Virus record (IMG/VR): IMGVR_UViG_3300012349_000007
Coordinates: 1 to 55,820 of that record
Length of the DNA: 55,820 nucleotides
DNA from: a virus
Strand: one strand, 5' to 3'
Shown here: piece by piece, positions 1-55,820 of the stretch
Numbering within the stretch: position 1 is the first letter of the stretch
Layout: each line of letters opens with the position of its first letter
Notes under the pieces: model-generated
What the model saw: only the letters and a program-made list of their open reading frames with translations
Told to the model about the DNA's origin: nothing
Databases searched by the model: none
Made by a program: the position numbers and the translations under genes

Positions 1-52
1 CGAATAGAATAGCGGCAATCTCAAGGGCGAGATTGGTGTTTTGTTGTTGCAT
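1..52 (-). CDS. N-terminal part of membrane protein spanning the contig junction
   Basis: The ATG at 52 has an AGGA ribosome binding site 8 nt upstream. The 17 codons to the left edge run in frame into the minus-strand frame at 55820, giving 215 residues in total (52 + 596 = 648 nt = 216 codons with the stop). This part encodes the start of the first hydrophobic segment. See 55225-55820 for the rest. Confidence 0.8.
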   Translation of the reverse strand, partial: MQQQNTNLALEIAAILF

Positions 53-102
53 ACGTTTGTTCCTTTCGTGTTATACTGTTGTTCAAAACGAGAGAGAAAC
101 CG

Positions 103-417
103 ATGACTACGAACGGGCGTGATACCCATTTTCAAGGTTTTGCTGACCTTCTTTTTCCAGAGATTTCTAAACTTTTCTTTACCATGTATGCCCGTATCTT
201 GGAACATAGGCAGATAGAAGAAATCGATGCAATTGAGGATGAGATTAGAACCCTCATCGCTCAGGGGGCTTATGATCTGGCTATTCATGTCTTGAGTCAT
301 GCGAATGAACGCATGAACTTGAAATTAACGAACATCAAGGCGTGGGTGGACTTAGGAATACCAGACCTCACAGAATGGCCTACTCGTGGAAGCCCAGACT
401 TACCAGAGCAGCAATAA
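103..417 (+). CDS. Small acidic phage protein, paralogue of the 54281-54601 product
   Basis: I do not recognise a named family for this 104-residue protein. I chose ATG 103 (GAGAGA upstream) over a TTG at 79. It shares three blocks with the product of 54281-54601: an N-terminal HFQ.FA.LL stretch, LIAQ.AYDL followed by His, and PDLT.W near the C-terminus. Because the molecule is circular the two copies lie only about 1.4 kb apart. Its 3' end overlaps the convergent membrane-protein gene by 38 nt. An extended -10-like TATACT at 72-77 could drive it. Function unknown; the shared blocks suggest one fold with a duplicated role. Confidence 0.7.
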   Translation: MTTNGRDTHFQGFADLLFPEISKLFFTMYARILEHRQIEEIDAIEDEIRTLIAQGAYDLAIHVLSHANERMNLKLTNIKAWVDLGIPDLTEWPTRGSPDLPEQQ

Positions 418-556
418 TCAAGAGAAAAGCCAGGATGCCGTAAGCGATAGCCCAGCCCCAGGAGCCGCCTCTGTAATGAGCCAGGGCTAGCTCAGTAGAG
501 CGAACGACAAACCAAAGTAGGATGAGAAAGCCGACGTGCGTATCAAGTAAAATCAT
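380..556 (-). CDS. Small two-helix membrane protein, holin candidate
   Basis: A 58-residue protein with two hydrophobic segments (about residues 2-18 and 33-52) joined by a short polar loop containing Arg, His and Gly. I chose the ATG at 556 because GGAGG sits 8 nt upstream; an ATG at 571 would place the Shine-Dalgarno inside the gene. It follows the lysin gene on the same strand, the usual place for a class II holin, but sequence alone cannot prove pore formation. The junction-spanning membrane protein downstream is the other candidate. Confidence 0.65.
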   Translation of the reverse strand: MILLDTHVGFLILLWFVVRSTELALAHYRGGSWGWAIAYGILAFLLIIAALVSLGFHE

Positions 557-598
557 GGTGTATACCTCCATACATTTGTTCTAGTTTGCTACACAAGA

Positions 599-1549
599 TT
601 AGACTTTGGCCACAATCGCCTTAATGCTTGCAATGGCATCGACAAGCGCTTGCGGTGTCTGTGGCTGGTTGGCAAGCTGGCGTTTGAGTTTTGCTAACTC
701 TGGGTCTGTACCAGGGCCTCCATCGTAAAGTGCGACGGGCGAGACCTTCTGATCTTTCCACTGCCTGACACCATTCTCGAAAAATTGGATTACCCAATTT
801 TGATTGATGTAAATCTCGTTACTCATTGGCCTTCCGAGCACATCAAAACCACACAAGCCCTTGTTACCCTCGTGCTTATAATTATCCAATAAGGCATATT
901 GAATCACCTTCCCTTGCCAGGGCCCGCCAGTGTCCGTACATTCCCATTGGTGGGGATTTAGTTCCTTAAAGTGTTTCTTGATCTCAGGATTATTGATATC
1001 TATCGTAACCACTTCTTCCTCCTGTTGAATTCGTTCAGCTATCCAGATTTGTTTGAACAGCAATAAGCGTGCCCAGTCAGCATCAGACCTCAAGACAGGC
1101 TTATTAATCCACGGGTCATGTGCCGTCAGATGCCCGGGCACCTCATCAGAGTAAAACGTCAAGACGTGACTATAGCCGTAACTTGACGGCATGTAGGGAT
1201 CGGGTTCCGTACAGATTACCGGATGCTGCATCGCCAGATGAGCATGAGCCTGTTGGATGAGATACCCAGGCTCACCGTCCAATGGCCAGAGCTTTACTCC
1301 GAGAGAAGCACAATACTGGATGTACTTGACTGCTGCTGTGCCGCCCGTATATTCGCCTGGATACGCCATGTCTTTGAATTTATCAGGATTGTATTTATCG
1401 TGGTCGAGGGCTGTAACCCCGTTGAGCCACATGCACGCTCCGCATACTTCCGCGGCCACGCAATCATCTTGATAGTTCTCCGAGGGCTTGCCATCCGAGG
1501 TCACTTGTGTTTGTTGGGAGACCATAACATAATTTTGTAATATACTCAT
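599..1549 (-). CDS. C39-like cysteine peptidase, probable endolysin
   Basis: 316 residues. The first 170 fit a papain-like C39 peptidase: Cys30 in a DDC motif, His128 in the SHVLTFY stretch and Asp145 in HDPW form a plausible catalytic triad, as in lysins that cut peptide bonds in the cell wall. The C-terminal 140 residues contain a WxC-type region and a PELAKLKRQL helix that may bind the wall or the virion. GGAGG lies 6 nt before the ATG. It is the last large gene of the late operon, followed by small membrane proteins, so a lysis role is likely. An alternative is a virion-associated peptidase. Confidence 0.7.
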   Translation of the reverse strand: MSILQNYVMVSQQTQVTSDGKPSENYQDDCVAAEVCGACMWLNGVTALDHDKYNPDKFKDMAYPGEYTGGTAAVKYIQYCASLGVKLWPLDGEPGYLIQQAHAHLAMQHPVICTEPDPYMPSSYGYSHVLTFYSDEVPGHLTAHDPWINKPVLRSDADWARLLLFKQIWIAERIQQEEEVVTIDINNPEIKKHFKELNPHQWECTDTGGPWQGKVIQYALLDNYKHEGNKGLCGFDVLGRPMSNEIYINQNWVIQFFENGVRQWKDQKVSPVALYDGGPGTDPELAKLKRQLANQPQTPQALVDAIASIKAIVAKV

Positions 1550-1595
1550 AAGCTGCCTCCTTTTATATTAAAGACTAGCTTCTGATGCGGGTTTA

Positions 1596-1604
1596 TGGTA
1601 TACT
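1596..1604 (+). promoter_or_regulatory. Extended -10 promoter for the HNH nuclease gene
   Basis: TGG directly followed by TATACT gives an extended -10 element. No good -35 is seen 16-18 bp upstream. It lies 77 nt before the plus-strand HNH gene, which has no other visible promoter because all its neighbours run the opposite way. Confidence 0.4.
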
Positions 1605-1659
1605 GTGGGGGTAATAATGTGGTGTGTCCCAGAGGTGTTAGAGCACCCCTGAGACTAGA

Positions 1660-1678
1660 TACAACGTTGGAGGTTGTA
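1660..1678 (+). promoter_or_regulatory. Hairpin holding the HNH ribosome binding site
   Basis: TACAAC (1660-1665) pairs with GTTGTA (1673-1678) around a 7-nt loop. The GGAGG Shine-Dalgarno (1669-1673) lies in the loop and closing pair, 7 nt before the ATG at 1681. Such folding would limit translation, a strategy known for T4 homing endonuclease genes; its use here is inference. Confidence 0.5.
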
Positions 1679-1680
1679 CC

Positions 1681-2598
1681 ATGGATGATATTATATCCCC
1701 AAACGCGCCCCAGAAGCAATGTAAAGGCCCTTGTGGTCGCACTCTTCCCGCTACTTCTGAATACTTTCACTCTCAAAAAGCTGGTAAGTATGGTTTTCGT
1801 AGCACCTGTAAAGTTTGCCGTAAAACTGAAATGCCACTTGACGAGAAAAGAGCCTACAGTAAGCTGTACCACGAAACGCACAAGGAAAGAGAAAATCAAC
1901 GTAGCAAAGAATACGCTAGGACGCATAAAGAAGAGGCTCGCCAACGCAGTCATTTGCCTCACAATATGGAGAAACACAGGCAGGAAAGCCGAAGATATGC
2001 GAGAGAGCATAGAGAGCAACGAAAACAGTACGGCCAACGCTACTACAGAGAAAAGTTTGAGCAGATTAGCGCCCAAAAGCGAGCCTATAATATTGCCCAT
2101 GCAGATGAAGTCAAAAGGCATCATCAAGCCTACTATCAAGCAAATCGAGAAGAGATTATACGTCGCCAGCGCATTCGCGCTCAAAGTGAGGTAGCAAAGA
2201 GGCGAAGGAAGATTTATGAGGCAGAGAATGCTGAATATATCCGCTCGCATGCCTATAGCTATAGAAGAAACCATCTTGAAGAGGACAGTGCTCGTGCTCG
2301 TTTGCGTCGTGCTCGAAAGAAGTCGGTACTTGGTACCCATACGGCAGCACAAATTCAAGAGCAGTTGAAACGCCAACGTTATCGGTGCTATTATGCTGCT
2401 TGTGGTTTCTCTAAGTTTCCAAGAGTCAAAGGTAAGTATCTTTACCAAGTTGAACATACCTTTCCTCTGAGCCGTGTAGCAGGAACCGATATCCCTGCTA
2501 ATGATATCTCTTACCTCGTGTTGAGTTGTGACCATTGCAACGGAAGTAAGAGTAGCAAGTACCCCTGGGAGTGGCCCCAGGGAGGCCGATTGCTCTAA
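1681..2598 (+). CDS. HNH homing endonuclease, free-standing
   Basis: 305 residues. The N-terminus has a zinc-finger-like CKGPCG...CKVC segment (residues about 14-46), followed by a long, very basic helical region rich in Arg, Lys, Tyr and His (about 55-220). The C-terminus carries an HNH core: a YxVEHTFPLSR motif, then CDHCN and a SKS tail. It stands alone on the plus strand among minus-strand late genes, between the lysin and a tip-protein gene, with its own promoter-like site. This placement is typical of a mobile homing endonuclease. It would cut a target in phages lacking it; the target is unknown. Confidence 0.85.
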   Translation: MDDIISPNAPQKQCKGPCGRTLPATSEYFHSQKAGKYGFRSTCKVCRKTEMPLDEKRAYSKLYHETHKERENQRSKEYARTHKEEARQRSHLPHNMEKHRQESRRYAREHREQRKQYGQRYYREKFEQISAQKRAYNIAHADEVKRHHQAYYQANREEIIRRQRIRAQSEVAKRRRKIYEAENAEYIRSHAYSYRRNHLEEDSARARLRRARKKSVLGTHTAAQIQEQLKRQRYRCYYAACGFSKFPRVKGKYLYQVEHTFPLSRVAGTDIPANDISYLVLSCDHCNGSKSSKYPWEWPQGGRLL

Positions 2599-2620
2599 AA
2601 CAGCCATAAAGCCCTCCTTT

Positions 2621-2959
2621 CTAGTGAATGGGATTGACGGTAATCGTATCAATATTCATCGTCTTTGGGCCATTGGAAAAGATGATCGACAAATACACCG
2701 TCCATTGCCCAACGGTATCGATATCCGCTGCCACCGGCTGGTACACCACAATGCTATTCGTCCCGTCAGTATCAGTCTGCACGCTAAACACGCCACCACT
2801 GCACACCTTCAGTACTGGCGGACTGGCCTGAGCATTGTACAGGTGCAAGGTGAAATTTGCATTCGTGTACCCGCTCAAGTTGGGTCTCACCCCATTAATC
2901 AGGGATATTGGGAAGCGGAAGGGCGTCCCAGTGTCGCCCTGGAATGTCGTCATGCTCAT
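2621..2959 (-). CDS. BppU-like N-terminal domain protein (tail tip/baseplate)
   Basis: 112 residues, beta-rich. It begins with a GDTGTPFRFPIS...INGV pattern like the N-terminal domain of lactococcal-phage baseplate upper protein BppU, which docks receptor-binding parts on the tail tip. GGAGG lies 7 nt before the ATG, and the start overlaps the stop of the upstream gene (ATGA). It contains only the docking domain, so it may be an adaptor. The assignment is from pattern recognition, not a search. Confidence 0.55.
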   Translation of the reverse strand: MSMTTFQGDTGTPFRFPISLINGVRPNLSGYTNANFTLHLYNAQASPPVLKVCSGGVFSVQTDTDGTNSIVVYQPVAADIDTVGQWTVYLSIIFSNGPKTMNIDTITVNPIH

Positions 2960-4581
2960 GGGTTGGCCTCCTTCATGGGTAGATTGCCGTCTGAAGCCGT
3001 CATGGGTAGATTGCCGTCGCTGGCGGAAAGTGGCATCGTTTTGTAGTACAGGTTCGCATTCACATTTGACGGCGTAATGAAAAAGGTAGATCGTGTATTG
3101 GTGCGCGCCTGCGCTCGTATATTAAAGATGCTCCGGGCATTGGTCTGAAGCGTATTAAGCGTGGCGCTTGTCCATGATGGATGCGCCGTCATGTAATCGG
3201 TAATGGCTTTCCACGAACTCCCCGTTCCCGTTCCCAGGCTGGGACTGACGGATGCTGCCTGTAACGGCTTTTGATAATCAATCGTCCATATCCCCAGTTT
3301 CCCGACGGGGTTCGGATTTTGTGTGCGCAGCGCATCAAACATATCGGTGAGATATGGAGCTCGTGATTGGTGCTTCGCGTCGGTTGTGCCATCCGTAATC
3401 ATCACGGCCCATTGCACCGTCTCGCCGTTCGCATGCGTGAGGTTGGCAGAGGTGGACACATCTTTTTCGATGTTCCGCTGATCGATGGTAAATGCGGTTC
3501 CGCTTCTTGTGCTACAGTGCATCCATTCGTTTTTGACGATCAGATAAAAGTCGTTGCCCGAAGTTGGGAAACCCACGCCAGAAGCCACATTGAGGGTAAA
3601 CGGTGTGGCCTGCGTAGCGCTAATCGTACCGGAAAGCGTCGTTTGGACAAGCGACGTCGGATTACATACAACATCCCCCACATTCCAGCCGGTTTCCAAG
3701 ACGTAGATCGGGGTATTTTTCTGCCCCGTTGGCGCGTAGGATTGCAGGGCATTGCCGATCAACGTCAATTCTGGCGCAATGGCAACGCCTGTCGTGTCCA
3801 CCGTCGAGGTTGGATCAGGCGAAAGACGACCATCATAATAGCAGTGCGCGTCCACAAAGTCCGGGAAGTTGGCCGCCGTGATGACGCTAAAAACGTTCTG
3901 GCACCAATTTGAAATATGCGTACTTGAATTGGTTGGTGTCTTGCGCACCGAGCAAATGCCCATGAGTAGTGCCGGATTAATCGCCCTGACCGCGGGAATA
4001 GCCGCATTGGCGGTCGGCCCCAGCGCTCGTCCTGTGCGACCCGACACCGTGTCAAATTCCTCATTGCCTATCTGGATGCTTTCCACATGACCATGCCCAT
4101 GATTGCCGTCGTAGCGCGTAGCCAGGTGCTGGGCGAAACGTGAGTAGGCCTGTGGTCCTCCCAGTGTACCGCTTCCCAGCCCGACATTGGTTCCTGAGTC
4201 GTCAAAGATCAGGTAATTATCCGGTGCGTCCTGGATCGTCAACATGACGTTGATATTCGCAGCATTGAAAGCGGCTACCGCATTGTCCATCGTCTGAACA
4301 GCCGATTTGGTCGGATCGGTGTTTCCTGACGGCCCATCCCAGTAGATCGGCGTATTGGTCGGCGGCTCGCTCACCGCGCCGCCAGTAGGATTGGTTTCGT
4401 AGTTGCGCCAGCGGAATTGATAGCGCACCCACAGCCCGCCTCCAATGATATTGGAGAGCGTCGTGAGGTCGGTAATCAGGTTGGTGTCCAGCGCCCGATA
4501 CGTGGGATTGCTCACGGGCTTGCCGCCATCCTGATAATACGTGAATGCGTACGGACTGTCTTTTGTTGGGATATATGGCAT
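2956..4581 (-). CDS. Virion glycoside-hydrolase-like protein (clan GH-A type signature)
   Basis: 541 residues with a TIM-barrel look. It has an IGNEEFD motif (Glu174, the usual acid/base in clan GH-A) and a YVLETGW motif (Glu296, the usual nucleophile), with VRYQFRW and VDAHCYYDG strands between. It probably digests surface polysaccharide during adsorption. Residues 305-380 look like an inserted beta domain between barrel strands. The C-terminus ends in a tandem repeat of SDGNLPM, encoded by two 27-bp units at 2974 and 3001. It lies among tip-protein genes, so the product is probably on the virion. Substrate and exact family cannot be given from sequence alone. Confidence 0.65.
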   Translation of the reverse strand: MPYIPTKDSPYAFTYYQDGGKPVSNPTYRALDTNLITDLTTLSNIIGGGLWVRYQFRWRNYETNPTGGAVSEPPTNTPIYWDGPSGNTDPTKSAVQTMDNAVAAFNAANINVMLTIQDAPDNYLIFDDSGTNVGLGSGTLGGPQAYSRFAQHLATRYDGNHGHGHVESIQIGNEEFDTVSGRTGRALGPTANAAIPAVRAINPALLMGICSVRKTPTNSSTHISNWCQNVFSVITAANFPDFVDAHCYYDGRLSPDPTSTVDTTGVAIAPELTLIGNALQSYAPTGQKNTPIYVLETGWNVGDVVCNPTSLVQTTLSGTISATQATPFTLNVASGVGFPTSGNDFYLIVKNEWMHCSTRSGTAFTIDQRNIEKDVSTSANLTHANGETVQWAVMITDGTTDAKHQSRAPYLTDMFDALRTQNPNPVGKLGIWTIDYQKPLQAASVSPSLGTGTGSSWKAITDYMTAHPSWTSATLNTLQTNARSIFNIRAQARTNTRSTFFITPSNVNANLYYKTMPLSASDGNLPMTASDGNLPMKEANP

Positions 4582-4596
4582 GGCTCCTTTTCCTCC

Positions 4597-5247
4597 CTAC
4601 ACCGATTGATAGGCGAGATTGACCACGCACAACTGAGGATTCCCCACAATCGTCTGCCCCAGTGTCACCTCGGCCACCGCCCAAAACTGGACTTGCGCCC
4701 CGGATGCAATGTTACCCATGTTGAGCGAGGCGAAAAAGCTGGCTGTTGCTGATGTTTGGGAGAGCAGGCTATCTGTGTAGCCACTCGACGTGCTAGGATT
4801 GGCATTGGATGTGGCAATGTTGGTATTTTGCGCCTTCTGATCGCCCGCGTTGTAGATGTAGAAATTCTGAACATTCACGCCGATGCCGTTGGGCGTGGCA
4901 TTGGTGCCATCGTTCAAAATGCCGTTCGTCTGGTCGCCGACTGGCAGGCTGTAATACCATTCATTGACGACGGTGTTGTTGGGATGAAGATGCGCCAAAG
5001 GTGTCAACAAATTGAGCGTGGTACTGGCAACGCCGGGCGTAGGCGTAGCATAGGCTATGGTCTCATTGCCATTGGTTGCATCGATAATATCGATGGTGCC
5101 ATAGCCAGGAAGCGCATTTGCCACCACAATCGAGGTCGCCCCAGCAGCATACCCGCCCGTGTGGTTGATCGTGGTGGCTATGTCGGTATTGTGCGCAAGC
5201 TCCACGGTATGGAGGTTGTCTGAATAGATTTTCAGAAAAGCGCTCAT
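4597..5247 (-). CDS. Tail tip / receptor-binding accessory protein
   Basis: 216 residues, rich in Thr, Asn, Gly and Ala and predicted to be beta-structured; no signal peptide or membrane segment. No recognised motif. It starts one base upstream of the neighbouring gene's stop, in the same tightly packed tip-protein operon. A baseplate or fibre role is inferred from position and composition. Confidence 0.6.
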   Translation of the reverse strand: MSAFLKIYSDNLHTVELAHNTDIATTINHTGGYAAGATSIVVANALPGYGTIDIIDATNGNETIAYATPTPGVASTTLNLLTPLAHLHPNNTVVNEWYYSLPVGDQTNGILNDGTNATPNGIGVNVQNFYIYNAGDQKAQNTNIATSNANPSTSSGYTDSLLSQTSATASFFASLNMGNIASGAQVQFWAVAEVTLGQTIVGNPQLCVVNLAYQSV

Positions 5248-5802
5248 CTACAGCCCTCCCTGGATAATCGCGGAGAGCGACGGCATCAGGTTGGAAGCGG
5301 CTGTTCCGCCCGTTGTCCCTGGCAATACAGGCGTGGTCGTGCCTGTACTGTTGTTTGTGGCCGTCATGGCGCGGGTAATGGTGATTGTCCCAGCAACCAG
5401 CCCGCCGGCGCGTCCGTAGGTGTCTGTTGAGTTCCCAGGCGTTAAGGCCATGTAGTATTTGCCAGGTGATAGGTTGAGAGCCGTAGCAAAGTTGACGCTT
5501 TGGTCAAGGTTGGCCGTATTGACCGTTGCGCCGATATTGGCCAGCAAGTTGCCGGAGCTATCATAAATCCCAGCATCCGTTTTCCCTGTAGCAGTGGCGG
5601 CCATGCGCCAGCGCATCCCCAGGATCGTCGTGGGGCTGTTTAACTCGAAGGCCCACAAGTAGACTGTGTTAGCCACGAGCACCGCATTGCCGTTCCCGGC
5701 GATTGCTGATATACCTTCAACAATCCAGGGTGTGACCTGGCCAGTGTCAACGGTGCTTGGATATCCCATCAGTGCGCCTCCTGTCGTGCTTGGTTGTGGC
5801 AT
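5248..5802 (-). CDS. Tail tip protein, jelly-roll-like
   Basis: 184 residues. The middle (about 40-150) contains a pattern of an alternating beta sandwich (WRMAATATGKTDAGIYDSSG, then LSPGKYYMALTPG), seen in phage carbohydrate-binding and tip proteins that sense glycans. The low-complexity Thr/Gly C-terminus may be a linker. It lies between other tip genes. Specific ligand unknown. Confidence 0.55.
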   Translation of the reverse strand: MPQPSTTGGALMGYPSTVDTGQVTPWIVEGISAIAGNGNAVLVANTVYLWAFELNSPTTILGMRWRMAATATGKTDAGIYDSSGNLLANIGATVNTANLDQSVNFATALNLSPGKYYMALTPGNSTDTYGRAGGLVAGTITITRAMTATNNSTGTTTPVLPGTTGGTAASNLMPSLSAIIQGGL

Positions 5803-5811
5803 ATTTCACCT

Positions 5812-6501
5812 CTATTTGCCATAAATGTTCAATGAATGAGTAAATGTTGGTGTTGCTGACCCTCCAACGACCCACCGCAATCGGCCTGTTAGCCCCAGGC
5901 TTTGGTTATAGGCCATGCCCGCGCCAATGCTCGTACTCAAAGTATTCGCAGCGACTGTAAGCACTGCACTTTGCCAAAGCACATAATAGATACTGTCCGC
6001 TCCCTTACGCTCATAGAAGTACTGGATAGTCGGATTAGTCCCTGCCTGAGCGGTGGTATTGATATCTATGCTAATTTCCGTATAAGGCCCAACGGTGATA
6101 TCTCCACTGTTTTGCGTGCTGCCTGATGTAGTAACCGATGTCTGGGTATACGCTGCCACGCTGCTACGCTTAGTCGGCACAATCTGATCAGAGGCGATAT
6201 TCACAGCCAAACTATTGGCTGTCGTTTGCGCTCCAACCAATAGCTTTCCGAGCAAGCGCTTCACAAAAGCCATGAAAGAGAAGGTGCCAGCGTCAGTCGT
6301 AGCCGATGCATCAGCTTTCGCGCCAAAAGTGACGTTATCTCCGTCATACTGATACAAGGCAACGGACGTATTGCTATTGCCGCCTGTTGAGACCGCAGGT
6401 CCTCCCCGAATGGCAAGAGGGGTATTTGTCCCGTCAGGAACGGCGCTACTCATCGGGAGAGGCGTTCCTGAGCCATCAACGGGCGTTGGGGTATAGGTCA
6501 T
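5812..6501 (-). CDS. Tail tip / fibre protein with Thr-Gly-rich N-terminus
   Basis: 229 residues. The N-terminal 60 residues are Pro/Gly/Thr-rich, a central VALYQYDGDNVTFGAKAD stretch looks like a phage tip repeat, and the C-terminal 120 residues read as a beta sandwich ending in LNIYGK. Position among receptor-binding genes supports a structural role. No enzymatic motif seen. Confidence 0.55.
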   Translation of the reverse strand: MTYTPTPVDGSGTPLPMSSAVPDGTNTPLAIRGGPAVSTGGNSNTSVALYQYDGDNVTFGAKADASATTDAGTFSFMAFVKRLLGKLLVGAQTTANSLAVNIASDQIVPTKRSSVAAYTQTSVTTSGSTQNSGDITVGPYTEISIDINTTAQAGTNPTIQYFYERKGADSIYYVLWQSAVLTVAANTLSTSIGAGMAYNQSLGLTGRLRWVVGGSATPTFTHSLNIYGK

Positions 6502-6518
6502 GTTCTACGTTCCTCTCT

Positions 6519-6986
6519 CTACAGGTATTCAATGTCAATGCTCAGGTCAGAAGCCGCAGTGCTTGTATTGTCCGTGTCGCTAATGCCAGTCACCGCAGCC
6601 AACCCTATCCCCGCGCTAAAGGCCAGCCCGTTGGGCATCGTGGCATTGACGCGCCCACCCGCAGGGATGCCAATGACGCGGCGCAGCAGCGCATTATCTG
6701 TTGCCGGCGCAGGTGCGGTCGCTTTGTTGTACAGCTTCACGTAGCGTATGGCTGCTGACGCATTAAAGATTTCGTAGCCATAGACCGTGCCCGCTGTAGC
6801 TTTGATGCTGGTCGCATTGTTGGTGGCCGCCGCTATCACGTGGAAACTGCTGCTGCCCCCTGTACTTATCGCGGGCTCGATGATTTTGCCCGTTGATGGG
6901 CTCAGTAGATAGACCGTGCGCATATCATTGCGTCCCTGTCCATTAAAGTGGCTGTCCGCGTCTGGCCAAATTTTTGAGTTTGCCAT
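6519..6986 (-). CDS. Small tail tip protein
   Basis: 155 residues. The segment from about residue 47 reads like a single beta sandwich of the kind found in phage collar or tip proteins (GYEIFNASAAIRYVKLYNKA, then GLAFSAGIGLA and an IDIEYL C-terminus). It is not a known enzyme. Its start is 3 nt beyond the stop of the upstream coiled-coil protein. Confidence 0.55.
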   Translation of the reverse strand: MANSKIWPDADSHFNGQGRNDMRTVYLLSPSTGKIIEPAISTGGSSSFHVIAAATNNATSIKATAGTVYGYEIFNASAAIRYVKLYNKATAPAPATDNALLRRVIGIPAGGRVNATMPNGLAFSAGIGLAAVTGISDTDNTSTAASDLSIDIEYL

Positions 6987-6989
6987 GAG

Positions 6990-7364
6990 TTATTTCCCTT
7001 CCTCTTGTTGAGCAATTTTCTCAAGTTGTCCTGTTGTATGTATCTGCACGACATGCTCTACGCCCGTACGCTGGTCGATGAGCGTAATCACATCATCGTT
7101 GACTTCGATCAAGAGTCCACGTCGCTTCTTCAAGGTCACCTGCAGGGTGAAAAACACGCCTTCGAGTCGCGTAATCTTCTTCTCAAGCACCTGTATTTGC
7201 TTCTCTTGTGCGGTATTCTGCGCTTGTAATGCGGTAATCGTATTTGTTTGCACTTCCGACATTCCCCTGTTTTTATTGCCGACGAAGGCAATCACTACGC
7301 CAATGGCCGCCGAGAGCGCGATAGCGATACTCAAGAGTGGCAGGAATGCCCCAAAATCAGGCAT
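6990..7364 (-). CDS. Membrane-anchored coiled-coil protein
   Basis: 124 residues. An N-terminal transmembrane segment (about residues 8-27) is followed by a coiled coil (about 35-75: repeated Gln/Leu/Glu heptads) and a basic/beta C-terminal part. I chose ATG 7364 because AAAGGAG lies close upstream. It overlaps the preceding membrane-protein gene. The layout resembles i-spanins or the hemolysin-XhlA group, but neither is proven. It sits between the tail hub and tip genes rather than next to the lysin. Confidence 0.6.
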   Translation of the reverse strand: MPDFGAFLPLLSIAIALSAAIGVVIAFVGNKNRGMSEVQTNTITALQAQNTAQEKQIQVLEKKITRLEGVFFTLQVTLKKRRGLLIEVNDDVITLIDQRTGVEHVVQIHTTGQLEKIAQQEEGK

Positions 7365-7569
7365 GGTACTCCTTTTCGAGCATTTCTGCCAGTTTTGCTG
7401 CTGCATCTGCCGATTTGAGTGCCGCCTCTGCTGAAATGGCGCGACTCACAAGCATCGTCTGTTCCATACGGTGGATGTAGCGCGTCGTGCTCCACCAGAT
7501 GAGCCACAGAAACACAAGCACGGTACACAGCCAGACAAGATAAAAAATGGTTAAGATCGTTTGCCACAT
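7357..7569 (-). CDS. Small membrane protein with helical tail
   Basis: 70 residues: one strong N-terminal transmembrane segment (about 3-26, rich in Trp, Leu and Val), then a charged amphipathic helix rich in Ala and Glu. It overlaps the next gene, suggesting the two are translated together and form a pair. Function unknown; holin-like or spanin-partner roles are possible. Confidence 0.6.
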   Translation of the reverse strand: MWQTILTIFYLVWLCTVLVFLWLIWWSTTRYIHRMEQTMLVSRAISAEAALKSADAAAKLAEMLEKEYHA

Positions 7570-7579
7570 AATCCCTCCT

Positions 7580-10500
7580 CTACGCTGCTTTCTTCTGTAT
7601 CATCGTTGCGAGTGACTTCCACGCGGAGCCCAAATTCGGCCCCTCGGTCGCGGTCACGTTGTACCAGTACAAGAGTGCCCCACCGGCCACAATCGACGCC
7701 GTGGTATCAATGCCGGTAATCAGGAATTGCCCGGCGGTCACATTCTGCTCAGGCACGAATACTTCAAGCAGTTGCCCCGGCGCTAAGCCCTGACGCACCG
7801 TCTTGAAGGTGAGTGTTCGCCCGATTTTCCCGTACCGCACGAGAAGCTGATTGGCCAGCGTGGTAGCCGCTGCCTTACTCATGCCCTGCCCGCTCACATC
7901 CTCCACCGCTTCATAAATGCCACTCGAATTATCAATGGCAGCCATTTGCGCGATAGACGTGGTGCCTGGAAATTGGCCGGTGTTGCTGATCGTGACATTC
8001 ACCTCAAAATCGCCCGTATAGGTGACAGTGAGCGTATCCGTCTTGACAAGAAGAGTGCCACCGCTATCTTGCGTGATAGCGGTACTTCCCGCCTGATAGT
8101 AGAAGTCTTTCCCAGTATCGACACCCTGCACACCCACGGTCTTGAGTTGCCCATTGAGGCGAATAGTTGGCGCCTTCGTGAGTGGATTAGCGACATTCCA
8201 GGTCGTGGCCTGCTCGTCTCCGATGAATTTCTGTGTGAAGGTTGCAGTGTCAATGGCTCCCTTGACTGTTTGCCGGTTGCGATAGAGGTCAGCACTATTC
8301 TCCAGCGTGAGATTCTCCACAAACACATCACCGATAGATTGCCCTGCTACGACGGTACCCGCGTTGGAGCTATCCAGTATCCATGGCGCATTGGTTGCGG
8401 CATTGGCCTGAAACCACACTTTCAGATTTTGGTCAATCGTCCACCAGTAGTTTGATTGGCGCGCAAGGTCGCTCAGGTTGGCATCGACAAAGGTCAGCAA
8501 ATAGCTGGGATTTGGCATAAGCACACCAGGCCCGATGGAGGGACCGTATACGGCCATGGTGACATCTTGCACTTGGGGCGTGGCCGTTGGGTCAGTGCTC
8601 GTGAGCGTGAGCCGATTGTAGACATTTGCCCCTGTGGCATCGTTACCCAGCGGCTGCACATTGAATTGATAGAACTGTGACGTATTCCCAACGTTGCGCA
8701 ACCCGACGCTGCCCGCTCCAAATGGGCTTGTAGAGTCGGTATAGGTAATGATCGAAACCCCATCCATGTAGACCGTGATGACGGGATTAGTGGTTCCACC
8801 AAGCATCGTCACGCGGAAGCGATGATACGTGTTGCGGGGGAAGCTGATATTCGCTGTGCCGATTTGCGTAGGGGTGCCTGCCACAACTTTGTTGATTTTC
8901 ACCGTGTTGGGGACGGACGAAGCGCTAGCATCACTGACCACAATCGTGTAATAATTGCTCGTGCCCTGCCAGCGCCACGTGGCCCCGCCTTGATCGGAAT
9001 AGTTCATATCAAAGAAGAAATCGACATCCAAAGCCGTAAAGCCATTGTACAGCAGCACAGCTTTGTTGCCCCCTACCGCAATCAACCGTTTATTGGCGGT
9101 ATCCCACGTCCAGGTAGCAGCGGATCCGCTACTTCCAAAGGTGCTGGTATATTGTGATGCTGATGTACTGGGGATCGTGAGCGTGCCGCCGAAGACGCGG
9201 GGCACGTACGTTGTACCCACGAGGCCAAAGGTATCAATCCACGGTGCCACCTGCGAGGGATACCCTGGAATAGCGCCGCCGTTGCTGCTTGTCACATCTG
9301 TCCAGGTGCTGCTATCCGGCGAGGTTTCCACCTTGAGCGTCGTGTTTGTGGCTAAAATGGCATTCCAGTTGATGAGACTTGAGCCAATCCTCCCGACAGG
9401 TGTGAGCGAGAGGACAGGAGTTACCCGCGTGCCTGTCGAGGTATAGGCAGAGGATACCCAGGCCGTGAGCCCATGAAGGTTGATCTGCTGCGAGGCTACA
9501 GGGGATTGCATCTGCACCTTGAGTTGCAGCGTCCCGCTCGTGAGCACCGTACCGGCTGTGAGCCCTGGTATCACGCCTCCATTGGTGCAAGCCGTGTACG
9601 CTCCACCATTGACGCTTGCCAGCACATTGAGAATGCCCCCGCTGGGTACATCAGCATCCCAAAAGACGACGCTATTCCCAACGGTGATAGAGCCAAGAGA
9701 AACCGATTGTGATACCCAGTTGGGAAGCGTATAACTTGTGGGTGGGATAGGAATGACGCCCTGGTAGGGCATGACGCCGAAATTATCGAAGTACCCGGAG
9801 TAGGTTGCGCCCGAGTCGTTGTACATCACCGGCGCAAAGTAGCCCGCCGCCGTCCAGGTGTTGTCCACGACCGAGATATATTGCACTCCATCCAGGAAAA
9901 TGGTATGCGTCGTATTGCCGCCAGAGGTTGAGACCAGCACGGTCAGCGTGTGCCAGTCGCCTGAGGTGAGTGTGAGCGTTATTGGGGAGCCACCAAGCGG
10001 GGTACGCGAACCGGTGCCGGTGCTGCTGTTGGTGCCTCGCGAGAGGGAAATCTGATATGGGCGTACATCCACCTTATAGGCGTAGGTATCGTTATTGTCC
10101 TGCCAGCCGGTAGTCAGGTAGGATAGCCCGATAGCATCACTTGTGGTCACTTGAAAGTCGATACTGGCGATGAAGTTTGGCCCCCAGGTACCCACATCAT
10201 CCAACCTCGCACGGACGTCGGCAATATTACTCACGGTAAGTTGCAACTGGCCCTTGTAGATCGCCATGGCCTTGCCTGTGCCGCCGTAGAGCGTCTGGTT
10301 AGCCAGACTCGCATCGTTCCAATTGCGCAAGTTGGCCGTGATCTGCAGGTCTCCGCCCGATGTCGCCGTAATGTTCGTCTTTGTGCCTGCGTTCCAGTCA
10401 GATTGGCTATTCCAGGTCTGTTTCGTATCGCTCTTGGTCGCGACGTACGAGGGATACACTGCCCAGGTGTAGTTTGTTATCACCGGTGTCACCGTGGGGT

Positions 10501-11863
10501 CTTTGCCTGTCAGGCTCAGCACTTGCCTGGCTTGCATCGTGCGACTCGTGAGGCTTGCCCCAGGCATGAGATTAGCAATTGCACCATAGAGGGTAGCAGG
10601 TTGCCAGGTTGCATTTCCATCAATGGAGGTGCTCATAGCGATAGCGGTATCAGTTGGCTGTGTCTGTACCCAGCTAATGAAGCTGGATTTGGCGATAGCA
10701 GCAGCGTCGAGCGCCGTAGTATTCGCTATCCGCGTGCCTGATTGCTCGTAGGCAATGACCGGTGTGAGCACGATATTGCTGTAGCCATTTGACTTGACGG
10801 TGCTATTCTGCGCCGGAGCCACGATGGAGGCATGTGGCCCGGTGCCCTGGTAGATCGTGAGGCTCGTGCTGCCCCCATTGGTGATGAGAATGTCCCTGAA
10901 GTAAGAGGTATATGCCCCCCCATTGTCCCCTTCAAACTCAGCGTTCACGAAGGACAGCGTTTTCCCGTGCAGCGTGGAGATATCGATGGTGCGACTGTAC
11001 CATTGATCGTTGGCAAAGCTGGATAAGTCGGTGTTTGGATGAGCTCGCAGGCCGTTCTGATCGACAATCGAGGTCGTATCCCTGATGGTTGTGCCGTCGC
11101 TGCATGTACCATCGATGCCGCTCATAATTTGCGGGCTATCTGAATCAATCCACACGGCATAGGTGAGTTGATCGCCAGTGACGATGGTATAGGAGCCACT
11201 CCATATCTTCTGATGCACAACGGCATTGCCAAAGTTATTGCCGCAATTGCCCGTCATCCGCAAGACAGAGACGGAGGCAAGCTGCAACTGATTGCCGGTG
11301 GTATCGAGATTGGAGAGTGAGAGGTTGGTATTCCAGTTGGTTGTCGTGCTCACGACCTGCGTTACAGGTGTCCCAGCCAGGGCTAATTCTAAATCTCCAT
11401 CATCGACATTCGAAGTCGGTACCACATTGGTGAGCGTACCGTCTCCCCATTCTGCCGTTGTGCTATCAAAGTCGATAGCATAGGCGCCGGTGATACCTTC
11501 TTGAGAGAGAATGCTGTTGATTTGGTCGGCCACAATCGTACCGGCGTACTGGTTGATATACGCCTTGTTGGAGGTGCGTTTCATCGCCAAATACACATTG
11601 TCGATGCAGTCGATTGACCACATTCTGTGTGCGTTGGGAGGCATTTTGACCGCTTTGGGCTTATTGACGTAGCCTTTGTACAGCACGCCCTGGACGCTAT
11701 CAGTGAGCACAACCGGTTGGCCTTTGGAGAAAGACGCATTCCCCGTAGGGTCGAGCACCGTGAAGCTGCAGCGGGATTGTTCGTCTACTTTGTCGGAAAG
11801 CTGCCAGGTCTGTTCCAGGATGTCCACGGAAGCGCCGCCGATAGTGGCTGTCATTATACTCAT
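7580..11863 (-). CDS. Tail hub / large tip protein with LamG-like insertions
   Basis: 1427 residues. The N-terminal about 140 residues and the C-terminal about 250 residues look like the two halves of a siphovirus tail hub (baseplate) protein; the C-terminus has the TATEGPNLG ending common in hub proteins. Between them lie at least two concanavalin/LamG-like beta sandwiches (around 500-720 and 910-1090) with the WHTLTV and YHRFRV strands typical of that fold, which bind glycans, plus Ig-like linkers. ATGA overlap with the tape-measure gene upstream on the strand. It probably crowns the tail tip and contacts the host. The inserted lectin-like domains are an inference from pattern. Confidence 0.75.
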   Translation of the reverse strand: MSIMTATIGGASVDILEQTWQLSDKVDEQSRCSFTVLDPTGNASFSKGQPVVLTDSVQGVLYKGYVNKPKAVKMPPNAHRMWSIDCIDNVYLAMKRTSNKAYINQYAGTIVADQINSILSQEGITGAYAIDFDSTTAEWGDGTLTNVVPTSNVDDGDLELALAGTPVTQVVSTTTNWNTNLSLSNLDTTGNQLQLASVSVLRMTGNCGNNFGNAVVHQKIWSGSYTIVTGDQLTYAVWIDSDSPQIMSGIDGTCSDGTTIRDTTSIVDQNGLRAHPNTDLSSFANDQWYSRTIDISTLHGKTLSFVNAEFEGDNGGAYTSYFRDILITNGGSTSLTIYQGTGPHASIVAPAQNSTVKSNGYSNIVLTPVIAYEQSGTRIANTTALDAAAIAKSSFISWVQTQPTDTAIAMSTSIDGNATWQPATLYGAIANLMPGASLTSRTMQARQVLSLTGKDPTVTPVITNYTWAVYPSYVATKSDTKQTWNSQSDWNAGTKTNITATSGGDLQITANLRNWNDASLANQTLYGGTGKAMAIYKGQLQLTVSNIADVRARLDDVGTWGPNFIASIDFQVTTSDAIGLSYLTTGWQDNNDTYAYKVDVRPYQISLSRGTNSSTGTGSRTPLGGSPITLTLTSGDWHTLTVLVSTSGGNTTHTIFLDGVQYISVVDNTWTAAGYFAPVMYNDSGATYSGYFDNFGVMPYQGVIPIPPTSYTLPNWVSQSVSLGSITVGNSVVFWDADVPSGGILNVLASVNGGAYTACTNGGVIPGLTAGTVLTSGTLQLKVQMQSPVASQQINLHGLTAWVSSAYTSTGTRVTPVLSLTPVGRIGSSLINWNAILATNTTLKVETSPDSSTWTDVTSSNGGAIPGYPSQVAPWIDTFGLVGTTYVPRVFGGTLTIPSTSASQYTSTFGSSGSAATWTWDTANKRLIAVGGNKAVLLYNGFTALDVDFFFDMNYSDQGGATWRWQGTSNYYTIVVSDASASSVPNTVKINKVVAGTPTQIGTANISFPRNTYHRFRVTMLGGTTNPVITVYMDGVSIITYTDSTSPFGAGSVGLRNVGNTSQFYQFNVQPLGNDATGANVYNRLTLTSTDPTATPQVQDVTMAVYGPSIGPGVLMPNPSYLLTFVDANLSDLARQSNYWWTIDQNLKVWFQANAATNAPWILDSSNAGTVVAGQSIGDVFVENLTLENSADLYRNRQTVKGAIDTATFTQKFIGDEQATTWNVANPLTKAPTIRLNGQLKTVGVQGVDTGKDFYYQAGSTAITQDSGGTLLVKTDTLTVTYTGDFEVNVTISNTGQFPGTTSIAQMAAIDNSSGIYEAVEDVSGQGMSKAAATTLANQLLVRYGKIGRTLTFKTVRQGLAPGQLLEVFVPEQNVTAGQFLITGIDTTASIVAGGALLYWYNVTATEGPNLGSAWKSLATMIQKKAA

Positions 11864-14800
11864 GCCACCTTCACCCCATGACTTCGCAGCCGATCAACCA
11901 CAACCTCTCCAACGTCATCGGCAATATAGTGCCCAATTTCGTGGCCTGCGATATGCACATGCACATGGACTTCGCGTTTGCCTCCACCAGTGCTACTTCC
12001 AACCGGCGTACTCACTGGCGCAGCACTCTGTACATGCATGGCCTGCCCTACTGGCCGCATCAAAAGATCAAGTGAGGCTTGCAAGAGCGGCTGGGATGCG
12101 ACAATCCCTTGTGAGATACCCTTGACCAGCGACGGCCCATACTCGTTCAGATGCGAGAGTTCGCCTTGCTTGGCCGGAGAATGCGGGAGCCACGAGCCAA
12201 TCAGGCCCGCGAGATTGCTCATAGCGTTGCTGACGTTGCCAAACATGGACGTAATGCCATTTATCACGCCCTGGATGAGGCTTTGTCCCCAACCGACTGC
12301 TTGACTGGCCAATCCTGAGAAGAAGCCACCTAGTTGACCGGCAAGCCCCTGCACAGCACTCATGGCCCGACCTGGGAGACTCGCAAAACTCGCAACAATG
12401 GACGTAATCATATCGGGAATGATGCTATGGCCGACGAGGGCATTATAGAGACCGGTAAACGAGTCCTCCAGCGATTTGATGAACCCGGCAGCTCCCTTCT
12501 TCACGGTATCAAACATCCCGCCAAAGAGATTTGTTACGATATCCTTCAGCGATCCGAGCGTTTTCCCGACATCCGTTTTCAGATTATCCCAGTCTTTCCC
12601 AAGCTCATCAAATTTGCCAGAGGTCAAATCCAGGACAAACTTCAGCATGTCGCTAAACACTTTTTTCACGTTCGTCGCGAAGTCTTGGCAGGACTTGGTA
12701 ACATTTGAGATCGTGTCAAGAAATCCGCTAAATCCTTTTGCCAGTCCAGTGATCCACGCCGCTGCAAGCATCATGGCCAGAAGCAGCGTCCCCCCAATAG
12801 CGAGAGCAAGCTGACCCAGAAGCGGTAAGAGTGGCTGTAAAACAGGCATGAAGCGTTGTATGGCCGGTATTAAATCATGTTGCAGCACTTTGGCGAAATC
12901 TTGCGCAGCAGGCCAAAGTGTCTTTTGGATGACGGTAGCAATTTGCCCAATCTTGTTGCCAATCCCGCCCCAATCGACCTTAGAGAGAGCATCGGCAATC
13001 TGGCCAATTTTGGCACCAACCGCGCCCCAGTCCACTTTAGAAAGAGCGCCCCACACGTTTTGCACGGCCGTCTGTAAGCCGTGCCATATCGCGCCCCAGT
13101 CAATGGATGTCAGAAAGTCAACGACTCGCTTGACACCCGTGAAAAAGTCAATCCATGGGCCTTGAGCCTTCTCCGCAACATGGGTGATATTGGCCAAACC
13201 AGTTTTTGTGCGGTCAAAAGCATCACTAATCGGTGGAATGACGGGCGCGAGTGCTGCGAGAGCGGTCTTGGTGCGGTCAAAGGCGTCAGCAATCGGCTGT
13301 ATCAGGGGCGACATGCCCGCCAAAGCCGATTTCGTCCTATCAAACGCATCATTGACCGGTGACAAAACCGGAGCCAGTTTCTGAACGGGATTGAAGACCT
13401 GATTGAAGGCGTCTCCAATTGCCCCCAGGATGCCCGCCAGTCCCTTACTGCTCGTCACCCAGTTCCCAAATGCCGTGATAAGCGGGTTGATCTTATCCAT
13501 GAGGCCAGACAGGACAGGCAAGAGTAGCGTGCCGATCTTAATCCCCACAACTTCCAACGCAGCCCCAGCCTGTGCCATTTTCGTGTTGAAGTCGCCCTGG
13601 ACATTGGCCCATCCGGTAATCGCGTTCCCGCCCTTCTTTACCGAGTCGGCGATCCCATTCACATTGTCCTGGAACGTCTTGAGGTGCGTCCCTGTAAGCT
13701 CAAGAGCTCCTTGCAGTTGCTTTGTGCCGCCAAATATGTTCTTCAAGGCGTCGATATAAGCCGCTGAACCTTCGGGAAATTTCTTGCCCACTGCATCCGT
13801 GATGAGTTGCATCGCCCCAGGCAGGGACACCTTCATTTCTGAGGCGACTTGTTGTGTGGTGAGACCCACCGATTTGAGCGTGGTAGATGCGGCTTTGGAC
13901 GGCGCTTCCAAAGCAAGGATGGTTTGCCGCAAGTACGTAGCAGCAGAGGCCGCATCGGTACCCTCGCCTGTCATGGTGGCCAGTGCCCCAGCGGTATCTC
14001 TGAATGAGACGCCAGCAGCAGCGGCTGTCGGCAAGATGGTAGAGAACGCGGTTGAAAGATCGGCTACATGGGTTTTGCCCTCGCTAACAGCGGCTATAAG
14101 CGTATTGGTGGCTTGAGCAGCCGTGAGCCCAGTAGCCGCATAATCGGTCATGGCCGTGGTGACACCGTTGGCTACATCGGCCAGATCAGCCGAGCCGACC
14201 TTCGCCCCCTCAGCAGCGGCGGTCAGCACTTCAAGCCCTTTTGCGCCGTGGAAGCCCGCTGACTCTATTTGATACATACCGGCAATGAGCGAGCCCGTGG
14301 TTTGTCCCACTTTGGGAGCCAGGGCTAAGATGCCATCGCCGACCATCTGGATATTTTTTTGCGCTTCACCGGCTCCTGTGACGAGCGAGGTCAGCCCGGC
14401 CTGGAAATCACCTGCTAATTTCGCAGAGACACCTGCTACGGCAATGCCAACGACGCCGACCACAGCGGCAACAATGGCTAAAGCGGTGGCAATGCCAGCG
14501 GCAATATCAATCAAGGTTGTGGCACTGGCGGATGCTGCATCTTCAGCAGCAGCGAGGATATCAAAACCTATGGATGCCCTATCAGCAGCGGCCCCTGCCC
14601 GGTTAATGGCCGTTGCAAGAGCGTCATGGGCGGCATTCGCGCCATCAGCCGCCTGTGCTGTAGCCAGGAAGGCCATTTCGACATCCGCTTGACTGGCGGC
14701 AAGCGCGCTCATAGCGCCTGTGGTATCGGTCGCTGTAGCAGCAAAGCCTGCCAGCGTGCTCCCCGTTTCGGCTACAGCCACGTTCAGGGCGACAATGTTG

Positions 14801-14994
14801 TCTTCAGCATCAACCAGGGCAGGGACAAGCGCCGAGACCGCTTCATCAATGGTCGCAAAAGACGCATCGACACTGGCAGCCATCTCTGCTGCCACCGGTG
14901 TCATGCTCTCTACTGCTGCGTTCGCTTGCGCTATGCCCTCCTCAAGAGAGGCCATCTCCGCGGCATACCGCACGACCATTTCCTGTACGAGCAC
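11860..14994 (-). CDS. Tail tape measure protein
   Basis: 1044 residues. The N-terminus is a long Ala-rich helical region (1-190) followed by a TP901-type core (about 200-450: GMYQIESAGFHG, VANGVTTAM, LPTAAAAG). The centre has three tandem about 24-residue repeats (DAFDRTK motif) and two or three KVDWG.I/V..KIGQIA repeats; hydrophobic segments near 720-760 could insert in the host membrane. It sets tail length and guides DNA entry. It follows the G/GT chaperone genes, as in lambda. Its start lies 23 nt past the GT stop. Confidence 0.9.
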   Translation of the reverse strand: MLVQEMVVRYAAEMASLEEGIAQANAAVESMTPVAAEMAASVDASFATIDEAVSALVPALVDAEDNIVALNVAVAETGSTLAGFAATATDTTGAMSALAASQADVEMAFLATAQAADGANAAHDALATAINRAGAAADRASIGFDILAAAEDAASASATTLIDIAAGIATALAIVAAVVGVVGIAVAGVSAKLAGDFQAGLTSLVTGAGEAQKNIQMVGDGILALAPKVGQTTGSLIAGMYQIESAGFHGAKGLEVLTAAAEGAKVGSADLADVANGVTTAMTDYAATGLTAAQATNTLIAAVSEGKTHVADLSTAFSTILPTAAAAGVSFRDTAGALATMTGEGTDAASAATYLRQTILALEAPSKAASTTLKSVGLTTQQVASEMKVSLPGAMQLITDAVGKKFPEGSAAYIDALKNIFGGTKQLQGALELTGTHLKTFQDNVNGIADSVKKGGNAITGWANVQGDFNTKMAQAGAALEVVGIKIGTLLLPVLSGLMDKINPLITAFGNWVTSSKGLAGILGAIGDAFNQVFNPVQKLAPVLSPVNDAFDRTKSALAGMSPLIQPIADAFDRTKTALAALAPVIPPISDAFDRTKTGLANITHVAEKAQGPWIDFFTGVKRVVDFLTSIDWGAIWHGLQTAVQNVWGALSKVDWGAVGAKIGQIADALSKVDWGGIGNKIGQIATVIQKTLWPAAQDFAKVLQHDLIPAIQRFMPVLQPLLPLLGQLALAIGGTLLLAMMLAAAWITGLAKGFSGFLDTISNVTKSCQDFATNVKKVFSDMLKFVLDLTSGKFDELGKDWDNLKTDVGKTLGSLKDIVTNLFGGMFDTVKKGAAGFIKSLEDSFTGLYNALVGHSIIPDMITSIVASFASLPGRAMSAVQGLAGQLGGFFSGLASQAVGWGQSLIQGVINGITSMFGNVSNAMSNLAGLIGSWLPHSPAKQGELSHLNEYGPSLVKGISQGIVASQPLLQASLDLLMRPVGQAMHVQSAAPVSTPVGSSTGGGKREVHVHVHIAGHEIGHYIADDVGEVVVDRLRSHGVKVA

Positions 14995-15016
14995 TCTATT
15001 ACGCTTTCCCTACTAC

Positions 15017-15211
15017 TTACTTATCCTTAGCGGCTGCTTCATCTTCTAATTGGAAGATTGCCGCCCAATCTGATATCTCATCACTCGCCATACGCGCCAG
15101 CATTTCGCGTACCGTCATGCCACCGATGGTTCTGGTGATGCGGTGGTAGAGGCCGCGCTCGGAGCCGCCTCCACTATCGTCCCCGTCGTCATCGTCTCCC
15201 CGGAAGTACTT
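15017..15211 (-). CDS. T extension of the tail assembly chaperone, made by -1 frameshift
   Basis: This frame has no start of its own but continues the G protein after a -1 shift on the A8 run at 15210-15217. It adds 64 residues: an acidic KYFRGDDDDG linker, then GGMTVREMLARM and a C-terminal DWAAIFQLE helix. A short helical domain with an acidic end is what is expected of a GT product that bridges the tape measure and tail tube protein. The stop is TAA at 15017-15019. Confidence 0.8.
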   Translation of the reverse strand, partial: KYFRGDDDDGDDSGGGSERGLYHRITRTIGGMTVREMLARMASDEISDWAAIFQLEDEAAAKDK

Positions 15212-15693
15212 TTTTTTGACTCAATTTGCTCAGGGAGCAAGCCTGAAAGCCGCGAGGCCACCTGTGCCACGAGTTCGAGTACCGCGCCGGATGTCTTGTT
15301 CAAGTTGTCTCTATCCGGCAATTGGAAGATCAATTGCCCGGCCTGCGGGTCGCTGGCAACGTTCTGCATCAGTGCCATAAACTCTGGCAGGTGCGGATGC
15401 GGTATCGTGCGCGTCACTTCATCCCCGTTTTCATCAAGTTCTTTGACTTCCACCGGATCAACCACACAATCAGCATCGACATATCGCGTCGAGACAATGA
15501 CAAGATGAGGATAGAGCGTCTTCTGATTGATCTTTTTTGTCTTGAGATTGAAATTCGCCTCGATGAGCGCGCTTCGCTCTTCCCCGGTGAGCTCCTGGAC
15601 CATGACCCAGGCTTCCCATGCATCCACCCACAAGCCCTTTTTCCTGAACTTAATATCCCCGCTCAGCACTTTTTGCCGTAGATCGATAGACAT
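15115..15693 (-). CDS. Tail assembly chaperone G protein
   Basis: 192 residues. It lies between the tail tube and tape-measure genes, the invariant place for the lambda G/GT pair. Near its end the codons TCA AAA AAA AGT form a slippery site; most ribosomes read on to a Thr/Ser/Ala-rich tail (GETMTTG...SPEPSVA), a minority shift into the T frame. The N-terminal domain (residues 1-150) carries a DAWEAWVMVQELTG helix. The product is expected to be absent from the virion. Confidence 0.8.
   Translation of the reverse strand: MSIDLRQKVLSGDIKFRKKGLWVDAWEAWVMVQELTGEERSALIEANFNLKTKKINQKTLYPHLVIVSTRYVDADCVVDPVEVKELDENGDEVTRTIPHPHLPEFMALMQNVASDPQAGQLIFQLPDRDNLNKTSGAVLELVAQVASRLSGLLPEQIESKKSTSGETMTTGTIVEAAPSAASTTASPEPSVA
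15210..15217 (-). promoter_or_regulatory. Slippery A8 run for programmed -1 frameshift
   Basis: On the minus strand, A AAA AAA followed by AG sits in the G frame (TCA AAA AAA AGT). A -1 slip gives AAG TAC and opens the frame to 15017. The heptamer fits the X XXY YYZ rule. Confidence 0.8.
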
Positions 15694-15723
15694 CGGTTAT
15701 TATTTCCCTTCAAATCATAACTT

Positions 15724-16371
15724 TTAAACCAAATAGAAGGCACCTGAAACCTGAAACTCCAAATCTTCCTCTACGAGTCCATCCATGGCCGCCTTGATGC
15801 CATCGGACTTGGTAGTTGCGTAGGCTTCCATCCGATTCGTACCGGCCACATCCGGAAGCAGCGAAAGCACATAGCGTGTAGCAGCCGTGATAGCCGCCAG
15901 AAACGTATTGTCTGTGTTCCACTTCGTGATTTTGAGCGTGGTCATATTCGTGGTAGGCAGAAAAGTACTCCACTTGACCGCTGTGCCGCTTGTGGTGAAA
16001 GAGGTTGTTTCCATCATTTTGGCTGCAGCACTCACATCGGCCTTGGTCGCATCGGCCATAGCTGAGTAGGGCAGATAGGAACCGGCATTGATGCGCACCT
16101 GCGTGCCACTGGTCAGGGCAGGGGTAAATTTGATCTTTGCGCCAACATACTGGATGCTATAGAGCGTGGGGCTAATCGTTGTCCAGGTTGTCCCATCGGG
16201 CGACGTTTGCACCGTGGTCGCTACGCTGTCATCCAAGTAGCGTTTCGTGGACGTCGGCGTATAGTTGATATGGTCGCCAGAGTCGGTATAAGCCGCTGGT
16301 GAACCTGTGCTGATAGTGACACCCACGCCTGTAATCAATATTTGGGCATTTAAGCCAGCTTTTGCTGTCAT
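15724..16371 (-). CDS. Tail tube-like protein 2
   Basis: 215 residues, almost all beta, with no charge-rich helices. It lies between the 134-residue tube-type protein and the chaperone gene. It may be the main tube subunit or a second tube protein; two tube-like genes in tandem are known in some siphoviruses. Residues 45-95 hold an added VQTSPDGTTWTTIS beta module. No ligand or enzyme motif. Confidence 0.6.
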   Translation of the reverse strand: MTAKAGLNAQILITGVGVTISTGSPAAYTDSGDHINYTPTSTKRYLDDSVATTVQTSPDGTTWTTISPTLYSIQYVGAKIKFTPALTSGTQVRINAGSYLPYSAMADATKADVSAAAKMMETTSFTTSGTAVKWSTFLPTTNMTTLKITKWNTDNTFLAAITAATRYVLSLLPDVAGTNRMEAYATTKSDGIKAAMDGLVEEDLEFQVSGAFYLV

Positions 16372-16381
16372 ATCTCACCCC

Positions 16382-16786
16382 TTACGCGGTGTAGGTGACT
16401 GCGCCGGTGGCCTGGAATTCCAGCGCTACGGTTTCTGCTGCGCCCACATCGAGCTTCGGGTTGAAGCTCTTGAGGTAGGCAGAGATACCAAATGCACTGG
16501 TAGCGGTAACGCCAGTCAGTACGCTCAAGGTCAAGAGAGCGCCAGTAGCCACGCTGTTGAAGAAGGCCAACTGCCCGTTGGTGTCGGTCATATCTAAGTT
16601 GGCCTCTGCCTTGAGTGAAGCATTCGCCAGTCCTGGAATGAATGTCTCGGCATTGGAGCCTGCGTTTCCGGTCATCTTGGTGGTCGCGTATTGCGCCACG
16701 TTGATGGGCAAGTCCATTTTCATGATCTCTGCGACCACATTGGCACCACTTTTCAATTGCGCTTTATAGCCGGGTGAAGCTGCCAT
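16382..16786 (-). CDS. Tail tube protein 1 (major tail protein candidate)
   Basis: 134 residues, beta-rich and low in charge, starting MAASPGYKAQLK and ending ALEFQATGAVTYTA. It follows the tail terminator gene as expected for the tube protein. Which of this and the next gene is the major tube subunit cannot be decided from sequence. Confidence 0.7.
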   Translation of the reverse strand: MAASPGYKAQLKSGANVVAEIMKMDLPINVAQYATTKMTGNAGSNAETFIPGLANASLKAEANLDMTDTNGQLAFFNSVATGALLTLSVLTGVTATSAFGISAYLKSFNPKLDVGAAETVALEFQATGAVTYTA

Positions 16787-16800
16787 AATTTAAACCCTTT

Positions 16801-17235
16801 CTACTCTTGAGTAAAAGCCCTGTACCTGATAGGAACATGTTGTAAGCGCCCACGCGCATCTTCATCATTCATCGTCTGCAAGCCATCGTACATGGTGGCA
16901 ATGGATTGTTGTGTAGGCAATGTGAGCGTCTGCTGATCGAATAATTGGTTGAGCCGATTAGCGATGAGAAACGCCTGTTGGAAGCCGCCTTGCCGTGTCC
17001 AGATGTGCAACGTCATCGTTGCCTCATAGCCTCGATGCTGCAAAGCGTTCCAAGGAACCTCCGTTATATCGCCCAGTGTCACGTAGTCGTAGGGCTGGTC
17101 TTCTGGCACGCCTGACTGGTCAAATATGCCGGTAAGCCCCAGCGCTGCAAGTCCACTCTCGAGCGTTCCCCCTGGTACCATGACCGCATAGAATGCGGTC
17201 GGTAGTTCGGCTCCGGCTGTCTGACTTACTGGCAT
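16801..17235 (-). CDS. Tail terminator (DUF3168-like)
   Basis: 144 residues: an alpha/beta protein with LHIWTRQGGFQQAFLIANRLNQL, the helix typical of the DUF3168 tail-completion family (lambda gpU fold), and a C-terminal RYRAFTQE strand. It caps the tail tube and joins it to the head. Gene order (gp10-like, terminator, tube) supports this. Confidence 0.75.
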   Translation of the reverse strand: MPVSQTAGAELPTAFYAVMVPGGTLESGLAALGLTGIFDQSGVPEDQPYDYVTLGDITEVPWNALQHRGYEATMTLHIWTRQGGFQQAFLIANRLNQLFDQQTLTLPTQQSIATMYDGLQTMNDEDARGRLQHVPIRYRAFTQE

Positions 17236-17238
17236 GGC

Positions 17239-17607
17239 TTACACTTTCATCGCTTCTAATTGGTCAACCATCCATACGCGGTTTCGCTCGAAGGCCGGAA
17301 ACAGGGCAGGCCGGGCAGCGACAAAGCTTCCTGAGCGGGTGTGATGCCCAAACTCGATAGGTGGCGCATAGGGCACGTCACTGCCAACGGTAGAGGACAA
17401 ATCCTCTTGTGTGGCCTGATAGGAGGCTCGTAGCCGTCCAGTCTTCACCGCGCCTTGATCGGTCAGGTTCTTTTGCGTATCAGTCACAGTGTTATCGCCT
17501 GTCTGATGGATAATATCATTGGCCTGACTGCGCATTTTCGCTGTGGCTTGCCTGAACGCTGCTATGGCTTCATTGCCACCCGTAATCGTGACTGAAAAGC
17601 TACTCAT
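17239..17607 (-). CDS. HK97 gp10-like neck/tail component
   Basis: 122 residues with the pattern of the HK97-gp10 family: an N-terminal helix, DTGRL-type segment (VKTGRLRASY) and a YAPPIEFGHHTRSG loop followed by ARPALFPAF. It joins the head-tail connector to the tail. Starts inside the stop of the upstream gene (ATGA). Confidence 0.85.
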   Translation of the reverse strand: MSSFSVTITGGNEAIAAFRQATAKMRSQANDIIHQTGDNTVTDTQKNLTDQGAVKTGRLRASYQATQEDLSSTVGSDVPYAPPIEFGHHTRSGSFVAARPALFPAFERNRVWMVDQLEAMKV

Positions 17608-18008
17608 GATGCTCCTTGCCCCAGCCGATTGACTTCTACCCGTCGCACGATCTCAAATGATGTTGGGTCAAAGGACGCTGTAACCTCGTAGATCGTGGTT
17701 GTGCCTGTGCTTGCCGACACAACCTGTAATCTATCGGTATCGAGAACAACCGTTCCTCGTGGGAACAGCATCATTTTGATGGTTGCACTCTCCAATGACC
17801 CGCCTTTGACTTGCTCCATACCCATCTTGCGTAGATCGATGACTGCGCATGGCACTGTAGACGTTTGCGGTACATAGGTATCGACATATCCACCGCTAGC
17901 ATTGCGCACCCGAGACAAGTTCAGGATCGTACAGGTATCTCGCAGTGCCAAACCTTGCGCTAATGCGGCAAGACTGGTAAGGTCAGCATCGGATAGCATT
18001 GCTGGCAT
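17604..18008 (-). CDS. Head closure / head-tail stopper protein
   Basis: 134 residues. The pattern LRDTCTILNLSRVRNASGGYVDTY and the later LDTDRLQVVSA strand match small beta-barrel stopper proteins (SPP1 gp16-like) that plug the portal after packaging. Position between adaptor and gp10-like genes supports the call. Confidence 0.65.
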   Translation of the reverse strand: MPAMLSDADLTSLAALAQGLALRDTCTILNLSRVRNASGGYVDTYVPQTSTVPCAVIDLRKMGMEQVKGGSLESATIKMMLFPRGTVVLDTDRLQVVSASTGTTTIYEVTASFDPTSFEIVRRVEVNRLGQGAS

Positions 18009-18439
18009 TAGCTAAAGTCTCCTAACGTCGGCTCCAAGAAGTCCAGTTCCATGCGCCCAAGCTGGAATTGCGGTGTATCCACTGCAAAGCCAAGTGACGT
18101 GCATTCCACTTTCGCGTCATCCAGCAGTGCCTTGATCTGATTAGCTGCCTGAGATCGGAACGCCTGTAAGCTGCCCGCAATGTTGGTATCAAACCTGATA
18201 GCGAACGCCCTCGCAAACCGCTTCAGTGCGTAGTAGTTGAGCAATGCCAGGTAGCCGACAATCTGCGTTTGAGGGACATCCTGCGTCAGCAGTACGTCCT
18301 CTGTGTAGCCCAGTTGCCGAAGAGACATGTCAATGGCAGTCGAATAACAATCTCCGAGTTGTTGTGGCGTGAAATTGATCTCAGTCGCCAACTCGTTGAA
18401 TTCCTCAGTTAGCCAGGTTGTTGCAGCAGATCGCAGCAT
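18008..18439 (-). CDS. Head-tail adaptor protein
   Basis: 143 residues, mainly helical, including a YLALLNYYALKRFARAFAIR helix. In position and length it matches SPP1 gp15-type adaptors that extend the portal. The stop shares one base with the next start. Confidence 0.6.
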   Translation of the reverse strand: MLRSAATTWLTEEFNELATEINFTPQQLGDCYSTAIDMSLRQLGYTEDVLLTQDVPQTQIVGYLALLNYYALKRFARAFAIRFDTNIAGSLQAFRSQAANQIKALLDDAKVECTSLGFAVDTPQFQLGRMELDFLEPTLGDFS

Positions 18440-18442
18440 CGT

Positions 18443-18709
18443 TTATTGATTTTCCTCTTGCCATGCTTTGGGAATTGCCCAGCCGTTGCGCTTGGCTTTC
18501 CTGATCGTACAGGCTTTGATATCAGCTTGTGCCGATGGTGAAGCCTTGCCGATGAGAGAGGCTACTCCGCGCACATCGGAAGAGTCCAGGACGGGATACG
18601 TCCTGTTCGGGCCACAAAACGCGCTAGCGGGCAATCGGTCTCTCTGCGCCTGAGTGAGATTACTCAATGCCTTAGTCCTTCTGGTTCTTGTGGGGTACTC
18701 CCTCGGCAT
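18443..18709 (-). CDS. Small basic head-region protein (DUF6582-like)
   Basis: 88 residues. The core RLPASAFCGPNRTYPVLD then VASLIGKASP and IRKAKRNGW resembles small proteins found in many phage head modules (LPASAF.. .R.YPIHD pattern, DUF6582), of unknown role. The ATG at 18709 overlaps the upstream gene by 38 nt; a TTG at 18667 with AAGG upstream is an alternative start. Confidence 0.6.
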   Translation of the reverse strand: MPREYPTRTRRTKALSNLTQAQRDRLPASAFCGPNRTYPVLDSSDVRGVASLIGKASPSAQADIKACTIRKAKRNGWAIPKAWQEENQ

Positions 18710-18926
18710 TGACGTAAATTCCGTTTACCTTGTAGCGCCCGCCAGCCCGAAGCGTGCCATCGCTGTTCATCACCGCCGGATACTGGGTCTCTTCGTCTTT
18801 TTGCTGCTCTTCAGCAATCCGGGCCGCTTCCGCTATGGCCCTTTGCGTCTGAGACACAGAGTCAAGCACGACCACTTGCTGGGGCTGCTGCTCTTGCGGT
18901 GGATTCTTCGTGGTGTCATCTGCCAT
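18672..18926 (-). CDS. Small Gln/Glu-rich head-region protein
   Basis: 84 residues, rich in Gln, Glu and Lys; residues 1-45 are probably disordered or coiled, residues 50-80 form a beta hairpin (GRYKVNGIYVNAEG). I chose ATG 18926, which has AAAGGAG upstream just after a large hairpin. It directly follows the capsid gene. Function unknown. Confidence 0.6.
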   Translation of the reverse strand: MADDTTKNPPQEQQPQQVVVLDSVSQTQRAIAEAARIAEEQQKDEETQYPAVMNSDGTLRAGGRYKVNGIYVNAEGVPHKNQKD

Positions 18927-18941
18927 ATTCTTATCTCCTTT

Positions 18942-18983
18942 GACGTAATTTTGCTGGTCATAAAATTGCAGCAAAATTACGTC
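18942..18983 (-). terminator. 15-bp perfect hairpin after the major capsid gene
   Basis: Arms GACGTAATTTTGCTG (18942-18956) and its exact complement (18969-18983) enclose 12 nt. It begins 15 nt after the capsid stop. No U-run follows; instead the Shine-Dalgarno of the next gene abuts it. It may attenuate read-through or protect capsid mRNA from 3' decay. Confidence 0.6.
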
Positions 18984-18998
18984 GGTTCATCAATCGGC

Positions 18999-20069
18999 TT
19001 ACAGCGTGGATAGAGCAGGGGCTACGTATGAGCCACCGCCAGTATAAAGCACAGCAGCAGCCACGCGATTCCACACCCCAAAACCGAATTCACGGCCATA
19101 CGAGCGGGCTCTGAGTGGGAAAATCTCATTGTCGAACAGAAGGTTCAAGTCACCACTACCCGCGTTCCTCGTGCGCATCACGACCGCCCGCTGGGGGGTA
19201 TTGACTTGCATCGCTACCATGTAGTTCGCAGGTATCCAGGGTTTTACCCATATCTCCGAAGGGCCAAAGATGCCAATAGCCCTGTTCGTCAGATTCTCAA
19301 TATCCAGCGATGCATTGGTAGCATTCGTGGTCTGAATGGTTGGCGTAAGTCTCGCATCGAAGTAGGGGTAAAAGCCGGTCAGGGCTCGTACAGAGGCTTC
19401 TGATGCCTGGTTGATGAGCACCAGCGTCTTACCGGTCAGGAAGTGCTCAATGACGGTATTATTCAGCGCTGTGAGATCGGACGCTGCGAACGAAGCCGTT
19501 GCGAGATAGTGCGTATGCGTCGAACCGTTGAAGGTCGAGCCGTCGGGCGCTATCGGAATGGCCGCACCGTCAGCATTCACGAGGGCCTTCACCGGAAGTT
19601 GCACGTGGTCTACGCGCCTGTCCTCAAAGGTGACATTGGTGGGCAGCAGCAATGCTGCTTTCAATTGCTTATGAACGTTCTTTACATCGGCGTCCATCAT
19701 GGCGTCGACCTGAGCGGCAATCTCTGCGCCGGTGGCGTTCTGGAAGTACACACGAGACCACTGTAAGCTTCCACCGTAGAACTTCATCGGGAAGCCGATA
19801 GTCGCGCCAGGGGTGATCTTCTGTGCGCCGGGTGTTCCGTACTCGTCCAACTCTTCCATAGCCATGGAGTCCGGGCCACCATACCGACGCAATCGGTCAG
19901 TGGTCATCTCCACAAAATCAGTCATTGCCTCTTGGAGCAATGCGCTATGCGTTTTGAGAGCGGCGTCAATGCTCTCAAACGCCACATCCTCGCCAATTTC
20001 TGCAACCACGTTACTCGCAGCACGCAGAGAGGCAAGGGTATCTAAACTATTTAATGTGCCATAAGGCAT
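18999..20069 (-). CDS. Major capsid protein
   Basis: 356 residues. Size, position (after scaffold and decoration genes, before the connectors) and content fit a HK97-fold capsid protein: an N-terminal helical region, an LDEYGTP loop, then a long mixed alpha/beta domain with MRTRNAGSGDLNLLFDNEIF and a RSYGREFGFGVWNR C-terminal part. No protease gene is seen in the head module, which suggests a separate scaffold as in SPP1. Confidence 0.8.
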   Translation of the reverse strand: MPYGTLNSLDTLASLRAASNVVAEIGEDVAFESIDAALKTHSALLQEAMTDFVEMTTDRLRRYGGPDSMAMEELDEYGTPGAQKITPGATIGFPMKFYGGSLQWSRVYFQNATGAEIAAQVDAMMDADVKNVHKQLKAALLLPTNVTFEDRRVDHVQLPVKALVNADGAAIPIAPDGSTFNGSTHTHYLATASFAASDLTALNNTVIEHFLTGKTLVLINQASEASVRALTGFYPYFDARLTPTIQTTNATNASLDIENLTNRAIGIFGPSEIWVKPWIPANYMVAMQVNTPQRAVVMRTRNAGSGDLNLLFDNEIFPLRARSYGREFGFGVWNRVAAAVLYTGGGSYVAPALSTL

Positions 20070-20089
20070 AGCTTTCTATCCTTCCTTGC

Positions 20090-20491
20090 CTAATATCGGC
20101 TGTTCATCACAAAAATGCGTGTCGCATCGACGGCATAGCCAATAGGCGTGGTGCCGCCGGTGGAGGCAGCATCAGCAATGCCACCGACAACGGTGCCACT
20201 GAGGTAGTAGTCCGCGCCTGGGGTGAGACCGGAGCCGTACTGAAGCACGACGTGATACACAAGGGTGAGTGGTTCACCTGCATTCGCTTTGGTGGGGGCA
20301 AAACCGCGCACTTTGGCGGCGGCGGCAACGGCAGCGCCTGTGGAGCGCCAGATTAAGCCGTCATTTTTTATATAACATGCATCTCCGGCCGCCACTGCTT
20401 CTCCGGTTAAAAGCGTGGGCGCTTTCTGGCTGCCTGGGTCGATGCCGACTGAGGACACGCTGGGCGTGCCACTCTTGGATATCTCGGCCAA
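20090..20491 (-). CDS. Capsid decoration / head fibre-like protein
   Basis: 133 residues, beta-rich and Ala/Gly-rich. The pattern GEAVAAGDACYIKNDGL, then LTPGADYYLSGT and TPIGYAVDATRIFVM, is typical of small phage decoration proteins (related in look to DUF2190). It lies between scaffold and major capsid protein. It probably stabilises the capsid surface. Confidence 0.7.
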   Translation of the reverse strand: MAEISKSGTPSVSSVGIDPGSQKAPTLLTGEAVAAGDACYIKNDGLIWRSTGAAVAAAAKVRGFAPTKANAGEPLTLVYHVVLQYGSGLTPGADYYLSGTVVGGIADAASTGGTTPIGYAVDATRIFVMNSRY

Positions 20492-20556
20492 TGGAATACA
20501 TCCTTTCCCGCTTGTAAAGAGCGGTCAAAAGGGACAATGTTTAGTTGTTGCGCTAG

Positions 20557-21156
20557 CTACAGACCGTACGAGCGTTGGCGTACAAACGATTGTCTGTTTC
20601 TCTGGTCAGCATCGGCTTGCGTGCCTGCGCGATTAGCAGCAGGCGGATTAGGCCGATTGCCAGGAAGCGTTGCGCGTGCCTGCGTCTGAAGCTTTTCGAG
20701 CAATGTTTGTGAGCGGTCGTACCAATCTTGCAATTGGTCAACGTCGGCGTCATCACCAGGATAGAAGGCTTTGATCTCAGCGGGCCAATCTTTGGTTGCC
20801 GTTTGGATCTGCTTCCTGATCTTGGCTGCCAGGGCTTCAAATCGCGCTGCAGTCGGCTCTAGCTCTTTGGCGCGTGCCTCGTGCTGCTCAGCAAGCTTCT
20901 TGTATTCGCCTTGCTCTTTCAAGCGTTGCTGTTCAGTGGCCTGTGCTGCTGCTTCTTGCTCTTTGCGCTCCTTGCGATACTTTTGATTGTCGGCAAGGTA
21001 CTCAGCATTTTTGCTTTGCAATTCAGCAAGTTGACGCTGCAACTCAGCGATGGAGGGAGGACTCGTATCCCCTTGGGATGTCGAGGTGGCCCCATGGGCC
21101 GGAGGTGTACCTGTGCCTGCCCCTTGGGCCGGGTCGGTACCTGGGTTCGTTGTCAT
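20557..21156 (-). CDS. Capsid scaffold protein
   Basis: 199 residues. A Pro/Gly/Thr-rich N-terminus (1-35) is followed by a long coiled coil rich in Gln, Glu, Lys and Ala (36-125) and a basic C-terminus (RQSFVRQRSYGL) that could bind the capsid protein. Position upstream of the capsid gene fits a scaffold. Confidence 0.8.
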   Translation of the reverse strand: MTTNPGTDPAQGAGTGTPPAHGATSTSQGDTSPPSIAELQRQLAELQSKNAEYLADNQKYRKERKEQEAAAQATEQQRLKEQGEYKKLAEQHEARAKELEPTAARFEALAAKIRKQIQTATKDWPAEIKAFYPGDDADVDQLQDWYDRSQTLLEKLQTQARATLPGNRPNPPAANRAGTQADADQRNRQSFVRQRSYGL

Positions 21157-21205
21157 AAGCTTACGTGTCCTTCGTTAGAAAGTCAATGATATTTCCCCAA
21201 CAGGT

Positions 21206-21493
21206 TTACGCTGTACCGATGGAGCTATCAACATAGAACCATCCAGGTTCTTTTTCTGCGACAATGAGATTAATCCTCCTGCCGTCCTTGAAGGTAAAGC
21301 GACATCCCGTTGCATCGCGCTTCGTGCCACCAATCCAGTTAATACGCATCGGGGTGAAGTCAACAGTAGCGACATCCTCAAATGACCATTGCTCCACAAG
21401 CACGATATGCCAGGTCAGGAACTGGATCAGCGGTATGTCCTTTGATACCCGGAAGTAGTCCAATACCGTGATGTTATAGGGTCTTGCTACCAT
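21206..21493 (-). CDS. Hypothetical late protein (95 aa)
   Basis: Not recognised. An N-terminal part with hydrophobic and aromatic residues (ITVLDYFRVSKD, FLTWHIVLVEQWS) and a beta-type C-terminus (CRFTFKDGRRINLIVAEKEP). No transmembrane segment is certain. It overlaps the upstream paralogue gene by 20 nt. Confidence 0.55.
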   Translation of the reverse strand: MVARPYNITVLDYFRVSKDIPLIQFLTWHIVLVEQWSFEDVATVDFTPMRINWIGGTKRDATGCRFTFKDGRRINLIVAEKEPGWFYVDSSIGTA

Positions 21494-21806
21494 CGGTTGT
21501 TACCTCGGTCGTTGGTACCGTCTCGAACGCCGTGATGTTCAGGGACACATCCTCACCCTCTACAGTAGCGGTATGTGTCACCGGCTCACGGTTCTCATCG
21601 GCAACGACATTGCCACGCTCATTGATCTCGTAGTAGGTGATCTCAGCCTTGTTGACCTGACTGGCATCCATGGAGATGACCATGCTCTTGATGCCGGTGA
21701 TTGCTTCGCCTGTGTCAGCATCACGTATCGTCACAAGATGGCCTGTCGGGTTGTCAGGCTGGCCTTCGATGTGGATACGTCGTTTGAAGTCTGATGTCAT
21801 GTTCAT
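21474..21806 (-). CDS. Hypothetical protein, tandem paralogue of 21803-22105
   Basis: 110 residues. The N-terminal half matches the product of the upstream gene: both have RR(I/V).I.G.P, then a T(I/V).D.DTGE.I segment and a beta strand with I/V.V. A tandem duplication is the simplest reading. The two genes overlap by 4 nt. Beta-rich; function unknown. An ATG at 21800 is a second possible start. Confidence 0.6.
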   Translation of the reverse strand: MNMTSDFKRRIHIEGQPDNPTGHLVTIRDADTGEAITGIKSMVISMDASQVNKAEITYYEINERGNVVADENREPVTHTATVEGEDVSLNITAFETVPTTEVTTDGSKTL

Positions 21807-22105
21807 GATTTATTTCCTTCCTGTCGTAAACTATCTTCCCACTCTTTCACGGCTTCAATGACTTGTGCAAGTTGTGACTTTGGCTCAATCTCTTGCTCTA
21901 CATAAGCCGTTACATCAAGTTCAAAGTCGTCTATCTGAGTAGTGCCGTTAATCACAGCAGTATTTTCCTGATTTGCTCGTAAGACGACAATGACCGTGTG
22001 AACCTCTTGTATCATTTCGCCTGTATCGATATCGTGTACCGTCATCATGTAGCCTTTGGTCTCGCCTGGCTTGCCTTGGATGCGTACACGTCGTTTATTG
22101 TCCAT
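21803..22105 (-). CDS. Hypothetical protein, tandem paralogue of 21474-21806
   Basis: 100 residues, beta strands followed by a C-terminal acidic helix (QLAQVIEAVKEWEDSL). Shares the RR-V-R-I-Q-G-K-P and HDIDTGEMI segments with its neighbour. It overlaps the upstream gene by 11 nt. Unknown role in head assembly or as an accessory late protein. Confidence 0.6.
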   Translation of the reverse strand: MDNKRRVRIQGKPGETKGYMMTVHDIDTGEMIQEVHTVIVVLRANQENTAVINGTTQIDDFELDVTAYVEQEIEPKSQLAQVIEAVKEWEDSLRQEGNKS

Positions 22106-22298
22106 CTTTGCCTTTCTCGCTACCTTGTTCTCTCAAAAGTACGCTCCGATTGCCATGCAGATACATCACGCGCTTCTCAGGTGGCAACTCGTGATGCAAG
22201 ATCGTGCGGAGCGACCAATTCCACAGCCGGTTGTGCTGCAATCCAGTGTGAAGGTCGAGCAGCCAACACACGAATTGCGCGAGACGGTATTTTAGCAT
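22095..22298 (-). CDS. Hypothetical basic protein (67 aa)
   Basis: Short, basic, with His and Trp clusters (FVCWLLDLHTGLQHNRLW). It overlaps both neighbours by a few bases as part of the tight small-gene run. Not recognised; possibly a membrane-associated or nucleic-acid-binding peptide. Confidence 0.5.
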   Translation of the reverse strand: MLKYRLAQFVCWLLDLHTGLQHNRLWNWSLRTILHHELPPEKRVMYLHGNRSVLLREQGSEKGKDGQ

Positions 22299-22507
22299 GG
22301 TTGCTTATTTCCCTGATTTTCGATTGCATCACATCTAACCGTGTAGGATTGCCCACAATGCTCACACGTAATCGTGCATGGATTGCTTATGAACTCACAA
22401 CGCATTTTTTCATGGCACACAAGGCAATCGGTGCTAAATACCACTTTTGGCCGGAGAAGCCGCTGAATTTCACCCTCCGCAAGTAGCTCATACTTGTCTT
22501 TCAGCAT
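22292..22507 (-). CDS. Small zinc-ribbon protein
   Basis: 71 residues with CLVCH (CxxCH) and CEHCG (CxxC) pairs about 20 residues apart, a zinc-ribbon arrangement. The N-terminus is helical and charged. Overlaps both flanking genes. Likely binds nucleic acid or protein; function unknown. Confidence 0.6.
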   Translation of the reverse strand: MLKDKYELLAEGEIQRLLRPKVVFSTDCLVCHEKMRCEFISNPCTITCEHCGQSYTVRCDAIENQGNKQPC

Positions 22508-22671
22508 CCACTCACCTTGCTATTGTGCGCTCCCAGCTTCTTTGCGTGCTGCATTCCCTTCATCGTGCTCTTTTGCGCAACTTTGGAGGTCACGCTCTTG
22601 GGAGGCGTAGCGCCGGTGTTGTAGTTGATTTGCCCTTTGAAGGCTTTCATGTCCTGGGGTTGATTGGCCAT
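22501..22671 (-). CDS. Small Lys-rich protein (56 aa)
   Basis: Starts at ATG 22671, overlapping the stop of the preceding gene (TAATG), and ends TGA at 22501. Rich in Lys, Gln, Ser and Thr, probably unstructured. Its overlaps on both sides support it as real. Not recognised. Confidence 0.5.
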   Translation of the reverse strand: MANQPQDMKAFKGQINYNTGATPPKSVTSKVAQKSTMKGMQHAKKLGAHNSKVSGC

Positions 22672-22820
22672 TAGGGTTGCTCCTTCTGTCGTAGTATTTT
22701 CATCGTTGGTTGCTCATCGGCTTGCCGTTTCCATTTCACAGTCAGCGCGCTGGTGATCTGCGAGTTCACCACCAGCACGGTAAAGCAAATGAGCACGGTG
22801 ATTACAATGTGTTCGATCAT
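22671..22820 (-). CDS. Small single-pass membrane protein (49 aa)
   Basis: ATG 22820, with a hydrophobic segment at about residues 4-22 (HIVITVLICFTVLVV) and a basic cytoplasmic tail. Start overlaps the previous stop and its own stop overlaps the next start, so it fits the operon. Function unknown. Confidence 0.5.
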   Translation of the reverse strand: MIEHIVITVLICFTVLVVNSQITSALTVKWKRQADEQPTMKILRQKEQP

Positions 22821-23041
22821 AGTTTCTCCTCAATTCGCCAGCAATCCGGGTGATCTTCCGCGCTAACCTGGAACGTCACGAGCTTCTGTTCAGGAAATAT
22901 CTGGTACACGCTCACCTCGTAGTGCTGCGCGTCGATCATCTGTGTTGAAGCCAACCGAAACGGGATGTTTTGCCGCTGGAGGTACAGACAGATTGCGCTC
23001 ACAGCCTCGCCCATGTTCATTGGTGCTTCAACGACTTGCAT
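22817..23041 (-). CDS. Hypothetical protein (74 aa)
   Basis: An alpha/beta protein: an N-terminal helix (GEAVSAICLYLQRQ) then two or three strands (HYEVSVYQIF, KLVTFQVSA). Not recognised. It overlaps both neighbours by a few bases. Confidence 0.55.
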   Translation of the reverse strand: MQVVEAPMNMGEAVSAICLYLQRQNIPFRLASTQMIDAQHYEVSVYQIFPEQKLVTFQVSAEDHPDCWRIEEKL

Positions 23042-23240
23042 CTATTTTCCTTTTTTCTTCCTTACTCCACGTGCCATAGCGACGGTCATACTCTGCTGCA
23101 AAGATTGAGCGAAGCTGATTATCAGAAAGCCCCTCATCGTGCTTTTTGATGAGCAGATCAACTATCCAATCTTGCCATACTGGAAGGCTCATCCCTCGAT
23201 CTGAGTCTTTATGAAACGGCGTATCTGCAACTGATGACAT
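23028..23240 (-). CDS. Hypothetical helical protein (70 aa)
   Basis: Helical and charged (WQDWIVDLLIKKHDEG, then IFAAEYDRRYG). It is placed directly after the portal gene (stop and start adjacent). Unknown; such small helical proteins in head operons often bind DNA or portal, but this is only a guess. Confidence 0.55.
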   Translation of the reverse strand: MSSVADTPFHKDSDRGMSLPVWQDWIVDLLIKKHDEGLSDNQLRSIFAAEYDRRYGTWSKEEKRKIDASR

Positions 23241-24914
23241 CTATTTTCCTTCCTTGCTTACTACCACAGGCTCCTGATTACCTGCCTGATCTGGCGGTGC
23301 TTGCTGCTGTTTGGCCTGTGCAATTTGCAACGCCTTATCCTGTTGCACCTGCTGCTGCTGATTGGCTTTCTCTTGCAACGTTTGCAATTCGCCTATCTCC
23401 TCATCTGTCCAGCCCTCGTCCTTGAGCACCAATTCCAGCGGCACGCCCGCCGTAGCAGCAGCTTGCACACCGAGCCACAGTGCTTGCTTCTCTTGGGCAA
23501 TCTCCATCTTCGTGGGCCTGAGCAATGGCCTGGGCATAATCGCCATGTCCAGATCGCCTCTTGTGTACGAGTCCAAGTTGAACGGCGTGAACTTCTGCTG
23601 CTGTCTGTTCAACGTCCCCCACGCACCGGAATTGGCACGGAAGCCCGCAATCGCTACAGCCATCTGGAACAGCTTAATATTGGCCTGATCGTATGAGGCA
23701 GCAGCTTCGGCAAACCTGGAATTGACATCTCCTACCAGACGTTCAGCAGCCGGACCAGTGACCTGGGACATACTTCGAAGCTCTTTGTAAAACACGAGCT
23801 CAGGGTGGTCTTGCTCCAACTCTTGAAGCAACATCGTCATGTACTGAATGGAATCGGACAAAGACAGGCTCCCAGCGAGGCTTTCCACGTGCGTATCTGC
23901 TGGGCCTCCGAGCATCAGCACGCTTTCCTCATCGCCTGTTGGGTAGGTGAGGTCTGTGGTTGCCCCGCGCTTGGGCTGAGAGAACAGATTACCCACCTTG
24001 CCAGAACTCGCAATCACCAGTGGCGCGCCGATAACCTTGTGGATTTGGTCATGGACATGGGAAGCCAAGTTATTGAGCTCGTCAATTTTGCCGATAGAGC
24101 CAGCGATGCATGGGCTACCATGGGTACCGCCAATGTCAGTGTGCTTTATCCACACAGCAGGTACGAAGCCGTACGGGTTCTCAACGACCGAATTCCCATC
24201 GTAGCCAAATGGAGCGCCGTCTTTGAAGTAGCGGAACTGACGATCGTCCACCTCTTTGCGGTAGATGTAGGAGGTCAGTTCATCACGCGCTTGATATTCC
24301 AGCGCATAGGCTTTGACATTGCCCGCTGGGTCAAGCTTGATCTCATTTACAAACCCTGGCCACTGGACTTCAGCACTCACTGTGCCATTGTCCACGTCGT
24401 CAACCACTTCGATGAGGACAGAACCAAGAGCGGCACCGTAGCGCACTTGCACCGATTTGCGGGCTTGCCAGTTCGACCACTGCCAGAACTGGGCTACAGC
24501 GTCTTTCAGGGCAAGCGGCGTGTCCTGCGAGAATGGCACAGCCAATTGCACACCATCGGGCAACATGGCACCGTCTTCAGAGAGCACACCTGGATAGATT
24601 TGGCCTGCGTAGAAGTCCACGAGGCGGCGCGTGGGATTGTAGATCAAGCGGATATTGCGGTAGAGGTTGTAATTCTGCTTGTAGAGCTGCCAACCGTTCG
24701 CGGAGACTTGCCACGTGGTGTTGAGGTTGCCATTGAAGATGGAAGCCACTTTCTCGAACATGGCCCCGTTGTAGTACGCCCACAACAGGTTATACATGCT
24801 GTACTGGTTGAGGTACAAGCCCTCTTGATGCGCTTGACTTGGATCCTCGAATACTCTTCGTGCAGCGGTATAAGCTGCAATACTGGCGTTAATCATCGTC
24901 CCTAAAAATCCCAT
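23241..24914 (-). CDS. Portal protein (SPP1 gp6-like)
   Basis: 557 residues. Features: an N-terminal helical part, YRNIRLIYNPTRRLVDFY, a wing domain with VLIEVVDD and YALEYQARDE strands, a long stem/crown region with GGPADTHVESLAG, SRFAEAAASYDQ, and a Gln-rich C-terminus (residues 510-545). Position between terminase and scaffold confirms it. It forms the dodecameric DNA gate of the head. Q-rich tail may be unstructured. Confidence 0.85.
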   Translation of the reverse strand: MGFLGTMINASIAAYTAARRVFEDPSQAHQEGLYLNQYSMYNLLWAYYNGAMFEKVASIFNGNLNTTWQVSANGWQLYKQNYNLYRNIRLIYNPTRRLVDFYAGQIYPGVLSEDGAMLPDGVQLAVPFSQDTPLALKDAVAQFWQWSNWQARKSVQVRYGAALGSVLIEVVDDVDNGTVSAEVQWPGFVNEIKLDPAGNVKAYALEYQARDELTSYIYRKEVDDRQFRYFKDGAPFGYDGNSVVENPYGFVPAVWIKHTDIGGTHGSPCIAGSIGKIDELNNLASHVHDQIHKVIGAPLVIASSGKVGNLFSQPKRGATTDLTYPTGDEESVLMLGGPADTHVESLAGSLSLSDSIQYMTMLLQELEQDHPELVFYKELRSMSQVTGPAAERLVGDVNSRFAEAAASYDQANIKLFQMAVAIAGFRANSGAWGTLNRQQQKFTPFNLDSYTRGDLDMAIMPRPLLRPTKMEIAQEKQALWLGVQAAATAGVPLELVLKDEGWTDEEIGELQTLQEKANQQQQVQQDKALQIAQAKQQQAPPDQAGNQEPVVVSKEGK

Positions 24915-24918
24915 TCCA

Positions 24919-25272
24919 CTATCCTACCGACTTTACTACATCTTGATTTTCGTAGATATTACCGATGATTTCCACGTCATCGGCATAATCCCCATAGATG
25001 CCGTTGTCGCCACAAAAAGCATGGATATCCTCAATGTAGGTGAAATCCACACCGTTGCTATGCTGGACAATATCGCCCTCGTAGATATCCTTACCATTTT
25101 TGTCTTTCAGTCCAGTGAACTGCATGATCTCACCGCATAAAGCATCGAAATGCACCCATTCTTCACGCTCCTCATCCCAAATGATGCTACATGGGTCGCC
25201 AGGGCCAGCGAGCACCCGATCATACATTTTCTTGTGAGTCTTGCTCCACGCTCTGAATTTAATCTCTCTCAT
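24919..25272 (-). CDS. YopX family protein
   Basis: 117 residues. Begins REIKFRAWSK (the YopX signature), contains MQFTGLKDKNGKDIYEGDIV and ends with VEIIGNIYEN, all classic for the family found in phages and plasmids. The molecular role is unknown. It sits between terminase large subunit and portal genes, an uncommon place, and probably is an accessory insertion in the late operon. Confidence 0.85.
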   Translation of the reverse strand: MREIKFRAWSKTHKKMYDRVLAGPGDPCSIIWDEEREEWVHFDALCGEIMQFTGLKDKNGKDIYEGDIVQHSNGVDFTYIEDIHAFCGDNGIYGDYADDVEIIGNIYENQDVVKSVG

Positions 25273-25274
25273 CG

Positions 25275-26822
25275 CTAATATCCCACATAACTACGCAGCG
25301 CGTCGGCTGTTTCGCTGTCCATTGGCTCTACATCTTTGGCTTCCTTCACAATCGTGGCAATCATGCTCTGGTTATCCACCTGGTCATCGTGCGCATCCTT
25401 CGGAAACGTGTACAGTTCCTTGCGCCACGCTTCTAACCACGAGGCATTCTTGAGAAAATAGACATTGCCGAGCTTCATCCAGATAGCGGCGCTGCCAGCT
25501 CGAACCGTCTTATCCCCTTTGGGGTGAAACTCCTCGCAGGCCACGCCTTTCTCCAGCATGAATTGCCCAAAGGCCCCCTGATACGCTACATCCTCAAACC
25601 AGAACGATTGAAACCGGTCATCAAGGTACGCCAGATACACTTTGTACCCTTCCTCAATCTGCTTTGGAATGCGAAGATGAGCCCGAAAGACGTAGAGCAA
25701 CAGTATCTCTTTGGCAGGTGTCACCGCCCACACGCAAAATACCGTAAAATCGTTGTGTTCTTTGGCCTTGGCCGCTACATCGGAGGTCATAATGATCTTG
25801 CAGCCAGTCATGACCACCGGCTTAATGCCGTCTGGTGTTTCGAGGAGGTACAGATTTGCTTGATGATCGACGGTGAAGAGGCGTTCATATTGCGCTTCAA
25901 AGACAAAGCCGCCAGGTGGTACAGGGTTTTGCCCGTACAATGCTGAATACCCAAGTGGCCCATGACGGCGTTTCGCCTTCTCAATGACTTTTTCAGGAAA
26001 CCGTGCCTCCCACAGCAAATCACCCTCTTCTGTCCGTGGATCCGCCCACAATTCTTTGCCAGATGGTAAATATGTGCGACACGCTGTACCAGGATCATAT
26101 TCCGCGGGCAAGTTGAGATGCACCCATTCACCATCGTTGGTTTCGAGGATATGCCCGCTCACATCCTGTTGATGGATACGGTGCCCAACAACAACCATTG
26201 CACCAGATTGCTGATCGTTGAGACGCGTCGACCAGGTGTTATCAAACCAATCAATAGCTGCTTCGCGCTTCGCGTCACTCTCTTTTTCATCGATGTTGTG
26301 AAAATCATCTCCTATGAGGATGTCCCCACCTTCACCTGTAGTACTACTTCCCACAGAGGTAGCCATTCGATATCCAAACATAGTTGTCTCAAAACGCATT
26401 TTGGCGTCTTGATCTTTGGTCAATTGAAACAGCCCTCCATAGCGAGCCTGAAACCAGGGGGATTTAATCAAGCGACGGCTTTTGAGGTTATCCCGCGTGG
26501 CTAAATTCATCGCATAGGAGCCACACAGTAAGCGGATAGACGGGTCTCTGAGCAACAGCCAGGTTGTCCACAACACACTAATCAGTGAGCTCTTGCCATG
26601 ACGCGGTGGCATATTGACCAATAGCCGTTTGATATCACCACGGCTGACAGCTTCCAAATGCTCTGCAATCGCGTCCAGGTGCCAGCCAGGGACGAAGGGC
26701 TTCCCTGGTTCAATCACGTGCCAGGCCATACGCAAAAATAGCTTGAAATCAAAGCGTGCTGCATAGGCGTCGTATTCATCGAGAGGTGAGAGTGTTTCAG
26801 GCTTTCTGAGAAGAGTCAGCAT
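25275..26822 (-). CDS. terL: Terminase large subunit
   Basis: 515 residues. The ATPase carries Walker A PPRHGKSS (about 72-79) and Walker B DILIGDDF (about 167-174); the RNase-H-like nuclease shows TSDVAAKAKEHND (Asp347, Asp357) and a late HDDQVD. It packages DNA and cuts concatemers. The start overlaps the small-subunit stop (one base). Full length for the family. Confidence 0.93.
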   Translation of the reverse strand: MLTLLRKPETLSPLDEYDAYAARFDFKLFLRMAWHVIEPGKPFVPGWHLDAIAEHLEAVSRGDIKRLLVNMPPRHGKSSLISVLWTTWLLLRDPSIRLLCGSYAMNLATRDNLKSRRLIKSPWFQARYGGLFQLTKDQDAKMRFETTMFGYRMATSVGSSTTGEGGDILIGDDFHNIDEKESDAKREAAIDWFDNTWSTRLNDQQSGAMVVVGHRIHQQDVSGHILETNDGEWVHLNLPAEYDPGTACRTYLPSGKELWADPRTEEGDLLWEARFPEKVIEKAKRRHGPLGYSALYGQNPVPPGGFVFEAQYERLFTVDHQANLYLLETPDGIKPVVMTGCKIIMTSDVAAKAKEHNDFTVFCVWAVTPAKEILLLYVFRAHLRIPKQIEEGYKVYLAYLDDRFQSFWFEDVAYQGAFGQFMLEKGVACEEFHPKGDKTVRAGSAAIWMKLGNVYFLKNASWLEAWRKELYTFPKDAHDDQVDNQSMIATIVKEAKDVEPMDSETADALRSYVGY

Positions 26823-27277
26823 TAGCCCGTCCTCTCTTGTGCATCTTCAGCAAGTAACCGGCGTATCTCCATACGGGTGTGAGGCGAGAGCTTTTCGAGG
26901 GGGATCGTCAAACCTTCCTTGACTTCTGGTTCTTGTGGGGCAGTGGTCAGGACTTTGAGGTACTGAGCCAGGGCATCACTCAGCATTTTGTGATCTTTCA
27001 CTTCTAAGATTGTATCTCCCTGCAGATGTTGCGCTAACTGACTGAGACCGATACGCGCGATAGAAATAGCGTCTCCTGGCATAGGTAGAGGAAATGGTTT
27101 AGGGGCATGGGGTATTCTGTCCGCTGTCCGCTGTCCGTCCGCTGTCCGCTCTTGTGTCCACTGCTCGTTATATTTCCGTTCACCAATGACTGTTTTCGAG
27201 ATGCCATGCTTCACGGCAAGCGCACGCAAAGAGAGACCCTGTTCATAATCAATCCGAATTGCGCTCCAATCAGGCAT
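26822..27277 (-). CDS. terS: Terminase small subunit
   Basis: 151 residues. The N-terminal helix-turn-helix (LSLRALAVKHGISKTVIGE, residues 14-32) is of the kind that recognises the packaging site. It is followed by a short linker coded by a CCGCTGT-type DNA microrepeat (27119-27149) that gives repeated RTAD residues, then a helical oligomerisation region. It lies immediately upstream of terL. Unstable repeat length may vary between relatives. Confidence 0.8.
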   Translation of the reverse strand: MPDWSAIRIDYEQGLSLRALAVKHGISKTVIGERKYNEQWTQERTADGQRTADRIPHAPKPFPLPMPGDAISIARIGLSQLAQHLQGDTILEVKDHKMLSDALAQYLKVLTTAPQEPEVKEGLTIPLEKLSPHTRMEIRRLLAEDAQERTG

Positions 27278-27282
27278 CTTTT

Positions 27283-27642
27283 TTACGTTGCCTCCATAAT
27301 TCTCGGAGAAGGACTCGAACCTCCACCCACATGGTCAACAGCCATGCGCTCTACCTCTCTTGAGCTATCCGAGAGCGGTTCCTCTATCACGACGCACAGC
27401 GTATACTTCCGACCTGTCATGATGTATGCACAAAATTTGTGATGTCCATCGAGTAGCGCAAACATACCCGTATGAGTGTCTGATGGTACGACAAAGAGCA
27501 GTCCTGGATACTTATTTGGGTAATCGAGCAAAAGCTGAATATACTCCAACAGCTTCTCAACATATCTCTGTTGGAACTCTTTAATCTGAATACACTCTAA
27601 AGATATCCATCTGATACTCAACTTCGCATTTGCGCTAATCAC
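27283..27642 (-). CDS. ParB/Srx-like protein overlapping the tRNA gene
   Basis: 119 residues from a GTG at 27642 (AGGTGG upstream, TAGTG overlap with the previous stop); an ATG at 27666 would overlap more. The motif FALLDGHHKFCAYIMTG resembles the DGHHR core of ParB-like nuclease/Srx folds. Residues from about 90 onward (SDSSREVERM...) are simply the tRNA-Asn gene read in frame, so the true domain may end there. Unusual: tRNA and protein overlap on the same strand. Confidence 0.6.
   Translation of the reverse strand: MISANAKLSIRWISLECIQIKEFQQRYVEKLLEYIQLLLDYPNKYPGLLFVVPSDTHTGMFALLDGHHKFCAYIMTGRKYTLCVVIEEPLSDSSREVERMAVDHVGGGSSPSPRIMEAT
27300..27374 (-). tRNA. tRNA-Asn (GTT)
   Basis: A complete cloverleaf: acceptor TCTCGGA/TCCGAGA, D stem GCTC/GAGC, anticodon stem CATGG/CCATG with loop CTGTTGA (anticodon GTT), T stem GGAGG/CCTTC (one G-T pair) with TTCGAGT loop, discriminator A. 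No CCA is encoded. It lies just upstream of terS, inside the 3' part of an ORF. Confidence 0.9.
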
Positions 27643-27845
27643 TACATGCCACCTCGACACGTACATTGCTCAACCGGCTTGAATGCAATCTTGAGCATTT
27701 CTGGATTGACAGGCTTGCGCACTGCTGCTGGGTCGCCATAGAAGGGATAGGACAGCGTGACCAGGAAGTCGCCCACGACCTTTTTGCAATGCGGGCACAC
27801 TGCGAGAGCAGGCCCAGATGTTACGCCAGCATGAATAATTTTCAC
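27642..27845 (-). CDS. Small zinc-ribbon-like protein (67 aa)
   Basis: GTG start at 27845 with GGGAG upstream. CPHC near residue 17 and CTC near the C-terminus could bind one zinc ion. Stop overlaps the next start. Unknown function; in the front part of the late transcript. Confidence 0.55.
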   Translation of the reverse strand: MKIIHAGVTSGPALAVCPHCKKVVGDFLVTLSYPFYGDPAAVRKPVNPEMLKIAFKPVEQCTCRGGM

Positions 27846-27851
27846 GGCTAT

Positions 27852-28085
27852 CTATCTCCCTAGCATCACATGCACGATCATGAAGACGAGCAGCACGCGC
27901 CACGCCTCCACAGCGATGATAAAGGCCACAAAGTACACAGGGAACAGGCACAGGAATGACCAGCGATAGTGCAGCAGTTCTTTGTGCGTCATGACGGTGT
28001 ACCCACAGCTACAGACGAGAGGGAGTGTGAGGTAATTGGGTCTCACCACCTGATAGCCCCTCTCATTCGCCGGCGAATGAGCCAT
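27852..28085 (-). CDS. Membrane protein with CxC N-terminus (77 aa)
   Basis: I chose ATG 28085, preceded by GGGAAG. The N-terminal 30 residues contain CSCGY; two hydrophobic segments follow (about 39-58 and 60-76, FPVYFVAFIIAV and VLLVFMIVHVML). It is the first gene after the likely late promoter. Function unknown. Confidence 0.6.
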   Translation of the reverse strand: MAHSPANERGYQVVRPNYLTLPLVCSCGYTVMTHKELLHYRWSFLCLFPVYFVAFIIAVEAWRVLLVFMIVHVMLGR

Positions 28086-28126
28086 GATAAAACTTCCCAC
28101 ACAAAACTATCAGATGGCTCGATACA

Positions 28127-28156
28127 AGCATACAAGCCTGTTCGTCTTTAGGTCAA
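28127..28156 (-). promoter_or_regulatory. Probable late promoter (TTGACC-N18-TATGCT)
   Basis: On the minus strand TTGACC (28151-28156) and TATGCT (28127-28132) are 18 bp apart. It lies 42 nt upstream of the first minus-strand gene of the late operon. Same -35/-10 pair as the promoter at 33917-33945. It could be the single driver of about 28 kb of late genes. Confidence 0.6.
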
Positions 28157-28195
28157 TTGTTTGGTGGATGTGGTTAAATATTTGTTGGGGAAAAA

Positions 28196-28417
28196 TCACG
28201 CGATATCAGGCAAAATAGCCCTGATCTTCGCGCTTTCCATCTCGTTCAATCTCCACAATGGAGCTATGTACTGCCCATGCCATTGCCCCTGCTCGTCCCG
28301 TTTCGCAGCCCCTGCGTACCATCCACTGCGTTTACGGCTCAGATGCGGCGTCCATCCACAACGCCGGAGAATGCGTCGGAGGCGTGTTCTTGCCTCATCA
28401 AACTGTGCTTTGCTCAT
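28196..28417 (-). CDS. Hypothetical basic protein (73 aa)
   Basis: ATG 28417, GGGGAG upstream. Highly basic: EARTRLRRILRRCGW, then a QGQWHGQYIAP strand. May bind nucleic acid. It is transcribed toward the late promoter region. Not recognised. Confidence 0.5.
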   Translation of the reverse strand: MSKAQFDEARTRLRRILRRCGWTPHLSRKRSGWYAGAAKRDEQGQWHGQYIAPLWRLNEMESAKIRAILPDIA

Positions 28418-28719
28418 TTCCACGGCTCCCCACACGAAAAAATAGGTTCTATGGATGGTAACGAACGAGGGGACATGATTACAACCTATCGTGCTGTTGA
28501 CAGGATAGGCAAGAATGGCGATGCAAAGGGGATAGCAGTATGTTGTTGGGGTGTCTGGACGAGGATGGTCATCCTAGCGCGATTATGGGGCATATCGCTC
28601 ACGTGGGCGAATTGATGGAAGGGGGTAGGAGCCACGGTAGTAGTTTTGTAGTCAAGGAGTGCCAAACGGTTTGTTCGTAGGATGTGTCATGGCTCCTATG
28701 GGTAGAACGAACGAGAAAG
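28418..28719 (+). other. Gap with no firm gene
   Basis: 302 bp. A plus-strand 46-codon frame (28540-28680, ATG after AAAGGGG) is present, with a Gly/His-rich product, but no family or context supports it. Nothing else seen. Confidence 0.3.
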
Positions 28720-28789
28720 GGTGACTGGCGGGATTTGCACCCGCGTTTCCAGGCGTCCCTGGCGATCTACTGGCTAAGCTACAGTCACC
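28720..28789 (-). tRNA. tRNA-His-like gene with shortened anticodon arm
   Basis: Acceptor GTGACTG/CAGTCAC is perfect, with an extra 5' G (28789) facing a C discriminator, the G-1:C73 identity of tRNA-His. The T arm GCGGG/CCCGC with TGCAAAT loop is intact; the D stem has one mismatch. The anticodon arm is CCAGG-GACG-CCTGG: stem complete but loop only 4 nt, so no anticodon can be read. Probably a decayed tRNA-His or a non-decoding tRNA mimic. Confidence 0.6.
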
Positions 28790-28853
28790 AAAAAAGAAAG
28801 CGGTTGCATAACCTTGAGAACGCCGAGCTTTGGTCAATGGTAGTATAGCATAC

Positions 28854-29456
28854 TTATTTCAATTCCTGGACTTGAATAGTCCAAGGTACCCCTGCGTAGA
28901 CCTTGAGGTAGAAGCTCCCAGCGCCAGTATGCTCTTCTGTGCTGTCCGTACCCTTTTTACCAGCGGGAATAGTGGCATCTGTGCCGCTATCGACTAACGT
29001 TCCATCGCTTCCATAGACGGAGACGCCAAAGAAGGCTTCACTGTAGCTTGAAGCCTGGGCCGTCCAAATAAGTCTCCAATCGCCACTTGTCTGGAAGGTT
29101 GCTGTGGTCTTTTCCCCGCTGCCAGTAAAGGTATGCGTGGTAGTCCATTTTGCTGGCGGTGAAGTTGGCACAGGCGTATCAGTGGGTGTATTTGGGGTAG
29201 CAGTCGGCACCGGTGTGTCAGTTGGCGCAACGGCTGTAGCTCCTGCTGTTGTTGATGTTGTGACGCTTTTGTTCGCATTGCTGACTACCGAACAAATAAC
29301 GAGCACCAGCACAATCCCACCGATAATGAGCCATAAGCGTTTGCGTGATTTCTTTGGCGATGGAGGTTGCTGGTACGGTGGAGGCGGTGCATACATCGGG
29401 TACTGGGGCGGATAATACGTGTTTGGTTGTTGGGGTTGATCGGGTGGTTGTTGCAT
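28854..29456 (-). CDS. Membrane-anchored Pro/Thr-rich protein, cargo-type
   Basis: 200 residues from ATG 29456 (AGAGGA upstream). Layout: N-terminal cytoplasmic Pro/Gln/Tyr-rich segment (1-38), a KKSRKRLW stop-transfer and transmembrane helix (about 43-58), a PTDTPVPTATP linker (78-103), and a C-terminal beta domain with TFQTSGDWRLIW and FYLKVYAGVPW, likely outside the cell. I associate this design with surface proteins of Ktedonobacteria; its place next to the integrase suggests a lysogenic-conversion cargo gene. Both are inferences. Confidence 0.65.
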   Translation of the reverse strand: MQQPPDQPQQPNTYYPPQYPMYAPPPPYQQPPSPKKSRKRLWLIIGGIVLVLVICSVVSNANKSVTTSTTAGATAVAPTDTPVPTATPNTPTDTPVPTSPPAKWTTTHTFTGSGEKTTATFQTSGDWRLIWTAQASSYSEAFFGVSVYGSDGTLVDSGTDATIPAGKKGTDSTEEHTGAGSFYLKVYAGVPWTIQVQELK

Positions 29457-29610
29457 GAATTTCCTCTTTCTATCGATATGGACGAACATATGGGGGTAAT
29501 CATGGCAGGTATCCTATCACAGTCGGGGGAAATGTGGGTGGAAATATGGTGAATATTTGCGCACAAGTGGAGCGATTTCTCAACATCAGGGGAGGCAAGC
29601 GAGGATTGCA

Positions 29611-29723
29611 TAGGAATGTCAAAGGGTGTCTCGCTTGCCGTGAGATGCATCTGCTGAGAGTGTAGCACAAGTATTCTTGAAAAATCAAGAAATATCTTGT
29701 ATAACTTAACTAGGAATGTCAAA
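29611..29723. repeat. Two 13-bp direct repeats before the integrase
   Basis: TAGGAATGTCAAA occurs at 29611-29623 and 29711-29723, exactly 100 bp apart, upstream of the integrase start. They could be integrase or excisionase arm sites. The rest of 29457-29738 shows no gene. Confidence 0.45.
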
Positions 29724-29738
29724 CCTCCACACAGCAGT

Positions 29739-30779
29739 ATGACCAGAAACGACGAATGGCCGCCGTTTGCCTTTGCACCTTCAGACCCATGGGGAAGGTG
29801 CTATTTGTCATTCCTTCGCAGAAAGTTTGACCGATCTGGCAGTCAAAGTACGCTCGTCCACTACCGACAGTACCTCATCCAATTCTTCACGGAGCCCGTC
29901 GCAAAAATGCCAGATCGCTATACACGCGAGGATGTTGAGGCGTTTATTCATAGTCCTGGCCGGGGACCAGGGAGAGAAGGTGATCCGCCTTCTGTCGGCC
30001 TGATGAATAATAGGCTGAGCCTGTTAAACTCGTTCTACAACTATGCTGCAAGCTATAGCATCACTGGGGAAGACGGCAGTATAGAGCCATTAATGAAACG
30101 CATGTCACCGACTGCTGGGCTAAAGCACATGCAGCGGGAGCGTCCACCGTACCGTGCGATGACGGCTAATGAATTACAGCGCTTCTTTGATGCTATCCCC
30201 AAAGACACGGTTATCGGGCTCCGCGATAGAGCGTTATTTTTGACCTATTTCTACACGGCACGCAGGCGGAGCGAGATTGTTGATTTGCGCTGGGGCGACC
30301 TCGAATATGGAACCATCATTGATGGAAACATGCGGTACAATTCGTGGATTTACCATTTTCGTGGTAAAGGGCATAAGCGTCAAGATGACTCCGCGGAGTT
30401 GCCCCTCCCAGCGAAAGTAGCGATAGATCGCTATTTGGAAGTTTCGGGTCGGAAGGACAGCATCAAATCTGAAGACCCCATTTTCACTGCTGCTGATAGG
30501 CGATACAAAAGCAATCCACCGCGACCACTTCACCCTAACACGGTGTGGCACGCGGTGAAGGTCTACGCGGCTAAGGCAGGACTTGATCCGAGGAAAGTAA
30601 CAACGCACAGTTTCAGACACACAAGTGCCAGGCGTCGTTTTGAAGCCGGTTCAACTATTCGAGAAATTCAAATCCTGCTGCGTCACTCCACCATGGCCGT
30701 GACCCATCTGTATCTTGAAGAGTCGTCAGCAGCGGACCCTGGTGCGAAACTCCTGGAAAAGCTATTCGAAGATTTGTGA
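29739..30779 (+). CDS. int: Tyrosine integrase
   Basis: 346 residues from ATG 29739 (no strong ribosome binding site; a TTG at 29697 is upstream in frame). An N-terminal SAM-like core-binding domain (about 20-125) leads to the catalytic domain with RRRSEIV (first Arg), GKGHKR (Lys), HSFRHTSARR (His-x-x-Arg), LRHSTMAVT (His) and the nucleophile Tyr in THLYLE. Integrates the genome at a host site. It stands between the late and early arms, followed by a strong terminator-like hairpin. Confidence 0.9.
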   Translation: MTRNDEWPPFAFAPSDPWGRCYLSFLRRKFDRSGSQSTLVHYRQYLIQFFTEPVAKMPDRYTREDVEAFIHSPGRGPGREGDPPSVGLMNNRLSLLNSFYNYAASYSITGEDGSIEPLMKRMSPTAGLKHMQRERPPYRAMTANELQRFFDAIPKDTVIGLRDRALFLTYFYTARRRSEIVDLRWGDLEYGTIIDGNMRYNSWIYHFRGKGHKRQDDSAELPLPAKVAIDRYLEVSGRKDSIKSEDPIFTAADRRYKSNPPRPLHPNTVWHAVKVYAAKAGLDPRKVTTHSFRHTSARRRFEAGSTIREIQILLRHSTMAVTHLYLEESSAADPGAKLLEKLFEDL

Positions 30780-30782
30780 CGT

Positions 30783-30822
30783 GCAACGAGCCAGGCTACT
30801 TACGGTTCACCTGGCTCGTTGC
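30783..30822 (+). terminator. Hairpin terminator after the integrase
   Basis: GCAACGAGCCAGG (30783-30795) pairs perfectly with 30810-30822 around a 14-nt loop. GGTCGTTTGAG follows, a weak U-tract. It begins 4 nt after the stop codon. Confidence 0.7.
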
Positions 30823-31147
30823 GGTCGTTTGAGTCGCTTTATCTGATTGTGGTATGGCACTATGATAGCATGCTACAGATCAATCTACAAGCTCGCGCTC
30901 CAATTGTCCTACCTACAAGCCCTTACACCCAATGAGACGCAGGGCAACAGAAAAGATAAAATCCCATTGTTGAGTTGAAGTGTGATTCTCTCAACCTTTT
31001 TCCCAAAATCACACCGAATCTTAACATTTTTCCACACTCCCCATTTTGGGCAATCCTGGGCTACAATAAAATCGTGAGAAACGTGGTAAGGGATTTCCAT
31101 TCATGCCGTGCGACTCCAATCAACACAAAATTGGGGCATAGTACCCC
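30823..31147. other. Integrase-xis intergenic region, possible attP
   Basis: 325 bp without a gene. It holds a palindrome TAGCATGCTA (30866-30875), inverted arms CCCAAAAT/ATTTTGGG (31002-31009, 31043-31050) around related AAC.TTTTTCC repeats, and a TACAAT at 31062. Such inverted core-like sites between int and xis would suit an attachment site; there is no direct proof. Confidence 0.35.
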
Positions 31148-31176
31148 TTGCAATTCCTGAAATGGTATGGTATTCT
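31148..31176 (+). promoter_or_regulatory. Promoter for the first excisionase-like gene
   Basis: TTGCAA (31148-31153), 17 bp, then TATTCT (31171-31176) preceded by TGG (extended -10). The gene starts 50 nt downstream. Confidence 0.65.
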
Positions 31177-31226
31177 TACATTGTCCACATGCAACCTTGC
31201 CAATCGTGGATGAAATAGGAGGGACT

Positions 31227-31421
31227 ATGCTAAACATGCCAACTGATCGAGAATTGACCTTAGCCGAAGTCGCGGCAAGCCTACGTGTAAGTGTGGACAA
31301 AGCTCGTGACTATCTGAGCAATGGGGATATACCGGCCTGGAAGGTTGGTCGCCAGTGGCGCGTACGTGAAAGCGACGTGGAAGCATTCAAACGTATGCAG
31401 CGAGAGAAGCGCCAGAAATAG
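31227..31421 (+). CDS. Excisionase-like HTH protein 1 (HTH_17 type)
   Basis: 64 residues, ATG 31227 with AGGAGG upstream. The winged-helix pattern LTLAEVAASLRVSVDKARDY, then IPAWKVGRQWRVRESDVEAF, is that of excisionase/MerR-like small DNA binders. It lies downstream of the integrase and behind its own promoter; likely controls excision direction or transcription. A paralogue is at 33984-34181. Confidence 0.8.
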   Translation: MLNMPTDRELTLAEVAASLRVSVDKARDYLSNGDIPAWKVGRQWRVRESDVEAFKRMQREKRQK

Positions 31422-31714
31422 AAATGTGAAAGCGCCCGCCTCCCTGTCTGGTGCATTCCGACGTTGGGAAACGAGCGCTCAGTGCTGTCCAGGCAAAGCA
31501 TACCATATTTGCCTGGGGATTGAAAGGGGTATATTGTGCTGCCTACAGACACAAAAATTGGCGGGAATACTCCCGCCACGAGTCCATCGCTCTCCTCACG
31601 GTGTGACACCGTGTTACACAAGTGCGATGTTGCACATACAACAACTAACGACGACCTAGGGTCAATTTCTACTCTCAATTGTAGCACACGGTGTATCAGG
31701 TTGCGAGGTGGAGT
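31422..31714. other. Intergenic region with hairpins
   Basis: 293 bp without a gene. It contains GGCGGGA-ATAC-TCCCGCC (about 31560-31577) and CACGGTG-TGA-CACCGTG (about 31597-31613). The first may end transcription from the xis gene; no classic U-tract follows. A TATATT at about 31531 could be a weak -10. Confidence 0.4.
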
Positions 31715-31984
31715 ATGAACGTGATCTACAAATATCCAGTCAAACCAGATGCCTCTATCGAGTTGCCGCAAGGCGCTCGGATTTTGAGCATTCACGTTCA
31801 ACATAGTGTCCCATGCCTATGGGCGCTCGTCAATCTAGAGGCGCCAAAGGAAGTACGACGATTTCATACCATCCCTACCGGCCAACCATTTGACGATAGC
31901 AGGCTTACCTACATCGGCACGTTTCATGGCATTGAAGGATGGATGGTGTTTCATCTCTTTGAAGAAACCAGAGGTGGAGCATGA
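31715..31984 (+). CDS. DUF7352-like protein
   Basis: 89 residues, ATG 31715 after GAGGTGGAG. The sequence pattern (YKYPV..., LPQGARILSIHVQ, PCLWALVN-LEAPKEVRRF, then YIGTFHG...VFHLFE) fits the DUF7352 family widely seen in phage genomes. A beta-sandwich is expected. Role unknown. First gene of the plus-strand early operon; overlaps the next by 4 nt. Confidence 0.75.
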   Translation: MNVIYKYPVKPDASIELPQGARILSIHVQHSVPCLWALVNLEAPKEVRRFHTIPTGQPFDDSRLTYIGTFHGIEGWMVFHLFEETRGGA

Positions 31985-32187
31985 ACCGACTCACACCCAA
32001 ACATGTCCCTCCACCCGATAAGCGCACCGTGGAGGATTTCAAACAGTTCCTGGAATGGGCGGGGAGCCCGTCCTATCCTGGGGTCTACATCCACCTGGCA
32101 CGAGGGTGGTACCAGGGCCTGATTACCATCGAGGAAGGGCAACGCATCGAGGCAGAGCGGCAGGTGTGGCAGGAGGCGAGGGTATGA
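31981..32187 (+). CDS. Hypothetical protein (68 aa)
   Basis: Helical N-terminus (TVEDFKQFLEWAG) and acidic/basic C-terminal helix (IEEGQRIEAERQVWQEA). ATGA overlap at both ends supports it. Not recognised. Confidence 0.6.
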   Translation: MNRLTPKHVPPPDKRTVEDFKQFLEWAGSPSYPGVYIHLARGWYQGLITIEEGQRIEAERQVWQEARV

Positions 32188-32603
32188 ACTTCACTGAGCA
32201 ATTCTTTGATATCCTCTGCCTGAACATCAACACAGGTCAGTCCGTGAAAGTCCCGAAGTATGGCTATATGGCAGAGGGAACGGGCCTCGCCTACTATCCC
32301 GATCTCGACCCTGAAGGCGAGGAGATATTCCCGATCACCCATCTCGCCAGCGGGCTTCAAGCCGGTCCGAAATTCTACTCGGAGGATGACAGTAGGGCCT
32401 TTATCGAGAAGATCGCACCGCTCATCGATTGGCATCAGGACGCGAAAGCCATCTTTGGGATAGCTGATCTACAGGCACAAATCAAGCGAGCGGTGCTTGA
32501 AGTCGCGGGAGACAACGAATATAGTTTCTCTCGCACAAGCAAAAGATGTAGAAAAGCCCTTTTGCAAAAGTCCAAAGAGATCGCAGGGGTGCAACATGAA
32601 TGA
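32184..32603 (+). CDS. Hypothetical protein (139 aa)
   Basis: An alpha/beta protein, start ATG 32184 in ATGA overlap. Segments: FFDILCLNINTGQSVKVP, then YYPDLDPEGEEIFPITHL, then a helical C-terminus rich in Arg and Lys. Not recognised. Part of the early operon. Confidence 0.55.
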   Translation: MNFTEQFFDILCLNINTGQSVKVPKYGYMAEGTGLAYYPDLDPEGEEIFPITHLASGLQAGPKFYSEDDSRAFIEKIAPLIDWHQDAKAIFGIADLQAQIKRAVLEVAGDNEYSFSRTSKRCRKALLQKSKEIAGVQHE

Positions 32604-32736
32604 GCCCATCACCGGCGTTGCACCAGATGCAACATACGATCCTGACATAGAACTGCTCTACGAAGATGACGACACACCAACGGTGAAGCGGGCCGCCATC
32701 GAGGGTACGGTGAAGTTGCCGGTTGTGGAGGTGTGA
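32596..32736 (+). CDS. Small acidic protein (46 aa)
   Basis: ATG 32596 overlaps the previous stop. Acidic centre (YDPDIELLYEDDD). Unstructured in look. Real by its tight spacing; unknown. Confidence 0.5.
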   Translation: MNEPITGVAPDATYDPDIELLYEDDDTPTVKRAAIEGTVKLPVVEV

Positions 32737-32737
32737 C

Positions 32738-32953
32738 ATGGCAAATTTGGGAAACACTGGACATCGCTACAGAATGGTCAGGCAGACCAGCGTAGAGATT
32801 AACAAGTATGGCTTCCCTGTAGTCTTTATGGAGTGCGGTCATCATATCATCTGTAGCACGAAATGGGCAACAGCAGAGGAGATCGTAGCCAACGTCACGG
32901 CTCACATCGGCATGAAACAGCGCTGTGAAGAGTGCGGAAAGAGAAAGCCATGA
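32738..32953 (+). CDS. Small zinc-binding protein (71 aa)
   Basis: ATG 32738. MECGHH, IICSTK and a C-terminal CEECGKRK (CxxC) suggest a zinc site; otherwise helical. It overlaps the next start. Unknown function. Confidence 0.55.
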   Translation: MANLGNTGHRYRMVRQTSVEINKYGFPVVFMECGHHIICSTKWATAEEIVANVTAHIGMKQRCEECGKRKP

Positions 32954-33171
32954 TTACCGATCTCATCGCCCACTCTGAACAGCAGCTCCACCTCGAAGCC
33001 GTCTACCACGAGGCCAAAGAGAGCGAGCGTGCAGCATGGCAGGCCGATATTGACAACCCGTACGGCAACCACGAGCGCTTCTATTCCCAGTGCTACTTGC
33101 GTGCATTTTGGGGGATGCGTGAAGCATGGTGGAACTGGCGGGCTGCGCGGGAGAGTGAGGGCACGAAATGA
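32950..33171 (+). CDS. Hypothetical helical protein (73 aa)
   Basis: Charged helices with aromatic residues (LRAFWGMREAWWNWRAARE). Start ATG 32950 overlaps the previous stop (ATGA); stop overlaps the next start. Unknown. Confidence 0.55.
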   Translation: MITDLIAHSEQQLHLEAVYHEAKESERAAWQADIDNPYGNHERFYSQCYLRAFWGMREAWWNWRAARESEGTK

Positions 33172-33443
33172 CCAGATACGATGTCCTGATACACAGACTC
33201 AATGCATTGCCATTTAGCAAGACAGTACCGCGAGAAATGGCAATGAACCTGCTAGAAGAGATACGCCTGAGAGACAAACTCATAAGCGATTTTCGTACAT
33301 TCCTGCTCAGTTGGAATGCATCTCTACCCGGGCAAGCTTCCCAGGAACATAAACAGCGCTGGGAACGGGAACGAGCAAGCCTCTTGAAATCGGTGGCAGA
33401 GACATTAGAGGGGCAATCCGGGGGAAGTGAGGCACAATCGTGA
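33168..33443 (+). CDS. Hypothetical helical protein (91 aa)
   Basis: Helical; contains a long charged stretch (MNLLEEIRLRDKLISDFRTF and QRWERERASLLKSVAE). Overlaps both neighbours by 4 nt. No known family. Confidence 0.55.
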   Translation: MTRYDVLIHRLNALPFSKTVPREMAMNLLEEIRLRDKLISDFRTFLLSWNASLPGQASQEHKQRWERERASLLKSVAETLEGQSGGSEAQS

Positions 33444-33667
33444 ACGATAACCCCGATGTCTACAACGTCACCATTCAGCATGTAGCCATTGCCGCGTCTA
33501 CGATTGGCTTTGAAGTCCATCGCAAGCCAGGGTACTACATCCTCTTGACCGATGCCTTATCGGGCTATGGAGACGCGGTAAAGTTCCCTGATAGCCCGCA
33601 TGGCTACACAGAGGCCCTGGCATGGATACGGGAAATAGCGGGTGATGAGGAGGCCAATCGTGACTGA
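33440..33667 (+). CDS. Hypothetical alpha/beta protein (75 aa)
   Basis: GTG start in the phrase GAGGCACAATCGTGA, which recurs at later starts. Strand-helix pattern with EALAWIREIAG at the C-terminus. Unknown. Confidence 0.55.
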   Translation: MNDNPDVYNVTIQHVAIAASTIGFEVHRKPGYYILLTDALSGYGDAVKFPDSPHGYTEALAWIREIAGDEEANRD

Positions 33668-33860
33668 GATTCCACGTACTGGTGATGTAGTGCAAGTCAC
33701 CATTGAAGGGACTGTACTAAGTACTACTCAGGGAAGTTTTATCTCTGTTTCGTTTCGTGATGCTTTCGCAAACGTACATACCCTTTGGTTTAGCGGGGTA
33801 AACAAAGTGGAGCGAGTCACACCAAAGGCCAATCAAGAGCAACAGGAGGCACAATCGTGA
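33660..33860 (+). CDS. Hypothetical beta-rich protein (66 aa)
   Basis: GTG 33660 with GAGGAGG 6 nt upstream; MTEIPRTGDVVQV then FISVSFRDAF and a Gln-rich C-terminus. A small beta barrel is plausible. Overlaps the previous stop by 8 nt. Confidence 0.55.
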   Translation: MTEIPRTGDVVQVTIEGTVLSTTQGSFISVSFRDAFANVHTLWFSGVNKVERVTPKANQEQQEAQS

Positions 33861-33916
33861 CTGAGCCACGTGGGAGTGTGTTGGTATGGAATATAAAGAC
33901 GACGTATAGTTTCCAC

Positions 33917-33945
33917 TTGACCGAATTGTATCAATGTGGTATGCT
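33917..33945 (+). promoter_or_regulatory. Promoter for the second excisionase-like gene
   Basis: TTGACC (33917-33922), 17 bp, TATGCT (33940-33945) with TGG just before it. The same design as at 31148-31176, so both HTH genes share an extended -10 promoter type. Confidence 0.65.
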
Positions 33946-33983
33946 TACAGTGGCATATCGTACGTATGCCAAAGGAGGTTCTA

Positions 33984-34181
33984 GTGATCACTATGGACTA
34001 TTTAACCGCAGAGGAGGTAGCTACAGAGCTTCGATATTCGGTCACAACTGTAAAACGGATGCTTCGTACCAACGAAATGCCAGGCTACAAGTTTGGCGGC
34101 GAATGGCGCATCGACCGGGCCGAGTACGAAGAGTGGAAGCGACAACGCAAAAATCAATATCAGAAACCAGCAGAGGATTAA
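33984..34181 (+). CDS. Excisionase-like HTH protein 2
   Basis: 65 residues, GTG 33984 (AAAGGAGG 5 nt before); ATG 33993 is further from the ribosome binding site. LTAEEVATELRYSVTTVKRM, then MPGYKFGGEWRIDRAEYEEW: the same winged-helix class as 31227-31421. Its place just before the replication initiator suggests control of the early operon rather than excision. Confidence 0.8.
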   Translation: MITMDYLTAEEVATELRYSVTTVKRMLRTNEMPGYKFGGEWRIDRAEYEEWKRQRKNQYQKPAED

Positions 34182-34356
34182 CTGACCTTCTGGTTTTTCC
34201 AGTAGCGCACGTGCTGCAAAGAAGTCTCCACACACCTATGCAGCACGCTGTGTAGCACTACCTTGCTATCATTTTGCCATAGAACATGGCAAAAGGCAAG
34301 GGTAAGTTGCAGGGAATTCTACTGCTATTTCTAATGAACGTGAAGGGCAAAGGGCA
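34182..34356 (+). other. Leader region of the replication gene
   Basis: Contains the perfect hairpin TTTTGCCAT (34272-34280)/ATGGCAAAA (34286-34294), then a 24-codon frame starting at ATG 34286 and ending TGA 34360, which overlaps the initiator ATG (ATGA). It may be a leader peptide whose start lies in the hairpin arm, coupling initiator translation. Low certainty. Confidence 0.35.
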
Positions 34357-35871
34357 ATGAATCAGCATAGTGTGAAGACCGAAGAGCAAAAGGATAACGA
34401 CAATTACGCAAAGAACTTTACACGAGTTCCTAACATTCTTTTTGAGTCGTATAAGTATCTCACCAAAGAAGAGGTGCTTCTCTACATACGGCTGCGCTAT
34501 ATCTACTGGGATACGAAGCCGCGCTATCTCTCTCTGAGAGAACTGGCAGATATAACCGGATACTCGACAGGGGCATTAAGCAAAATGCTACCGCGCCTGA
34601 CGATCGTCGGTTTAATCCATGCTGAAATCAGAAGGAAAAAGGGCAAAGACGGTAAGGAAAAAGGCAATCCCATATATCACATCACCATCAATGATATATG
34701 GGAAGAAAACCGCAAGTTCTTCACAGAAGGGCATTTTGACCCAAGTGAAGCGCTACTTGTTCACGAAATGAATGAAACCAGTTCACCAAATGAACAGGAT
34801 ACACCGAAACCAGTTCACCAAATGAACAAGCCTGTTCATAAAATGAACGACCCTGTTCACGAAACCAGACAAGATAGTTCACCAAATGAACAGGATCAAG
34901 CACAAAATAACCCACATAAGACTAATAGTAAGACTATTGATAATACTTCAACACAAGAAGAGAGTGTTACGCCCACCATTGCAGACGTGCCGGCATGTGG
35001 CGCTAACGCGCCAGCACTCTCTGCTTTGCCACTTCAAGAAAAAATGCTTGAAGAGGAAACGATCTGCTCTAAGTGTGGCAATCTTACTATCACCCCAAAT
35101 GATTGCCCTTGGTGTAAAGCGTCAAAACAAGTTTCCCTCCAAGAGAAAGGACAGACCGATGGAAGCAGCAACAATAATCATCGTCATCTCAGCAGTCTCA
35201 ATAGCCACCAACCTCTTCGTCAGCAATTGGATACTGCTGACGATACGCATGGAGCTACGCCTACTCAACAGAAAGAAGGATTAACCGATGGACATGACAG
35301 CATTCACAACCCTACTCATCTTCTGGATCATGGTAGCAATCTTAGCATTGGCACTCACAGCGATCGTCATCCTGGAAAATCGCCCGTAGCCCAACAGACA
35401 TCCACCTCCAAGCCTGTTCAGGAAGTCCCCCCACTTGCCACTTTGAGCAAGGTGCCTGAACAGGCCGCGTTGATGGCACCTGCGGAACCGAAACCGCGTG
35501 CCAGATCGGCACCGAAAAAGGCCGTAGAGAAGCCAGCGGGCCCGCCTCCAAGCGAGATGGAGTGGAGCACACGCAAATGTATGATGTTGTTCGATTTCTG
35601 GCGTGGAGCGCCACTGATCGGTACGTACAAAAACTCGCAGGCGTCCACGTGTGCGAAGGGATTAGCCGCCAACTACACCGAGCAGCAGGTAGTTGATGCG
35701 AGAACGGATATGGAAGCTGACATTTATTGGATGTCTCACGGAGGAGTAGATATCTGCGAGGTAGCGAACAACATCCACAAATATGTCAGGAAGCGCCAAC
35801 TAACTATTGTGGAGAAAGCTCCAGTGCCGGTGAAAATTGACCGCGAATACTTGAAGAGAGTGAAGCCATGA
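34357..35871 (+). CDS. Replication initiator, lambda-O-like, with origin inside
   Basis: 504 residues. The N-terminus (about 15-125) is a winged helix with FTRVPNILFES and LSLRELADITGYSTGALSKM, the type of phage initiators. Residues 134-178 are a low-complexity Asn/Gln/Pro stretch coded by palindromic iterons. A zinc-knuckle with CSKCGN and CPWC lies at 237-254. Residues 268-344 have an odd His/Asn-rich sequence because two membrane-protein genes are overprinted there. The C-terminal domain (about 390-480: MMLFDFWRGAPLIG, ADIYWMSHGG) may bind the DnaB helicase encoded next (4-nt overlap). Confidence 0.75.
   Translation: MNQHSVKTEEQKDNDNYAKNFTRVPNILFESYKYLTKEEVLLYIRLRYIYWDTKPRYLSLRELADITGYSTGALSKMLPRLTIVGLIHAEIRRKKGKDGKEKGNPIYHITINDIWEENRKFFTEGHFDPSEALLVHEMNETSSPNEQDTPKPVHQMNKPVHKMNDPVHETRQDSSPNEQDQAQNNPHKTNSKTIDNTSTQEESVTPTIADVPACGANAPALSALPLQEKMLEEETICSKCGNLTITPNDCPWCKASKQVSLQEKGQTDGSSNNNHRHLSSLNSHQPLRQQLDTADDTHGATPTQQKEGLTDGHDSIHNPTHLLDHGSNLSIGTHSDRHPGKSPVAQQTSTSKPVQEVPPLATLSKVPEQAALMAPAEPKPRARSAPKKAVEKPAGPPPSEMEWSTRKCMMLFDFWRGAPLIGTYKNSQASTCAKGLAANYTEQQVVDARTDMEADIYWMSHGGVDICEVANNIHKYVRKRQLTIVEKAPVPVKIDREYLKRVKP
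34759..34891 (+). repeat. Origin iterons: five GTTCA-N5-TGAAC palindromes plus a half-site
   Basis: Perfect 15-bp copies at 34781, 34813, 34834 and 34877, an imperfect one at 34759 and a half-site at 34855. Start-to-start steps are 22, 32, 21, 21 and 22 bp, about two helical turns. They lie inside the initiator gene just after the winged-helix coding region, as in phage lambda. Confidence 0.8.
34892..34960 (+). other. AT-rich unwinding-element candidate
   Basis: An A-rich, T-rich stretch immediately downstream of the iterons (runs such as TAATAGTAAGACTATTGATAAT at about 34923-34944). In lambda-type origins such DNA melts next to the iterons. Inferred from position. Confidence 0.5.
35159..35284 (+). 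CDS. Overprinted small membrane protein 1
   Basis: 41 residues in the +1 frame inside the initiator gene. AAAGGA lies 7 nt before ATG 35159. Residues 5-28 are hydrophobic (TIIIVISAVSIATNLFV, then WILLTI), followed by a basic tail (RLLNRKKD). The hydrophobic run and well-spaced ribosome binding site argue for a real gene. Role unknown. Confidence 0.6.
   Translation: MEAATIIIVISAVSIATNLFVSNWILLTIRMELRLLNRKKD
35288..35389 (+). CDS. Overprinted small membrane protein 2
   Basis: 33 residues, same frame as the preceding nested gene. AAGGA is again 7 nt before the ATG, and only 3 nt separate the two. Residues 5-28 form one transmembrane segment (FTTLLIFWIMVAILALALTA), ENRP at the end. The matching ribosome-binding sites support both. 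Confidence 0.6.
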   Translation: MDMTAFTTLLIFWIMVAILALALTAIVILENRP

Positions 35872-37205
35872 CCGAGAAATGGGTACCAACCAACGTGGAG
35901 GCAGAGGAAAGCGTGCTTTCTCACTTGCTCAGTGCTCCACGCAAAATCACGGAAGTGGTAGATCGTTTATCCCCTGAGCACTTCTGTTCAGATCGCGCCA
36001 GCCGTGTCTACCAACTCATGGTGACGTTAGCGCATCAGGGGAAGGCATGTACCGTCTCTAACGTCTATGATGCCTGGGCAAGAGCATATGGGGTGGACGA
36101 TGAAGTCTATGATTTTCTTGAAGACCGCTATGGCCTCTTTTCTGCATTCATGACGCCTTTTGAAGACCAGGTGGAGAAAGTCATTCGCGTGCATACCATG
36201 CGCCGTCTCATCTCAGCCGCTCAGCATATCGCAGAAGTCGCCTATGCTCAGGATGACAATGCTATGGACGTAGCCGAGCAACTTATTTACGATATTGCCA
36301 GGGGCGTAGACGGTGATACAGTGGCAACGCTGGCGCAAGTGAAGCAGCGCTACATGCAAGAGTTTGAGCAACGGCGTGAAAACCTCCTCAACGGCATAGC
36401 CAATGGCATTCCGACCGGCTTTCATGAGCTAGATGTCATCTTAGGCGGTTTGCAGCCCTCCAATCTCTATACCCTCGCAGCTCGTCCTAGCCTGGGTAAG
36501 ACAGCCCTGGCACTCAACTTTGCTCTCTACATCGCTAGACATGCCCGCCGGTGCCTGTTTTTTAGCCTGGAGATGAGTGAGTTAGAGTTATTCCAGCGCT
36601 TGCTAGCCATAGAAACGCCTGTCGATCAATCGTTCTTACGCGACGGCGATGTGAACGAGCAGGAACTTGAAGATATCCGCTACACGGCTAACGACCTGGC
36701 TGAACTCGATATGTTGATAGATGACCGAACCTATACCCTGGCTGGTATATGCAGCAAGGCCCGGCGTGAACATGCCCGCAAACCACTTAATCTCATCGTG
36801 GTTGATTACCTCCAATTGATCGATACTTCCCCGGAAGGGCGAAACAAGAACAAGATGCGCTACGAGGAAGTAGGCGAATTCTCGAAACGGTTGAAACGTC
36901 TGGCCAAAGAGTTGAAAGTGCCGGTCATTGCCATAGCGCAACTCAACCGCGACGTGGAAAGCCGACAAAGCCCAAAGCCGCGTATGTCTGATTTAGGCGA
37001 AAGTGGCAAACTTGAGCAGGATATGGACGTTGTGGCCTTCGTCTACTGCGAGGAAACTGAGCTTGCAAAAAAGGAGAACTGCGAACCGTACAAAGTCCAT
37101 GTTCACGTGGCCAAGCACCGTAATGGACGCTTAGGCGATGTCGAGTTGTGGTTCAGGCCCCGGATCACCAAATTCCAGGATGAGGAGCCGGACTATGAGC
37201 AATGA
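35868..37205 (+). CDS. dnaB: Replicative DNA helicase (DnaB-like)
   Basis: 445 residues. N-terminal DnaB domain (about 1-110), linker, and RecA-type ATPase domain with Walker A ARPSLGKT (205-212), FFSLEMS (H1a), LIVVDYLQLI (Walker B, about 307-316), and IAQLNRDVESR with the arginine finger motif. Unwinds DNA at the fork. Overlaps the initiator stop (ATGA) and the next gene. Confidence 0.95.
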   Translation: MTEKWVPTNVEAEESVLSHLLSAPRKITEVVDRLSPEHFCSDRASRVYQLMVTLAHQGKACTVSNVYDAWARAYGVDDEVYDFLEDRYGLFSAFMTPFEDQVEKVIRVHTMRRLISAAQHIAEVAYAQDDNAMDVAEQLIYDIARGVDGDTVATLAQVKQRYMQEFEQRRENLLNGIANGIPTGFHELDVILGGLQPSNLYTLAARPSLGKTALALNFALYIARHARRCLFFSLEMSELELFQRLLAIETPVDQSFLRDGDVNEQELEDIRYTANDLAELDMLIDDRTYTLAGICSKARREHARKPLNLIVVDYLQLIDTSPEGRNKNKMRYEEVGEFSKRLKRLAKELKVPVIAIAQLNRDVESRQSPKPRMSDLGESGKLEQDMDVVAFVYCEETELAKKENCEPYKVHVHVAKHRNGRLGDVELWFRPRITKFQDEEPDYEQ

Positions 37206-37509
37206 GGATTATCCGGCCATGTGCTTGAATACAGCCCATGCATTCGCCAGTCCGTTTGAAGTTGTTTTTGCTACGCGCACCGATGCCTGCTGGCTGTACT
37301 GGTGCGAGGATTGTAGGCACCGTGGACAGTTGCTGGACTGGGGGGCAAGGCATAACTGGCCTGAGATAGCGATACATCCCTACGCCGTGGCTTCGGGCAT
37401 GGACTTCTGGCAAACGGCTGTACTTCTCGGCAGTGACGATATGATCTGGATGTTTTTGGGGCTTATCGAGATGCTTGATATGGAGATACGAGAGGAAGCA
37501 AAAGTATGA
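37195..37509 (+). CDS. Small zinc-binding protein (104 aa)
   Basis: ATG 37195 (GAGGAG upstream) overlaps the helicase stop. WCEDCRHRG holds a CxxC; another Cys is near the N-terminus (MCLNT). C-terminal half helical (MIWMFLGLIEMLDMEI). Unknown role after dnaB, perhaps DNA metabolism. Confidence 0.55.
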   Translation: MSNEDYPAMCLNTAHAFASPFEVVFATRTDACWLYWCEDCRHRGQLLDWGARHNWPEIAIHPYAVASGMDFWQTAVLLGSDDMIWMFLGLIEMLDMEIREEAKV

Positions 37510-37724
37510 CCTGGACGATCATTTTTACCATAAGCGCGTCTACCCTGCTCATCGCGGTCTTCGTAGCCGATCTGCGAACCATGCAGACCGAACACGAGAC
37601 GAAGCAGCCACCAATGGAGCTTGCCGAATTCTCCCGCGCAATGAAACAACTGGATGATTTCAGCGAGACCGAGATATGGAAACTGTACGGCGTGTATCGC
37701 CAGAGAGGAAAGGTACAGGTATGA
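37506..37724 (+). CDS. Small membrane protein (72 aa)
   Basis: One N-terminal transmembrane helix (about 3-22: WTIIFTISASTLLIAVFVAD) and a charged helical C-terminus. ATGA overlap upstream; downstream overlaps the ArsR-type gene. Function unknown. Confidence 0.6.
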   Translation: MTWTIIFTISASTLLIAVFVADLRTMQTEHETKQPPMELAEFSRAMKQLDDFSETEIWKLYGVYRQRGKVQV

Positions 37725-38032
37725 CCACCTACGAAGATGTGCAGCGTTTCAAAGCGCTGGCCGACCCAACGCGCTTAACCTTGTTGCAAATCATTAGCCG
37801 CGGGGACGGTCTGCTGAATGTCATTGACTTGCGAGAGAAGCTGAACGTGCAGCTAGGCCGCCGACTTTCGCAACCGACAATTTCGCATCATCTGGGCATC
37901 CTCCGAGATGCGCGACTCGTGGACTCGACGAAAGACGGCCTGGAAGCTTTTTATCGGCTTCGTAGCGATGCATTGACATGCGCGATGGAGGTCTTACGCA
38001 CGATTGCGAGAAGGCAAGAGGTAGCGGTGTAA
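37721..38032 (+). CDS. ArsR-family winged-helix regulator
   Basis: 103 residues. The pattern FKALADPTRLTLLQII, then QPTISHHLGILRDARLVDS and YRLRSDA, is the winged helix of ArsR-type repressors. No metal-binding Cys pairs are seen, so it responds to something else or acts constitutively. It may regulate the phage early genes. Start ATG 37721 in ATGA overlap. Confidence 0.85.
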   Translation: MTTYEDVQRFKALADPTRLTLLQIISRGDGLLNVIDLREKLNVQLGRRLSQPTISHHLGILRDARLVDSTKDGLEAFYRLRSDALTCAMEVLRTIARRQEVAV

Positions 38033-38127
38033 TGTCAACCGGCAATGAGGACATCCGACTCAGGAATGCCATTTTTAGCGGCGTAGTAATCCGTAGGGCG
38101 CCTCTAAGAGAGAGGCAGGTATATTGA
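38032..38127 (+). CDS. Possible 31-residue peptide
   Basis: Begins in TAATG overlap with the ArsR stop. Basic, with no recognised motif. A hairpin GCCTCT/AGAGGC lies in its 3' end. Low support. Confidence 0.3.
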   Translation: MSTGNEDIRLRNAIFSGVVIRRAPLRERQVY

Positions 38128-38243
38128 GAGGTTGGAAAGAGAAGTGCCCTCTCTTGGCTGTACCAATCGCAAGAAATACGATTGAGCAAAAGAAAGGAAA
38201 ATGGGGATGACCACAAACCCACACCTGCTACGTCGCTGGCTGC

Positions 38244-38576
38244 ATGGAGCCTACGTACACCATCGGCGGCACATGCGAGAAGCACAATGCTGAATTTCGT
38301 GCCCAGTGGAAAGACGAGCATACCCGCAAGCCAGGCGACCGCCGTTCGCGTTGGCTTATCGGTGACAAGTGCCAGGTCAAGCTCGGCCAAACGACCTATG
38401 ACGCGGAAATTATCGATATGAGCGATGTAAGCCGTGCTGAGTCCAATTACGACCTGGTGCAATTGCGACTTTCCAAGACGGTGAAAGGGCTCGATGGGAA
38501 GCCTTATGCACAGACCTGGGTACATCCTGAGCCGGTACAGAGCTATCGGCTCAAAAAGGCGTTGTTGAAAGATTAG
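38244..38576 (+). CDS. Hypothetical protein with Cys/His-rich N-terminus (110 aa)
   Basis: ATG 38244. A beta-rich protein (WLIGDKCQVKLGQTTYDAEIIDM; LVQLRLSKTVKG). In-frame codons just upstream of the ATG read TCYVAGC, so together with CEKH they would make a zinc motif, but no normal start exists there; a plausible start ATG at 38208 is in a different frame. Either the annotated ATG is right or a frame change occurred. Confidence 0.55.
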   Translation: MEPTYTIGGTCEKHNAEFRAQWKDEHTRKPGDRRSRWLIGDKCQVKLGQTTYDAEIIDMSDVSRAESNYDLVQLRLSKTVKGLDGKPYAQTWVHPEPVQSYRLKKALLKD

Positions 38577-38654
38577 TGGCTGGCCCGAAGACCAGCCGGA
38601 GCCCGATTAAGTGGTTCAGGCTCGTATGTAGAACGAGCGGAAAGGCAAAGAACA

Positions 38655-39581
38655 ATGGCAAATCTCAATTTTTGGAAAGCATCAGATGAGCCTGGGGAAA
38701 ATGCGAAGGCAGCAGCAGGCATTATCAAGGTGATTGTGTTTCTGATTCTCATCGGAGTCGTGGTGTATAGCGAGTACATGTTCATCGGCATTATCAGTGT
38801 GATTTTGCCCGATGGTGTCAACAAAATAGGTGCCCTCATTGGCGCGGTCGCTACCGGTGCCTCTGTGTTGACGCTAGTAGCCGCTAAACTCCTCTGGATT
38901 ACTCCTGGTGGGCAAATGGTGTGGTCGTGGATATTCACCGGCTGCGAGGTGTTTATCTTGATCCTGAACGATATGCTGGCCTATGCGCTTCACTACGGCG
39001 CAGCTACTGGCATTCTCGCAGGGTGGCAGCAAATCACCCCAGCTTCGCCTGTCTTTGCCCTCATTGGCTGGATTCTTATCTTGCTCCTCGACCGAGCCCA
39101 ACGGGAGCGGCATAGAGACATGGAATTAGAAGCCAAGAAAGCGGCTGCTGAGAGAAAATACAAGGAAGCGGCCCACAGGGCTGAAATGGAACTGAGAGGC
39201 AATCACTTAAATCAAGTGACAGGCCGATTGCAAGAAGTTCTTTCCTCTGATGCTATCCAGATGCAAATCATGCGGCATGCAGAGCAGATGGTAGCGCGTG
39301 TACTCACCGATGTTTCTGGTATCACGGCCATAAACTACACGCCTACCCAACAAGCACAGATACCAGAAAAGTCTCTTGCACAACAGAGTTATGTCAAGTT
39401 ACAGGATGATCCTGTAACCAGTGCTTTGAACACAAGTTCAGTTGACCCTGAGAAGTTTGCTGACCTTATTGAAATGGCACAGCAATACGGATCACTGACA
39501 AGGGAAGAAGCTGACCCTTTACTACGGGCTCTGAGCGAGAACCAGGCCAAGACTCAGAGCAACGGACACCAACAGAAGTAG
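38655..39581 (+). CDS. Four-helix membrane protein with cytoplasmic helical tail
   Basis: 308 residues. About four hydrophobic segments (22-40, 45-60, 63-85, 90-150 region) are followed by a coiled coil (about 150-190, DMELEAKKAAAERKYKEA) and a Gln-rich tail. AAAGG near the ATG 38655. Unknown; possibly a phage superinfection or membrane-signalling cargo. The helical tail may interact with DNA or protein. Confidence 0.6.
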   Translation: MANLNFWKASDEPGENAKAAAGIIKVIVFLILIGVVVYSEYMFIGIISVILPDGVNKIGALIGAVATGASVLTLVAAKLLWITPGGQMVWSWIFTGCEVFILILNDMLAYALHYGAATGILAGWQQITPASPVFALIGWILILLLDRAQRERHRDMELEAKKAAAERKYKEAAHRAEMELRGNHLNQVTGRLQEVLSSDAIQMQIMRHAEQMVARVLTDVSGITAINYTPTQQAQIPEKSLAQQSYVKLQDDPVTSALNTSSVDPEKFADLIEMAQQYGSLTREEADPLLRALSENQAKTQSNGHQQK

Positions 39582-39589
39582 GGCCTGAA

Positions 39590-40066
39590 ATGGAAGGTGG
39601 AGCGGGAGCAATTGATGCTCCACCTGAGACAGAAGCGGAAGTTGAGCAGGAAGAAAAGGGAGATCAAGGAGTTCCAAACACTTCGGAAGAATACCCACCT
39701 TCCGAAGTGTTTGGAGGTGATAAACCTACTCCACAACTGGACATAGAACATTATAAGAAAAAAGGCATTCATGCACGTAAGAGAAAGTATGAAAAGCCTG
39801 GAAAAGATGGTGATGCTCCTGTTCGTGATGTAGTAATCTTTCGGTATAAGATGAAACATCATCTTCCAGGCATGTCAGACGACATGGAACATTGGTACGA
39901 ATTCTGGTACTTTACCAGACCTAACCGAAAGAAGGATGGAGACAAGTATGAGCAACACCTCAGAGCCTACAACAGGGGGCAAAAGTGGATTGCCCAAGAA
40001 GAGGGAATTGAAATTGTGGGAAGTAGCCGTAAAATCATTCCATACCGTAGACAGGCGCATAGTTGA
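39590..40066 (+). CDS. Hypothetical acidic-basic protein carrying a palindromic element
   Basis: 158 residues. N-terminus acidic and Pro-rich (1-45), C-terminus basic (HARKRKYEKPGKDG, MKHHLPGMSDDMEHWYEFWYF, YRRQ). It contains a 41-nt palindrome coding NTS-x5-SEVF (39674-39714). Its 3' 119 nt overlap the next gene in another frame. Function unknown. Confidence 0.55.
   Translation: MEGGAGAIDAPPETEAEVEQEEKGDQGVPNTSEEYPPSEVFGGDKPTPQLDIEHYKKKGIHARKRKYEKPGKDGDAPVRDVVIFRYKMKHHLPGMSDDMEHWYEFWYFTRPNRKKDGDKYEQHLRAYNRGQKWIAQEEGIEIVGSSRKIIPYRRQAHS
39674..39714. repeat. 41-nt palindromic element, copy 1 (16-bp stem)
   Basis: CCAAACACTTCGGAAG (39674-39689) is the exact complement of 39699-39714; 9-nt loop. 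The first base starts a codon of the host gene. Copy 2 is at 40233-40273. Outer sequence and length match; centres differ. Confidence 0.75.
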
Positions 40067-40304
40067 TGTAGAACATGCAACTGATGAAGAGTTTCAGACA
40101 TGGATAGCATCACAAGGTATTCCAGTTGATGAAGAAGGTATTTCTGAGTGGGTTTTTGAAGATAGAGTAGGGGTGATTAATCACGCCTTACGCTTTGGGG
40201 TTAATCTCAACTTTGCCGAAGATAATCCAGTCTCAAACACTTCGACAAACGAGGATTCTTCCGAAGTGTTTGAATGCCCTACTTCCGCTTCTGAAGCCAT
40301 TTGA
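39948..40304 (+). CDS. Hypothetical protein carrying a second palindromic element
   Basis: 118 residues from ATG 39948 (GGAG 6 nt before). It reads over the last 119 nt of the previous gene. Segments: LPKKRELKLWEVAVKSFHT, then VEHATDEEFQTWIASQG and VGVINHALRFG; the NTS-x5-SEVF segment lies near the C-terminus. Not recognised. Confidence 0.55.
   Translation: MSNTSEPTTGGKSGLPKKRELKLWEVAVKSFHTVDRRIVDVEHATDEEFQTWIASQGIPVDEEGISEWVFEDRVGVINHALRFGVNLNFAEDNPVSNTSTNEDSSEVFECPTSASEAI
40233..40273. repeat. 41-nt palindromic element, copy 2 (12-bp stem)
   Basis: TCAAACACTTCG (40233-40244) pairs with 40262-40273; 17-nt loop. It is in the same codon phase as copy 1 and is exactly 41 nt long. Confidence 0.7.
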
Positions 40305-40311
40305 AAGAATA

Positions 40312-40346
40312 TAGTAGTAGGGGTAACAATGGTATTCCTACTACTA
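40312..40346 (+). promoter_or_regulatory. Hairpin before the GIY-YIG gene
   Basis: TAGTAGTAGG (40312-40321) pairs with CCTACTACTA (40337-40346). It lies 19 nt before the ATG. The segment GGTATTCCTA in it recurs at 41121. Confidence 0.4.
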
Positions 40347-40365
40347 ACCAATAAAGGAGTCCTGT

Positions 40366-41118
40366 ATGTATACCTACACATTGTCTTATCCTGAAGATTA
40401 CCTTGAGCTAGAGAAAGCAGGTACCATCTTCTATGTGGGTAAGGGAACGGGTAATAGGATACATCAGCATGAGAGGGAGGCTAGAAGGGGCGGGAAAGGC
40501 TATAAGTGTAACGTTATCCGCAAGATAGAAGCTTTGGGAGGAAAGGTTGTCAAAAAGATACTTGCCCACTTCAGCACACATAAAGAGGCTACTTGGTATG
40601 AAATAGCGTTAATCTTTTTTCTGCCTAATTTAACGAACTTAACATTAGGCGGTGATGGTTTAGTAGGCTATGTCATGACCACAGAGCACAAAACAAACAT
40701 AGGCAAGTCGATTAAGGTCTATACCCGTACTGAAGAGGAAAAGAAGCATTTAGCAGTACTTCGTACTGGCAAAACCACTTCTGCTGAGACACGAATAAGG
40801 CAGGGCATAGCTCATCAAGAGTTAACCCATACTGAGGAGGCAAAGCGGAAAATTCAAGTTGCTAATACGGGACGCAAAATGCCGAAAGAAGCCATTGAAA
40901 GGCGCATATTGATTATGGAAGGGAAGCCAAGGATCATCAATCACTCAGGGAGAACCTATTCGGGGCTCATTGCGCCTAATGGTCAACAGTACGATAACAT
41001 CACCAATCTTACAGCATTTTGTAGAGAACATGGGTTACAACAACCTCAATTAAATCTGGTTGCAAATGGTAAGCGAAAATCATATAAGGGTTGGCATTTG
41101 CGACAAGAGGGAGCATAG
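40366..41118 (+). CDS. GIY-YIG homing endonuclease with NUMOD-type DNA-binding repeats
   Basis: 250 residues. N-terminal GIY-YIG variant (VYTLSYP-like start, FYVGKGTGNRIHQH, then KKILAHFSTHKEATWYEIALI; residues 1-95). The middle has NUMOD3-like SAETRIRQGIAHQ, AKRKIQVANTGRKMP. The C-terminus has an IAPNGQQYDNITNLTAFCREH minor-groove module. AAAGGAG ribosome site. A typical free-standing homing nuclease. Flanked by the direct repeat GGTATTCCTA (40331, 41121). AT-rich relative to its neighbours, suggesting acquisition. Confidence 0.88.
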   Translation: MYTYTLSYPEDYLELEKAGTIFYVGKGTGNRIHQHEREARRGGKGYKCNVIRKIEALGGKVVKKILAHFSTHKEATWYEIALIFFLPNLTNLTLGGDGLVGYVMTTEHKTNIGKSIKVYTRTEEEKKHLAVLRTGKTTSAETRIRQGIAHQELTHTEEAKRKIQVANTGRKMPKEAIERRILIMEGKPRIINHSGRTYSGLIAPNGQQYDNITNLTAFCREHGLQQPQLNLVANGKRKSYKGWHLRQEGA

Positions 41119-41129
41119 CAGGTATTCCT

Positions 41130-41210
41130 ATGGAATACCACAACGTTTATGGTGAATTGATAGAAGATCAGGTAGGGCATCCATTCCATGATAAGGAGCA
41201 AGCTACATGA
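41130..41210 (+). CDS. Possible 26-residue peptide after the GIY-YIG gene
   Basis: ATG 41130 to TGA 41210, ATGA overlap with the next start. Acidic (GELIEDQVGHPFHD). It may be the remnant of a gene disturbed by the homing-nuclease insertion. Low support. Confidence 0.3.
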   Translation: MEYHNVYGELIEDQVGHPFHDKEQAT

Positions 41211-41446
41211 GCCAGGAAGATGAGCTTATTGAACTCAACAGCGTCTACCACAACTGTCGTTCCCGCATGGCCCAACTCGAAGCCATCTTGCGCGAATACG
41301 TGAGCTTGTTGGAAGATTATAGGCTGGAAGGTGATGAAAAGCAGTATTTCTTTCGCGCCACAGAGGAGGAGCGGGATGCCTTGCAGAAACGCGCGAAGAA
41401 ACTGTTAGCAAAGGTTGACAATGAAAAAGCCCATTCAGAAGCCTAA
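41207..41446 (+). CDS. Hypothetical coiled-coil protein (79 aa)
   Basis: Long helices (MAQLEAILREYVSLLEDYRL, then EEERDALQKRAKKLLAK). Start ATG 41207; stop lies inside the next gene's coding region. Not recognised. Confidence 0.6.
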   Translation: MSQEDELIELNSVYHNCRSRMAQLEAILREYVSLLEDYRLEGDEKQYFFRATEEERDALQKRAKKLLAKVDNEKAHSEA

Positions 41447-41555
41447 ATCACAGAAACGTTGTCGTTGTGGATCGCCGAAGTGCTCCACGTGTGGGAAATG
41501 TCACAATCGCTGGTGCTACATTGGCGACAAGACCGGCCCATATTGTGGAGGTTGA
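41421..41555 (+). CDS. Cys-rich zinc-binding mini-protein (44 aa)
   Basis: ATG 41421, overlapping the previous gene, AAAGG 6 nt upstream. Seven Cys and one His in CRCGSPKCSTCGKCHNRWCY and GPYCGG. Probably binds two zinc ions. Short and basic at the N-terminus. Role unknown, possibly nucleic-acid binding. Confidence 0.6.
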   Translation: MKKPIQKPKSQKRCRCGSPKCSTCGKCHNRWCYIGDKTGPYCGG

Positions 41556-41558
41556 TAG

Positions 41559-41720
41559 ATGACACGTTCGCACAACGAAACCAGGAAAAGCCGGAAGGAG
41601 GCACCCAATCCGGTGAAAAGGACTGGCATGAGAAGAGAACTCGTGTTCGCTCTCATCGGGCTAGCGCTCGGCCTCATCGCCTGGTATCTGCTTGTGAGGG
41701 CAGGAATGATTGTCAATTGA
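41559..41720 (+). CDS. Small single-pass membrane protein (53 aa)
   Basis: A basic N-terminus (1-26, Arg/Lys-rich) and a transmembrane segment (about 28-47: LVFALIGLALGLIAWYLLV). ATG 41559. Topology: positive end inside. Unknown. Confidence 0.55.
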   Translation: MTRSHNETRKSRKEAPNPVKRTGMRRELVFALIGLALGLIAWYLLVRAGMIVN

Positions 41721-41732
41721 AAGGAGCAACTG

Positions 41733-41858
41733 ATGCCTGAATTTCCATCCCGTTTCACCTGGTGCAACTACTGCAACATGCAAAAATGGTGCTACTGGGT
41801 CAGGCGGGGGATAGGCAATATATGGCTGTGCTCTGAGTGCGCGAGAAAGACACGATAA
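41733..41858 (+). CDS. Zinc-ribbon mini-protein (41 aa)
   Basis: ATG 41733 (AAGGAGC upstream). CNYCN and CSEC pairs (CxxC...CxxC) with aromatic residues and a basic end. A small nucleic-acid-binding ribbon is likely. Confidence 0.6.
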   Translation: MPEFPSRFTWCNYCNMQKWCYWVRRGIGNIWLCSECARKTR

Positions 41859-41864
41859 GGAGGC

Positions 41865-42089
41865 ATGATGTACTGTCAATGGAATCCGAAAGAGGACAGG
41901 AAAGCCCGAAACGATGATCCGACTCATCATGATGCGGAGTGCTACGCTATTCCATCGGGAGGCACGGATATCTGGTATTTGTGCCAGAAATGCCTTAGCC
42001 TTCCCCGTTTTACCAATTTTCGGGATGTTGGGAAAATCATCAGTCACTATGAATTTTGGTTCAGGAGTTGGGGGAGGAGAAATGCCTGA
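41865..42089 (+). CDS. Hypothetical zinc-binding protein (74 aa)
   Basis: ATG 41865 (AAGGAGG upstream). YCQWNP, HHDAECY and CQKC form a Cys/His set that may bind zinc; the C-terminus is basic and aromatic (HYEFWFRSWGRRN). It overlaps the next start by 8 nt. Confidence 0.55.
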   Translation: MMYCQWNPKEDRKARNDDPTHHDAECYAIPSGGTDIWYLCQKCLSLPRFTNFRDVGKIISHYEFWFRSWGRRNA

Positions 42090-42312
42090 ATTATCGCAAC
42101 AGCAGCGTGCATGGCTCGAAGGCGAAGCGCACGATGTCGCGCAAATCTGCCAGCATATGCAGTGGGATAGGAAGTCGGCCAAAGATCAAATCCTGGCTAC
42201 CTTTCGTATCGGAGAAGAGGAATGGCACGGCACGGTAGACGAGCATCGAGAAGAAATCGAGGGAATTGTGTGTAGTGCGTTAGATAGCATTTATGGGATA
42301 GAGACAAAGTAG
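42082..42312 (+). CDS. Hypothetical helical protein (76 aa)
   Basis: ATG 42082 (GGAGGAG upstream). Helix-rich acidic (EHREEIEGIVCSALDSIYG). Not recognised. Confidence 0.55.
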   Translation: MPELSQQQRAWLEGEAHDVAQICQHMQWDRKSAKDQILATFRIGEEEWHGTVDEHREEIEGIVCSALDSIYGIETK

Positions 42313-42326
42313 AAAGCGAGAGTGCG

Positions 42327-42686
42327 GTGATAGTGGAGTGGAAACAGAGAATGAAAGATATGTTGTTTAGGGTGCTGTGCGTGCTCCGTCCCACGGAGCG
42401 GCCCAGCGAGACTGAATTGATAGCGTACGGCAAGGAAATGGAGCGACGGCACATGAAAGCTAGCGTGTGGATCGACCCAGCAGTCAAGCCCTGCGCCTAT
42501 CCACAGGTGGCAGCATACGAGCCGCCACAGCGTACGACTGATCCAGTGAAAGTGCCCTATCCACACGGCGCGTACTTTCTCCAGGAGCGGAAACGCTACA
42601 CCTGGATTGTGGATACCGAGACGCAGGGGCTGCACGCAATCACGCAAGAACGGATGCAGGAATTGCTGAGGAAGGTGGAACCATGA
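42327..42686 (+). CDS. Hypothetical protein (119 aa)
   Basis: GTG 42327 start; ATG 42351 is an alternative. Has amphipathic N-terminal helix (MKDMLFRVLCVLRPTERPSE), then a beta-rich part (KRYTWIVDTETQGLHAI). Overlaps next gene (ATGA). Confidence 0.5.
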   Translation: MIVEWKQRMKDMLFRVLCVLRPTERPSETELIAYGKEMERRHMKASVWIDPAVKPCAYPQVAAYEPPQRTTDPVKVPYPHGAYFLQERKRYTWIVDTETQGLHAITQERMQELLRKVEP

Positions 42687-42901
42687 GCGGCCAATTTCTT
42701 GTGCTCCACGACCAGGACTACGCCTCTCGTGTGCGTCAGGCCATAGCGCGTGATGTGTGCGCAATGAGCAGTGTCTTTGTGCCAGCAGTCGAGAAGAAAC
42801 AACGGCGTTCTCGGCGCAAAACGAAACCGTTGCCGCGTTTTCACGACCGGCAAACGGAAGTGGGAACCTACACGACGGTGCCGAGTATGGAGGATAGATG
42901 A
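42683..42901 (+). CDS. Hypothetical basic protein (72 aa)
   Basis: Strongly basic centre (EKKQRRSRRKTKPLPRF). Might bind nucleic acid. ATGA overlap at both ends. Confidence 0.55.
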   Translation: MSGQFLVLHDQDYASRVRQAIARDVCAMSSVFVPAVEKKQRRSRRKTKPLPRFHDRQTEVGTYTTVPSMEDR

Positions 42902-43293
42902 GCGGATCTGAACTTTTCTGGGCGACCTATTTCATGCTGAGTGGCATGATCGTCAATGTTGCACTTGTCATGGCCCTGGCGCTGTTCCTGGTCCTCTGGC
43001 TAGCGGGCCTAGTGGAGGATGCCCAGCGTCGGCAGACAATTCCTCCCCGGCCTAAAGACGCGGGGCTTCCTTGCCTGAACGTTTGTGAATATACCGATGA
43101 GTTGACGGGCATTCGTATGACGATAGACCAGGATAATCCTAGGTATCCTGGACATCCTAAGATTACTGTCATTTGTCCAGAAGGGCGCATACTTTCTCTT
43201 GAGCAGATAAACGAAGCACTCAGCCGACTACGACATAGAGCAGGAGTAGCATCTGAGTTGTTTCCTGATGTTCTGCACAGTGAAATGCGGTGA
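42898..43293 (+). CDS. Single-pass membrane protein with soluble domain (131 aa)
   Basis: Transmembrane helix near residues 14-38 (MIVNVALVMALALFLVLWLAG). Beyond it is a cytoplasmic alpha/beta domain with LNVCEYTDELTG and ICPEGRI. AUG in ATGA overlap. Unknown. Confidence 0.6.
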   Translation: MSGSELFWATYFMLSGMIVNVALVMALALFLVLWLAGLVEDAQRRQTIPPRPKDAGLPCLNVCEYTDELTGIRMTIDQDNPRYPGHPKITVICPEGRILSLEQINEALSRLRHRAGVASELFPDVLHSEMR

Positions 43294-43349
43294 AACATCC
43301 ATGATACAGTTGAAGCAATCGTTACTCGATGAGACGGGAGAGGTGAACC

Positions 43350-43595
43350 ATGCAGCCGAACGATTTGCGCGGCCACAGCCCGCCGCAATATGAGCTCTAC
43401 ATCCGACGCAGTGACCGAGCCTTGAAATTGGTCGAGCAGCACTCACGTCGTCCCGTTGCGATTGAGAGGGTGCTAGGGAGCCTTAGAGAATCGAGAGGTC
43501 TGTTTATCGTACTGCAAGACAAACGAAGGGTTACGCCTTATCTGATGGGCGATGAGATTCATTGGGTGAGCGAGTTTCCGAGCAGGGGAGGGTAG
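43350..43595 (+). CDS. Hypothetical protein (81 aa)
   Basis: ATG 43350 after GAGAGGTG. Beta-rich (GLFIVLQDKRRVTPYL) with basic N-terminal helix. It is the last gene of the plus-strand operon before a hairpin. Not recognised. Confidence 0.55.
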   Translation: MQPNDLRGHSPPQYELYIRRSDRALKLVEQHSRRPVAIERVLGSLRESRGLFIVLQDKRRVTPYLMGDEIHWVSEFPSRGG

Positions 43596-43598
43596 GTT

Positions 43599-43622
43599 AG
43601 GAGGCAGTTTTCACCGCCTCCT
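43599..43622. terminator. Convergent-gene hairpin
   Basis: AGGAGGC (43599-43605) pairs with GCCTCCT (43616-43622), 10-nt loop. Between converging genes; no U-tract on either side. Possible terminator. Confidence 0.45.
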
Positions 43623-43627
43623 GCTAG

Positions 43628-43810
43628 CTAGTGTTTCCGTTCTATTTGCTTTGCACAGGCTTCACATTTGCCCGTCTCGTGGTCAATGAGTTCCATGCGA
43701 GTATCCACCGGTCGGTGGCACTCACTGCACTCTTGCAATGGAACTTCTGTCCACTGGCTAAGCGCCTTACCATCATGGGCCCAGGCTCTGAATACTTGGT
43801 TCTTTCTCAT
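43628..43810 (-). CDS. Small zinc-binding protein, first product of the switch region (60 aa)
   Basis: ATG 43810 with AAGGAG 8 nt upstream. CSECH and CEAC give a zinc ribbon; the N-terminus is helical and basic. Its promoter (43856-43884) is near-consensus and shares a 13-bp -35 segment with the rightward promoter at 44863. Could be a regulator of the switch, but no DNA-binding motif other than the zinc site is seen. Confidence 0.6.
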   Translation of the reverse strand: MRKNQVFRAWAHDGKALSQWTEVPLQECSECHRPVDTRMELIDHETGKCEACAKQIERKH

Positions 43811-43855
43811 TTTCGCTTCTCCTTGACTCAATTTTGTGTTTCCTTCACTATCTAT

Positions 43856-43884
43856 ATTATAGCACATAGTCACCAATTAGTCAA
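43856..43884 (-). promoter_or_regulatory. Consensus promoter, leftward
   Basis: TTGACT (43879-43884), 17 bp, TATAAT (43856-43861). The -35 lies in the shared phrase TAAAGTGTTGACT and follows operator copy A. Confidence 0.85.
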
Positions 43885-43893
43885 CACTTTAGT

Positions 43894-43921
43894 AACCAAT
43901 TTTCAACGAATTTTGAAAACT
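43894..43921. promoter_or_regulatory. 28-bp operator copy A
   Basis: Identical to 44812-44839. Core TTTTCAA-CGAATT-TTGAAAA is a near palindrome. It sits 9 bp upstream of the -35 of the leftward promoter at 43856-43884. Confidence 0.7.
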
Positions 43922-43940
43922 CATAAAACTCGTTGAGGGA

Positions 43941-44112
43941 GGTGCTATTTTTTGAAAAAATAGCACCAGTTTCTCTCAATCAGTTTCTTTATAATGCGTT
44001 TCTCTCACAAGGTTTCTTTCTTAGTACGATGTCTAGGGAGTAGACCCCAGCGGTCTAAAGGCTAGACGAAGCGGTCTACTCAGTAGACCTCCTGGACGTC
44101 TACCGTCTAGAC
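43941..44112. other. Second origin candidate: iterons and a 27-bp perfect palindrome
   Basis: Palindromes GTCTA-N5-TAGAC occur at 44031, 44053 and 44074, a half-site at 44098 and an GTCTAGAC at 44105 (starts 22, 21, 24 and 7 bp apart). The last contains the stop codon of the winged-helix gene. On the left is a perfect 13-bp hairpin with 1-nt loop (43941-43967, GGTGCTATTTTTT arm), in AT-rich DNA. Same architecture as the array in the initiator gene but with other arms. Confidence 0.6.
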
Positions 44113-44454
44113 CCCTCGTACTTTCAGCTTGTAATACTTCTTAATTCTGGCTTTATCTCGTTCATCCTTTTTGCAGAGCAGATAGCCATGTTCTACCGCT
44201 CTTGCAATGCCATCGAGTACGGATTGTCTGCTGAGCCCTGTTCCATAATCGAGATTATTTCTTCCCTCCATAAATTCCTTAATGGTGATCTTTTTCCATT
44301 GATCGATCTCACCAAATCCCCAGGTATGACGCGCAACGTAGAAAAGGATCTTGAGCTCTGCGAGATTATCAACCTCCCTGAAAACGTCAATCCAATCATG
44401 GGGTATGCGAGTAAACCCGTATTCATTCGGGTTATCGAAACCTTCAAAAGTCAT
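44107..44454 (-). CDS. Stand-alone winged-helix protein, RepO N-terminal-like
   Basis: 115 residues. Pattern EYGFTRIPHDWIDVF, then LAELKILFYVARHTWGF, ITIKEFMEG and SRQSVLDGIARAVEHGYL matches the N-terminal DNA-binding domain of phage replication initiators; compare FTRVPNILFES in the 34357 product. There is no helicase-binding C-terminal domain. The palindrome array begins at its stop codon. It may bind those iterons as initiator, plasmid-style repressor or copy-number control. Confidence 0.7.
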   Translation of the reverse strand: MTFEGFDNPNEYGFTRIPHDWIDVFREVDNLAELKILFYVARHTWGFGEIDQWKKITIKEFMEGRNNLDYGTGLSRQSVLDGIARAVEHGYLLCKKDERDKARIKKYYKLKVRGV

Positions 44455-44557
44455 ATTTGCCTACATGCTATAATAGCAAGTGTCTAGCTAGAGGGCACGC
44501 GCCAGCTATCTACAGGTTTGGAATTCCAGTGGTATATATTGTGCGCGTGTCCTGGGC

Positions 44558-44746
44558 CTATGCTACTTCTTTTGCCTGCTTGTTATCCGCTAATCTTTCA
44601 TTTAATGCCTTGCATCTCCTATAAGCACCCTGCTTTTGTGGATAGACTTTTGTGTTATACGGCACCCTGTCGTTATAGTGAATCGGAGCCGAAGGACACC
44701 AAAAAATCTGATATCCACCCTCAACGGGAAACACCTTGTACTCCAT
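44558..44746 (-). CDS. Hypothetical protein of the switch region (62 aa)
   Basis: ATG 44746 with AAAAAGGAG upstream. A beta-type N-terminus (EYKVFPVEGGYQIFWCPS) and a Lys/Arg/Asn/Gln-rich C-terminal helix. It is the first gene after the leftward promoter at 44785-44813. Not recognised. Confidence 0.55.
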   Translation of the reverse strand: MEYKVFPVEGGYQIFWCPSAPIHYNDRVPYNTKVYPQKQGAYRRCKALNERLADNKQAKEVA

Positions 44747-44784
44747 ATTTGTCTCCTTTTTGTTATTATTGCCTTCCCTTTTAT

Positions 44785-44813
44785 AAGGTAACATATAAAC
44801 AACGAGAAGTCAA
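44785..44813 (-). promoter_or_regulatory. Leftward promoter under operator B
   Basis: TTGACT (44808-44813), 17 bp, TACCTT (44785-44790). Two bases of the -35 lie within operator copy B. TCGTT occurs just downstream of the -35. Confidence 0.65.
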
Positions 44814-44839
44814 CCAATTTTCAACGAATTTTGAAAACT
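44812..44839. promoter_or_regulatory. 28-bp operator copy B
   Basis: Identical to the 43894-43921 copy. It lies between divergent promoters (leftward 44785-44813, rightward 44863-44891), a good place for one repressor to control both. Confidence 0.7.
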
Positions 44840-44862
44840 GGTGCTTTTTCGTTGTTAAAGTG

Positions 44863-44891
44863 TTGACTTTTCGTTACCTGTGTGGTATTAT
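44863..44891 (+). promoter_or_regulatory. Rightward promoter of the early-right operon
   Basis: TTGACT (44863-44868), 17 bp, TATTAT (44886-44891). TAAAGTGTTGACT (44856-44868) equals the leftward -35 segment at 43879-43891. The gene starts 42 nt on. Confidence 0.8.
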
Positions 44892-44932
44892 TAGATCAGT
44901 GAAGAACACAAAAACAAACTGAGGGGGACGAA

Positions 44933-45217
44933 ATGACAAGGATCAACACCAGCCGCCAAGCGGTATCAGCCATGCAGAGGAATTGCACCTACAAGGCATC
45001 TGGTGCCATCGCCCAGCACGTTATCAATGCAACGGTCGAGCTCGACAGCACAGATCCGGTGCTCTACATCGATAGCAAGTTCTTGGTAGCCAGCAAGTTC
45101 AGCAATCGCTACTACACTTGCAAGCTGGTTCGTGGCCAGTGGACGTGTAGCTCGCAAGATGCGAGCGTAGCAGCTCGGTGCATCGCTCAGGCTCGGGCCT
45201 TCAGGCAGAGCTGGTAA
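44933..45217 (+). CDS. SWIM-like protein, degenerate (94 aa)
   Basis: ATG 44933 after GAGGGGG. The C-terminal half (FLVASKFSNRYYTCKLVRG, WTCSSQDASVAARCIAQAR) follows the beta-beta-alpha SWIM outline, but the CxC and CxH zinc ligands are CSS and CIA, so zinc binding is doubtful. Neighbour 45229 has an intact SWIM. Possibly a duplicated domain that lost zinc. Confidence 0.55.
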   Translation: MTRINTSRQAVSAMQRNCTYKASGAIAQHVINATVELDSTDPVLYIDSKFLVASKFSNRYYTCKLVRGQWTCSSQDASVAARCIAQARAFRQSW

Positions 45218-45228
45218 GAGGGAAACCG

Positions 45229-45441
45229 ATGACCAAGATTGCAACGATCACTTTGAAAGCAACAGGCCTCACCTACGAGGTGTATCCGGTGAAGTCATTT
45301 AGTGGCGCGGCTGAGTACAGCGTGTGGGTGATTAATAATCGTCCAGTTTACTGTAGGTGTCAATCTCGCAAATTTAACCCCCACAAGCTTTGTAAGCATA
45401 TGCGGGAATGGATGCGAGAGAACGTAGCGAGTGTGGCCTAG
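45229..45441 (+). CDS. SWIM zinc-finger protein (70 aa)
   Basis: ATG 45229. YEVYPVKSF...YSVWVINNRPVYCRC, then LCKH: CxCx(n)CxH is the SWIM signature for DNA or protein binding. Its stop and the next gene's GTG overlap (TAGTG). Probably acts with recombination proteins of this operon. Confidence 0.65.
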   Translation: MTKIATITLKATGLTYEVYPVKSFSGAAEYSVWVINNRPVYCRCQSRKFNPHKLCKHMREWMRENVASVA

Positions 45442-45767
45442 TGGACATTGTTGAATGGATGTGTCAGGAGCAAATGGAGCTTCTGGCACACGTTGAAGAC
45501 TCGATAAGAAATGGAAACTTTAAAATGATGAAGCAAACAGAGAAGCGCCAAATCGCTCTAAGAGCAGCTAGGGCACAACTGAGAACACTGGGGATCGATC
45601 CTCAGAAGACGGCAAGTTTTCAAGATATTCTGGCTGTGCTTGACGATCTTGCCAGGAGTGAGCCCGATCTAGTTGCTTCTCAATGGTACACGGCATCTAC
45701 AAATCATCAGATTGCAGCCTTACGGCGTGATTGGCATGCATGGCTGCGAGAGCAAAGAAACAGATAG
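45441..45767 (+). CDS. Hypothetical helical protein (108 aa)
   Basis: I chose GTG 45441 overlapping the previous stop (ATG 45408 would overlap more). Helical, with basic Arg/Gln-rich stretches (KRQIALRAARAQLRTLG). Not recognised. Confidence 0.5.
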   Translation: MDIVEWMCQEQMELLAHVEDSIRNGNFKMMKQTEKRQIALRAARAQLRTLGIDPQKTASFQDILAVLDDLARSEPDLVASQWYTASTNHQIAALRRDWHAWLREQRNR

Positions 45768-45775
45768 GAGACGAA

Positions 45776-45997
45776 ATGCACGTAGGCGATACAGTACGCA
45801 TCATTGCCGCCGATCATAGCGGCGAGATCGGTGAGTTGCGGGTGATAGAGCCCCTGGCCTTTATCGGTGATTTTTATGGCGTGTGGCTCGACAGCACAGA
45901 GACGATTGTATTCTTTTGGCCTGATGAGCTGGAGCCAGCTTCTCAGCCACACAAGACAACCCCGGCCTGGTGGTTGAACAATTCCAATGTATGGTAG
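45776..45997 (+). CDS. Small SH3/KOW-like protein (73 aa)
   Basis: ATG 45776 (AGGAGACGAA). MHVGDTVRIIAADHSGEIGELRVIEP, then VWLDSTETIVFFWPDELEP: a short beta barrel of the KOW/SH3 kind. Function unknown. Confidence 0.55.
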   Translation: MHVGDTVRIIAADHSGEIGELRVIEPLAFIGDFYGVWLDSTETIVFFWPDELEPASQPHKTTPAWWLNNSNVW

Positions 45998-46025
45998 TTT
46001 TCTATAGAAATTGAGAGGTAGCAAA

Positions 46026-46073
46026 ATGACACAAACAGCTTTACAGCCATATACTGGCGAAGAGGAAAAATAA
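46026..46073 (+). CDS. Possible 15-residue peptide at the front of an interrupted gene
   Basis: ATG 46026 with GAGAGG upstream, TAA 46073. Sequence MTQTALQPYTGEEEK reads like the start of a larger protein cut by the HNH insertion. Low certainty. Confidence 0.3.
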   Translation: MTQTALQPYTGEEEK

Positions 46074-46195
46074 TGGGCAATATACACTTTGTTGATAGAA
46101 CAGGTGAGCGATATGGGATGCTAAATGCTTCTATGTTGAACTTGCGGAATATCGAGCCCGGAAAAGAACTAACAGCCGGTACCAGGCGGAAGTAG
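46073..46195 (+). pseudogene. Detached N-terminal frame of an HNH nuclease
   Basis: A 40-codon frame (ATG 46073; GAGG upstream) begins GNIHFVDRTGERYGML, the typical N-terminus of HNH homing nucleases, but stops at 46195 in a different frame from the HNH body. The body frame is open from 46108. One frameshift between 46120 and 46190 would rejoin them. Confidence 0.5.
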
Positions 46196-46287
46196 ACAAG
46201 CCCTATTCCGCAAATCTTCTCTGGAAGCATATAGTCATTCTCTCTTTTGCCGGAATACACATTGACTCTTGCGGACATAAGCGCCGT

Positions 46288-46764
46288 ATGTGGCTATGCC
46301 AATGTGACTGTGGCAATACTAAAGTTCTAAAGTTCAGTGATATGTCAGGCAACCATACAAGAAGTTGTGGATGTTTGGTCAGAGAAGTCAATAAAAATAA
46401 CACCTACCGCCAAAAGCCTGATGGTTCATCGGCATTCAATCAACTTTACTTGGCTTACAAGAAAAGTGCTCGTTACCGAGGGTTATCCTTCGAGATTACA
46501 GAAGGTGAGTTTAGAATGCTCACAAAAAGCGATTGCTTTTATTGTGACCTACCACCTTCTTTACAAGCAAGTACTGTGAAGAAAACGCATGGAGAATATA
46601 TCTACACGGGTATTGATCGTATAGATAACTCTAAAGGATACACCCTAGATAATGTAAAACCATGTTGTAAGCAATGTAATTATGCCAAGCGGGATTTATC
46701 AGAACAAGAGTTTTTGGAGTGGATAACGCGCTTAGCTGCGCACCTAGTGATGCAAGAGAGGTGA
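46288..46764 (+). CDS. HNH homing endonuclease body, N-terminus probably frame-disrupted
   Basis: From ATG 46288, 158 residues: WLCQCDCGN, HTRSCGCL (the treble-clef-type N-terminal zinc module), then FYCDLPP, GIDRIDNSKGYTLDNVKPCC, CNYAKRDL (HNH core). The same frame is open back to 46108 without a standard start, coding LSFAGIHIDSCGHKRR, so the gene is longer than its ATG suggests. Lies just before the annealing-type protein. Could still cut if a shorter protein is functional. Confidence 0.75.
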   Translation: MWLCQCDCGNTKVLKFSDMSGNHTRSCGCLVREVNKNNTYRQKPDGSSAFNQLYLAYKKSARYRGLSFEITEGEFRMLTKSDCFYCDLPPSLQASTVKKTHGEYIYTGIDRIDNSKGYTLDNVKPCCKQCNYAKRDLSEQEFLEWITRLAAHLVMQER

Positions 46765-46767
46765 TTT

Positions 46768-47463
46768 ATGACATTCAACCCAGGCGACCATGTTATTATC
46801 ATGGAGCGCAAATCAAAGCAGAAGGATGCACAGGGACACGAAACTTGGAAGGTTACGAAAACCGAGTACCTGCCTGTACAATGGCGTCTTTACTGGTTTC
46901 GATTGGAGAACCAGAAAGGCAAGATTGACTCTAAGGCGCTCACCATTGACCTGGAAAAAGGGGCAGCCATTTTTGAAACCTTTGTGGAGCGTGAAGATGG
47001 TGGTAGCGCTCGTATGCATGGTAGTGAGACACAAGGTGATTGGAAAGACTATATCGAAAAGGCGCAAACAAAGTCTCTAGGCCGCGCTCTTGCTGCTGTA
47101 GGATACGGGTCGCAATTTACCGATGATGAATTTACAGAGGGAGAGCGCATTGTAGATAGTCCTGTAGATCGTGGTAAATCCCTTGAAGAGCATCACAATG
47201 GGAACAGGCCGGTACAGACACCGCCTCCACCGAAACAGCCCAATCCCATCGATCAACTGAAACGGAAGGCAGTGGAGGCTAAGTTCATTGTAGGTAGCAA
47301 TCCCCAGGAGCTTGCAACAATGTGGAAGAACCGCCTCCGCGCCGTGTTCCAACGCGAAGTGAGCGACCAGGACCTGTACGAGTCAGAGGCCCTACAAGGT
47401 ACCCTGCGTGATGCCATTGAGCGTTACGTGGCAAGGCAGGCAGCGGCCACGAGCGGGAAGTAG
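46768..47463 (+). CDS. Probable recombination protein (annealing/ssDNA-binding type)
   Basis: 231 residues. LPVQWRLYWFRLENQKG, ALTIDLEKGAAIF, GSETQGDWKDYIEKAQTKSLGRALAAVGYGSQF: the K.QTK..GRALA motif recurs in a large family of phage proteins linked to recombination. Pro-rich linker at about 145-165, then a helical C-terminal domain (VGSNPQELATMWKNRLRAVF). Exact biochemical role (annealing protein or ssDNA binding) is inferred. GAGGTG ribosome site. Confidence 0.6.
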   Translation: MTFNPGDHVIIMERKSKQKDAQGHETWKVTKTEYLPVQWRLYWFRLENQKGKIDSKALTIDLEKGAAIFETFVEREDGGSARMHGSETQGDWKDYIEKAQTKSLGRALAAVGYGSQFTDDEFTEGERIVDSPVDRGKSLEEHHNGNRPVQTPPPPKQPNPIDQLKRKAVEAKFIVGSNPQELATMWKNRLRAVFQREVSDQDLYESEALQGTLRDAIERYVARQAAATSGK

Positions 47464-47480
47464 CGAGAATATCAGGCAGC

Positions 47481-47504
47481 AGCGCACGGCTCCGGTCGTG
47501 CGCT
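47481..47504 (+). terminator. Hairpin terminator after the recombination gene
   Basis: AGCGCACG (47481-47488) pairs with CGTGCGCT (47497-47504), loop GCTCCGGT, followed by TTGTATT. It begins 18 nt after the stop. Confidence 0.7.
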
Positions 47505-47562
47505 TTGTATTGGCGAGTTTTCCCAATCTGCCAGAAATTGCTTATTTTGGTGCCAAAAAGAC

Positions 47563-47591
47563 TTGACAACTTCGTTTCGTTATGCTACAAT
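47563..47591 (+). promoter_or_regulatory. Strong promoter with TCGTT spacer motif
   Basis: TTGACA (47563-47568), 17 bp, TACAAT (47586-47591). The spacer contains TTCGTTTCGTTA, which resembles TTTCGTTA and TCTCGTTG in the promoters around 44.8 kb. It may be controlled by the same regulator. Confidence 0.75.
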
Positions 47592-47624
47592 ACTACTAGA
47601 TCAAGAAACAAGGGAGAAACAAAA

Positions 47625-48047
47625 ATGGACATCGATCAGCTTCTTTCAAAGCACAGCGATAACTACCGCTTTCACGGTGTACGCTCCGCGACATTGAGTC
47701 GCCTGATTGCTCAGTCTGAGAACGGTGAAATCCTTCTCTGGGGTCGCAATCCTGAGAGCGAGACCAGCGACTACCAGCAGGGCACTGGCGAACTGAGCGT
47801 CACTGATATCAGTGATATCGAGATGTCCTACAATGAATTTTGCGATGATGGCGGATTAGTCCTGGTGCTGGAAAAGATTGTTGCTGAGCCGGTTGAAATC
47901 GATCATGAGAGCGATGCTCGGGAGCATCTGGTTCGTGTCCAGGATTGGAAAGTGGTCGGTGGGCTTCGCCCAGTGGTTGATGAGGACGGCGAAGTGATCG
48001 ATCAGGAAGTCTTCTCCCTTGACGAAATCTTGAGTGAAGAGTTTTAG
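47625..48047 (+). CDS. Acidic protein (140 aa)
   Basis: ATG 47625 (GGGAGAAAC upstream). Very acidic C-terminus (VDEDGEVIDQEVFSLDEILSEEF). Beta-rich core. May mimic DNA or bind a basic partner. A perfect palindrome CACTGATATCAGTG lies in its coding region (47801-47814). Unknown. Confidence 0.6.
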   Translation: MDIDQLLSKHSDNYRFHGVRSATLSRLIAQSENGEILLWGRNPESETSDYQQGTGELSVTDISDIEMSYNEFCDDGGLVLVLEKIVAEPVEIDHESDAREHLVRVQDWKVVGGLRPVVDEDGEVIDQEVFSLDEILSEEF

Positions 48048-48058
48048 AAAGGAAAATC

Positions 48059-48268
48059 ATGGCAAAGAAGATCAGTGAGGTAGCGCGGGAGGCTCTCGTT
48101 CAGGCTCGTGAAGAGGGACTGAACGATGACGACGCAAAGTGGCTGGCGGTGGGGGCCGTTAATGCCGAAGCCAGAAAGGTAGGCGTCATCGGCAAGGAAC
48201 TGACGCCTGAGATGAACGCTGCGTCTCAGGCAGTCGTCAAGCAAGAGTTGAAGCATGGCAAAAGGTAA
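48059..48268 (+). CDS. Small helical protein (69 aa)
   Basis: ATG 48059 (AAAGGAAAA upstream). Helices (VAREALVQAREEGL, DAKWLAVGAVNAEARK). Overlaps the next start by 14 nt. Not recognised. Confidence 0.55.
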   Translation: MAKKISEVAREALVQAREEGLNDDDAKWLAVGAVNAEARKVGVIGKELTPEMNAASQAVVKQELKHGKR

Positions 48269-48494
48269 GCAGGCTGAGAGCCTAAAGGGTAATCAGAATG
48301 CGCGGAAGGGCAAGCACCCTTCCCAGGTTCTGAGGCTTCCCGTAGAGCTGGTGGACGGGCTCTATGAATGCCTCGCTCTTGATGGTGAGGTCATCATGGA
48401 GAATGATCCTGAGCGAATAAGTGAATATGTGCTGGATATTCTCAGCAGTTATATTCGCCATAGGATTGAAGATAGCAAGGCGATCATTCTATGA
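48255..48494 (+). CDS. RHH-like small DNA-binding protein (79 aa)
   Basis: Basic N-terminus (KGNQNARKGK), then LRLPVELVDGLYECLALDGE and VLDILSSYIRHRI, which fit a ribbon-helix-helix protein. Possibly a regulator. Confidence 0.55.
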   Translation: MAKGKQAESLKGNQNARKGKHPSQVLRLPVELVDGLYECLALDGEVIMENDPERISEYVLDILSSYIRHRIEDSKAIIL

Positions 48495-48733
48495 ATGAGT
48501 ACATCTGTGTGATCTGCCTCTCGCCTATTCCAGCTTCCACCATCGAGAGGCGGCATTATAGCCCTGGTGGCCGCCAGATGCCACCAACGAATGAGATAGT
48601 CTGTAGCCGCCGATGCAGTGATGAGTTGCGAAAGCTGAAGGGGCAATTCAAGCAGATGAGTGAAGCAGGGAGACCTGCCAGAAGTCAAGCCGTGGCCCAG
48701 TCCAATCGGGACAAGCCGCGGAGAAGAAAGTAG
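48491..48733 (+). CDS. Small zinc-finger protein (80 aa)
   Basis: ICVICLSPI (CxxC) and VCSRRCSDELRK (CxxxC) suggest one zinc. Basic C-terminus (SNRDKPRRRK). ATGA overlap with the previous stop. Nucleic-acid binding plausible. Confidence 0.6.
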   Translation: MNEYICVICLSPIPASTIERRHYSPGGRQMPPTNEIVCSRRCSDELRKLKGQFKQMSEAGRPARSQAVAQSNRDKPRRRK

Positions 48734-48739
48734 TTTAGC

Positions 48740-48759
48740 GCCTCTCGTGAGCGGGAGGC
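48740..48759 (+). promoter_or_regulatory. Hairpin abutting a ribosome binding site (gene 48777)
   Basis: GCCTCTCG-TGAG-CGGGAGGC, 8 pairs with one G-T, then GGAAAGGA. One of three such hairpins in front of consecutive genes (others at 49113-49139 and 49528-49570). Confidence 0.5.
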
Positions 48760-48776
48760 AGGAAAGGAAACAAACA

Positions 48777-49106
48777 ATGTCACATTGGCCACAAGGGTGG
48801 GCGGAGCGAGGAGATGCTCATTCAAAGGTAAGCAATCGGTTGGAGAAAATTCAGAAAGAGTTGTTCTATCGTTTTCGACTACCTCAAGATATTCATCTTG
48901 AGGTAGTCGAGAAACAGCCACAGTCAGGGCGATATATCGCCCGACACGTTCACACGGAGAGTTACCCATCGGGTGGGTCAGCGGAGTATGCTAAGTTTGC
49001 CTATTGGAACGGGCGTGAATGGCATGAGGATGCGGAGTGGCGCCATTCCGGCCCCCGTTCAATGGATAATCCTCGTATTGAGTGGTTTCGTATTGTAGAG
49101 CAGTAA
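48777..49106 (+). CDS. Hypothetical protein with internal 16-bp palindrome (109 aa)
   Basis: ATG 48777. Charged alpha/beta; PQGWAERGDAHSKVSNRLEK then GRYIARHVHTESYP and NGREWHEDAEWRHSG. A long perfect palindrome (48875-48910) lies in its coding region. Unknown. Confidence 0.55.
   Translation: MSHWPQGWAERGDAHSKVSNRLEKIQKELFYRFRLPQDIHLEVVEKQPQSGRYIARHVHTESYPSGGSAEYAKFAYWNGREWHEDAEWRHSGPRSMDNPRIEWFRIVEQ
48875..48910. repeat. 16-bp perfect inverted repeat inside a gene
   Basis: TCGACTACCTCAAGAT (48875-48890) and its complement (48895-48910), loop ATTC. In RNA it would form a very stable hairpin. Confidence 0.75.
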
Positions 49107-49112
49107 TTCAAT

Positions 49113-49139
49113 CGCCTTCCATCTCAGCGATGGAAGGCG
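49113..49139 (+). promoter_or_regulatory. Hairpin abutting a ribosome binding site (gene 49154)
   Basis: CGCCTTCCATC pairs with GATGGAAGGCG (11 bp), loop TCAGC. GGGAAGGA follows directly, then the ATG at 49154. Confidence 0.5.
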
Positions 49140-49153
49140 GGAAGGACAAGCTG

Positions 49154-49516
49154 ATGGCAAAAGAACAGACATCAACAAAAAAGCCGCAGATCATGATTCG
49201 GTTGAGTGCAGGCGGGGACGAAGAGTATCAACGGGAGTGGACTGACCCCTCAAAGGGGTCAGTGACGAACTTGGGCACGTACAACAGTTCCTACACGGCC
49301 ATTCGAGGCGGTGACCCATCGGGGCCACATCCTGATTGGTTTGATCTCTCCCCGGCTCAACTCGCTGCGTGTGAAGCAATTGCAGAGGAGTTAGGAACAT
49401 CCAAAGTAGTGGTAATCCGTAAGGTAGGTAGCTATCGCACTGCCTACATCGCACAAACCTACAAGTTTGGGGCAAACAGACGCTACTATGTATGTGAATG
49501 TGAGATTGGCGAGTAA
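49154..49516 (+). CDS. Hypothetical protein with internal hairpin (120 aa)
   Basis: ATG 49154. Beta-rich, with DLSPAQLAACEAIAEELG helix and an aromatic YIAQTYKFGANRRYYV strand. A perfect 10-bp hairpin (ACTGACCCCT, 49241-49263) lies in the reading frame. Not recognised. Confidence 0.55.
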   Translation: MAKEQTSTKKPQIMIRLSAGGDEEYQREWTDPSKGSVTNLGTYNSSYTAIRGGDPSGPHPDWFDLSPAQLAACEAIAEELGTSKVVVIRKVGSYRTAYIAQTYKFGANRRYYVCECEIGE

Positions 49517-49527
49517 GTAGCAGAGTC

Positions 49528-49570
49528 GCCTCGCCCTCCATGGTGAGGCAAGCAGCGGCTCCACGAGCCG
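49528..49570 (+). promoter_or_regulatory. Twin hairpins abutting a ribosome binding site (gene 49587)
   Basis: GCCTCGCC/GGTGAGGC (49528-49549) and CGGCTC/GAGCCG (49556-49570), then GGAAGGAG before ATG 49587. Confidence 0.5.
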
Positions 49571-49586
49571 GGAAGGAGAGGAAGAA

Positions 49587-49985
49587 ATGGCAAAGCGAGT
49601 AATCGTATATGAGTTGAGCGGCGGCAAGGAAGAAATTTTTGAGATGAGCAATGTCGAGGAAGAGCAGCACGAGCGGGCTGCTGCTAATCGGGAGTTGCAT
49701 TCCCGCGATACTCAGGTTGTAGGCTATCATTTTGAGTGGAGAGAGGATAAACGATATGTTCCTATTCCCTCCGATCTCTCCGTTGGTCTTAGAGGTATCG
49801 GTCTTGCATCATCAGGTCTGCGTGTCAGTATCGCAGATTATGCCCCACATGACGCGGAGCGCGTCTGTAGGGAACTCAATGAACTCGATGCTCAATATTT
49901 GAGCATCGAGCAAGCAGAAGTTGAACTTCAACGGATTGGCGTCCAATTGTTAGCAGGGCGCCGAATACCTGGTATTCATCGATAG
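49587..49985 (+). CDS. Hypothetical protein (132 aa)
   Basis: ATG 49587 after GAGAGGAAG. Alpha/beta with acidic helix (RVCRELNELDAQYLSIEQAE). Last gene before the strong bidirectional terminator. Unknown. Confidence 0.55.
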   Translation: MAKRVIVYELSGGKEEIFEMSNVEEEQHERAAANRELHSRDTQVVGYHFEWREDKRYVPIPSDLSVGLRGIGLASSGLRVSIADYAPHDAERVCRELNELDAQYLSIEQAEVELQRIGVQLLAGRRIPGIHR

Positions 49986-50015
49986 TAGCCAGCCCATCAA
50001 GCGGCAGCACAGTTC

Positions 50016-50047
50016 AAGCCCGTTCAGTGATGATACTGAACGGGCTT
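50016..50047. terminator. Bidirectional terminator between convergent genes
   Basis: AAGCCCGTTCAGT (50016-50028) pairs perfectly with 50035-50047, loop GATGAT. On the plus strand it is followed by CTTGTGT. It separates the plus operon from the minus RHH gene. Confidence 0.8.
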
Positions 50048-50055
50048 CTTGTGTC

Positions 50056-50241
50056 TCACGCCGTCTTGCCCGCTCGCTTCTTTGGTAACTGAGCAGTTGG
50101 ACTTTCAGCAGTCAGCCGCACTGCCAGCCGTACCGCATCGGAGGCTGTACTGAGCCCGTACTTGTCCATGATCGTGGCGATAGCCTGCGTGTCCACTGCG
50201 CCAAGATAATGCGTTTTGCGGGCATAGCTGGTTTTGAGCAT
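50056..50241 (-). CDS. Ribbon-helix-helix-like regulator (61 aa)
   Basis: ATG 50241 (AGGG about 8 nt upstream). THYLGAVDTQAIATIMDKYGLS, then ASDAVRLAVRLTAE, fits an RHH (CopG-like) dimer. It is divergent from the second recombinase, so it may repress it. Confidence 0.6.
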   Translation of the reverse strand: MLKTSYARKTHYLGAVDTQAIATIMDKYGLSTASDAVRLAVRLTAESPTAQLPKKRAGKTA

Positions 50242-50385
50242 ACATTATTCCCTTCCACGTTGCACAAGATTTGAGAACAAGTATACATGATGTCTCACCG
50301 AAATGGGACGTTGCGGGACACAGTGAGCGGGATTTGTTGGGGAAATGTGGTTGCAAAAATGTGGTACATGGTGGGTACTAAAAGC

Positions 50386-50437
50386 TTGCAAAATGGGTGA
50401 TATCATGGTACAATAGGGTCTGTAAATTCCTATTTAC
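50386..50437 (+). promoter_or_regulatory. Promoter and leader hairpin of the second recombinase
   Basis: TTGCAA (50386-50391), 17 bp, TACAAT (50409-50414). Just after the start of RNA a GTAAAT-TCCT-ATTTAC hairpin (50422-50437) may control translation or bind a regulator. Confidence 0.75.
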
Positions 50438-50468
50438 GGACGGTAAAAGTAAAGAGAGAGACAGCTAA

Positions 50469-51398
50469 ATGGATGGCCTTGTTCCCTATCAGCAACAGCG
50501 TATAGAGCAATCAATTGTAGACGTTTTAAAGATCCTTGATAGCAAGGAGTCAAAGCGAGTCTACAATCTTGATATTGCCTACTTTGCTGAGTGGATGAAA
50601 GAAAAGCACCTGACTTACCAATCTGTGACTACCTCAGATATTATCGCTTATCGTGAGCTGCTAGGGCAGACATTTAAGAAAGCTACATCGCAACGCATGT
50701 TTTCAGTTATTCGACGTCTTTTTAAGATGCTTGTTAGTCGAGGTGTGCGAACTGATGACCCTATCACGGATGTAAAGGGTTTCAAGCTTGCTAATGAGAG
50801 TACCCATATAGCTCTGAGCAAAAAGCAAGCAGAAAATCTATTAGACTCAATTGATACAAGCAGCCCAAAGGGCAAGCGTGATTATGCATTACTATCTCTC
50901 CTTTTACGGACTGGCATCCGACGCTCTGAATGTGCTGCATTGAATATAGGCGACTTAAGTACAGAGGAGGGATATCATATTGCCACTATCCAACATGGAA
51001 AAGGAGATAAACGGCGTATCGTGAAAATACCTGTAGACGTCTTTCGCTCCTTAGAGAGATATATACAAGCCTCTGGTAGAACTATAACATCACTGGATAA
51101 CCCGCTCTTTATCGGTTTTGATAGACGTCCTGAGTATGAAAGCCAACGCATTAGCGAGAAGGTGATAGAGCGTGTGGTTAGAGAATATGGTAAAAATATT
51201 GGCTTCTTACCTCCAAAGAGGCTTACCCCTCACGATTTGCGGACGTCGTTTATCACACTCTCAAGGGAAGGTGGAGCTACCTTAGAGCAGAGGCAATTTG
51301 CAGCAGGTCATTCAGACCCGCGCACAACACAACGCTATGATGTCCGCAAACTAAACCTAGACCATAATGCAGTAGATTATATTCACTTGTGGGAGTAA
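50469..51398 (+). CDS. Tyrosine recombinase 2 (XerC/D-like)
   Basis: 309 residues. N-terminal core-binding domain (1-105), then catalytic domain with TGIRRSECAA (Arg), HGKGDKRR (Lys), HDLRTSF (His-x-x-Arg), AGHSDPRTTQRYD (His and Tyr). Start ATG 50469. It is expressed from its own promoter and coupled to an HNH gene. It may resolve dimers, integrate at another site, or move a cassette. Confidence 0.88.
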   Translation: MDGLVPYQQQRIEQSIVDVLKILDSKESKRVYNLDIAYFAEWMKEKHLTYQSVTTSDIIAYRELLGQTFKKATSQRMFSVIRRLFKMLVSRGVRTDDPITDVKGFKLANESTHIALSKKQAENLLDSIDTSSPKGKRDYALLSLLLRTGIRRSECAALNIGDLSTEEGYHIATIQHGKGDKRRIVKIPVDVFRSLERYIQASGRTITSLDNPLFIGFDRRPEYESQRISEKVIERVVREYGKNIGFLPPKRLTPHDLRTSFITLSREGGATLEQRQFAAGHSDPRTTQRYDVRKLNLDHNAVDYIHLWE

Positions 51399-51406
51399 AC
51401 GATCAG

Positions 51407-52120
51407 ATGCTACAAAACCTAGGAACTGGAAAATGTGACACTTGTTTAGAAAGCCCTCGCCCTTTGTTTTCGTTTCATCAGGAATGCGTTTATGTTCGTA
51501 ACCCTGGTGAGGGGAGATATTGCCCTGCTTGCATTCTCACTTTTCAACAGGAATGTGATGTACCTCCGCGTGAATGGTTACGCCGTTGTGATGATTGCTT
51601 TACGTATATGGCATTCAAAGACCTTCTGCGGCATGAGCGGATAAAACATCGATGGTGGGGTTTTTGTCCTGACTGCATGGCAAAACAAATCAGGCGGAAT
51701 AGCCTTACCTGTGTAGTATGCGGTGAGTCCACACTTGAATATACATACCTTTCTCGTATCCATTCTACATGCGAGAAATGCTATGTGCATTCACCAAAGT
51801 TAGCGGTAGTCATGTATCATAATAGCAGAGCAAAAGCATTGAACTTGCCTGCTACACTGACAACAGAGCAATGGGAACAAGCTATAAAACATTTCAATCA
51901 TCGTTGTGCTTATTGTCCTGACGGGCCTTATGAAGTACTAGAACATTTTTTACCTTTATGTCTTGGAGGTGGTACAGTAGCAAATAACTGTGTGCCTGCT
52001 TGCCATTCCTGTAATGTTCGTAAGAAGGATAAGCACCCTAACGACTTCAGCAGATTGTTTCCGGCTTCGAACATCGCTCGTATCACGGCGTATCTGGCTC
52101 AGCACGTTGGCGTGCTATAA
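51407..52120 (+). CDS. HNH endonuclease with multiple zinc knuckles
   Basis: 237 residues from ATG 51407 (a GTG 51389 would overlap the recombinase). Cys pairs at CDTCLE, YCPAC, RRCDDC, FCPDC, TCVVC, CEKC (several zinc sites), then a C-terminal HNH: RCAYCPDGP, EVLEHFLPLCLGGG, NNCVPACHSCNVRKKDKHP. The link with a recombinase (no gap) suggests a functional unit or a co-mobile cassette. Confidence 0.8.
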   Translation: MLQNLGTGKCDTCLESPRPLFSFHQECVYVRNPGEGRYCPACILTFQQECDVPPREWLRRCDDCFTYMAFKDLLRHERIKHRWWGFCPDCMAKQIRRNSLTCVVCGESTLEYTYLSRIHSTCEKCYVHSPKLAVVMYHNSRAKALNLPATLTTEQWEQAIKHFNHRCAYCPDGPYEVLEHFLPLCLGGGTVANNCVPACHSCNVRKKDKHPNDFSRLFPASNIARITAYLAQHVGVL

Positions 52121-52135
52121 AGGAAGGATTGAACG

Positions 52136-52399
52136 ATGGATTGGAAAGATATCGTACTCAGGGACGCTTATCTTGCAGGCAGCCTAGCCGCTCGTTCCTG
52201 GGAGCCGTGGGACTCCACAACGCCCGAAAGTGAAGCCGATAGCGTCGGTCTCGCAGGTTCACGCCGTGCTGACTTCCTGCGAGGCTGGCACGATGAGATA
52301 ACGGAACAGGACAAAGCGCGCGACCCGAAAGCCGTGATGCTGAGGGAGTACGACGAGATGGCGCAAGGCTGGGACAAAGGCGACCCTGCTGCGAGATAA
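52136..52399 (+). CDS. Hypothetical charged helical protein (87 aa)
   Basis: ATG 52136. Acidic and basic helices (SRRADFLRGWHDEITEQDKARDP). Not recognised; follows the HNH gene. Confidence 0.55.
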   Translation: MDWKDIVLRDAYLAGSLAARSWEPWDSTTPESEADSVGLAGSRRADFLRGWHDEITEQDKARDPKAVMLREYDEMAQGWDKGDPAAR

Positions 52400-52460
52400 G
52401 TCAGTTTTGCAAATGATTGAAAGATTACGCCAAATCAGTAGTTAAAAAGGAGGAACTTGT

Positions 52461-52886
52461 ATGACCTTTGTTTATCATGACGGCGGAAGAAAAGAAGCCG
52501 GTTATAAGGGAACCACAAGTGATTGTGTTGTTCGGGCAATAGCAATAGCAACTGAACAACCATATCAGGAGGTCTATAATACTATCAATTCATTTGCTAA
52601 GTTTGAGAGAACCGGCAAACGAAAAAGAGGCAAGTCTAATGCCAGAACGGGAGTCTATAAGCAGACCTATCACAAGTATCTAGAAAGTATCGGATGGAAG
52701 TGGACTCCGACTATGTTGATAGGTCAGGGTTGCGTGGTTCACTTGAAGTCAGATGAACTACCAAGAGGAAGAATAGTAGTCATTTTATCAAAACATCTAT
52801 CGGCAGTCATTGATGGTGTTGTCTATGACACAGCCGACCCTTCAAGAGAAGGGACAAGATGTGTGTATGGGTACTTCAGTCAGTAG
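52461..52886 (+). CDS. Cysteine-peptidase-like conserved phage protein (141 aa)
   Basis: Begins with YHDGGRKEAGYKGTTSDCVV, the DCV..AIA helix bearing a possible catalytic Cys, then SKHLSAVIDGVVYDTADPSR with a His and Asp order of papain-like folds. Such proteins are widespread in phages of Gram-positive bacteria; whether they are peptidases is not shown. The ATG 52461 has GGAGG upstream. Confidence 0.65.
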   Translation: MTFVYHDGGRKEAGYKGTTSDCVVRAIAIATEQPYQEVYNTINSFAKFERTGKRKRGKSNARTGVYKQTYHKYLESIGWKWTPTMLIGQGCVVHLKSDELPRGRIVVILSKHLSAVIDGVVYDTADPSREGTRCVYGYFSQ

Positions 52887-52899
52887 TTAGGAGCAAGTC

Positions 52900-53103
52900 A
52901 TTCTACACACATGTAGTACATGTGGAAAACCGATAGAACCAACTCAGATCATACGCACACGATCTGATGGAAGTCTATCCATTGTTCGAGTGCCAGGCCC
53001 ACAACGTTGTGAAACATGTCAGGTACGGTGGCACAAGCAATATCAGACTATGTATAAACGAGAGTGGCGCAAAAAGAGAAAAGAAAGCCATAGCAGTAGT
53101 TAA
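52900..53103 (+). CDS. Zinc-ribbon protein with apparent ATT start (67 aa)
   Basis: No ATG, GTG or TTG opens this frame; a TAG stop lies at 52888. AGGAG sits 6 nt before ATT 52900. The product has CSTCGKP near residue 6 and RCETCQ near 42 (CxxC...CxxC), then a very basic C-terminus (YKRERW-like, RKKRKES). The frame is open for 67 codons to TAA 53101. Fits a zinc ribbon nucleic-acid binder. Confidence 0.5.
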   Translation: MLHTCSTCGKPIEPTQIIRTRSDGSLSIVRVPGPQRCETCQVRWHKQYQTMYKREWRKKRKESHSSS

Positions 53104-53121
53104 GGAGAAAGGTAAGGAAGA

Positions 53122-53460
53122 ATGACAAATCTCCTCAAGGAAACCATCGAGGAATTGGCTGATAACAAGAAAGTGCCACAAGATGTACAATGGGTCGGGT
53201 CTCAAGATGGAAAGTATAGTCTCTCCTGGGAGCAGTTTGCCGTCAAGGCTTCGCAAATTGACTATGATAGCGGGTATGGAGGGCAAGAACTTGCCAGCAA
53301 TCTTGTAGTGGTTGGTCCTGATTGGTGGTTAGAACGTCATGAGTATGACGGTTCAGAATGGTGGGAATTTAAGACTTTGCCAGTGTGTACAGAGGACACA
53401 CAAGCGTTTACTTTTACGAAAATCAGAGATTGGGGTGAATGGGAAATACAAGGAGTCTAG
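53122..53460 (+). CDS. Hypothetical Trp-rich protein (112 aa)
   Basis: AAGGA upstream of ATG 53122. Acidic/aromatic, beta-rich (GPDWWLERHEYDGSEWWEF). Not recognised. Confidence 0.55.
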   Translation: MTNLLKETIEELADNKKVPQDVQWVGSQDGKYSLSWEQFAVKASQIDYDSGYGGQELASNLVVVGPDWWLERHEYDGSEWWEFKTLPVCTEDTQAFTFTKIRDWGEWEIQGV

Positions 53461-53464
53461 CATC

Positions 53465-54004
53465 ATGGTACTGGGGACACAACTGCATATCTCACTTGCT
53501 CAGGAACTCATAGAGCAGATAGCACCAGTTGAGAATGATGAAGATATGCCAATGAGGAAAAAACCAAAGTCAACTACTGGACTCTGGACATCTTCATGGC
53601 GCGAGGAAACACAAGACTCTGATTGGGTTGAGTGGTGTCGAGGTGAGAACTTTGGTGATCCCGATAAAGATCAATGGTTCTTACTTACTCCAAGAATAGA
53701 CGCCAGGATTTACATGATTGACTCCCTTACCGATTTAGAACGGTTGCTGATCCAGTACGAATGGTATTCACCTCTTGCTAAGAAAATAGCAAGAACTGTA
53801 GGCAGAGAACATGCCCGATACTATACCAGCATTGACTTTGAGCGGTTGAGTAAGGAGTATGACGCTCTTCATTTAACTGAGTATGGCAATGGGCAGTTAC
53901 ACTTGAGTTATCCCCTTGACCTGAATGCCTGGGATAGTGAAAGTACAATATGGTTTCATTGGTGTTTTACTGAGGTACGAAAGATACAACTCGCTCTCAA
54001 ATAA
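53465..54004 (+). CDS. Hypothetical protein (179 aa)
   Basis: ATG 53465. Mixed alpha/beta, Trp-rich (GLWTSSWREETQDSDWVEWC, then FHWCFTEVRKI). May be related to the neighbour by composition only. Not recognised. Confidence 0.5.
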   Translation: MVLGTQLHISLAQELIEQIAPVENDEDMPMRKKPKSTTGLWTSSWREETQDSDWVEWCRGENFGDPDKDQWFLLTPRIDARIYMIDSLTDLERLLIQYEWYSPLAKKIARTVGREHARYYTSIDFERLSKEYDALHLTEYGNGQLHLSYPLDLNAWDSESTIWFHWCFTEVRKIQLALK

Positions 54005-54043
54005 CTACTCATATGGACAGTACTGCAAAGCGAAGGAAAGTTT

Positions 54044-54280
54044 ATGCACGACCGCACCAAACGTGATGAGGATGTTGCCGACTACCTGGACGATCTCCGC
54101 GCCAGGGAAGAGTTACGTCAGCACGCCAACGACCCGCTTGACGCGCCTTTGGGTGTGCGAGTCCAGGCATTCACCATTGAGCGGCTGCGACGGTACATGG
54201 CTGATGTCAGGTATACTGGCAGCATGGACAGCCTGATAAATGATATCCTCAAGGATTGGTTGTATGGGGAGGGGGAATAG
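54044..54280 (+). CDS. Probable ribbon-helix-helix regulator (78 aa)
   Basis: Charged N-terminal helix, then LGVRVQAFTIERLRRYMADV and GSMDSLINDILKDWL, an RHH-like arrangement. Stop is adjacent to the next start. Possibly a repressor. Confidence 0.55.
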   Translation: MHDRTKRDEDVADYLDDLRAREELRQHANDPLDAPLGVRVQAFTIERLRRYMADVRYTGSMDSLINDILKDWLYGEGE

Positions 54281-54601
54281 ATGAGTACTGAGCGGGATAA
54301 CCATTTCCAGAACTTTGCTAAGCTTCTTTGGGAGGAGTTGATCGAAAAAGGCTACACGTGGGAAAACTATGATCCTGATAATAACCTCTATCGTGATAGC
54401 GTGGTTGAACTTATCGCTCAACGCGCTTATGATCTGTCCGTACACAACTTTATGCACGTTGGGCCAGCAGAGCAAGCAGAATACGGTGATCCATGCGATT
54501 GCGTGTCCCATGTCCCTGACCTCACGACCTGGGATGACGTTTCTGCCTATATTGCAGACTATGACCGATTGAAGATGAAGCATTCTACGCAAGGAGAATA
54601 A
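54281..54601 (+). CDS. Paralogue of the 103-417 product (106 aa)
   Basis: Shares HFQ.FA.LL, LIAQ.AYDL...H and PDLT.W with the 103-417 protein; has an extra acidic/aromatic C-terminus (YIADYDRLKMKHS). Function unknown. The pair flanks the junction. Confidence 0.7.
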   Translation: MSTERDNHFQNFAKLLWEELIEKGYTWENYDPDNNLYRDSVVELIAQRAYDLSVHNFMHVGPAEQAEYGDPCDCVSHVPDLTTWDDVSAYIADYDRLKMKHSTQGE

Positions 54602-54604
54602 GCA

Positions 54605-54859
54605 GTGAAATATTTTATACAAGACGAGGCGATTGCAACCGACCTACGCAATGCAGGCTTTGCATGTGAACTGGACACCTCGCCAAAGGTGAGCTTCAAT
54701 CTCAACTCTCATCGGGAGTGGCCACCCAAAGAGATACTTCAGGGCGATTGGTATGAGGCCGATTGTCCACTAGAACATGGCAAACCGTTCTTGTTAGACG
54801 GGAAAAGCGTTGAACTTTTAGGCGTGCTCATCAGACGATCAGATCAGCCTGCTACGTAA
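54605..54859 (+). CDS. Hypothetical protein (84 aa)
   Basis: GTG 54605. Beta-type protein (FACELDTSPKVSFNL, then KSVELLGVLIRR). Last gene of the plus arm before terminator-like hairpins. Unknown. Confidence 0.55.
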   Translation: MKYFIQDEAIATDLRNAGFACELDTSPKVSFNLNSHREWPPKEILQGDWYEADCPLEHGKPFLLDGKSVELLGVLIRRSDQPAT

Positions 54860-54866
54860 AAGTACG

Positions 54867-54894
54867 TACCGGCTCCCTCATCTAAAAGCCGGTA
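54867..54894. terminator. Hairpin between convergent operons
   Basis: TACCGGCT (54867-54874) pairs with AGCCGGTA (54887-54894), 12-nt loop, no clear U-tract. A second hairpin CATGGCT/AGCCATG lies at 54959-54977. Confidence 0.55.
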
Positions 54895-55003
54895 TGGTGA
54901 TACTTTCGCGTCCAGGCACTTTCCCGCCTCTGGCAAGATACAAAATCACCCCTCGGCACATGGCTCTACAAGCCATGGCACTACAAACAGTACCGTATCA
55001 AAT

Positions 55004-55228
55004 TCAAAAAGTGGCATGAGTCAAATTTGACTGCTTCCTGTCATTCATCCACACCTCATCACCCTGGCCAGCATCCAACAGCCACAACTCTTTCTCTGAT
55101 CGAAGTATGGCCAGTGCTTCCACCGTATTCCACGTGACGAGCTCCACCCCTGGCCTGATCTGCTGCAATTTCGCTGTTGTGGAGCGTGAGAAGCCCACTT
55201 TGCTCAAGTTGCGATTAATGGCAATCAT
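55004..55228 (-). CDS. Hypothetical late protein (74 aa)
   Basis: ATG 55228 overlaps the stop of the junction-spanning gene. An N-terminal LSKVGFSRSTTAKLQQIRPG stretch and a hydrophobic middle. Last gene of the minus arm. Not recognised. Confidence 0.55.
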   Translation of the reverse strand: MIAINRNLSKVGFSRSTTAKLQQIRPGVELVTWNTVEALAILRSEKELWLLDAGQGDEVWMNDRKQSNLTHATF

Positions 55229-55820
55229 TTTTGTGGCTGCACGACCGGTATCAACGCGCTATCGTTCCAATTGCGCTGGACATCGGTATTCATGGTCAAA
55301 TCGGGTGTAGCCGTCAATGTGTCCATATTTGCCCTCGTGGGAACATCATTCATTGCTCCCAAATTCACCGCGGGCAGCATTGACACCGGCGAAGGCACAA
55401 ACTGCGGTCGCTGGGGGATAACCGGTGGTGGCGCTGGCACGGGTGGAGGCGTAGTTGCCGTTTGCTGTGGCTGTACTGCCTCTGTGGGCGTTGTTTGCGC
55501 AGGTGCTTGTGATGGTGAACTGATTTCGACAGGTGGCTGTACGACCACTGTAGGCGTCTGTTGGGCTTGCTGCTGAAACACTTGTACAAGTCCCGGAATA
55601 ATCCCCACAAACTGGGAGATCACTTGCTGCAAGCTCTGTTGCTGTTGGCCTATCTGAGCCTGCTGTTGGCCTATTTGGGCTTGCTGGCCAGGAGACGGAG
55701 CCTTGTAGGCCAGATTGATGCCGAAGACGCCCGATGCTATGCCCCAAATGGCCAAAGCTCCATTGAAGTCAATCTTGCCGATATACAGCAGCGCTGCGCC
55801 GATAATGACAAGCAGGCACG
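55225..55820 (-). CDS. C-terminal part of the junction-spanning membrane protein (215 aa)
   Basis: Together with 1-52, this gives M plus 214 residues. Two transmembrane segments (about 8-31 and 38-57) are followed by a Gln-rich tandem region (QIGQQQAQ repeats, about 64-80), a hydrophobic amphipathic helix, a Pro/Gln/Thr-rich linker and an Asn/Thr-rich end. Position after the lysin makes it a second holin-like candidate or a lysis regulator; the long Gln/Pro tail is unusual for that. Confidence 0.75.
   Translation of the reverse strand, partial: CLLVIIGAALLYIGKIDFNGALAIWGIASGVFGINLAYKAPSPGQQAQIGQQQAQIGQQQQSLQQVISQFVGIIPGLVQVFQQQAQQTPTVVVQPPVEISSPSQAPAQTTPTEAVQPQQTATTPPPVPAPPPVIPQRPQFVPSPVSMLPAVNLGAMNDVPTRANMDTLTATPDLTMNTDVQRNWNDSALIPVVQPQK

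What the first reader, a model, noticed from the sequence alone, without database searches (positions are those of the whole stretch)
34759..34960. A lambda-like replication origin inside the initiator gene
Four perfect and one imperfect GTTCA-N5-TGAAC palindromes and a half-site, spaced 21-22 bp with one 32-bp step, lie right after the winged-helix coding part and before an AT-rich stretch. This is the layout of phage lambda's ori in gene O, with different iterons. The palindromes code for a repetitive Asn/His/Gln linker.
Basis: partly seen in the sequence, partly recalled or inferred. Interest (0 to 1): 0.75.

Follow-up and report, generated by a model that had tools for sequence, protein, structure and literature searches.

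The report
Phage origin inside its initiator gene
This phage almost certainly starts copying its DNA at a row of short mirror-image sites inside the gene for its own starter protein, and the same sites recur in starter genes of many very different phages, with one helix of the protein apparently deciding which site is read.

Summary
Four perfect GTTCA-N5-TGAAC palindromes, one with a single mismatch and one half-site (34759-34891) lie on one helical face inside a 504-aa initiator gene (34357-35871). They follow its winged-helix domain and precede an AT-rich stretch and a DnaB gene. The motif is held at DNA level: it is read in both open frames, and synonymous-codon shuffling reproduces four sites in 1 of 20,000 trials.

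Tools went further. The same double palindrome occurs in at least 119 viral stretches, against 1 for the reversed motif. Mostly it sits in the linker of winged-helix initiators from many families, often just upstream of a helicase or helicase-loader gene. The window's domain folds like the RepA_N plasmid initiators, whose in-gene origin is known for pSK41. Recognition-helix position 3 (window G72) is Gly, Ala or Asn in 41 of 43 clusters with this iteron, but in 3 of 27 with other iterons. A prediction noted beforehand held mainly on its negative side: 0 of 16 initiators with another residue had the iteron; 13 of 16 with Gly/Ala/Asn did, though 12 of those are one family.

Best reading: a lambda-type origin, a known kind, with a widely shared iteron and a likely helix-iteron code. 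Replication and binding are untested.

The parts
34357..35871 (+). initiator gene (504 aa, O-like): winged-helix N-terminal domain, iteron-encoding linker, C-terminal domain
   Evidence: PHROG replication initiation O-like 2.2e-6; array-bearing relatives
34357..34746 (+). DNA-binding winged-helix domain, aa 1-130
   Evidence: AF2 pLDDT 84; best structural matches 4pql, 4pt7, 5kbj, 4pta, Z 9.2-9.8
34564..34584 (+). putative recognition helix S70-T-G72-A-L-S-K76
   Evidence: helix 71-83 in the model; covaries with iteron type
34759..34773 (.). iteron 1, one mismatch, GTTCACGAAATGAAT
34781..34795 (.). iteron 2, perfect
34813..34827 (.). iteron 3, perfect
34834..34848 (.). iteron 4, perfect
34855..34869 (.). 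iteron 5, half-site GTTCAC only
   Evidence: sequence
34877..34891 (.). iteron 6, perfect
34892..34979 (.). AT-rich, A-biased stretch, candidate unwinding region
   Evidence: 36% GC in the 34860-34979 windows
35868..37205 (+). DnaB-type replicative helicase, overlaps the initiator stop
   Evidence: Pfam DnaB_C 7.3e-82, DnaB N 1.9e-12

Best explanation
A theta-type replication origin lies inside the initiator gene. Dimers of the initiator's N-terminal winged helix bind the GTTCA-N5-TGAAC iterons, which are stacked on one face of the DNA, form a nucleoprotein complex, strain open the adjacent AT-rich stretch, and recruit the DnaB helicase encoded immediately downstream, probably through the linker and C-terminal domain. 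Shown by sequence and model: the array, its DNA-level conservation, position, domain fold, neighbours, and helix-iteron covariation. Inferred: dimer binding, unwinding, helicase loading.
For: Array and codon null. At least 119 viral stretches with the double motif against 1 for the reversed motif; 105 have three or more sites, 83 of these within one ORF of 120 aa or more; 67 of 93 in-ORF loci use both open frames and none the stop-bearing frame. Arrays start at median aa 111 of proteins of median 291 aa. Among 61 non-redundant array proteins: 41 phrog_270 replication initiation, 38 O-like, 29 HTH_36, 6 DnaB_2/DnaD_N, 4 Phage_rep_O. Next genes include 12 DnaB, 12 DnaC-like loaders, 2 G39P, 1 lambda P among 50. 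Fold and profile link to RepA_N initiators; pSK41 RepA carries TGTC-N5-GACA iterons at 23-bp steps from about aa 138. Helix position 3 is G/A/N in 41/43 versus 3/27 clusters, Fisher 2e-13; blind set 13/16 versus 0/16 loci.
Against: No binding or replication data. The covariation classes were sampled by different routes and related proteins are not fully independent: the blind test reduced to 50%-identity clusters is 2/3 versus 0/12, p 0.03, and 12 of its 13 positives are one family. L352 keeps Gly at position 3 yet has GTTCC sites. Cumulative GC skew has its minimum near 28 kb, not 34.8 kb. Paired GTTCA-N5-TGAAC sites also occur in bacterial chromosomes, mostly outside ORFs, so the motif alone is not diagnostic.
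Confidence: 0.86

Rival explanations
1. The palindromes are an operator: the initiator or another winged-helix regulator binds them to control transcription, not replication.
For: Paired GTTCA-N5-TGAAC sites occur mostly outside ORFs in Pelagibacteraceae, Rhodospirillales and Actinobacteria, as regulator sites would.
Against: Here the sites lie about 400 bp inside a gene, in arrays of 3-7, repeatedly in initiator genes next to helicase or loader genes. A side role in autoregulation is not excluded.
Confidence: 0.08
2. The repeats are kept for the peptide (a flexible linker or helicase-binding repeat).
For: The linker is low in complexity and repetitive.
Against: The same DNA is read as VHxMN and as SxxE in one protein; 67 of 93 loci use both frames. 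Synonymous-codon shuffling destroys the sites.
Confidence: 0.02
3. The palindromes act as hairpins in RNA or single-stranded DNA (attenuation, antitermination, single-strand origin).
For: The strand folds better than shuffles (z -4.4), as any inverted repeats would.
Against: Iteron sequence follows the protein's recognition helix across families, which a hairpin role does not predict.
Confidence: 0.02
4. A partition (centromere) site bound by a winged-helix adaptor, as in TubR-type systems.
For: Winged-helix protein plus iterons.
Against: Next gene is DnaB; neighbours across phages are helicases and loaders, with a ParA-type domain in only two.
Confidence: 0.02

Closest known systems
Phage lambda gene O and ori-lambda
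   Same: iterons in the middle of the initiator gene behind a winged-helix domain (lambda's begin at about aa 116, steps 20, 24, 23 bp), followed by AT-rich DNA; lambda and Stx O proteins are dimers, and iterons are needed for origin function in a Stx phage (PMC7466680)
   Different: lambda iterons are ATCCCTCAAAACGAGGGA-type, 4 copies; the next gene in lambda is loader P, here DnaB itself; the window profile scores lambda O only weakly (12.5 bits)
RepA_N plasmid initiators (pSK41, pTZ2162)
   Same: closest fold (Z 9.2-9.8); pSK41 ori lies centrally within rep (PMC5703833), and one search shows palindromic repeats there at 23-bp steps
   Different: iteron TGTC-N5-GACA; no Pfam RepA_N match for the window protein; a plasmid, with no DnaB gene annotated next to rep
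HTH_36 phage initiators with in-gene iterons
   Same: 29 of 61 array proteins match HTH_36; same gene layout and often the same iteron
   Different: the window protein itself does not match HTH_36; most HTH_36 relatives sampled use other iterons (GAAG, GCAG, GTAAAG, GTGAC types)

Membership tests
lambda-type origin within an O-like initiator gene | initiator with N-terminal winged-helix DNA-binding domain | tested here: met
lambda-type origin within an O-like initiator gene | array of palindromic iterons inside the gene, behind that domain | tested here: met
lambda-type origin within an O-like initiator gene | AT-rich region next to the iterons | tested here: met
   36% GC; modest
lambda-type origin within an O-like initiator gene | helicase or helicase loader encoded next | tested here: met
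   DnaB; it is the helicase, not a P-type loader
lambda-type origin within an O-like initiator gene | the initiator binds the iterons and replication starts there | not testable with these tools
   indirect support by covariation
the lambda iteron group itself | lambda's own iteron sequence | tested here: not met
   so alike in layout, not a member of the lambda iteron group
RepA_N initiators (PF06970) | match to the RepA_N domain model | tested here: not met
   no match up to E 0.1, although the fold is closest to RepA_N
HTH_36 (PF13730) | match to the model | tested here: not met
   no match for the window protein
DnaD/DnaB_2 primosome proteins | DnaD N-terminal winged helix plus DnaB_2 domain | tested here: inconclusive
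   profile reaches DnaD-N chains at 1.3e-4; no Pfam DnaB_2 match in the window protein

The most novel reading that the evidence does not exclude
In-gene origins of tailed phages follow a readable code: the third position of the initiator's recognition helix sets the iteron. Gly/Ala/Asn goes with GTTCA-N5-TGAAC, Pro with GTAA-type, Arg or His often with GTGCA-type. One iteron class is shared by initiators of many families and by phages or prophages of several bacterial phyla, so origins could be predicted from the protein alone.
Probability: 0.55. Interest if true: 0.78.

Novelty: new variant of a known kind. Interest (0 to 1): 0.62.

Why it matters
Origins of most uncultured phages are unknown. 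A single iteron shared over many initiator families, with a helix residue that foretells iteron type, would let origins be found from sequence and tested by one mutation. It also ties lambda O, HTH_36 phage initiators and RepA_N plasmid initiators to one common design: a winged helix that reads repeats inside its own gene.

Tried and rejected
Protein search of the whole initiator in viral contigs and named phages gave nothing; searching with the N-terminal domain only worked. GC skew did not locate the origin: its minimum lies near 28 kb, where gene direction turns. Helical phasing across phages is weak: unforced spacings give Rayleigh p 0.005-0.03 for periods 10.5-11.0 and 0.016 for a 3-bp period, so I claim phasing for the window only. 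The idea that the motif is unique to origins was dropped after the bacterial genome scan. The idea that GTTCA is universal in such initiators was dropped: only 7 of 80 HTH_36 relatives chosen by domain have it. Query A6 was too divergent to search. Literature: no open-access paper holding the written motif in a phage-origin context was found, but the library lacks most subscription journals, so this does not show it is unknown.

Full report
What is there. The region 34759-34891 holds four perfect GTTCA-N5-TGAAC palindromes, one with a single mismatch and one half-site. They lie in the reading frame 34357-35871, 504 aa, whose N-terminal part resembles phage O-like initiators (phrog_678, 2.2e-6). 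The next gene, overlapping by 4 bp, is a DnaB helicase. Downstream of the array GC drops to 36%. The window is one viral record of 55,820 bases with tail, terminase and integrase genes.

More than chance. Four perfect sites in 111 bp compare with about 0.05 expected in the whole window. Holding the protein fixed and shuffling synonymous codons gives four sites in 1 of 20,000 trials. Sites are read in two frames (VHxMN and SSPNEQ), so the DNA, not the peptide, is conserved. All six lie within about 0.15 turn of one face.

The motif in other phages. Of the 119, 105 have three or more sites and 83 of those lie within a single ORF. The arrays start at median aa 111. Non-redundant array proteins match many initiator families; most are under 25% identical to the window protein. 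The gene directly downstream is often a DnaB helicase or a DnaC-like loader, and in a few cases G39P or lambda P. Some prophage-like loci in bacterial genomes carry arrays too: Corynebacterium phocae, Bacteroidales, Treponema, Campylobacteraceae, Anaerolineaceae. A named phage, Alcaligenes phage Piluca, has three sites in a gene annotated as hypothetical.

Which protein part reads it. The window domain was modelled at pLDDT 84. The four best structural matches are RepA_N initiators (4pql, 4pt7, 5kbj, 4pta, Z 9.2-9.8), above the next rows at 8.2 and below. The sequence profile reaches DnaD-N and RepA_N chains, and weakly lambda O and pSK41 RepA. pSK41 RepA carries its own repeats TGTC-N5-GACA at 23-bp steps from about aa 138, and its origin is reported to lie within rep (PMC5703833).

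Helix and iteron change together. Searching with the window's N-terminal domain alone gave nine relatives. Seven carry the array; L242 has one perfect site and degenerate ones; L243, about 60% identical in the domain, has GTTC(T/C)-N5-(A/G)GAAC instead, with Gly72 replaced by Ser and Ser70 by Ala. Across 70 clusters, position 3 is Gly, Ala or Asn in 41 of 43 with GTTCA arrays and in 3 of 27 with others. Other pairings: S/T-D-R-T with GAAG-type, G/S-E-R with GCAG-type, S-R-P-T with GTAAAG. I noted a prediction before fetching initiators by fragments that end before the helix. Result on new contigs: Gly/Ala/Asn, 13 of 16 with GTTCA arrays; other residues, 0 of 16 (p 3e-6 by locus, 0.03 by 50%-identity cluster). 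The positive half rests mainly on one family (12 loci); exceptions are L445/L446 (short ORF without array) and L448 (GTCCA-type site). Five of six blind loci with Pro at position 3 have exact GTAA-N7-TTAC sites (L435, L436, L438, L442, L450; not L424), and several with Arg or His have GTGCA-type sites (L426, L434, L441, L449). These last pairings were seen after the fact. Helices of the GTTCY set were read by eye, and L352 breaks the rule.

Mechanism. Inferred from lambda and RepA_N: initiator dimers bind each palindrome, stack, open the AT-rich side and hand over the helicase. What is shown here is anatomy, conservation, fold and covariation; binding, unwinding and loading are not shown.

Limits. 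The motif in pairs is also found mostly outside ORFs in bacterial chromosomes, so arrays within an initiator gene, not the motif alone, mark an origin. The layout is known from lambda and RepA_N plasmids; what appears new is the breadth of one iteron and its link to a helix residue, with the caveat that most subscription literature could not be searched.

Noticed in passing
L177:331-393, L187:6670-6732, L128:3183-3245: Streptomyces and Kitasatospora genes resembling ParB/KorB carry three in-frame GTTCA-N5-TGAAC sites 24 bp apart, coding SLSEQ/SPSEQ repeats at the DNA-binding region.
   Followed up: no
L124, L126, L130, L135 and others (Pelagibacteraceae; also Rhodospirillales): Paired GTTCA-N5-TGAAC sites 20-25 bp apart outside ORFs, probably operators of an unknown regulator.
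   Followed up: no
L132, L169, L171, L197, L210, L235: Pairs of GTTCATGNCATGAAC-like sites mostly 22 bp apart outside ORFs, in actinobacterial genomes where the organism was shown; apparently a separate conserved operator.
   Followed up: no
L243:4139-4921 and L098:2311-3090: Two relatives of the window initiator are followed by a DnaC-like loader, where the window, L242 and L248 have DnaB: the helicase module is swapped behind the same type of initiator.
   Followed up: partly
L445:2001-2900: Two O-like genes in a row; the first is short and has no iteron array.
   Followed up: no
window 29697-30779 and 50469-51398: Two tyrosine integrases, with two small HTH_17 excisionase-like genes at 31167 and 33981.
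   Followed up: no
window 40366-41118: GIY-YIG endonuclease with a NUMOD3 motif, homing-endonuclease-like.
   Followed up: no
window 27300-27374: tRNA-Asn gene (minus strand) at the point where gene direction and GC skew turn.
   Followed up: no

What the first reader, a model, noticed from the sequence alone, without database searches (positions are those of the whole stretch)
43856..44891. A switch region: one 28-bp operator twice, three promoters
Identical AACCAATTTTCAACGAATT... copies at 43894-43921 and 44812-44839 sit at a leftward promoter, and between a leftward and a rightward promoter. A 13-bp TAAAGTGTTGACT also repeats in two of the -35 regions. The TCGTT motif near the -35 of these promoters also occurs at 47563. 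No classic CI-like repressor is visible, so the regulator may be a small protein of this region.
Basis: partly seen in the sequence, partly recalled or inferred. Interest (0 to 1): 0.72.

Follow-up and report, generated by a model that had tools for sequence, protein, structure and literature searches.

The report
Phage switch enclosing a second origin
A bacterial virus carries a two-way genetic switch with a repeated control sequence, and between the two copies sits what looks like a second start site for DNA copying together with only the DNA-gripping half of its starter protein.

Summary
The 28-bp element is exact at both places and occurs nowhere else in the contig. Three near-consensus promoters are present, with a weaker divergent fourth. 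TCGTT boxes cluster at them, and the divergent region 44795-44881 is the best dyad of its size in the 55.8-kb phage contig, with boxes paired 22 bp apart.
Comparison supports a switch. Two other phages carry the same boxes in front of a homologue of the 62-aa gene at 44558-44746, near an integrase. Of 497 window ORFs (>=40 aa), only this one is shared with both of them and absent from two relatives that have other promoter motifs. It is the best candidate regulator; binding is untested and no fold was recognised.
The unexpected part lies between the operator copies. Gene 44107-44454 encodes only a winged-helix domain of the phage lambda O initiator type. Its 3' end abuts four GTCTA-N5-TAGAC iterons and then AT-rich repeats: a complete-looking lambda-type origin, separate from the phage's own O gene with GTTCA-N5-TGAAC iterons. 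An iteron-only scan returned 23 viral loci; 7 encode a homologue beside the array. I favour a replication-interference/autoregulatory cassette; a plasmid-mode replicon or a relic remain possible.

The parts
43894..43921 (+). 28-bp operator copy 1, just upstream of leftward promoter 43884
   Evidence: exact twin of copy 2, 2 in the contig
44812..44839 (+). 28-bp operator copy 2, between the divergent promoters
43856..43884 (-). leftward promoter TTGACT-17-TATAAT
44785..44813 (-). leftward promoter of the 62-aa gene, TTGACT-17-TACCTT, TGT before the -10
   Evidence: read; conserved in L043 and L044; not found by the consensus scan
44863..44891 (+). rightward early promoter TTGACT-17-TATTAT
   Evidence: orthologous promoter with a like 5' leader in L009:4779
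47563..47591 (+). rightward promoter TTGACA-17-TACAAT with two TCGTT boxes in its spacer
   Evidence: orthologous promoters in L009 and L012
44795..44881 (.). divergent operator: TCGTT boxes 44801(-), 44823(-), 44849(+), 44871(+), mirror-symmetric about 44838, 22 bp within each pair
44558..44746 (-). 62-aa protein, candidate switch regulator
   Evidence: homologues L043:4998-5192 and L044:4956-5186 beside like operators; sole ORF of 497 with that profile
44107..44454 (-). 115-aa winged-helix protein, orphan DNA-binding domain of lambda-O type
44031..44112 (.). four iterons GTCTA-N5-TAGAC (44031, 44053, 44074, 44098), the last overlapping the stop codon of the 115-aa gene
   Evidence: only four in the contig
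43969..44017 (-). AT-rich element with four AGAAAC repeats (period 14-15), DNA-unwinding-like
43941..43967 (.). perfect hairpin with 13-nt arms between the AT-rich element and promoter 43884
   Evidence: I15
43628..43810 (-). 60-aa protein with two CxxC pairs, downstream of promoter 43884
   Evidence: weak zinc-finger matches below cut-off
44933..45217 (+). first gene of the rightward operon, 94 aa
   Evidence: 29% match in G002 next to its promoter 47512
34357..35871 (+). the phage's own O-like initiator, with in-gene iterons GTTCA-N5-TGAAC at 34781, 34813, 34834, 34877 (one-mismatch copy 34759)

Best explanation
This is the lysis/lysogeny-type control region of a temperate phage, with a replication cassette built into its leftward side. 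(1) Shown by sequence: divergent promoters carry mirror-image pairs of TCGTT boxes at -14 and +8 relative to the start of each -35, 22 bp (two helical turns) apart; the same boxes lie at promoters 43884 and 47563. Inferred: one protein binds them and occludes or modulates RNA polymerase; the best candidate is the 62-aa product of the leftward gene, which would repress the rightward early operon and its own promoter. (2) Shown by sequence: the leftward side also holds a DNA-binding-domain-only O-type initiator, four cognate-looking iterons and an AT-rich repeat element, i.e. a lambda-type origin without the helicase-recruiting half of its initiator. Inferred: the 115-aa protein binds the iterons but cannot load helicase alone; it most likely silences initiation at origins of that iteron class (on this genome or a superinfecting one) and feeds back on its own transcription, as lambda ori fragments do in the inhibition phenotype. 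The anatomy is firm (about 0.8); the function of the cassette is a minority-confidence guess (about 0.35).
For: Operators and promoters. Same boxes, promoters and gene order in L043 and L044: TCGTTGAAAA with <=1 mismatch occurs 3 times in the G003 switch and once in the G004 switch, plus 3 and 1 elsewhere in those contigs. The 62-aa gene is the only one of 497 window ORFs found in both G003 and G004 and in neither G001 nor G002; it lies close to an integrase there. Orphan initiator: tblastn to the G001 O-like gene at 34%, E 8e-7. An iteron-only pattern scan returned 23 viral loci, and 7 of the 23 encode a homologue of the 115-aa protein beside the array by single-sequence tblastn (E 2e-12 to 5e-7). 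Pfam Phage_rep_O reaches its cut-off in 3 of 4 homologues tested, and PHROG O-like families match 7 of 8 alignment members. The order domain-iterons-AT-rich element is also seen in homologues with in-gene iterons. Precedent for replication silencing by lambda iterons: PMC3349717 (abstract, passages and section 15 read).
Against: No binding data. The 62-aa model is poor (pLDDT 59.5), its fold search gave nothing (best E 3.1) and no family matches it, so DNA binding is not shown. G003 and G004 are distant and G004 is a 23-kb fragment, so a fast-evolving true repressor could have escaped the profile. The window's 115-aa protein itself matches no Pfam family and no PHROG at E <= 0.01; the link runs through its homologues. 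The lambda inhibition phenotype needs oop RNA as well as iterons (PMC3349717), and no RNA family was found here. The 7 homologue-bearing loci are about 3 independent lineages. For 11 of the 23 iteron loci no replication gene is shown, and 7 of those 11 were not tested with family models.
Confidence: 0.5

Rival explanations
1. The orphan domain and origin form a working second replicon that keeps the prophage or early genome as a plasmid, while the O-like gene at 34357 drives lytic replication, as with the two replicons of P1 (P1 recalled).
For: The origin looks complete: four iterons plus AT-rich repeats. L024 (contig of 153,759 bp) has a stand-alone 130-aa homologue with 3' iterons near a ParA gene; L041 has a stand-alone 149-aa O-like protein with four 3' iterons.
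Against: No ParA match among the window ORFs scanned. The phage has two tyrosine integrases, which suggests integration. No helicase-recruiting domain.
Confidence: 0.25
2. The domain and iterons are a relic of an O gene that was replaced by the present one; only the operators matter.
For: O-gene N-domains and iterons differ between relatives while the C-terminal part (52%) and DnaB (96%) stay. G001, G002, G003 and G004 have no GTCTA-N5-TAGAC site.
Against: All four iterons are perfect in their ten fixed bases and the 115-aa frame is open with a predicted winged helix. No trace of a lost C-terminal domain nearby.
Confidence: 0.2
3. The 115-aa winged-helix protein, not the 62-aa one, is the repressor of the TCGTT operators; the iterons are further operators.
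For: It lies in the leftward cluster where relatives have other small genes, and winged-helix domains often repress (general knowledge).
Against: Its homologues travel with GTCTA iterons, and G003 and G004 have the TCGTT boxes without a detectable homologue of it.
Confidence: 0.12
4. The 62-aa protein is an Apl/Cox-like excisionase-regulator rather than a maintenance repressor.
For: It neighbours an integrase in L043 and L044. Boxes are direct repeats in helical phase (22 bp here; CAAC boxes 11 bp apart in L043 and 22 bp in L044), as stated for phage 186 Apl between pR and pL (PMC7498355, abstract start in a search listing).
Against: No family or fold match; no boxes examined at an att site.
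Confidence: 0.3

Closest known systems
Phage lambda O protein and ori-lambda (Phage_rep_O, PF04492)
   Same: Winged-helix initiator domain, four iterons in a row and an adjacent AT-rich element (lambda layout as in PMC3349717); homologues here are Phage_rep_O by Pfam.
   Different: Only the DNA-binding half is encoded; the array lies after the gene, in the switch region, and a separate full O-like gene with other iterons exists about 10 kb away.
Lambda inhibition phenotype (oop-ori-lambda, PMC3349717)
   Same: Carrying lambda iterons silences replication of phages of the same replication type.
   Different: There it is an artificial plasmid fragment that needs oop RNA; here a natural cassette encodes its own binding domain and no RNA family was found.
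RepA_N plasmid and PLE satellite initiators (PMC7145576, passages; 4pt7, 4pql)
   Same: Similar winged-helix N-domain (Z 8.0, 3.8 A over 96-97 residues) and semi-palindromic iterons.
   Different: Z is tied with many unrelated winged-helix rows; no sequence link.
Phage 186 pR-pL region with Apl (PMC7498355, listing only); P2 Cox (recalled)
   Same: Small protein, helically phased direct repeats between divergent early promoters.
   Different: No homology shown; the 62-aa protein has no recognised fold.
Plasmid pIGRK RepR/RepR' (PMC6854812, abstract)
   Same: A truncated initiator acts as negative regulator of replication.
   Different: There the truncation is N-terminal and in-frame within one gene.

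Membership tests
Lambda-O-type initiator and origin | Winged-helix iteron-binding domain homologous to O-like initiators | tested here: met
   tblastn 34% to the G001 O-like gene; 7 of 23 iteron loci. The window protein alone matches no Pfam model and no PHROG at E <= 0.01.
Lambda-O-type initiator and origin | Array of about four iterons with an adjacent AT-rich element | tested here: met
   Four GTCTA-N5-TAGAC, spacing 22, 21, 24; GC 0.33 in 43968-44022; four AGAAAC repeats.
Lambda-O-type initiator and origin | C-terminal domain that recruits helicase or loader | tested here: not met
   115 aa only; no trace of O C-terminal parts in 43300-44999.
CI/Cro-type lambdoid switch | HTH repressor encoded beside divergent promoters | tested here: inconclusive
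   62-aa protein matches no family; no HTH_3 among the ORFs scanned.
CI/Cro-type lambdoid switch | Shared operators at divergent and distant early promoters | tested here: met
   TCGTT boxes at promoters 43884, 44813, 44863 and 47563.
Apl/Cox-type excisionase regulator | Direct-repeat sites in helical phase between pR and pL | tested here: met
   22-bp phasing in the window; CAAC boxes 11 bp apart in L043, 22 bp in L044.
Apl/Cox-type excisionase regulator | Excisionase fold or family | tested here: inconclusive
   Low-confidence model, no fold match.
RepA_N initiators | RepA_N N-domain | tested here: inconclusive
   Z 8.0 to 4pt7/4pql, tied with unrelated winged helices.

The most novel reading that the evidence does not exclude
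Temperate phages carry a natural replication-interference cassette inside the lysogeny switch: a binding-domain-only initiator plus its complete but helicase-less origin, of a different iteron class from the phage's own, expressed with the lysogenic genes to block phages that use those iterons. This would be a second layer of superinfection immunity, aimed at replication instead of transcription.
Probability: 0.2. Interest if true: 0.75.

Novelty: new variant of a known kind. Interest (0 to 1): 0.55.

Why it matters
It ties a specific initiator-domain family to a specific iteron (GTCTA-N5-TAGAC), which can be tested with one binding assay. It gives a natural setting for the old puzzle of replication inhibition by lambda origin fragments. 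It also offers a small protein with no recognised fold as the regulator of a phage switch. O domains and their iterons differ between close relatives, while one phage keeps two classes; this suggests that replication specificity may be selected much as immunity specificity is.

Tried and rejected
Looking for the 20-bp operator core in all viral contigs gave 4 contigs with one copy each; I treated them as chance and did not examine them. Nearest DNA in 50,697 phage records: none. Single-protein searches for the 115-aa and 94-aa genes in viral contigs found no confirmed relative. The 115-aa protein had no tblastn match in phage or plasmid records, and the 62-aa one only a chance-level match. Two genome-collection scans found no relative, so the host stays unknown. 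The last viral scan with the 62-aa alignment gave only the two contigs already in hand. I considered the ArsR-type protein 37676-38032 as regulator: it was not found in G003 or G004 (a search without a positive control). Idea that the 62-aa protein has an AP2-like fold: not supported by the model. Rfam: nothing at E <= 0.1 in 43500-48200. The leftward small proteins of G001 and G002 look HTH-like to my eye, but the G001 one matched no Pfam or PHROG family and the G002 one was not tested. Foldseek and VIA-align hits for the 115-aa protein are generic winged helices. Direct comparison of the 115-aa protein with the window's own O-like protein was weak (E 0.06). Literature on phage origins, truncated initiators and superinfection showed no report of such a cassette in the listings; no search was made by iteron sequence, and one search on the supposed host group was off target.

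Full report
What the window is. The window is a whole 55,820-bp IMG/VR viral contig classed as linear. It carries a terminase (tblastn to phage terminases), DnaB, two tyrosine integrases and an O-like initiator. Phage G001 is a circularly permuted relative (DnaB 96% identical); G002 is more distant. The host was not found.

The observation. The 28-bp element is exact at 43894-43921 and 44812-44839 and occurs twice in the contig. The 13-bp TAAAGTGTTGACT repeat coincides with the -35 boxes of promoters 43884(-) and 44863(+). The two promoters also share a similar leader (AGATCAGTGAAGAACACAAAA versus AGATAGTGAAGGAAACACAAAA, read), so one looks like a duplicate of the other. With 47563(+) these head the list of ten promoter matches. 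TCGTT boxes: 8 in 194 bp against 0.40 expected, none of 5000 simulations reaching 8 (regions chosen after the fact). The divergent region is mirror-symmetric: boxes at 44801(-), 44823(-) and 44849(+), 44871(+), centre 44838. It is the highest-scoring 87-bp dyad in the contig.

Comparison with relatives. At the orthologous early promoters, G001 and G002 carry different motifs in the 17-bp spacer: an ACGTA core in G001 and a GTATC-type palindrome in G002. This is what heteroimmune relatives look like (inference). Two further phages, L043 (G003) and L044 (G004), encode a homologue of the window's 62-aa protein (68% and 62% over the matched part). In both, the gene is divergent from a strong promoter, and the intergenic DNA aligns with the window's switch, including the -35 regions, CAAC/GTTG boxes and the extended -10 of the 62-aa gene. 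Three CAAC boxes are 11 bp apart in L043 and two are 22 bp apart in L044. An integrase homologous to the window's lies just beyond the gene. Of 497 window ORFs of at least 40 aa, one, the 62-aa gene, has homologues in both G003 and G004 and in neither G001 nor G002. Widening to 'G003 or G004, not G001 or G002' adds a GIY-YIG endonuclease and an antisense ORF over the same gene. This is association, not proof of binding.

The orphan origin. Gene 44107-44454 (115 aa) lies between the operator copies. It resembles the first part of the G001 O-like initiator (34%, E 8e-7). Immediately 3' of it, the nearest iteron overlapping its stop codon, stand four GTCTA-N5-TAGAC sites (44031, 44053, 44074, 44098), the only four in the contig. 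They are followed by AT-rich DNA (GC 0.33) with four AGAAAC repeats at 14-15 bp. The phage's own O-like gene has four GTTCA-N5-TGAAC iterons of the same geometry within its frame. G001 has another repeat class there. None of G001 to G004 has either site.

Independent test of the pairing. I scanned the viral contigs for two GTCTA-N5-TAGAC sites in a row, using DNA only: 23 loci. With 20 fixed bases and 7 gap lengths, fewer than one is expected in about 10^11 bases (my estimate of the collection size, even base composition assumed). tblastn with the window's 115-aa protein alone hit 7 of the 23 loci, each time beside the array. A profile that included five of these added L037, also beside its array. 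The 7 are about three lineages, as L021, L025, L032, L038 and L039 are near relatives. Four more (L022, L026, L029, L041) have a PHROG replication-initiation gene next to the array. L027, L033 and L035 gave no family match for the nearest ORF, L036 none in Pfam, and seven loci (L020, L023, L028, L030, L034, L040, L042) were not tested with family models. In seven of the eight homologue loci the array is inside the gene. In the five of these that I printed (L021, L025, L031, L032, L037) the order is as here: domain, iterons, AT-rich element. In L024 the domain stands alone, as in the window, near a ParA gene. By eye the segment TGLSRQSV of the window protein is shared with most of the GTCTA group and differs in the G001 O protein and the window's own O; such segments are common in winged helices.

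How it may work. The switch: a protein, most likely the 62-aa one, binds helically phased boxes that flank each -35. The cassette: a binding-domain-only initiator on its own origin. In lambda, plasmids with iterons 3-4 and oop transcription silence replication of phages of the same replication type (PMC3349717; abstract, passages, section 15). In plasmid pIGRK a truncated initiator antagonises replication (PMC6854812, abstract). I therefore favour silencing and autoregulation, but a plasmid-mode replicon (extrachromosomal prophage origins are known, PMC7157519, abstract) or a relic is not excluded.

Structure. The 115-aa model is a winged helix (pLDDT 75, pTM 0.69). RepA_N N-domains 4pql and 4pt7 are among the matches at Z 8.0, tied with unrelated rows. 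The 62-aa model is poor.

Verdict. Observation confirmed; switch interpretation supported by comparison; regulator assigned by association only; a second origin with a half initiator, for which I saw no report in my searches, lies inside the interval. The literature searches were by words, in an open-access library only.

Noticed in passing
window 34357-35871 versus G001 (L014:15211-16554): The O-like genes share their C-terminal part (52%) and the next gene DnaB (96%), but the N-terminal domain and in-gene iterons differ: a swapped specificity module.
   Followed up: partly
L012:5710-6681: G002 seems to encode a sigma-70-like factor (read by eye) just upstream of the orthologous early promoter L012:6930.
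   Followed up: no
window 37676-38032: An ArsR-type winged-helix protein follows DnaB; the Pfam match was reported for the set of ORFs and assigned to this one by eye.
   Followed up: partly
window 29697-30779 and 50469-51398: Two different tyrosine integrases; the first is closest to one in G001, the second to one in G002.
   Followed up: no
window 40366-41118, 46288-46764, 51389-52120: GIY-YIG, endonuclease VII-like and HNH genes, probably homing elements, sit in the early regions.
   Followed up: no
L012:6930 and L012:8246: In G002 a near-perfect palindrome fills the whole 17-bp spacer of two promoters.
   Followed up: no
L035:5236-5370 and L041:5577-5657: Six and four GTCTA-N5-TAGAC iterons in regular arrays in other viral contigs.
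   Followed up: no

What the first reader, a model, noticed from the sequence alone, without database searches (positions are those of the whole stretch)
43941..44454. A second iteron array tied to a stand-alone initiator-type winged helix
GTCTA-N5-TAGAC palindromes at 44031, 44053 and 44074 with further half and compact sites repeat the 5-5-5 bp architecture and the 21-22-bp period of the first array, but with changed arms (GTCTA versus GTTCA). The adjacent 115-residue protein matches only the initiator N-terminal domain and its stop codon lies inside a palindrome. A perfect 13-bp hairpin in AT-rich DNA lies alongside. Two origins, or an origin and an initiator-decoy control system, would be new for such a phage.
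Basis: partly seen in the sequence, partly recalled or inferred. Interest (0 to 1): 0.88.

Follow-up and report, generated by a model that had tools for sequence, protein, structure and literature searches.

The report
Second lambda-type origin module in phage
This phage carries, 9 kb from its ordinary replication-origin gene, a second miniature set built the same way (a DNA-binding domain of the replication-starter protein on its own, plus a matching row of binding sites and an easily opened DNA stretch), which most likely serves as a second, separately addressed origin or origin-like control site.

Summary
There are four, not three, perfect GTCTA-N5-TAGAC palindromes (44031, 44053, 44074, 44098). 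An unbiased scan finds only this array and the known GTTCA array in the 55.8-kb phage, and none in 20 shuffles. The 115-aa protein is the isolated winged-helix DNA-binding domain of the lambda O (Phage_rep_O) initiator family.

Comparative evidence says it is cognate to the adjacent array. Relatives with helix motif LSRQ[SA]V/LSKQSV carry GTC[TA]A-N5-TAGAC iterons. Close relatives with LSRP[SA]V carry GTTAA-type iterons in the same register. The window's main initiator and its G009 relative share GTTCA sites.

The layout (domain gene, then iterons at 21-24 bp, then an A-rich purine tract on the gene-sense strand) is that of ori-lambda. The same domain-only gene plus array occurs beside partition genes in a 153-kb phage-plasmid.

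The cassette is absent from three related phages at the same regulatory hub. The best reading is a second lambda-type origin module with a domain-only initiator. Whether it fires, blocks forks or regulates transcription is unproven; it lacks a helicase-loading domain and DnaA boxes. It is a new variant of a known kind.

The parts
44107..44454 (-). 115-aa stand-alone winged-helix protein: DNA-binding domain of the Phage_rep_O initiator family, no C-terminal domain; recognition helix residues 76-88 (RQSVLDGIARAVE region)
44031..44045 (.). iteron 1, GTCTA-GGGAG-TAGAC
44053..44067 (.). iteron 2, GTCTA-AAGGC-TAGAC
44074..44088 (.). iteron 3, GTCTA-CTCAG-TAGAC
44098..44112 (.). iteron 4, GTCTA-CCGTC-TAGAC, overlaps the stop codon of the 115-aa gene
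43967..44031 (-). putative unwinding element: A-rich purine tract on the gene-sense strand with four direct 8-mers A[AG]AGAAAC (GTTTCTYT on + at 43969, 43983, 43998, 44012)
43941..43967 (.). perfect 13-bp inverted repeat with 1-nt centre (hairpin or cruciform), role unknown
43792..44010 (.). AT-rich stretch (33% GC or less) holding the lowest-GC 100-bp window of the genome (43831, 28%)
43856..43884 (-). strong sigma70-like promoter (TTGACT-17-TATAAT) for the 82-aa zinc-ribbon-like gene 43628-43876; about 150 bp from the array, not overlapping it
44558..44794 (-). 78-aa gene upstream in the same minus-strand hub; homologues in L210 and L211 are not followed by a winged-helix gene or array
34357..35871 (+). 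main O-like initiator (504 aa) with in-gene GTTCA array, for comparison
34759..34891 (.). first iteron array GTTCA-N5-TGAAC (four perfect, one 1-mismatch), followed by an AT-rich stretch 34869-34969
35868..37205 (+). phage DnaB-type replicative helicase next to the main initiator

Best explanation
The feature is a second, accessory lambda-type origin module. Shown by sequence: an isolated initiator DNA-binding domain (115 aa) is followed by four iterons, then an A-rich stretch with direct repeats, then a hairpin. Inferred from comparison: the protein binds the GTCTA-N5-TAGAC iterons as dimers, does not address the GTTCA iterons of the main initiator, and forms an O-some-like complex that bends DNA and opens the neighbouring A-rich tract. 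Inferred and least certain: helicase is then supplied in trans (the phage DnaB at 35868-37205 or a host loader), since the protein lacks the initiator's C-terminal half and no DnaA box lies next to the array. The cassette sits in the divergent regulatory hub of the phage and is absent from relatives, so it is an accessory origin, perhaps for a different life stage from the in-gene origin at 34.8 kb.
For: Array beyond chance, one of only two in the genome. Domain family: 34% identity, E 8e-7, to the N-terminus of the G001 initiator; 12 of 13 aligned relatives match PF04492 Phage_rep_O; fold match to 'lambda GpO N-terminal' models, rmsd 1.7; profile match to the window's own initiator N-terminus, 94.7%. 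Cognate specificity: relatives found by protein search with SRQ[SA]V have GTCTA iterons, those with SRP[SA]V have GTTAA iterons in the same register; Pasteurella phage Pm86 'replication protein O' with LSKQSV has GTCAA-N5-TAGAC in its gene; the window initiator and its 48%-identical G009 relative share GTTCA arrays. Layout: lambda iterons are 5-N5-5 at 20, 24 and 23 bp; the 60 nt after the last iteron on the gene-sense strand is 47% A, 68% purine, 33% GC here against 50%, 67%, 32% in lambda; such composition occurs at 0.05% of positions; the only four-copy 8-mer cluster of the genome is there; the lowest-GC window of the genome adjoins it, and array 1 adjoins another of the four lowest-GC stretches. 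Precedent: L059, a 130-aa domain-only PF04492 protein plus downstream GTCTA array and DnaA boxes, lies beside ParA and actin-like partition genes in a 153-kb phage-plasmid and is that record's only hit in this family; L062 has the same anatomy.
Against: No replication, binding or depth data. The protein lacks any helicase-loading domain. No DnaA box within about 500 bp of the array, unlike L059 and the Patescibacteria-type relatives. The AT-rich stretch also holds a strong promoter, so its composition may partly reflect regulation. The cassette lies in a regulatory hub where G001 has a MerR-like gene. The same palindrome serves in other bacteria as a two-site operator of other winged-helix repressors (assignment to BlaI/MecI type is from general knowledge). 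Absence from relatives means no conservation can be shown.
Confidence: 0.47

Rival explanations
1. Replication roadblock or late-stage switch: the domain-only protein sits tightly on the array and stalls forks started at the 34.8-kb origin, helping the switch to concatemer replication, as proposed for G38P bound at SPP1 oriR 12 kb from oriL.
For: Explains why a DNA-binding domain alone suffices; the two arrays are 9.2 kb apart; SPP1 precedent (PMC3485210).
Against: In SPP1 the same initiator binds both sites, here the domains and sites differ; the AT-rich tract with repeats would be unnecessary; no sign of conservation in relatives.
Confidence: 0.17
2. Transcriptional regulator with multi-site operators: an initiator domain recruited as a repressor or activator of the divergent hub, the array being its operator.
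For: Location in the divergent regulatory hub opposite the early promoter, where G001 has a MerR-like gene; strong promoters nearby on both flanks; the same palindrome type occurs as two-site operators in bacterial chromosomes and in actinophages.
Against: The array is downstream of its own gene and about 150 bp from the nearest predicted promoter, overlapping none; four copies at 21-24 bp is iteron-like rather than operator-like; the hub's own promoters share a different repeat (28 bp at 43894 and 44812).
Confidence: 0.2
3. Competitor exclusion or decoy: the free domain and its array titrate or jam initiators of rival phages with GTCTA-type origins.
For: Cloned lambda iterons block rep-lambda phages (PMC3349717); GTCTA-type initiators exist in diverse phages; the array is foreign to this phage's own initiator.
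Against: No relative of this phage group found with GTCTA-type arrays (one record has a single isolated site); a decoy array would not need the A-rich repeats.
Confidence: 0.07
4. Relic of an exchanged initiator gene: the domain and iterons of a former full-length initiator left behind after domain swapping.
For: Domain-plus-iteron cassettes do swap in this group: G001 and the window share the C-terminal half but not the N-terminal domain and array; the array begins just where in-gene iterons would.
Against: Intact ORF and four perfect palindromes argue against decay; it lies 9 kb away from the initiator locus in a different operon; no remnant of a C-terminal domain follows.
Confidence: 0.09

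Closest known systems
Phage lambda ori within gene O
   Same: Winged-helix initiator domain, then four 5-N5-5 palindromic iterons at 20-24 bp, then an A-rich purine tract, all in the same gene-sense order.
   Different: Here the coding part stops at the domain, the iterons and A-rich tract are non-coding, there is no C-terminal half and no P-type loader next door, and it is the second such module in the genome.
Phage SPP1 oriL and oriR with G38P
   Same: Two separate origin-like arrays about 10 kb apart, one inside the initiator gene (PMC3485210).
   Different: In SPP1 one initiator binds both; here each array has its own domain with its own sequence preference.
Phage P1 with lytic oriL/RepL and plasmid oriR/RepA
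   Same: Two origins with two different initiators in one phage; oriL is thought to lie inside the small repL gene with an essential AT-rich part (PMC9948254; the oriR/RepA part is from my own knowledge).
   Different: Different initiator families; the window has integrases and no partition genes were seen.
Short Phage_rep_O proteins of Patescibacteria-type elements and of the L059 phage-plasmid
   Same: Same winged-helix family, same GTCTA-N5-TAGAC iterons, short proteins of 130-190 aa.
   Different: Those arrays have DnaA boxes beside them and most are the only hit of this family in their element; the window has no DnaA box there and has a second, full-length initiator.
Two-site palindromic operators of BlaI/MecI-type repressors
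   Same: Same GTCTA-N5-TAGAC palindrome in Bacteroides and actinobacterial chromosomes; assignment to BlaI/MecI is from general knowledge.
   Different: Usually two sites, no initiator-family domain in my search, and no A-rich repeat tract noted.

Membership tests
Phage_rep_O (PF04492) initiator family | Sequence match of the protein to the family model | tested here: inconclusive
   The 115-aa protein itself gives no Pfam hit, but 12 of 13 aligned homologues do, it aligns to them at 27-36% identity, and it matches G001's initiator at E 8e-7.
Phage_rep_O (PF04492) initiator family | Winged-helix DNA-binding domain fold | tested here: met
   AlphaFold2 model, pLDDT 73.5, helices, strands and wing in winged-helix order; best named viral match 'Bacteriophage lambda, GpO, N-terminal', rmsd 1.7 over 103 columns.
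Phage_rep_O (PF04492) initiator family | C-terminal half that contacts the helicase loader or helicase | tested here: not met
   The protein ends at residue 115, directly after the wing; the gene's own frame, read past the stop, closes again within nine codons.
Lambda-type replication origin | Array of palindromic iterons of 5-N5-5 type at 20-24 bp next to the initiator domain | tested here: met
   Four perfect sites at 22, 21, 24 bp; lambda 20, 24, 23.
Lambda-type replication origin | Adjacent A-rich unwinding tract on the gene-sense strand | tested here: met
   Composition only: 47% A, 68% purine, 33% GC in the 60 nt after the last iteron against 50%, 67%, 32% in lambda; at 0.05% of genome positions. 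Unwinding itself not tested.
Lambda-type replication origin | Iterons inside the initiator coding sequence | tested here: not met
   Only the stop codon and the last codon overlap the fourth palindrome; the rest is non-coding.
Lambda-type replication origin | Supports initiation of replication with its initiator | not testable with these tools
   Needs plasmid replication or depth mapping.
Origin with DnaA boxes (as in the short-protein relatives) | DnaA box beside the array | tested here: not met
   No TTATNCACA match with 1 mismatch or fewer between 43.28 and 44.63 kb.
BlaI/MecI-type operator and repressor | BlaI/MecI family protein beside a two-site operator | tested here: not met
   No hit of the 115-aa protein to any repressor family in Pfam, PHROGs or NCBIfam; four sites, not two.
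SPP1 oriL/oriR two-origin system | The same initiator sites in both arrays | tested here: not met
   GTTCA against GTCTA arms; no GTCTA-N5-TAGAC at the first array and no GTTCA-N5-TGAAC at the second.

The most novel reading that the evidence does not exclude
Domain-only Phage_rep_O proteins with a downstream iteron array are a so far unrecognised class of minimal phage replicon, and this phage runs two lambda-type origins with different addresses, one full-length and in-gene, the other carried as an exchangeable cassette in its regulatory hub.
Probability: 0.35. Interest if true: 0.75.

Novelty: new variant of a known kind. Interest (0 to 1): 0.57.

Why it matters
If the module fires, a phage can own two lambda-type origins that are addressed separately, which would make it testable whether the C-terminal half of O-type initiators is dispensable when helicase is supplied otherwise. 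If it does not fire, it is a natural example of an initiator domain turned into a fork block or regulator. Either way the Q-to-P change in the recognition helix that goes with GTCTA-to-GTTAA iterons is a ready handle on how this initiator family reads DNA.

Tried and rejected
Rejected: the array as a truncated coding part of a full-length initiator at this place (no C-terminal domain follows; two gene-sense frames are closed within the array and the third, open across it, closes just beyond). Rejected: the hairpin as an ordinary terminator of the minus-strand genes (no T-run after it in that direction). Rejected: a decoy for the phage's own initiator as the main reading (different domain subfamily and arms). 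Led nowhere: single-protein searches of viral and genome contigs, phages and plasmids with the 115-aa sequence; a search with the 82-aa neighbour; PDB sequence search; Foldseek and VIA-align against PDB gave only generic winged helices, with DnaD N-terminus and TubR among many, which says fold, not function. TubZRC partition was considered because of TubR-like size; no TubZ was noticed in the ORF list, but I ran no dedicated search. The host could not be named (nearest terminases in known phages about 34% identical). GC-skew profile not informative, as gene direction dominates it.

Full report
What was checked. The window is a 55,820-base virus record. It encodes a terminase, major head protein, two tyrosine integrases, an O-like initiator (34357-35871) and a DnaB helicase (35868-37205). 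A 56.4-kb relative, G001, is collinear with it, and the two ends of the window adjoin each other in G001, so the window is close to a whole, circularly permuted genome.

The array. GTCTA-N5-TAGAC occurs four times without mismatch at 44031, 44053, 44074 and 44098. A scan that did not presuppose the motif (three or more identical 5-bp-arm palindromes, spacer 0-8, within 160 bp) returned exactly two arrays in the window, the GTTCA array inside the main initiator gene and this one, and none in 20 block shuffles. Spacings are 22, 21 and 24 bp. The iterons annotated in lambda are spaced 20, 24 and 23 bp and the first is CCCTC-AAAAC-GAGGG, also 5-N5-5.

The protein. The 115-aa ORF (44107-44454, minus) is too divergent for Pfam, PHROGs or NCBIfam by itself. 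It is linked to the lambda O family by four routes. First, 34% identity, E 8e-7, to the N-terminus of G001's 464-aa initiator. Second, an alignment of 13 relatives of which 12 match PF04492 Phage_rep_O. Third, a predicted winged helix whose best named viral match is a lambda GpO N-terminal domain, rmsd 1.7. Fourth, a profile match to the window's own initiator N-terminus at 94.7%. It ends right after the wing: a DNA-binding domain and nothing more.

Protein and array belong together. Scans of viral and genome contigs for paired GTCTA palindromes gave two kinds of places: two-site operators in Bacteroides and actinobacterial chromosomes, and multi-copy arrays inside or directly after initiator-type winged-helix genes. 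In the second kind the recognition helix and the iterons change together. In loci found by protein search, not by DNA, proteins with LSRQ[SA]V carry GTCTA-type iterons and their close relatives with LSRP[SA]V carry GTTAA/GTAAA-type iterons at the same register of 17, 23 and 23 bp. Pasteurella phage Pm86's annotated replication protein O has LSKQSV and GTCAA-N5-TAGAC sites in its gene. Conversely the window's main initiator and its 48%-identical counterpart in G009 both have GTTCA arrays. The window's 115-aa protein has LSRQSV and a GTCTA array. Binding to this array and not to the first is therefore the expected outcome, though unproven.

Origin-like surroundings. In gene-sense order one finds the domain gene, four iterons, and then an A-rich purine tract that holds four direct 8-mers 14-15 bp apart, the only such cluster in the genome. 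Its composition (47% A, 68% purine, 33% GC in 60 nt) is that of the lambda unwinding tract (50%, 67%, 32%) and is found at 0.05% of genome positions. The lowest-GC 100-bp window of the genome (43831, 28%) lies about 100 bp beyond it in the same AT-rich stretch, and of the four stretches at or below 33% GC another adjoins the first array. A 13-bp hairpin lies at the far end of the repeats. This is the order of parts of ori-lambda (PMC7466680), with the difference that iterons and tract are non-coding.

Precedents. L059, from a 153-kb record with ParA and an actin-like partition protein, has a 130-aa domain-only PF04492 protein followed by GTCTA palindromes and DnaA boxes, and no other member of the family. 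L062 has a 149-aa domain-only protein with four GTCTA palindromes downstream. Domain-only initiators with arrays thus recur, in one case where a plasmid origin is expected.

What speaks against an active origin. The 115-aa protein has no part that could load a helicase. There is no DnaA box nearby, unlike L059 and the Patescibacteria-type elements. The place is the divergent regulatory hub: G001 has a MerR-like gene there, and L210 and L211 have the upstream 78-aa gene without the winged-helix gene or any array. The hub's promoters make part of the AT-richness expected. SPP1 shows that a second initiator-bound site can act as a fork block (PMC3485210), and cloned lambda iterons can exclude phages (PMC3349717). 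Hence the moderate confidence.

Conclusion. The thing is an accessory lambda-type origin module with a domain-only initiator, cognate to its own array and distinct from the phage's main origin. Function as a second origin is the best-supported reading at about one chance in two, with regulation and fork blocking as the main rivals.

Noticed in passing
window 43894-43921 and 44812-44839: A 28-bp perfect repeat with a palindromic core (AACCAATTTTCAACGAATTTTGAAAACT) lies upstream of both divergent promoters of the hub; L210 and L211 show similar CAACGAGTTT / AAACTCGTTG elements at the homologous promoter, so this is probably the operator of the phage's unidentified repressor.
   Followed up: partly
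window 34357-35871 against L040:15160-16554: The initiator's N-terminal domain plus in-gene iterons has been swapped as a cassette between this phage and G001, while the C-terminal half and helicase are kept at 85% nucleotide identity.
   Followed up: partly
window 33870-34275: This 407-bp stretch with an HTH_17 (excisionase-like) gene is 99.3% identical to G001, while most neighbouring matched stretches are at 68-88%, suggesting a recent exchange just upstream of the initiator.
   Followed up: no
window 1-555: 96% identical to G001 where most of the surrounding genome is near 80%, another probable recent exchange.
   Followed up: no
L186-L193, L080, L068, L073, L171: A family of Patescibacteria-type mobile elements places a 175-190-aa Phage_rep_O protein before RusA and, in several, after a RecA-like ATPase (names by inspection); a Q-to-P change in its recognition helix goes with GTCTA-to-GTTAA iterons, a natural specificity switch.
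   Followed up: partly
L059 7643-11080: A 153-kb phage-plasmid with ParA, an actin-like partition protein and a domain-only initiator with iterons and DnaA boxes: a candidate minimal replicon.
   Followed up: partly
window 29697-30779 and 50469-51398: Two tyrosine integrases; tRNA-Asn at 27300-27374 and a second tRNA match at 28720-28788 lie near the first.
   Followed up: no
window 40366-41118, 46288-46764, 51389-52120, 1681-2598: By inspection of the sequence, several GIY-YIG- and HNH-like homing-endonuclease genes are scattered through the phage.
   Followed up: no
L084-L181: GTCTA-N5-TAGAC pairs are common in Bacteroides and actinobacterial chromosomes as two-site operators, probably of BlaI/MecI-type repressors; the motif alone is therefore no proof of an origin.
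   Followed up: partly
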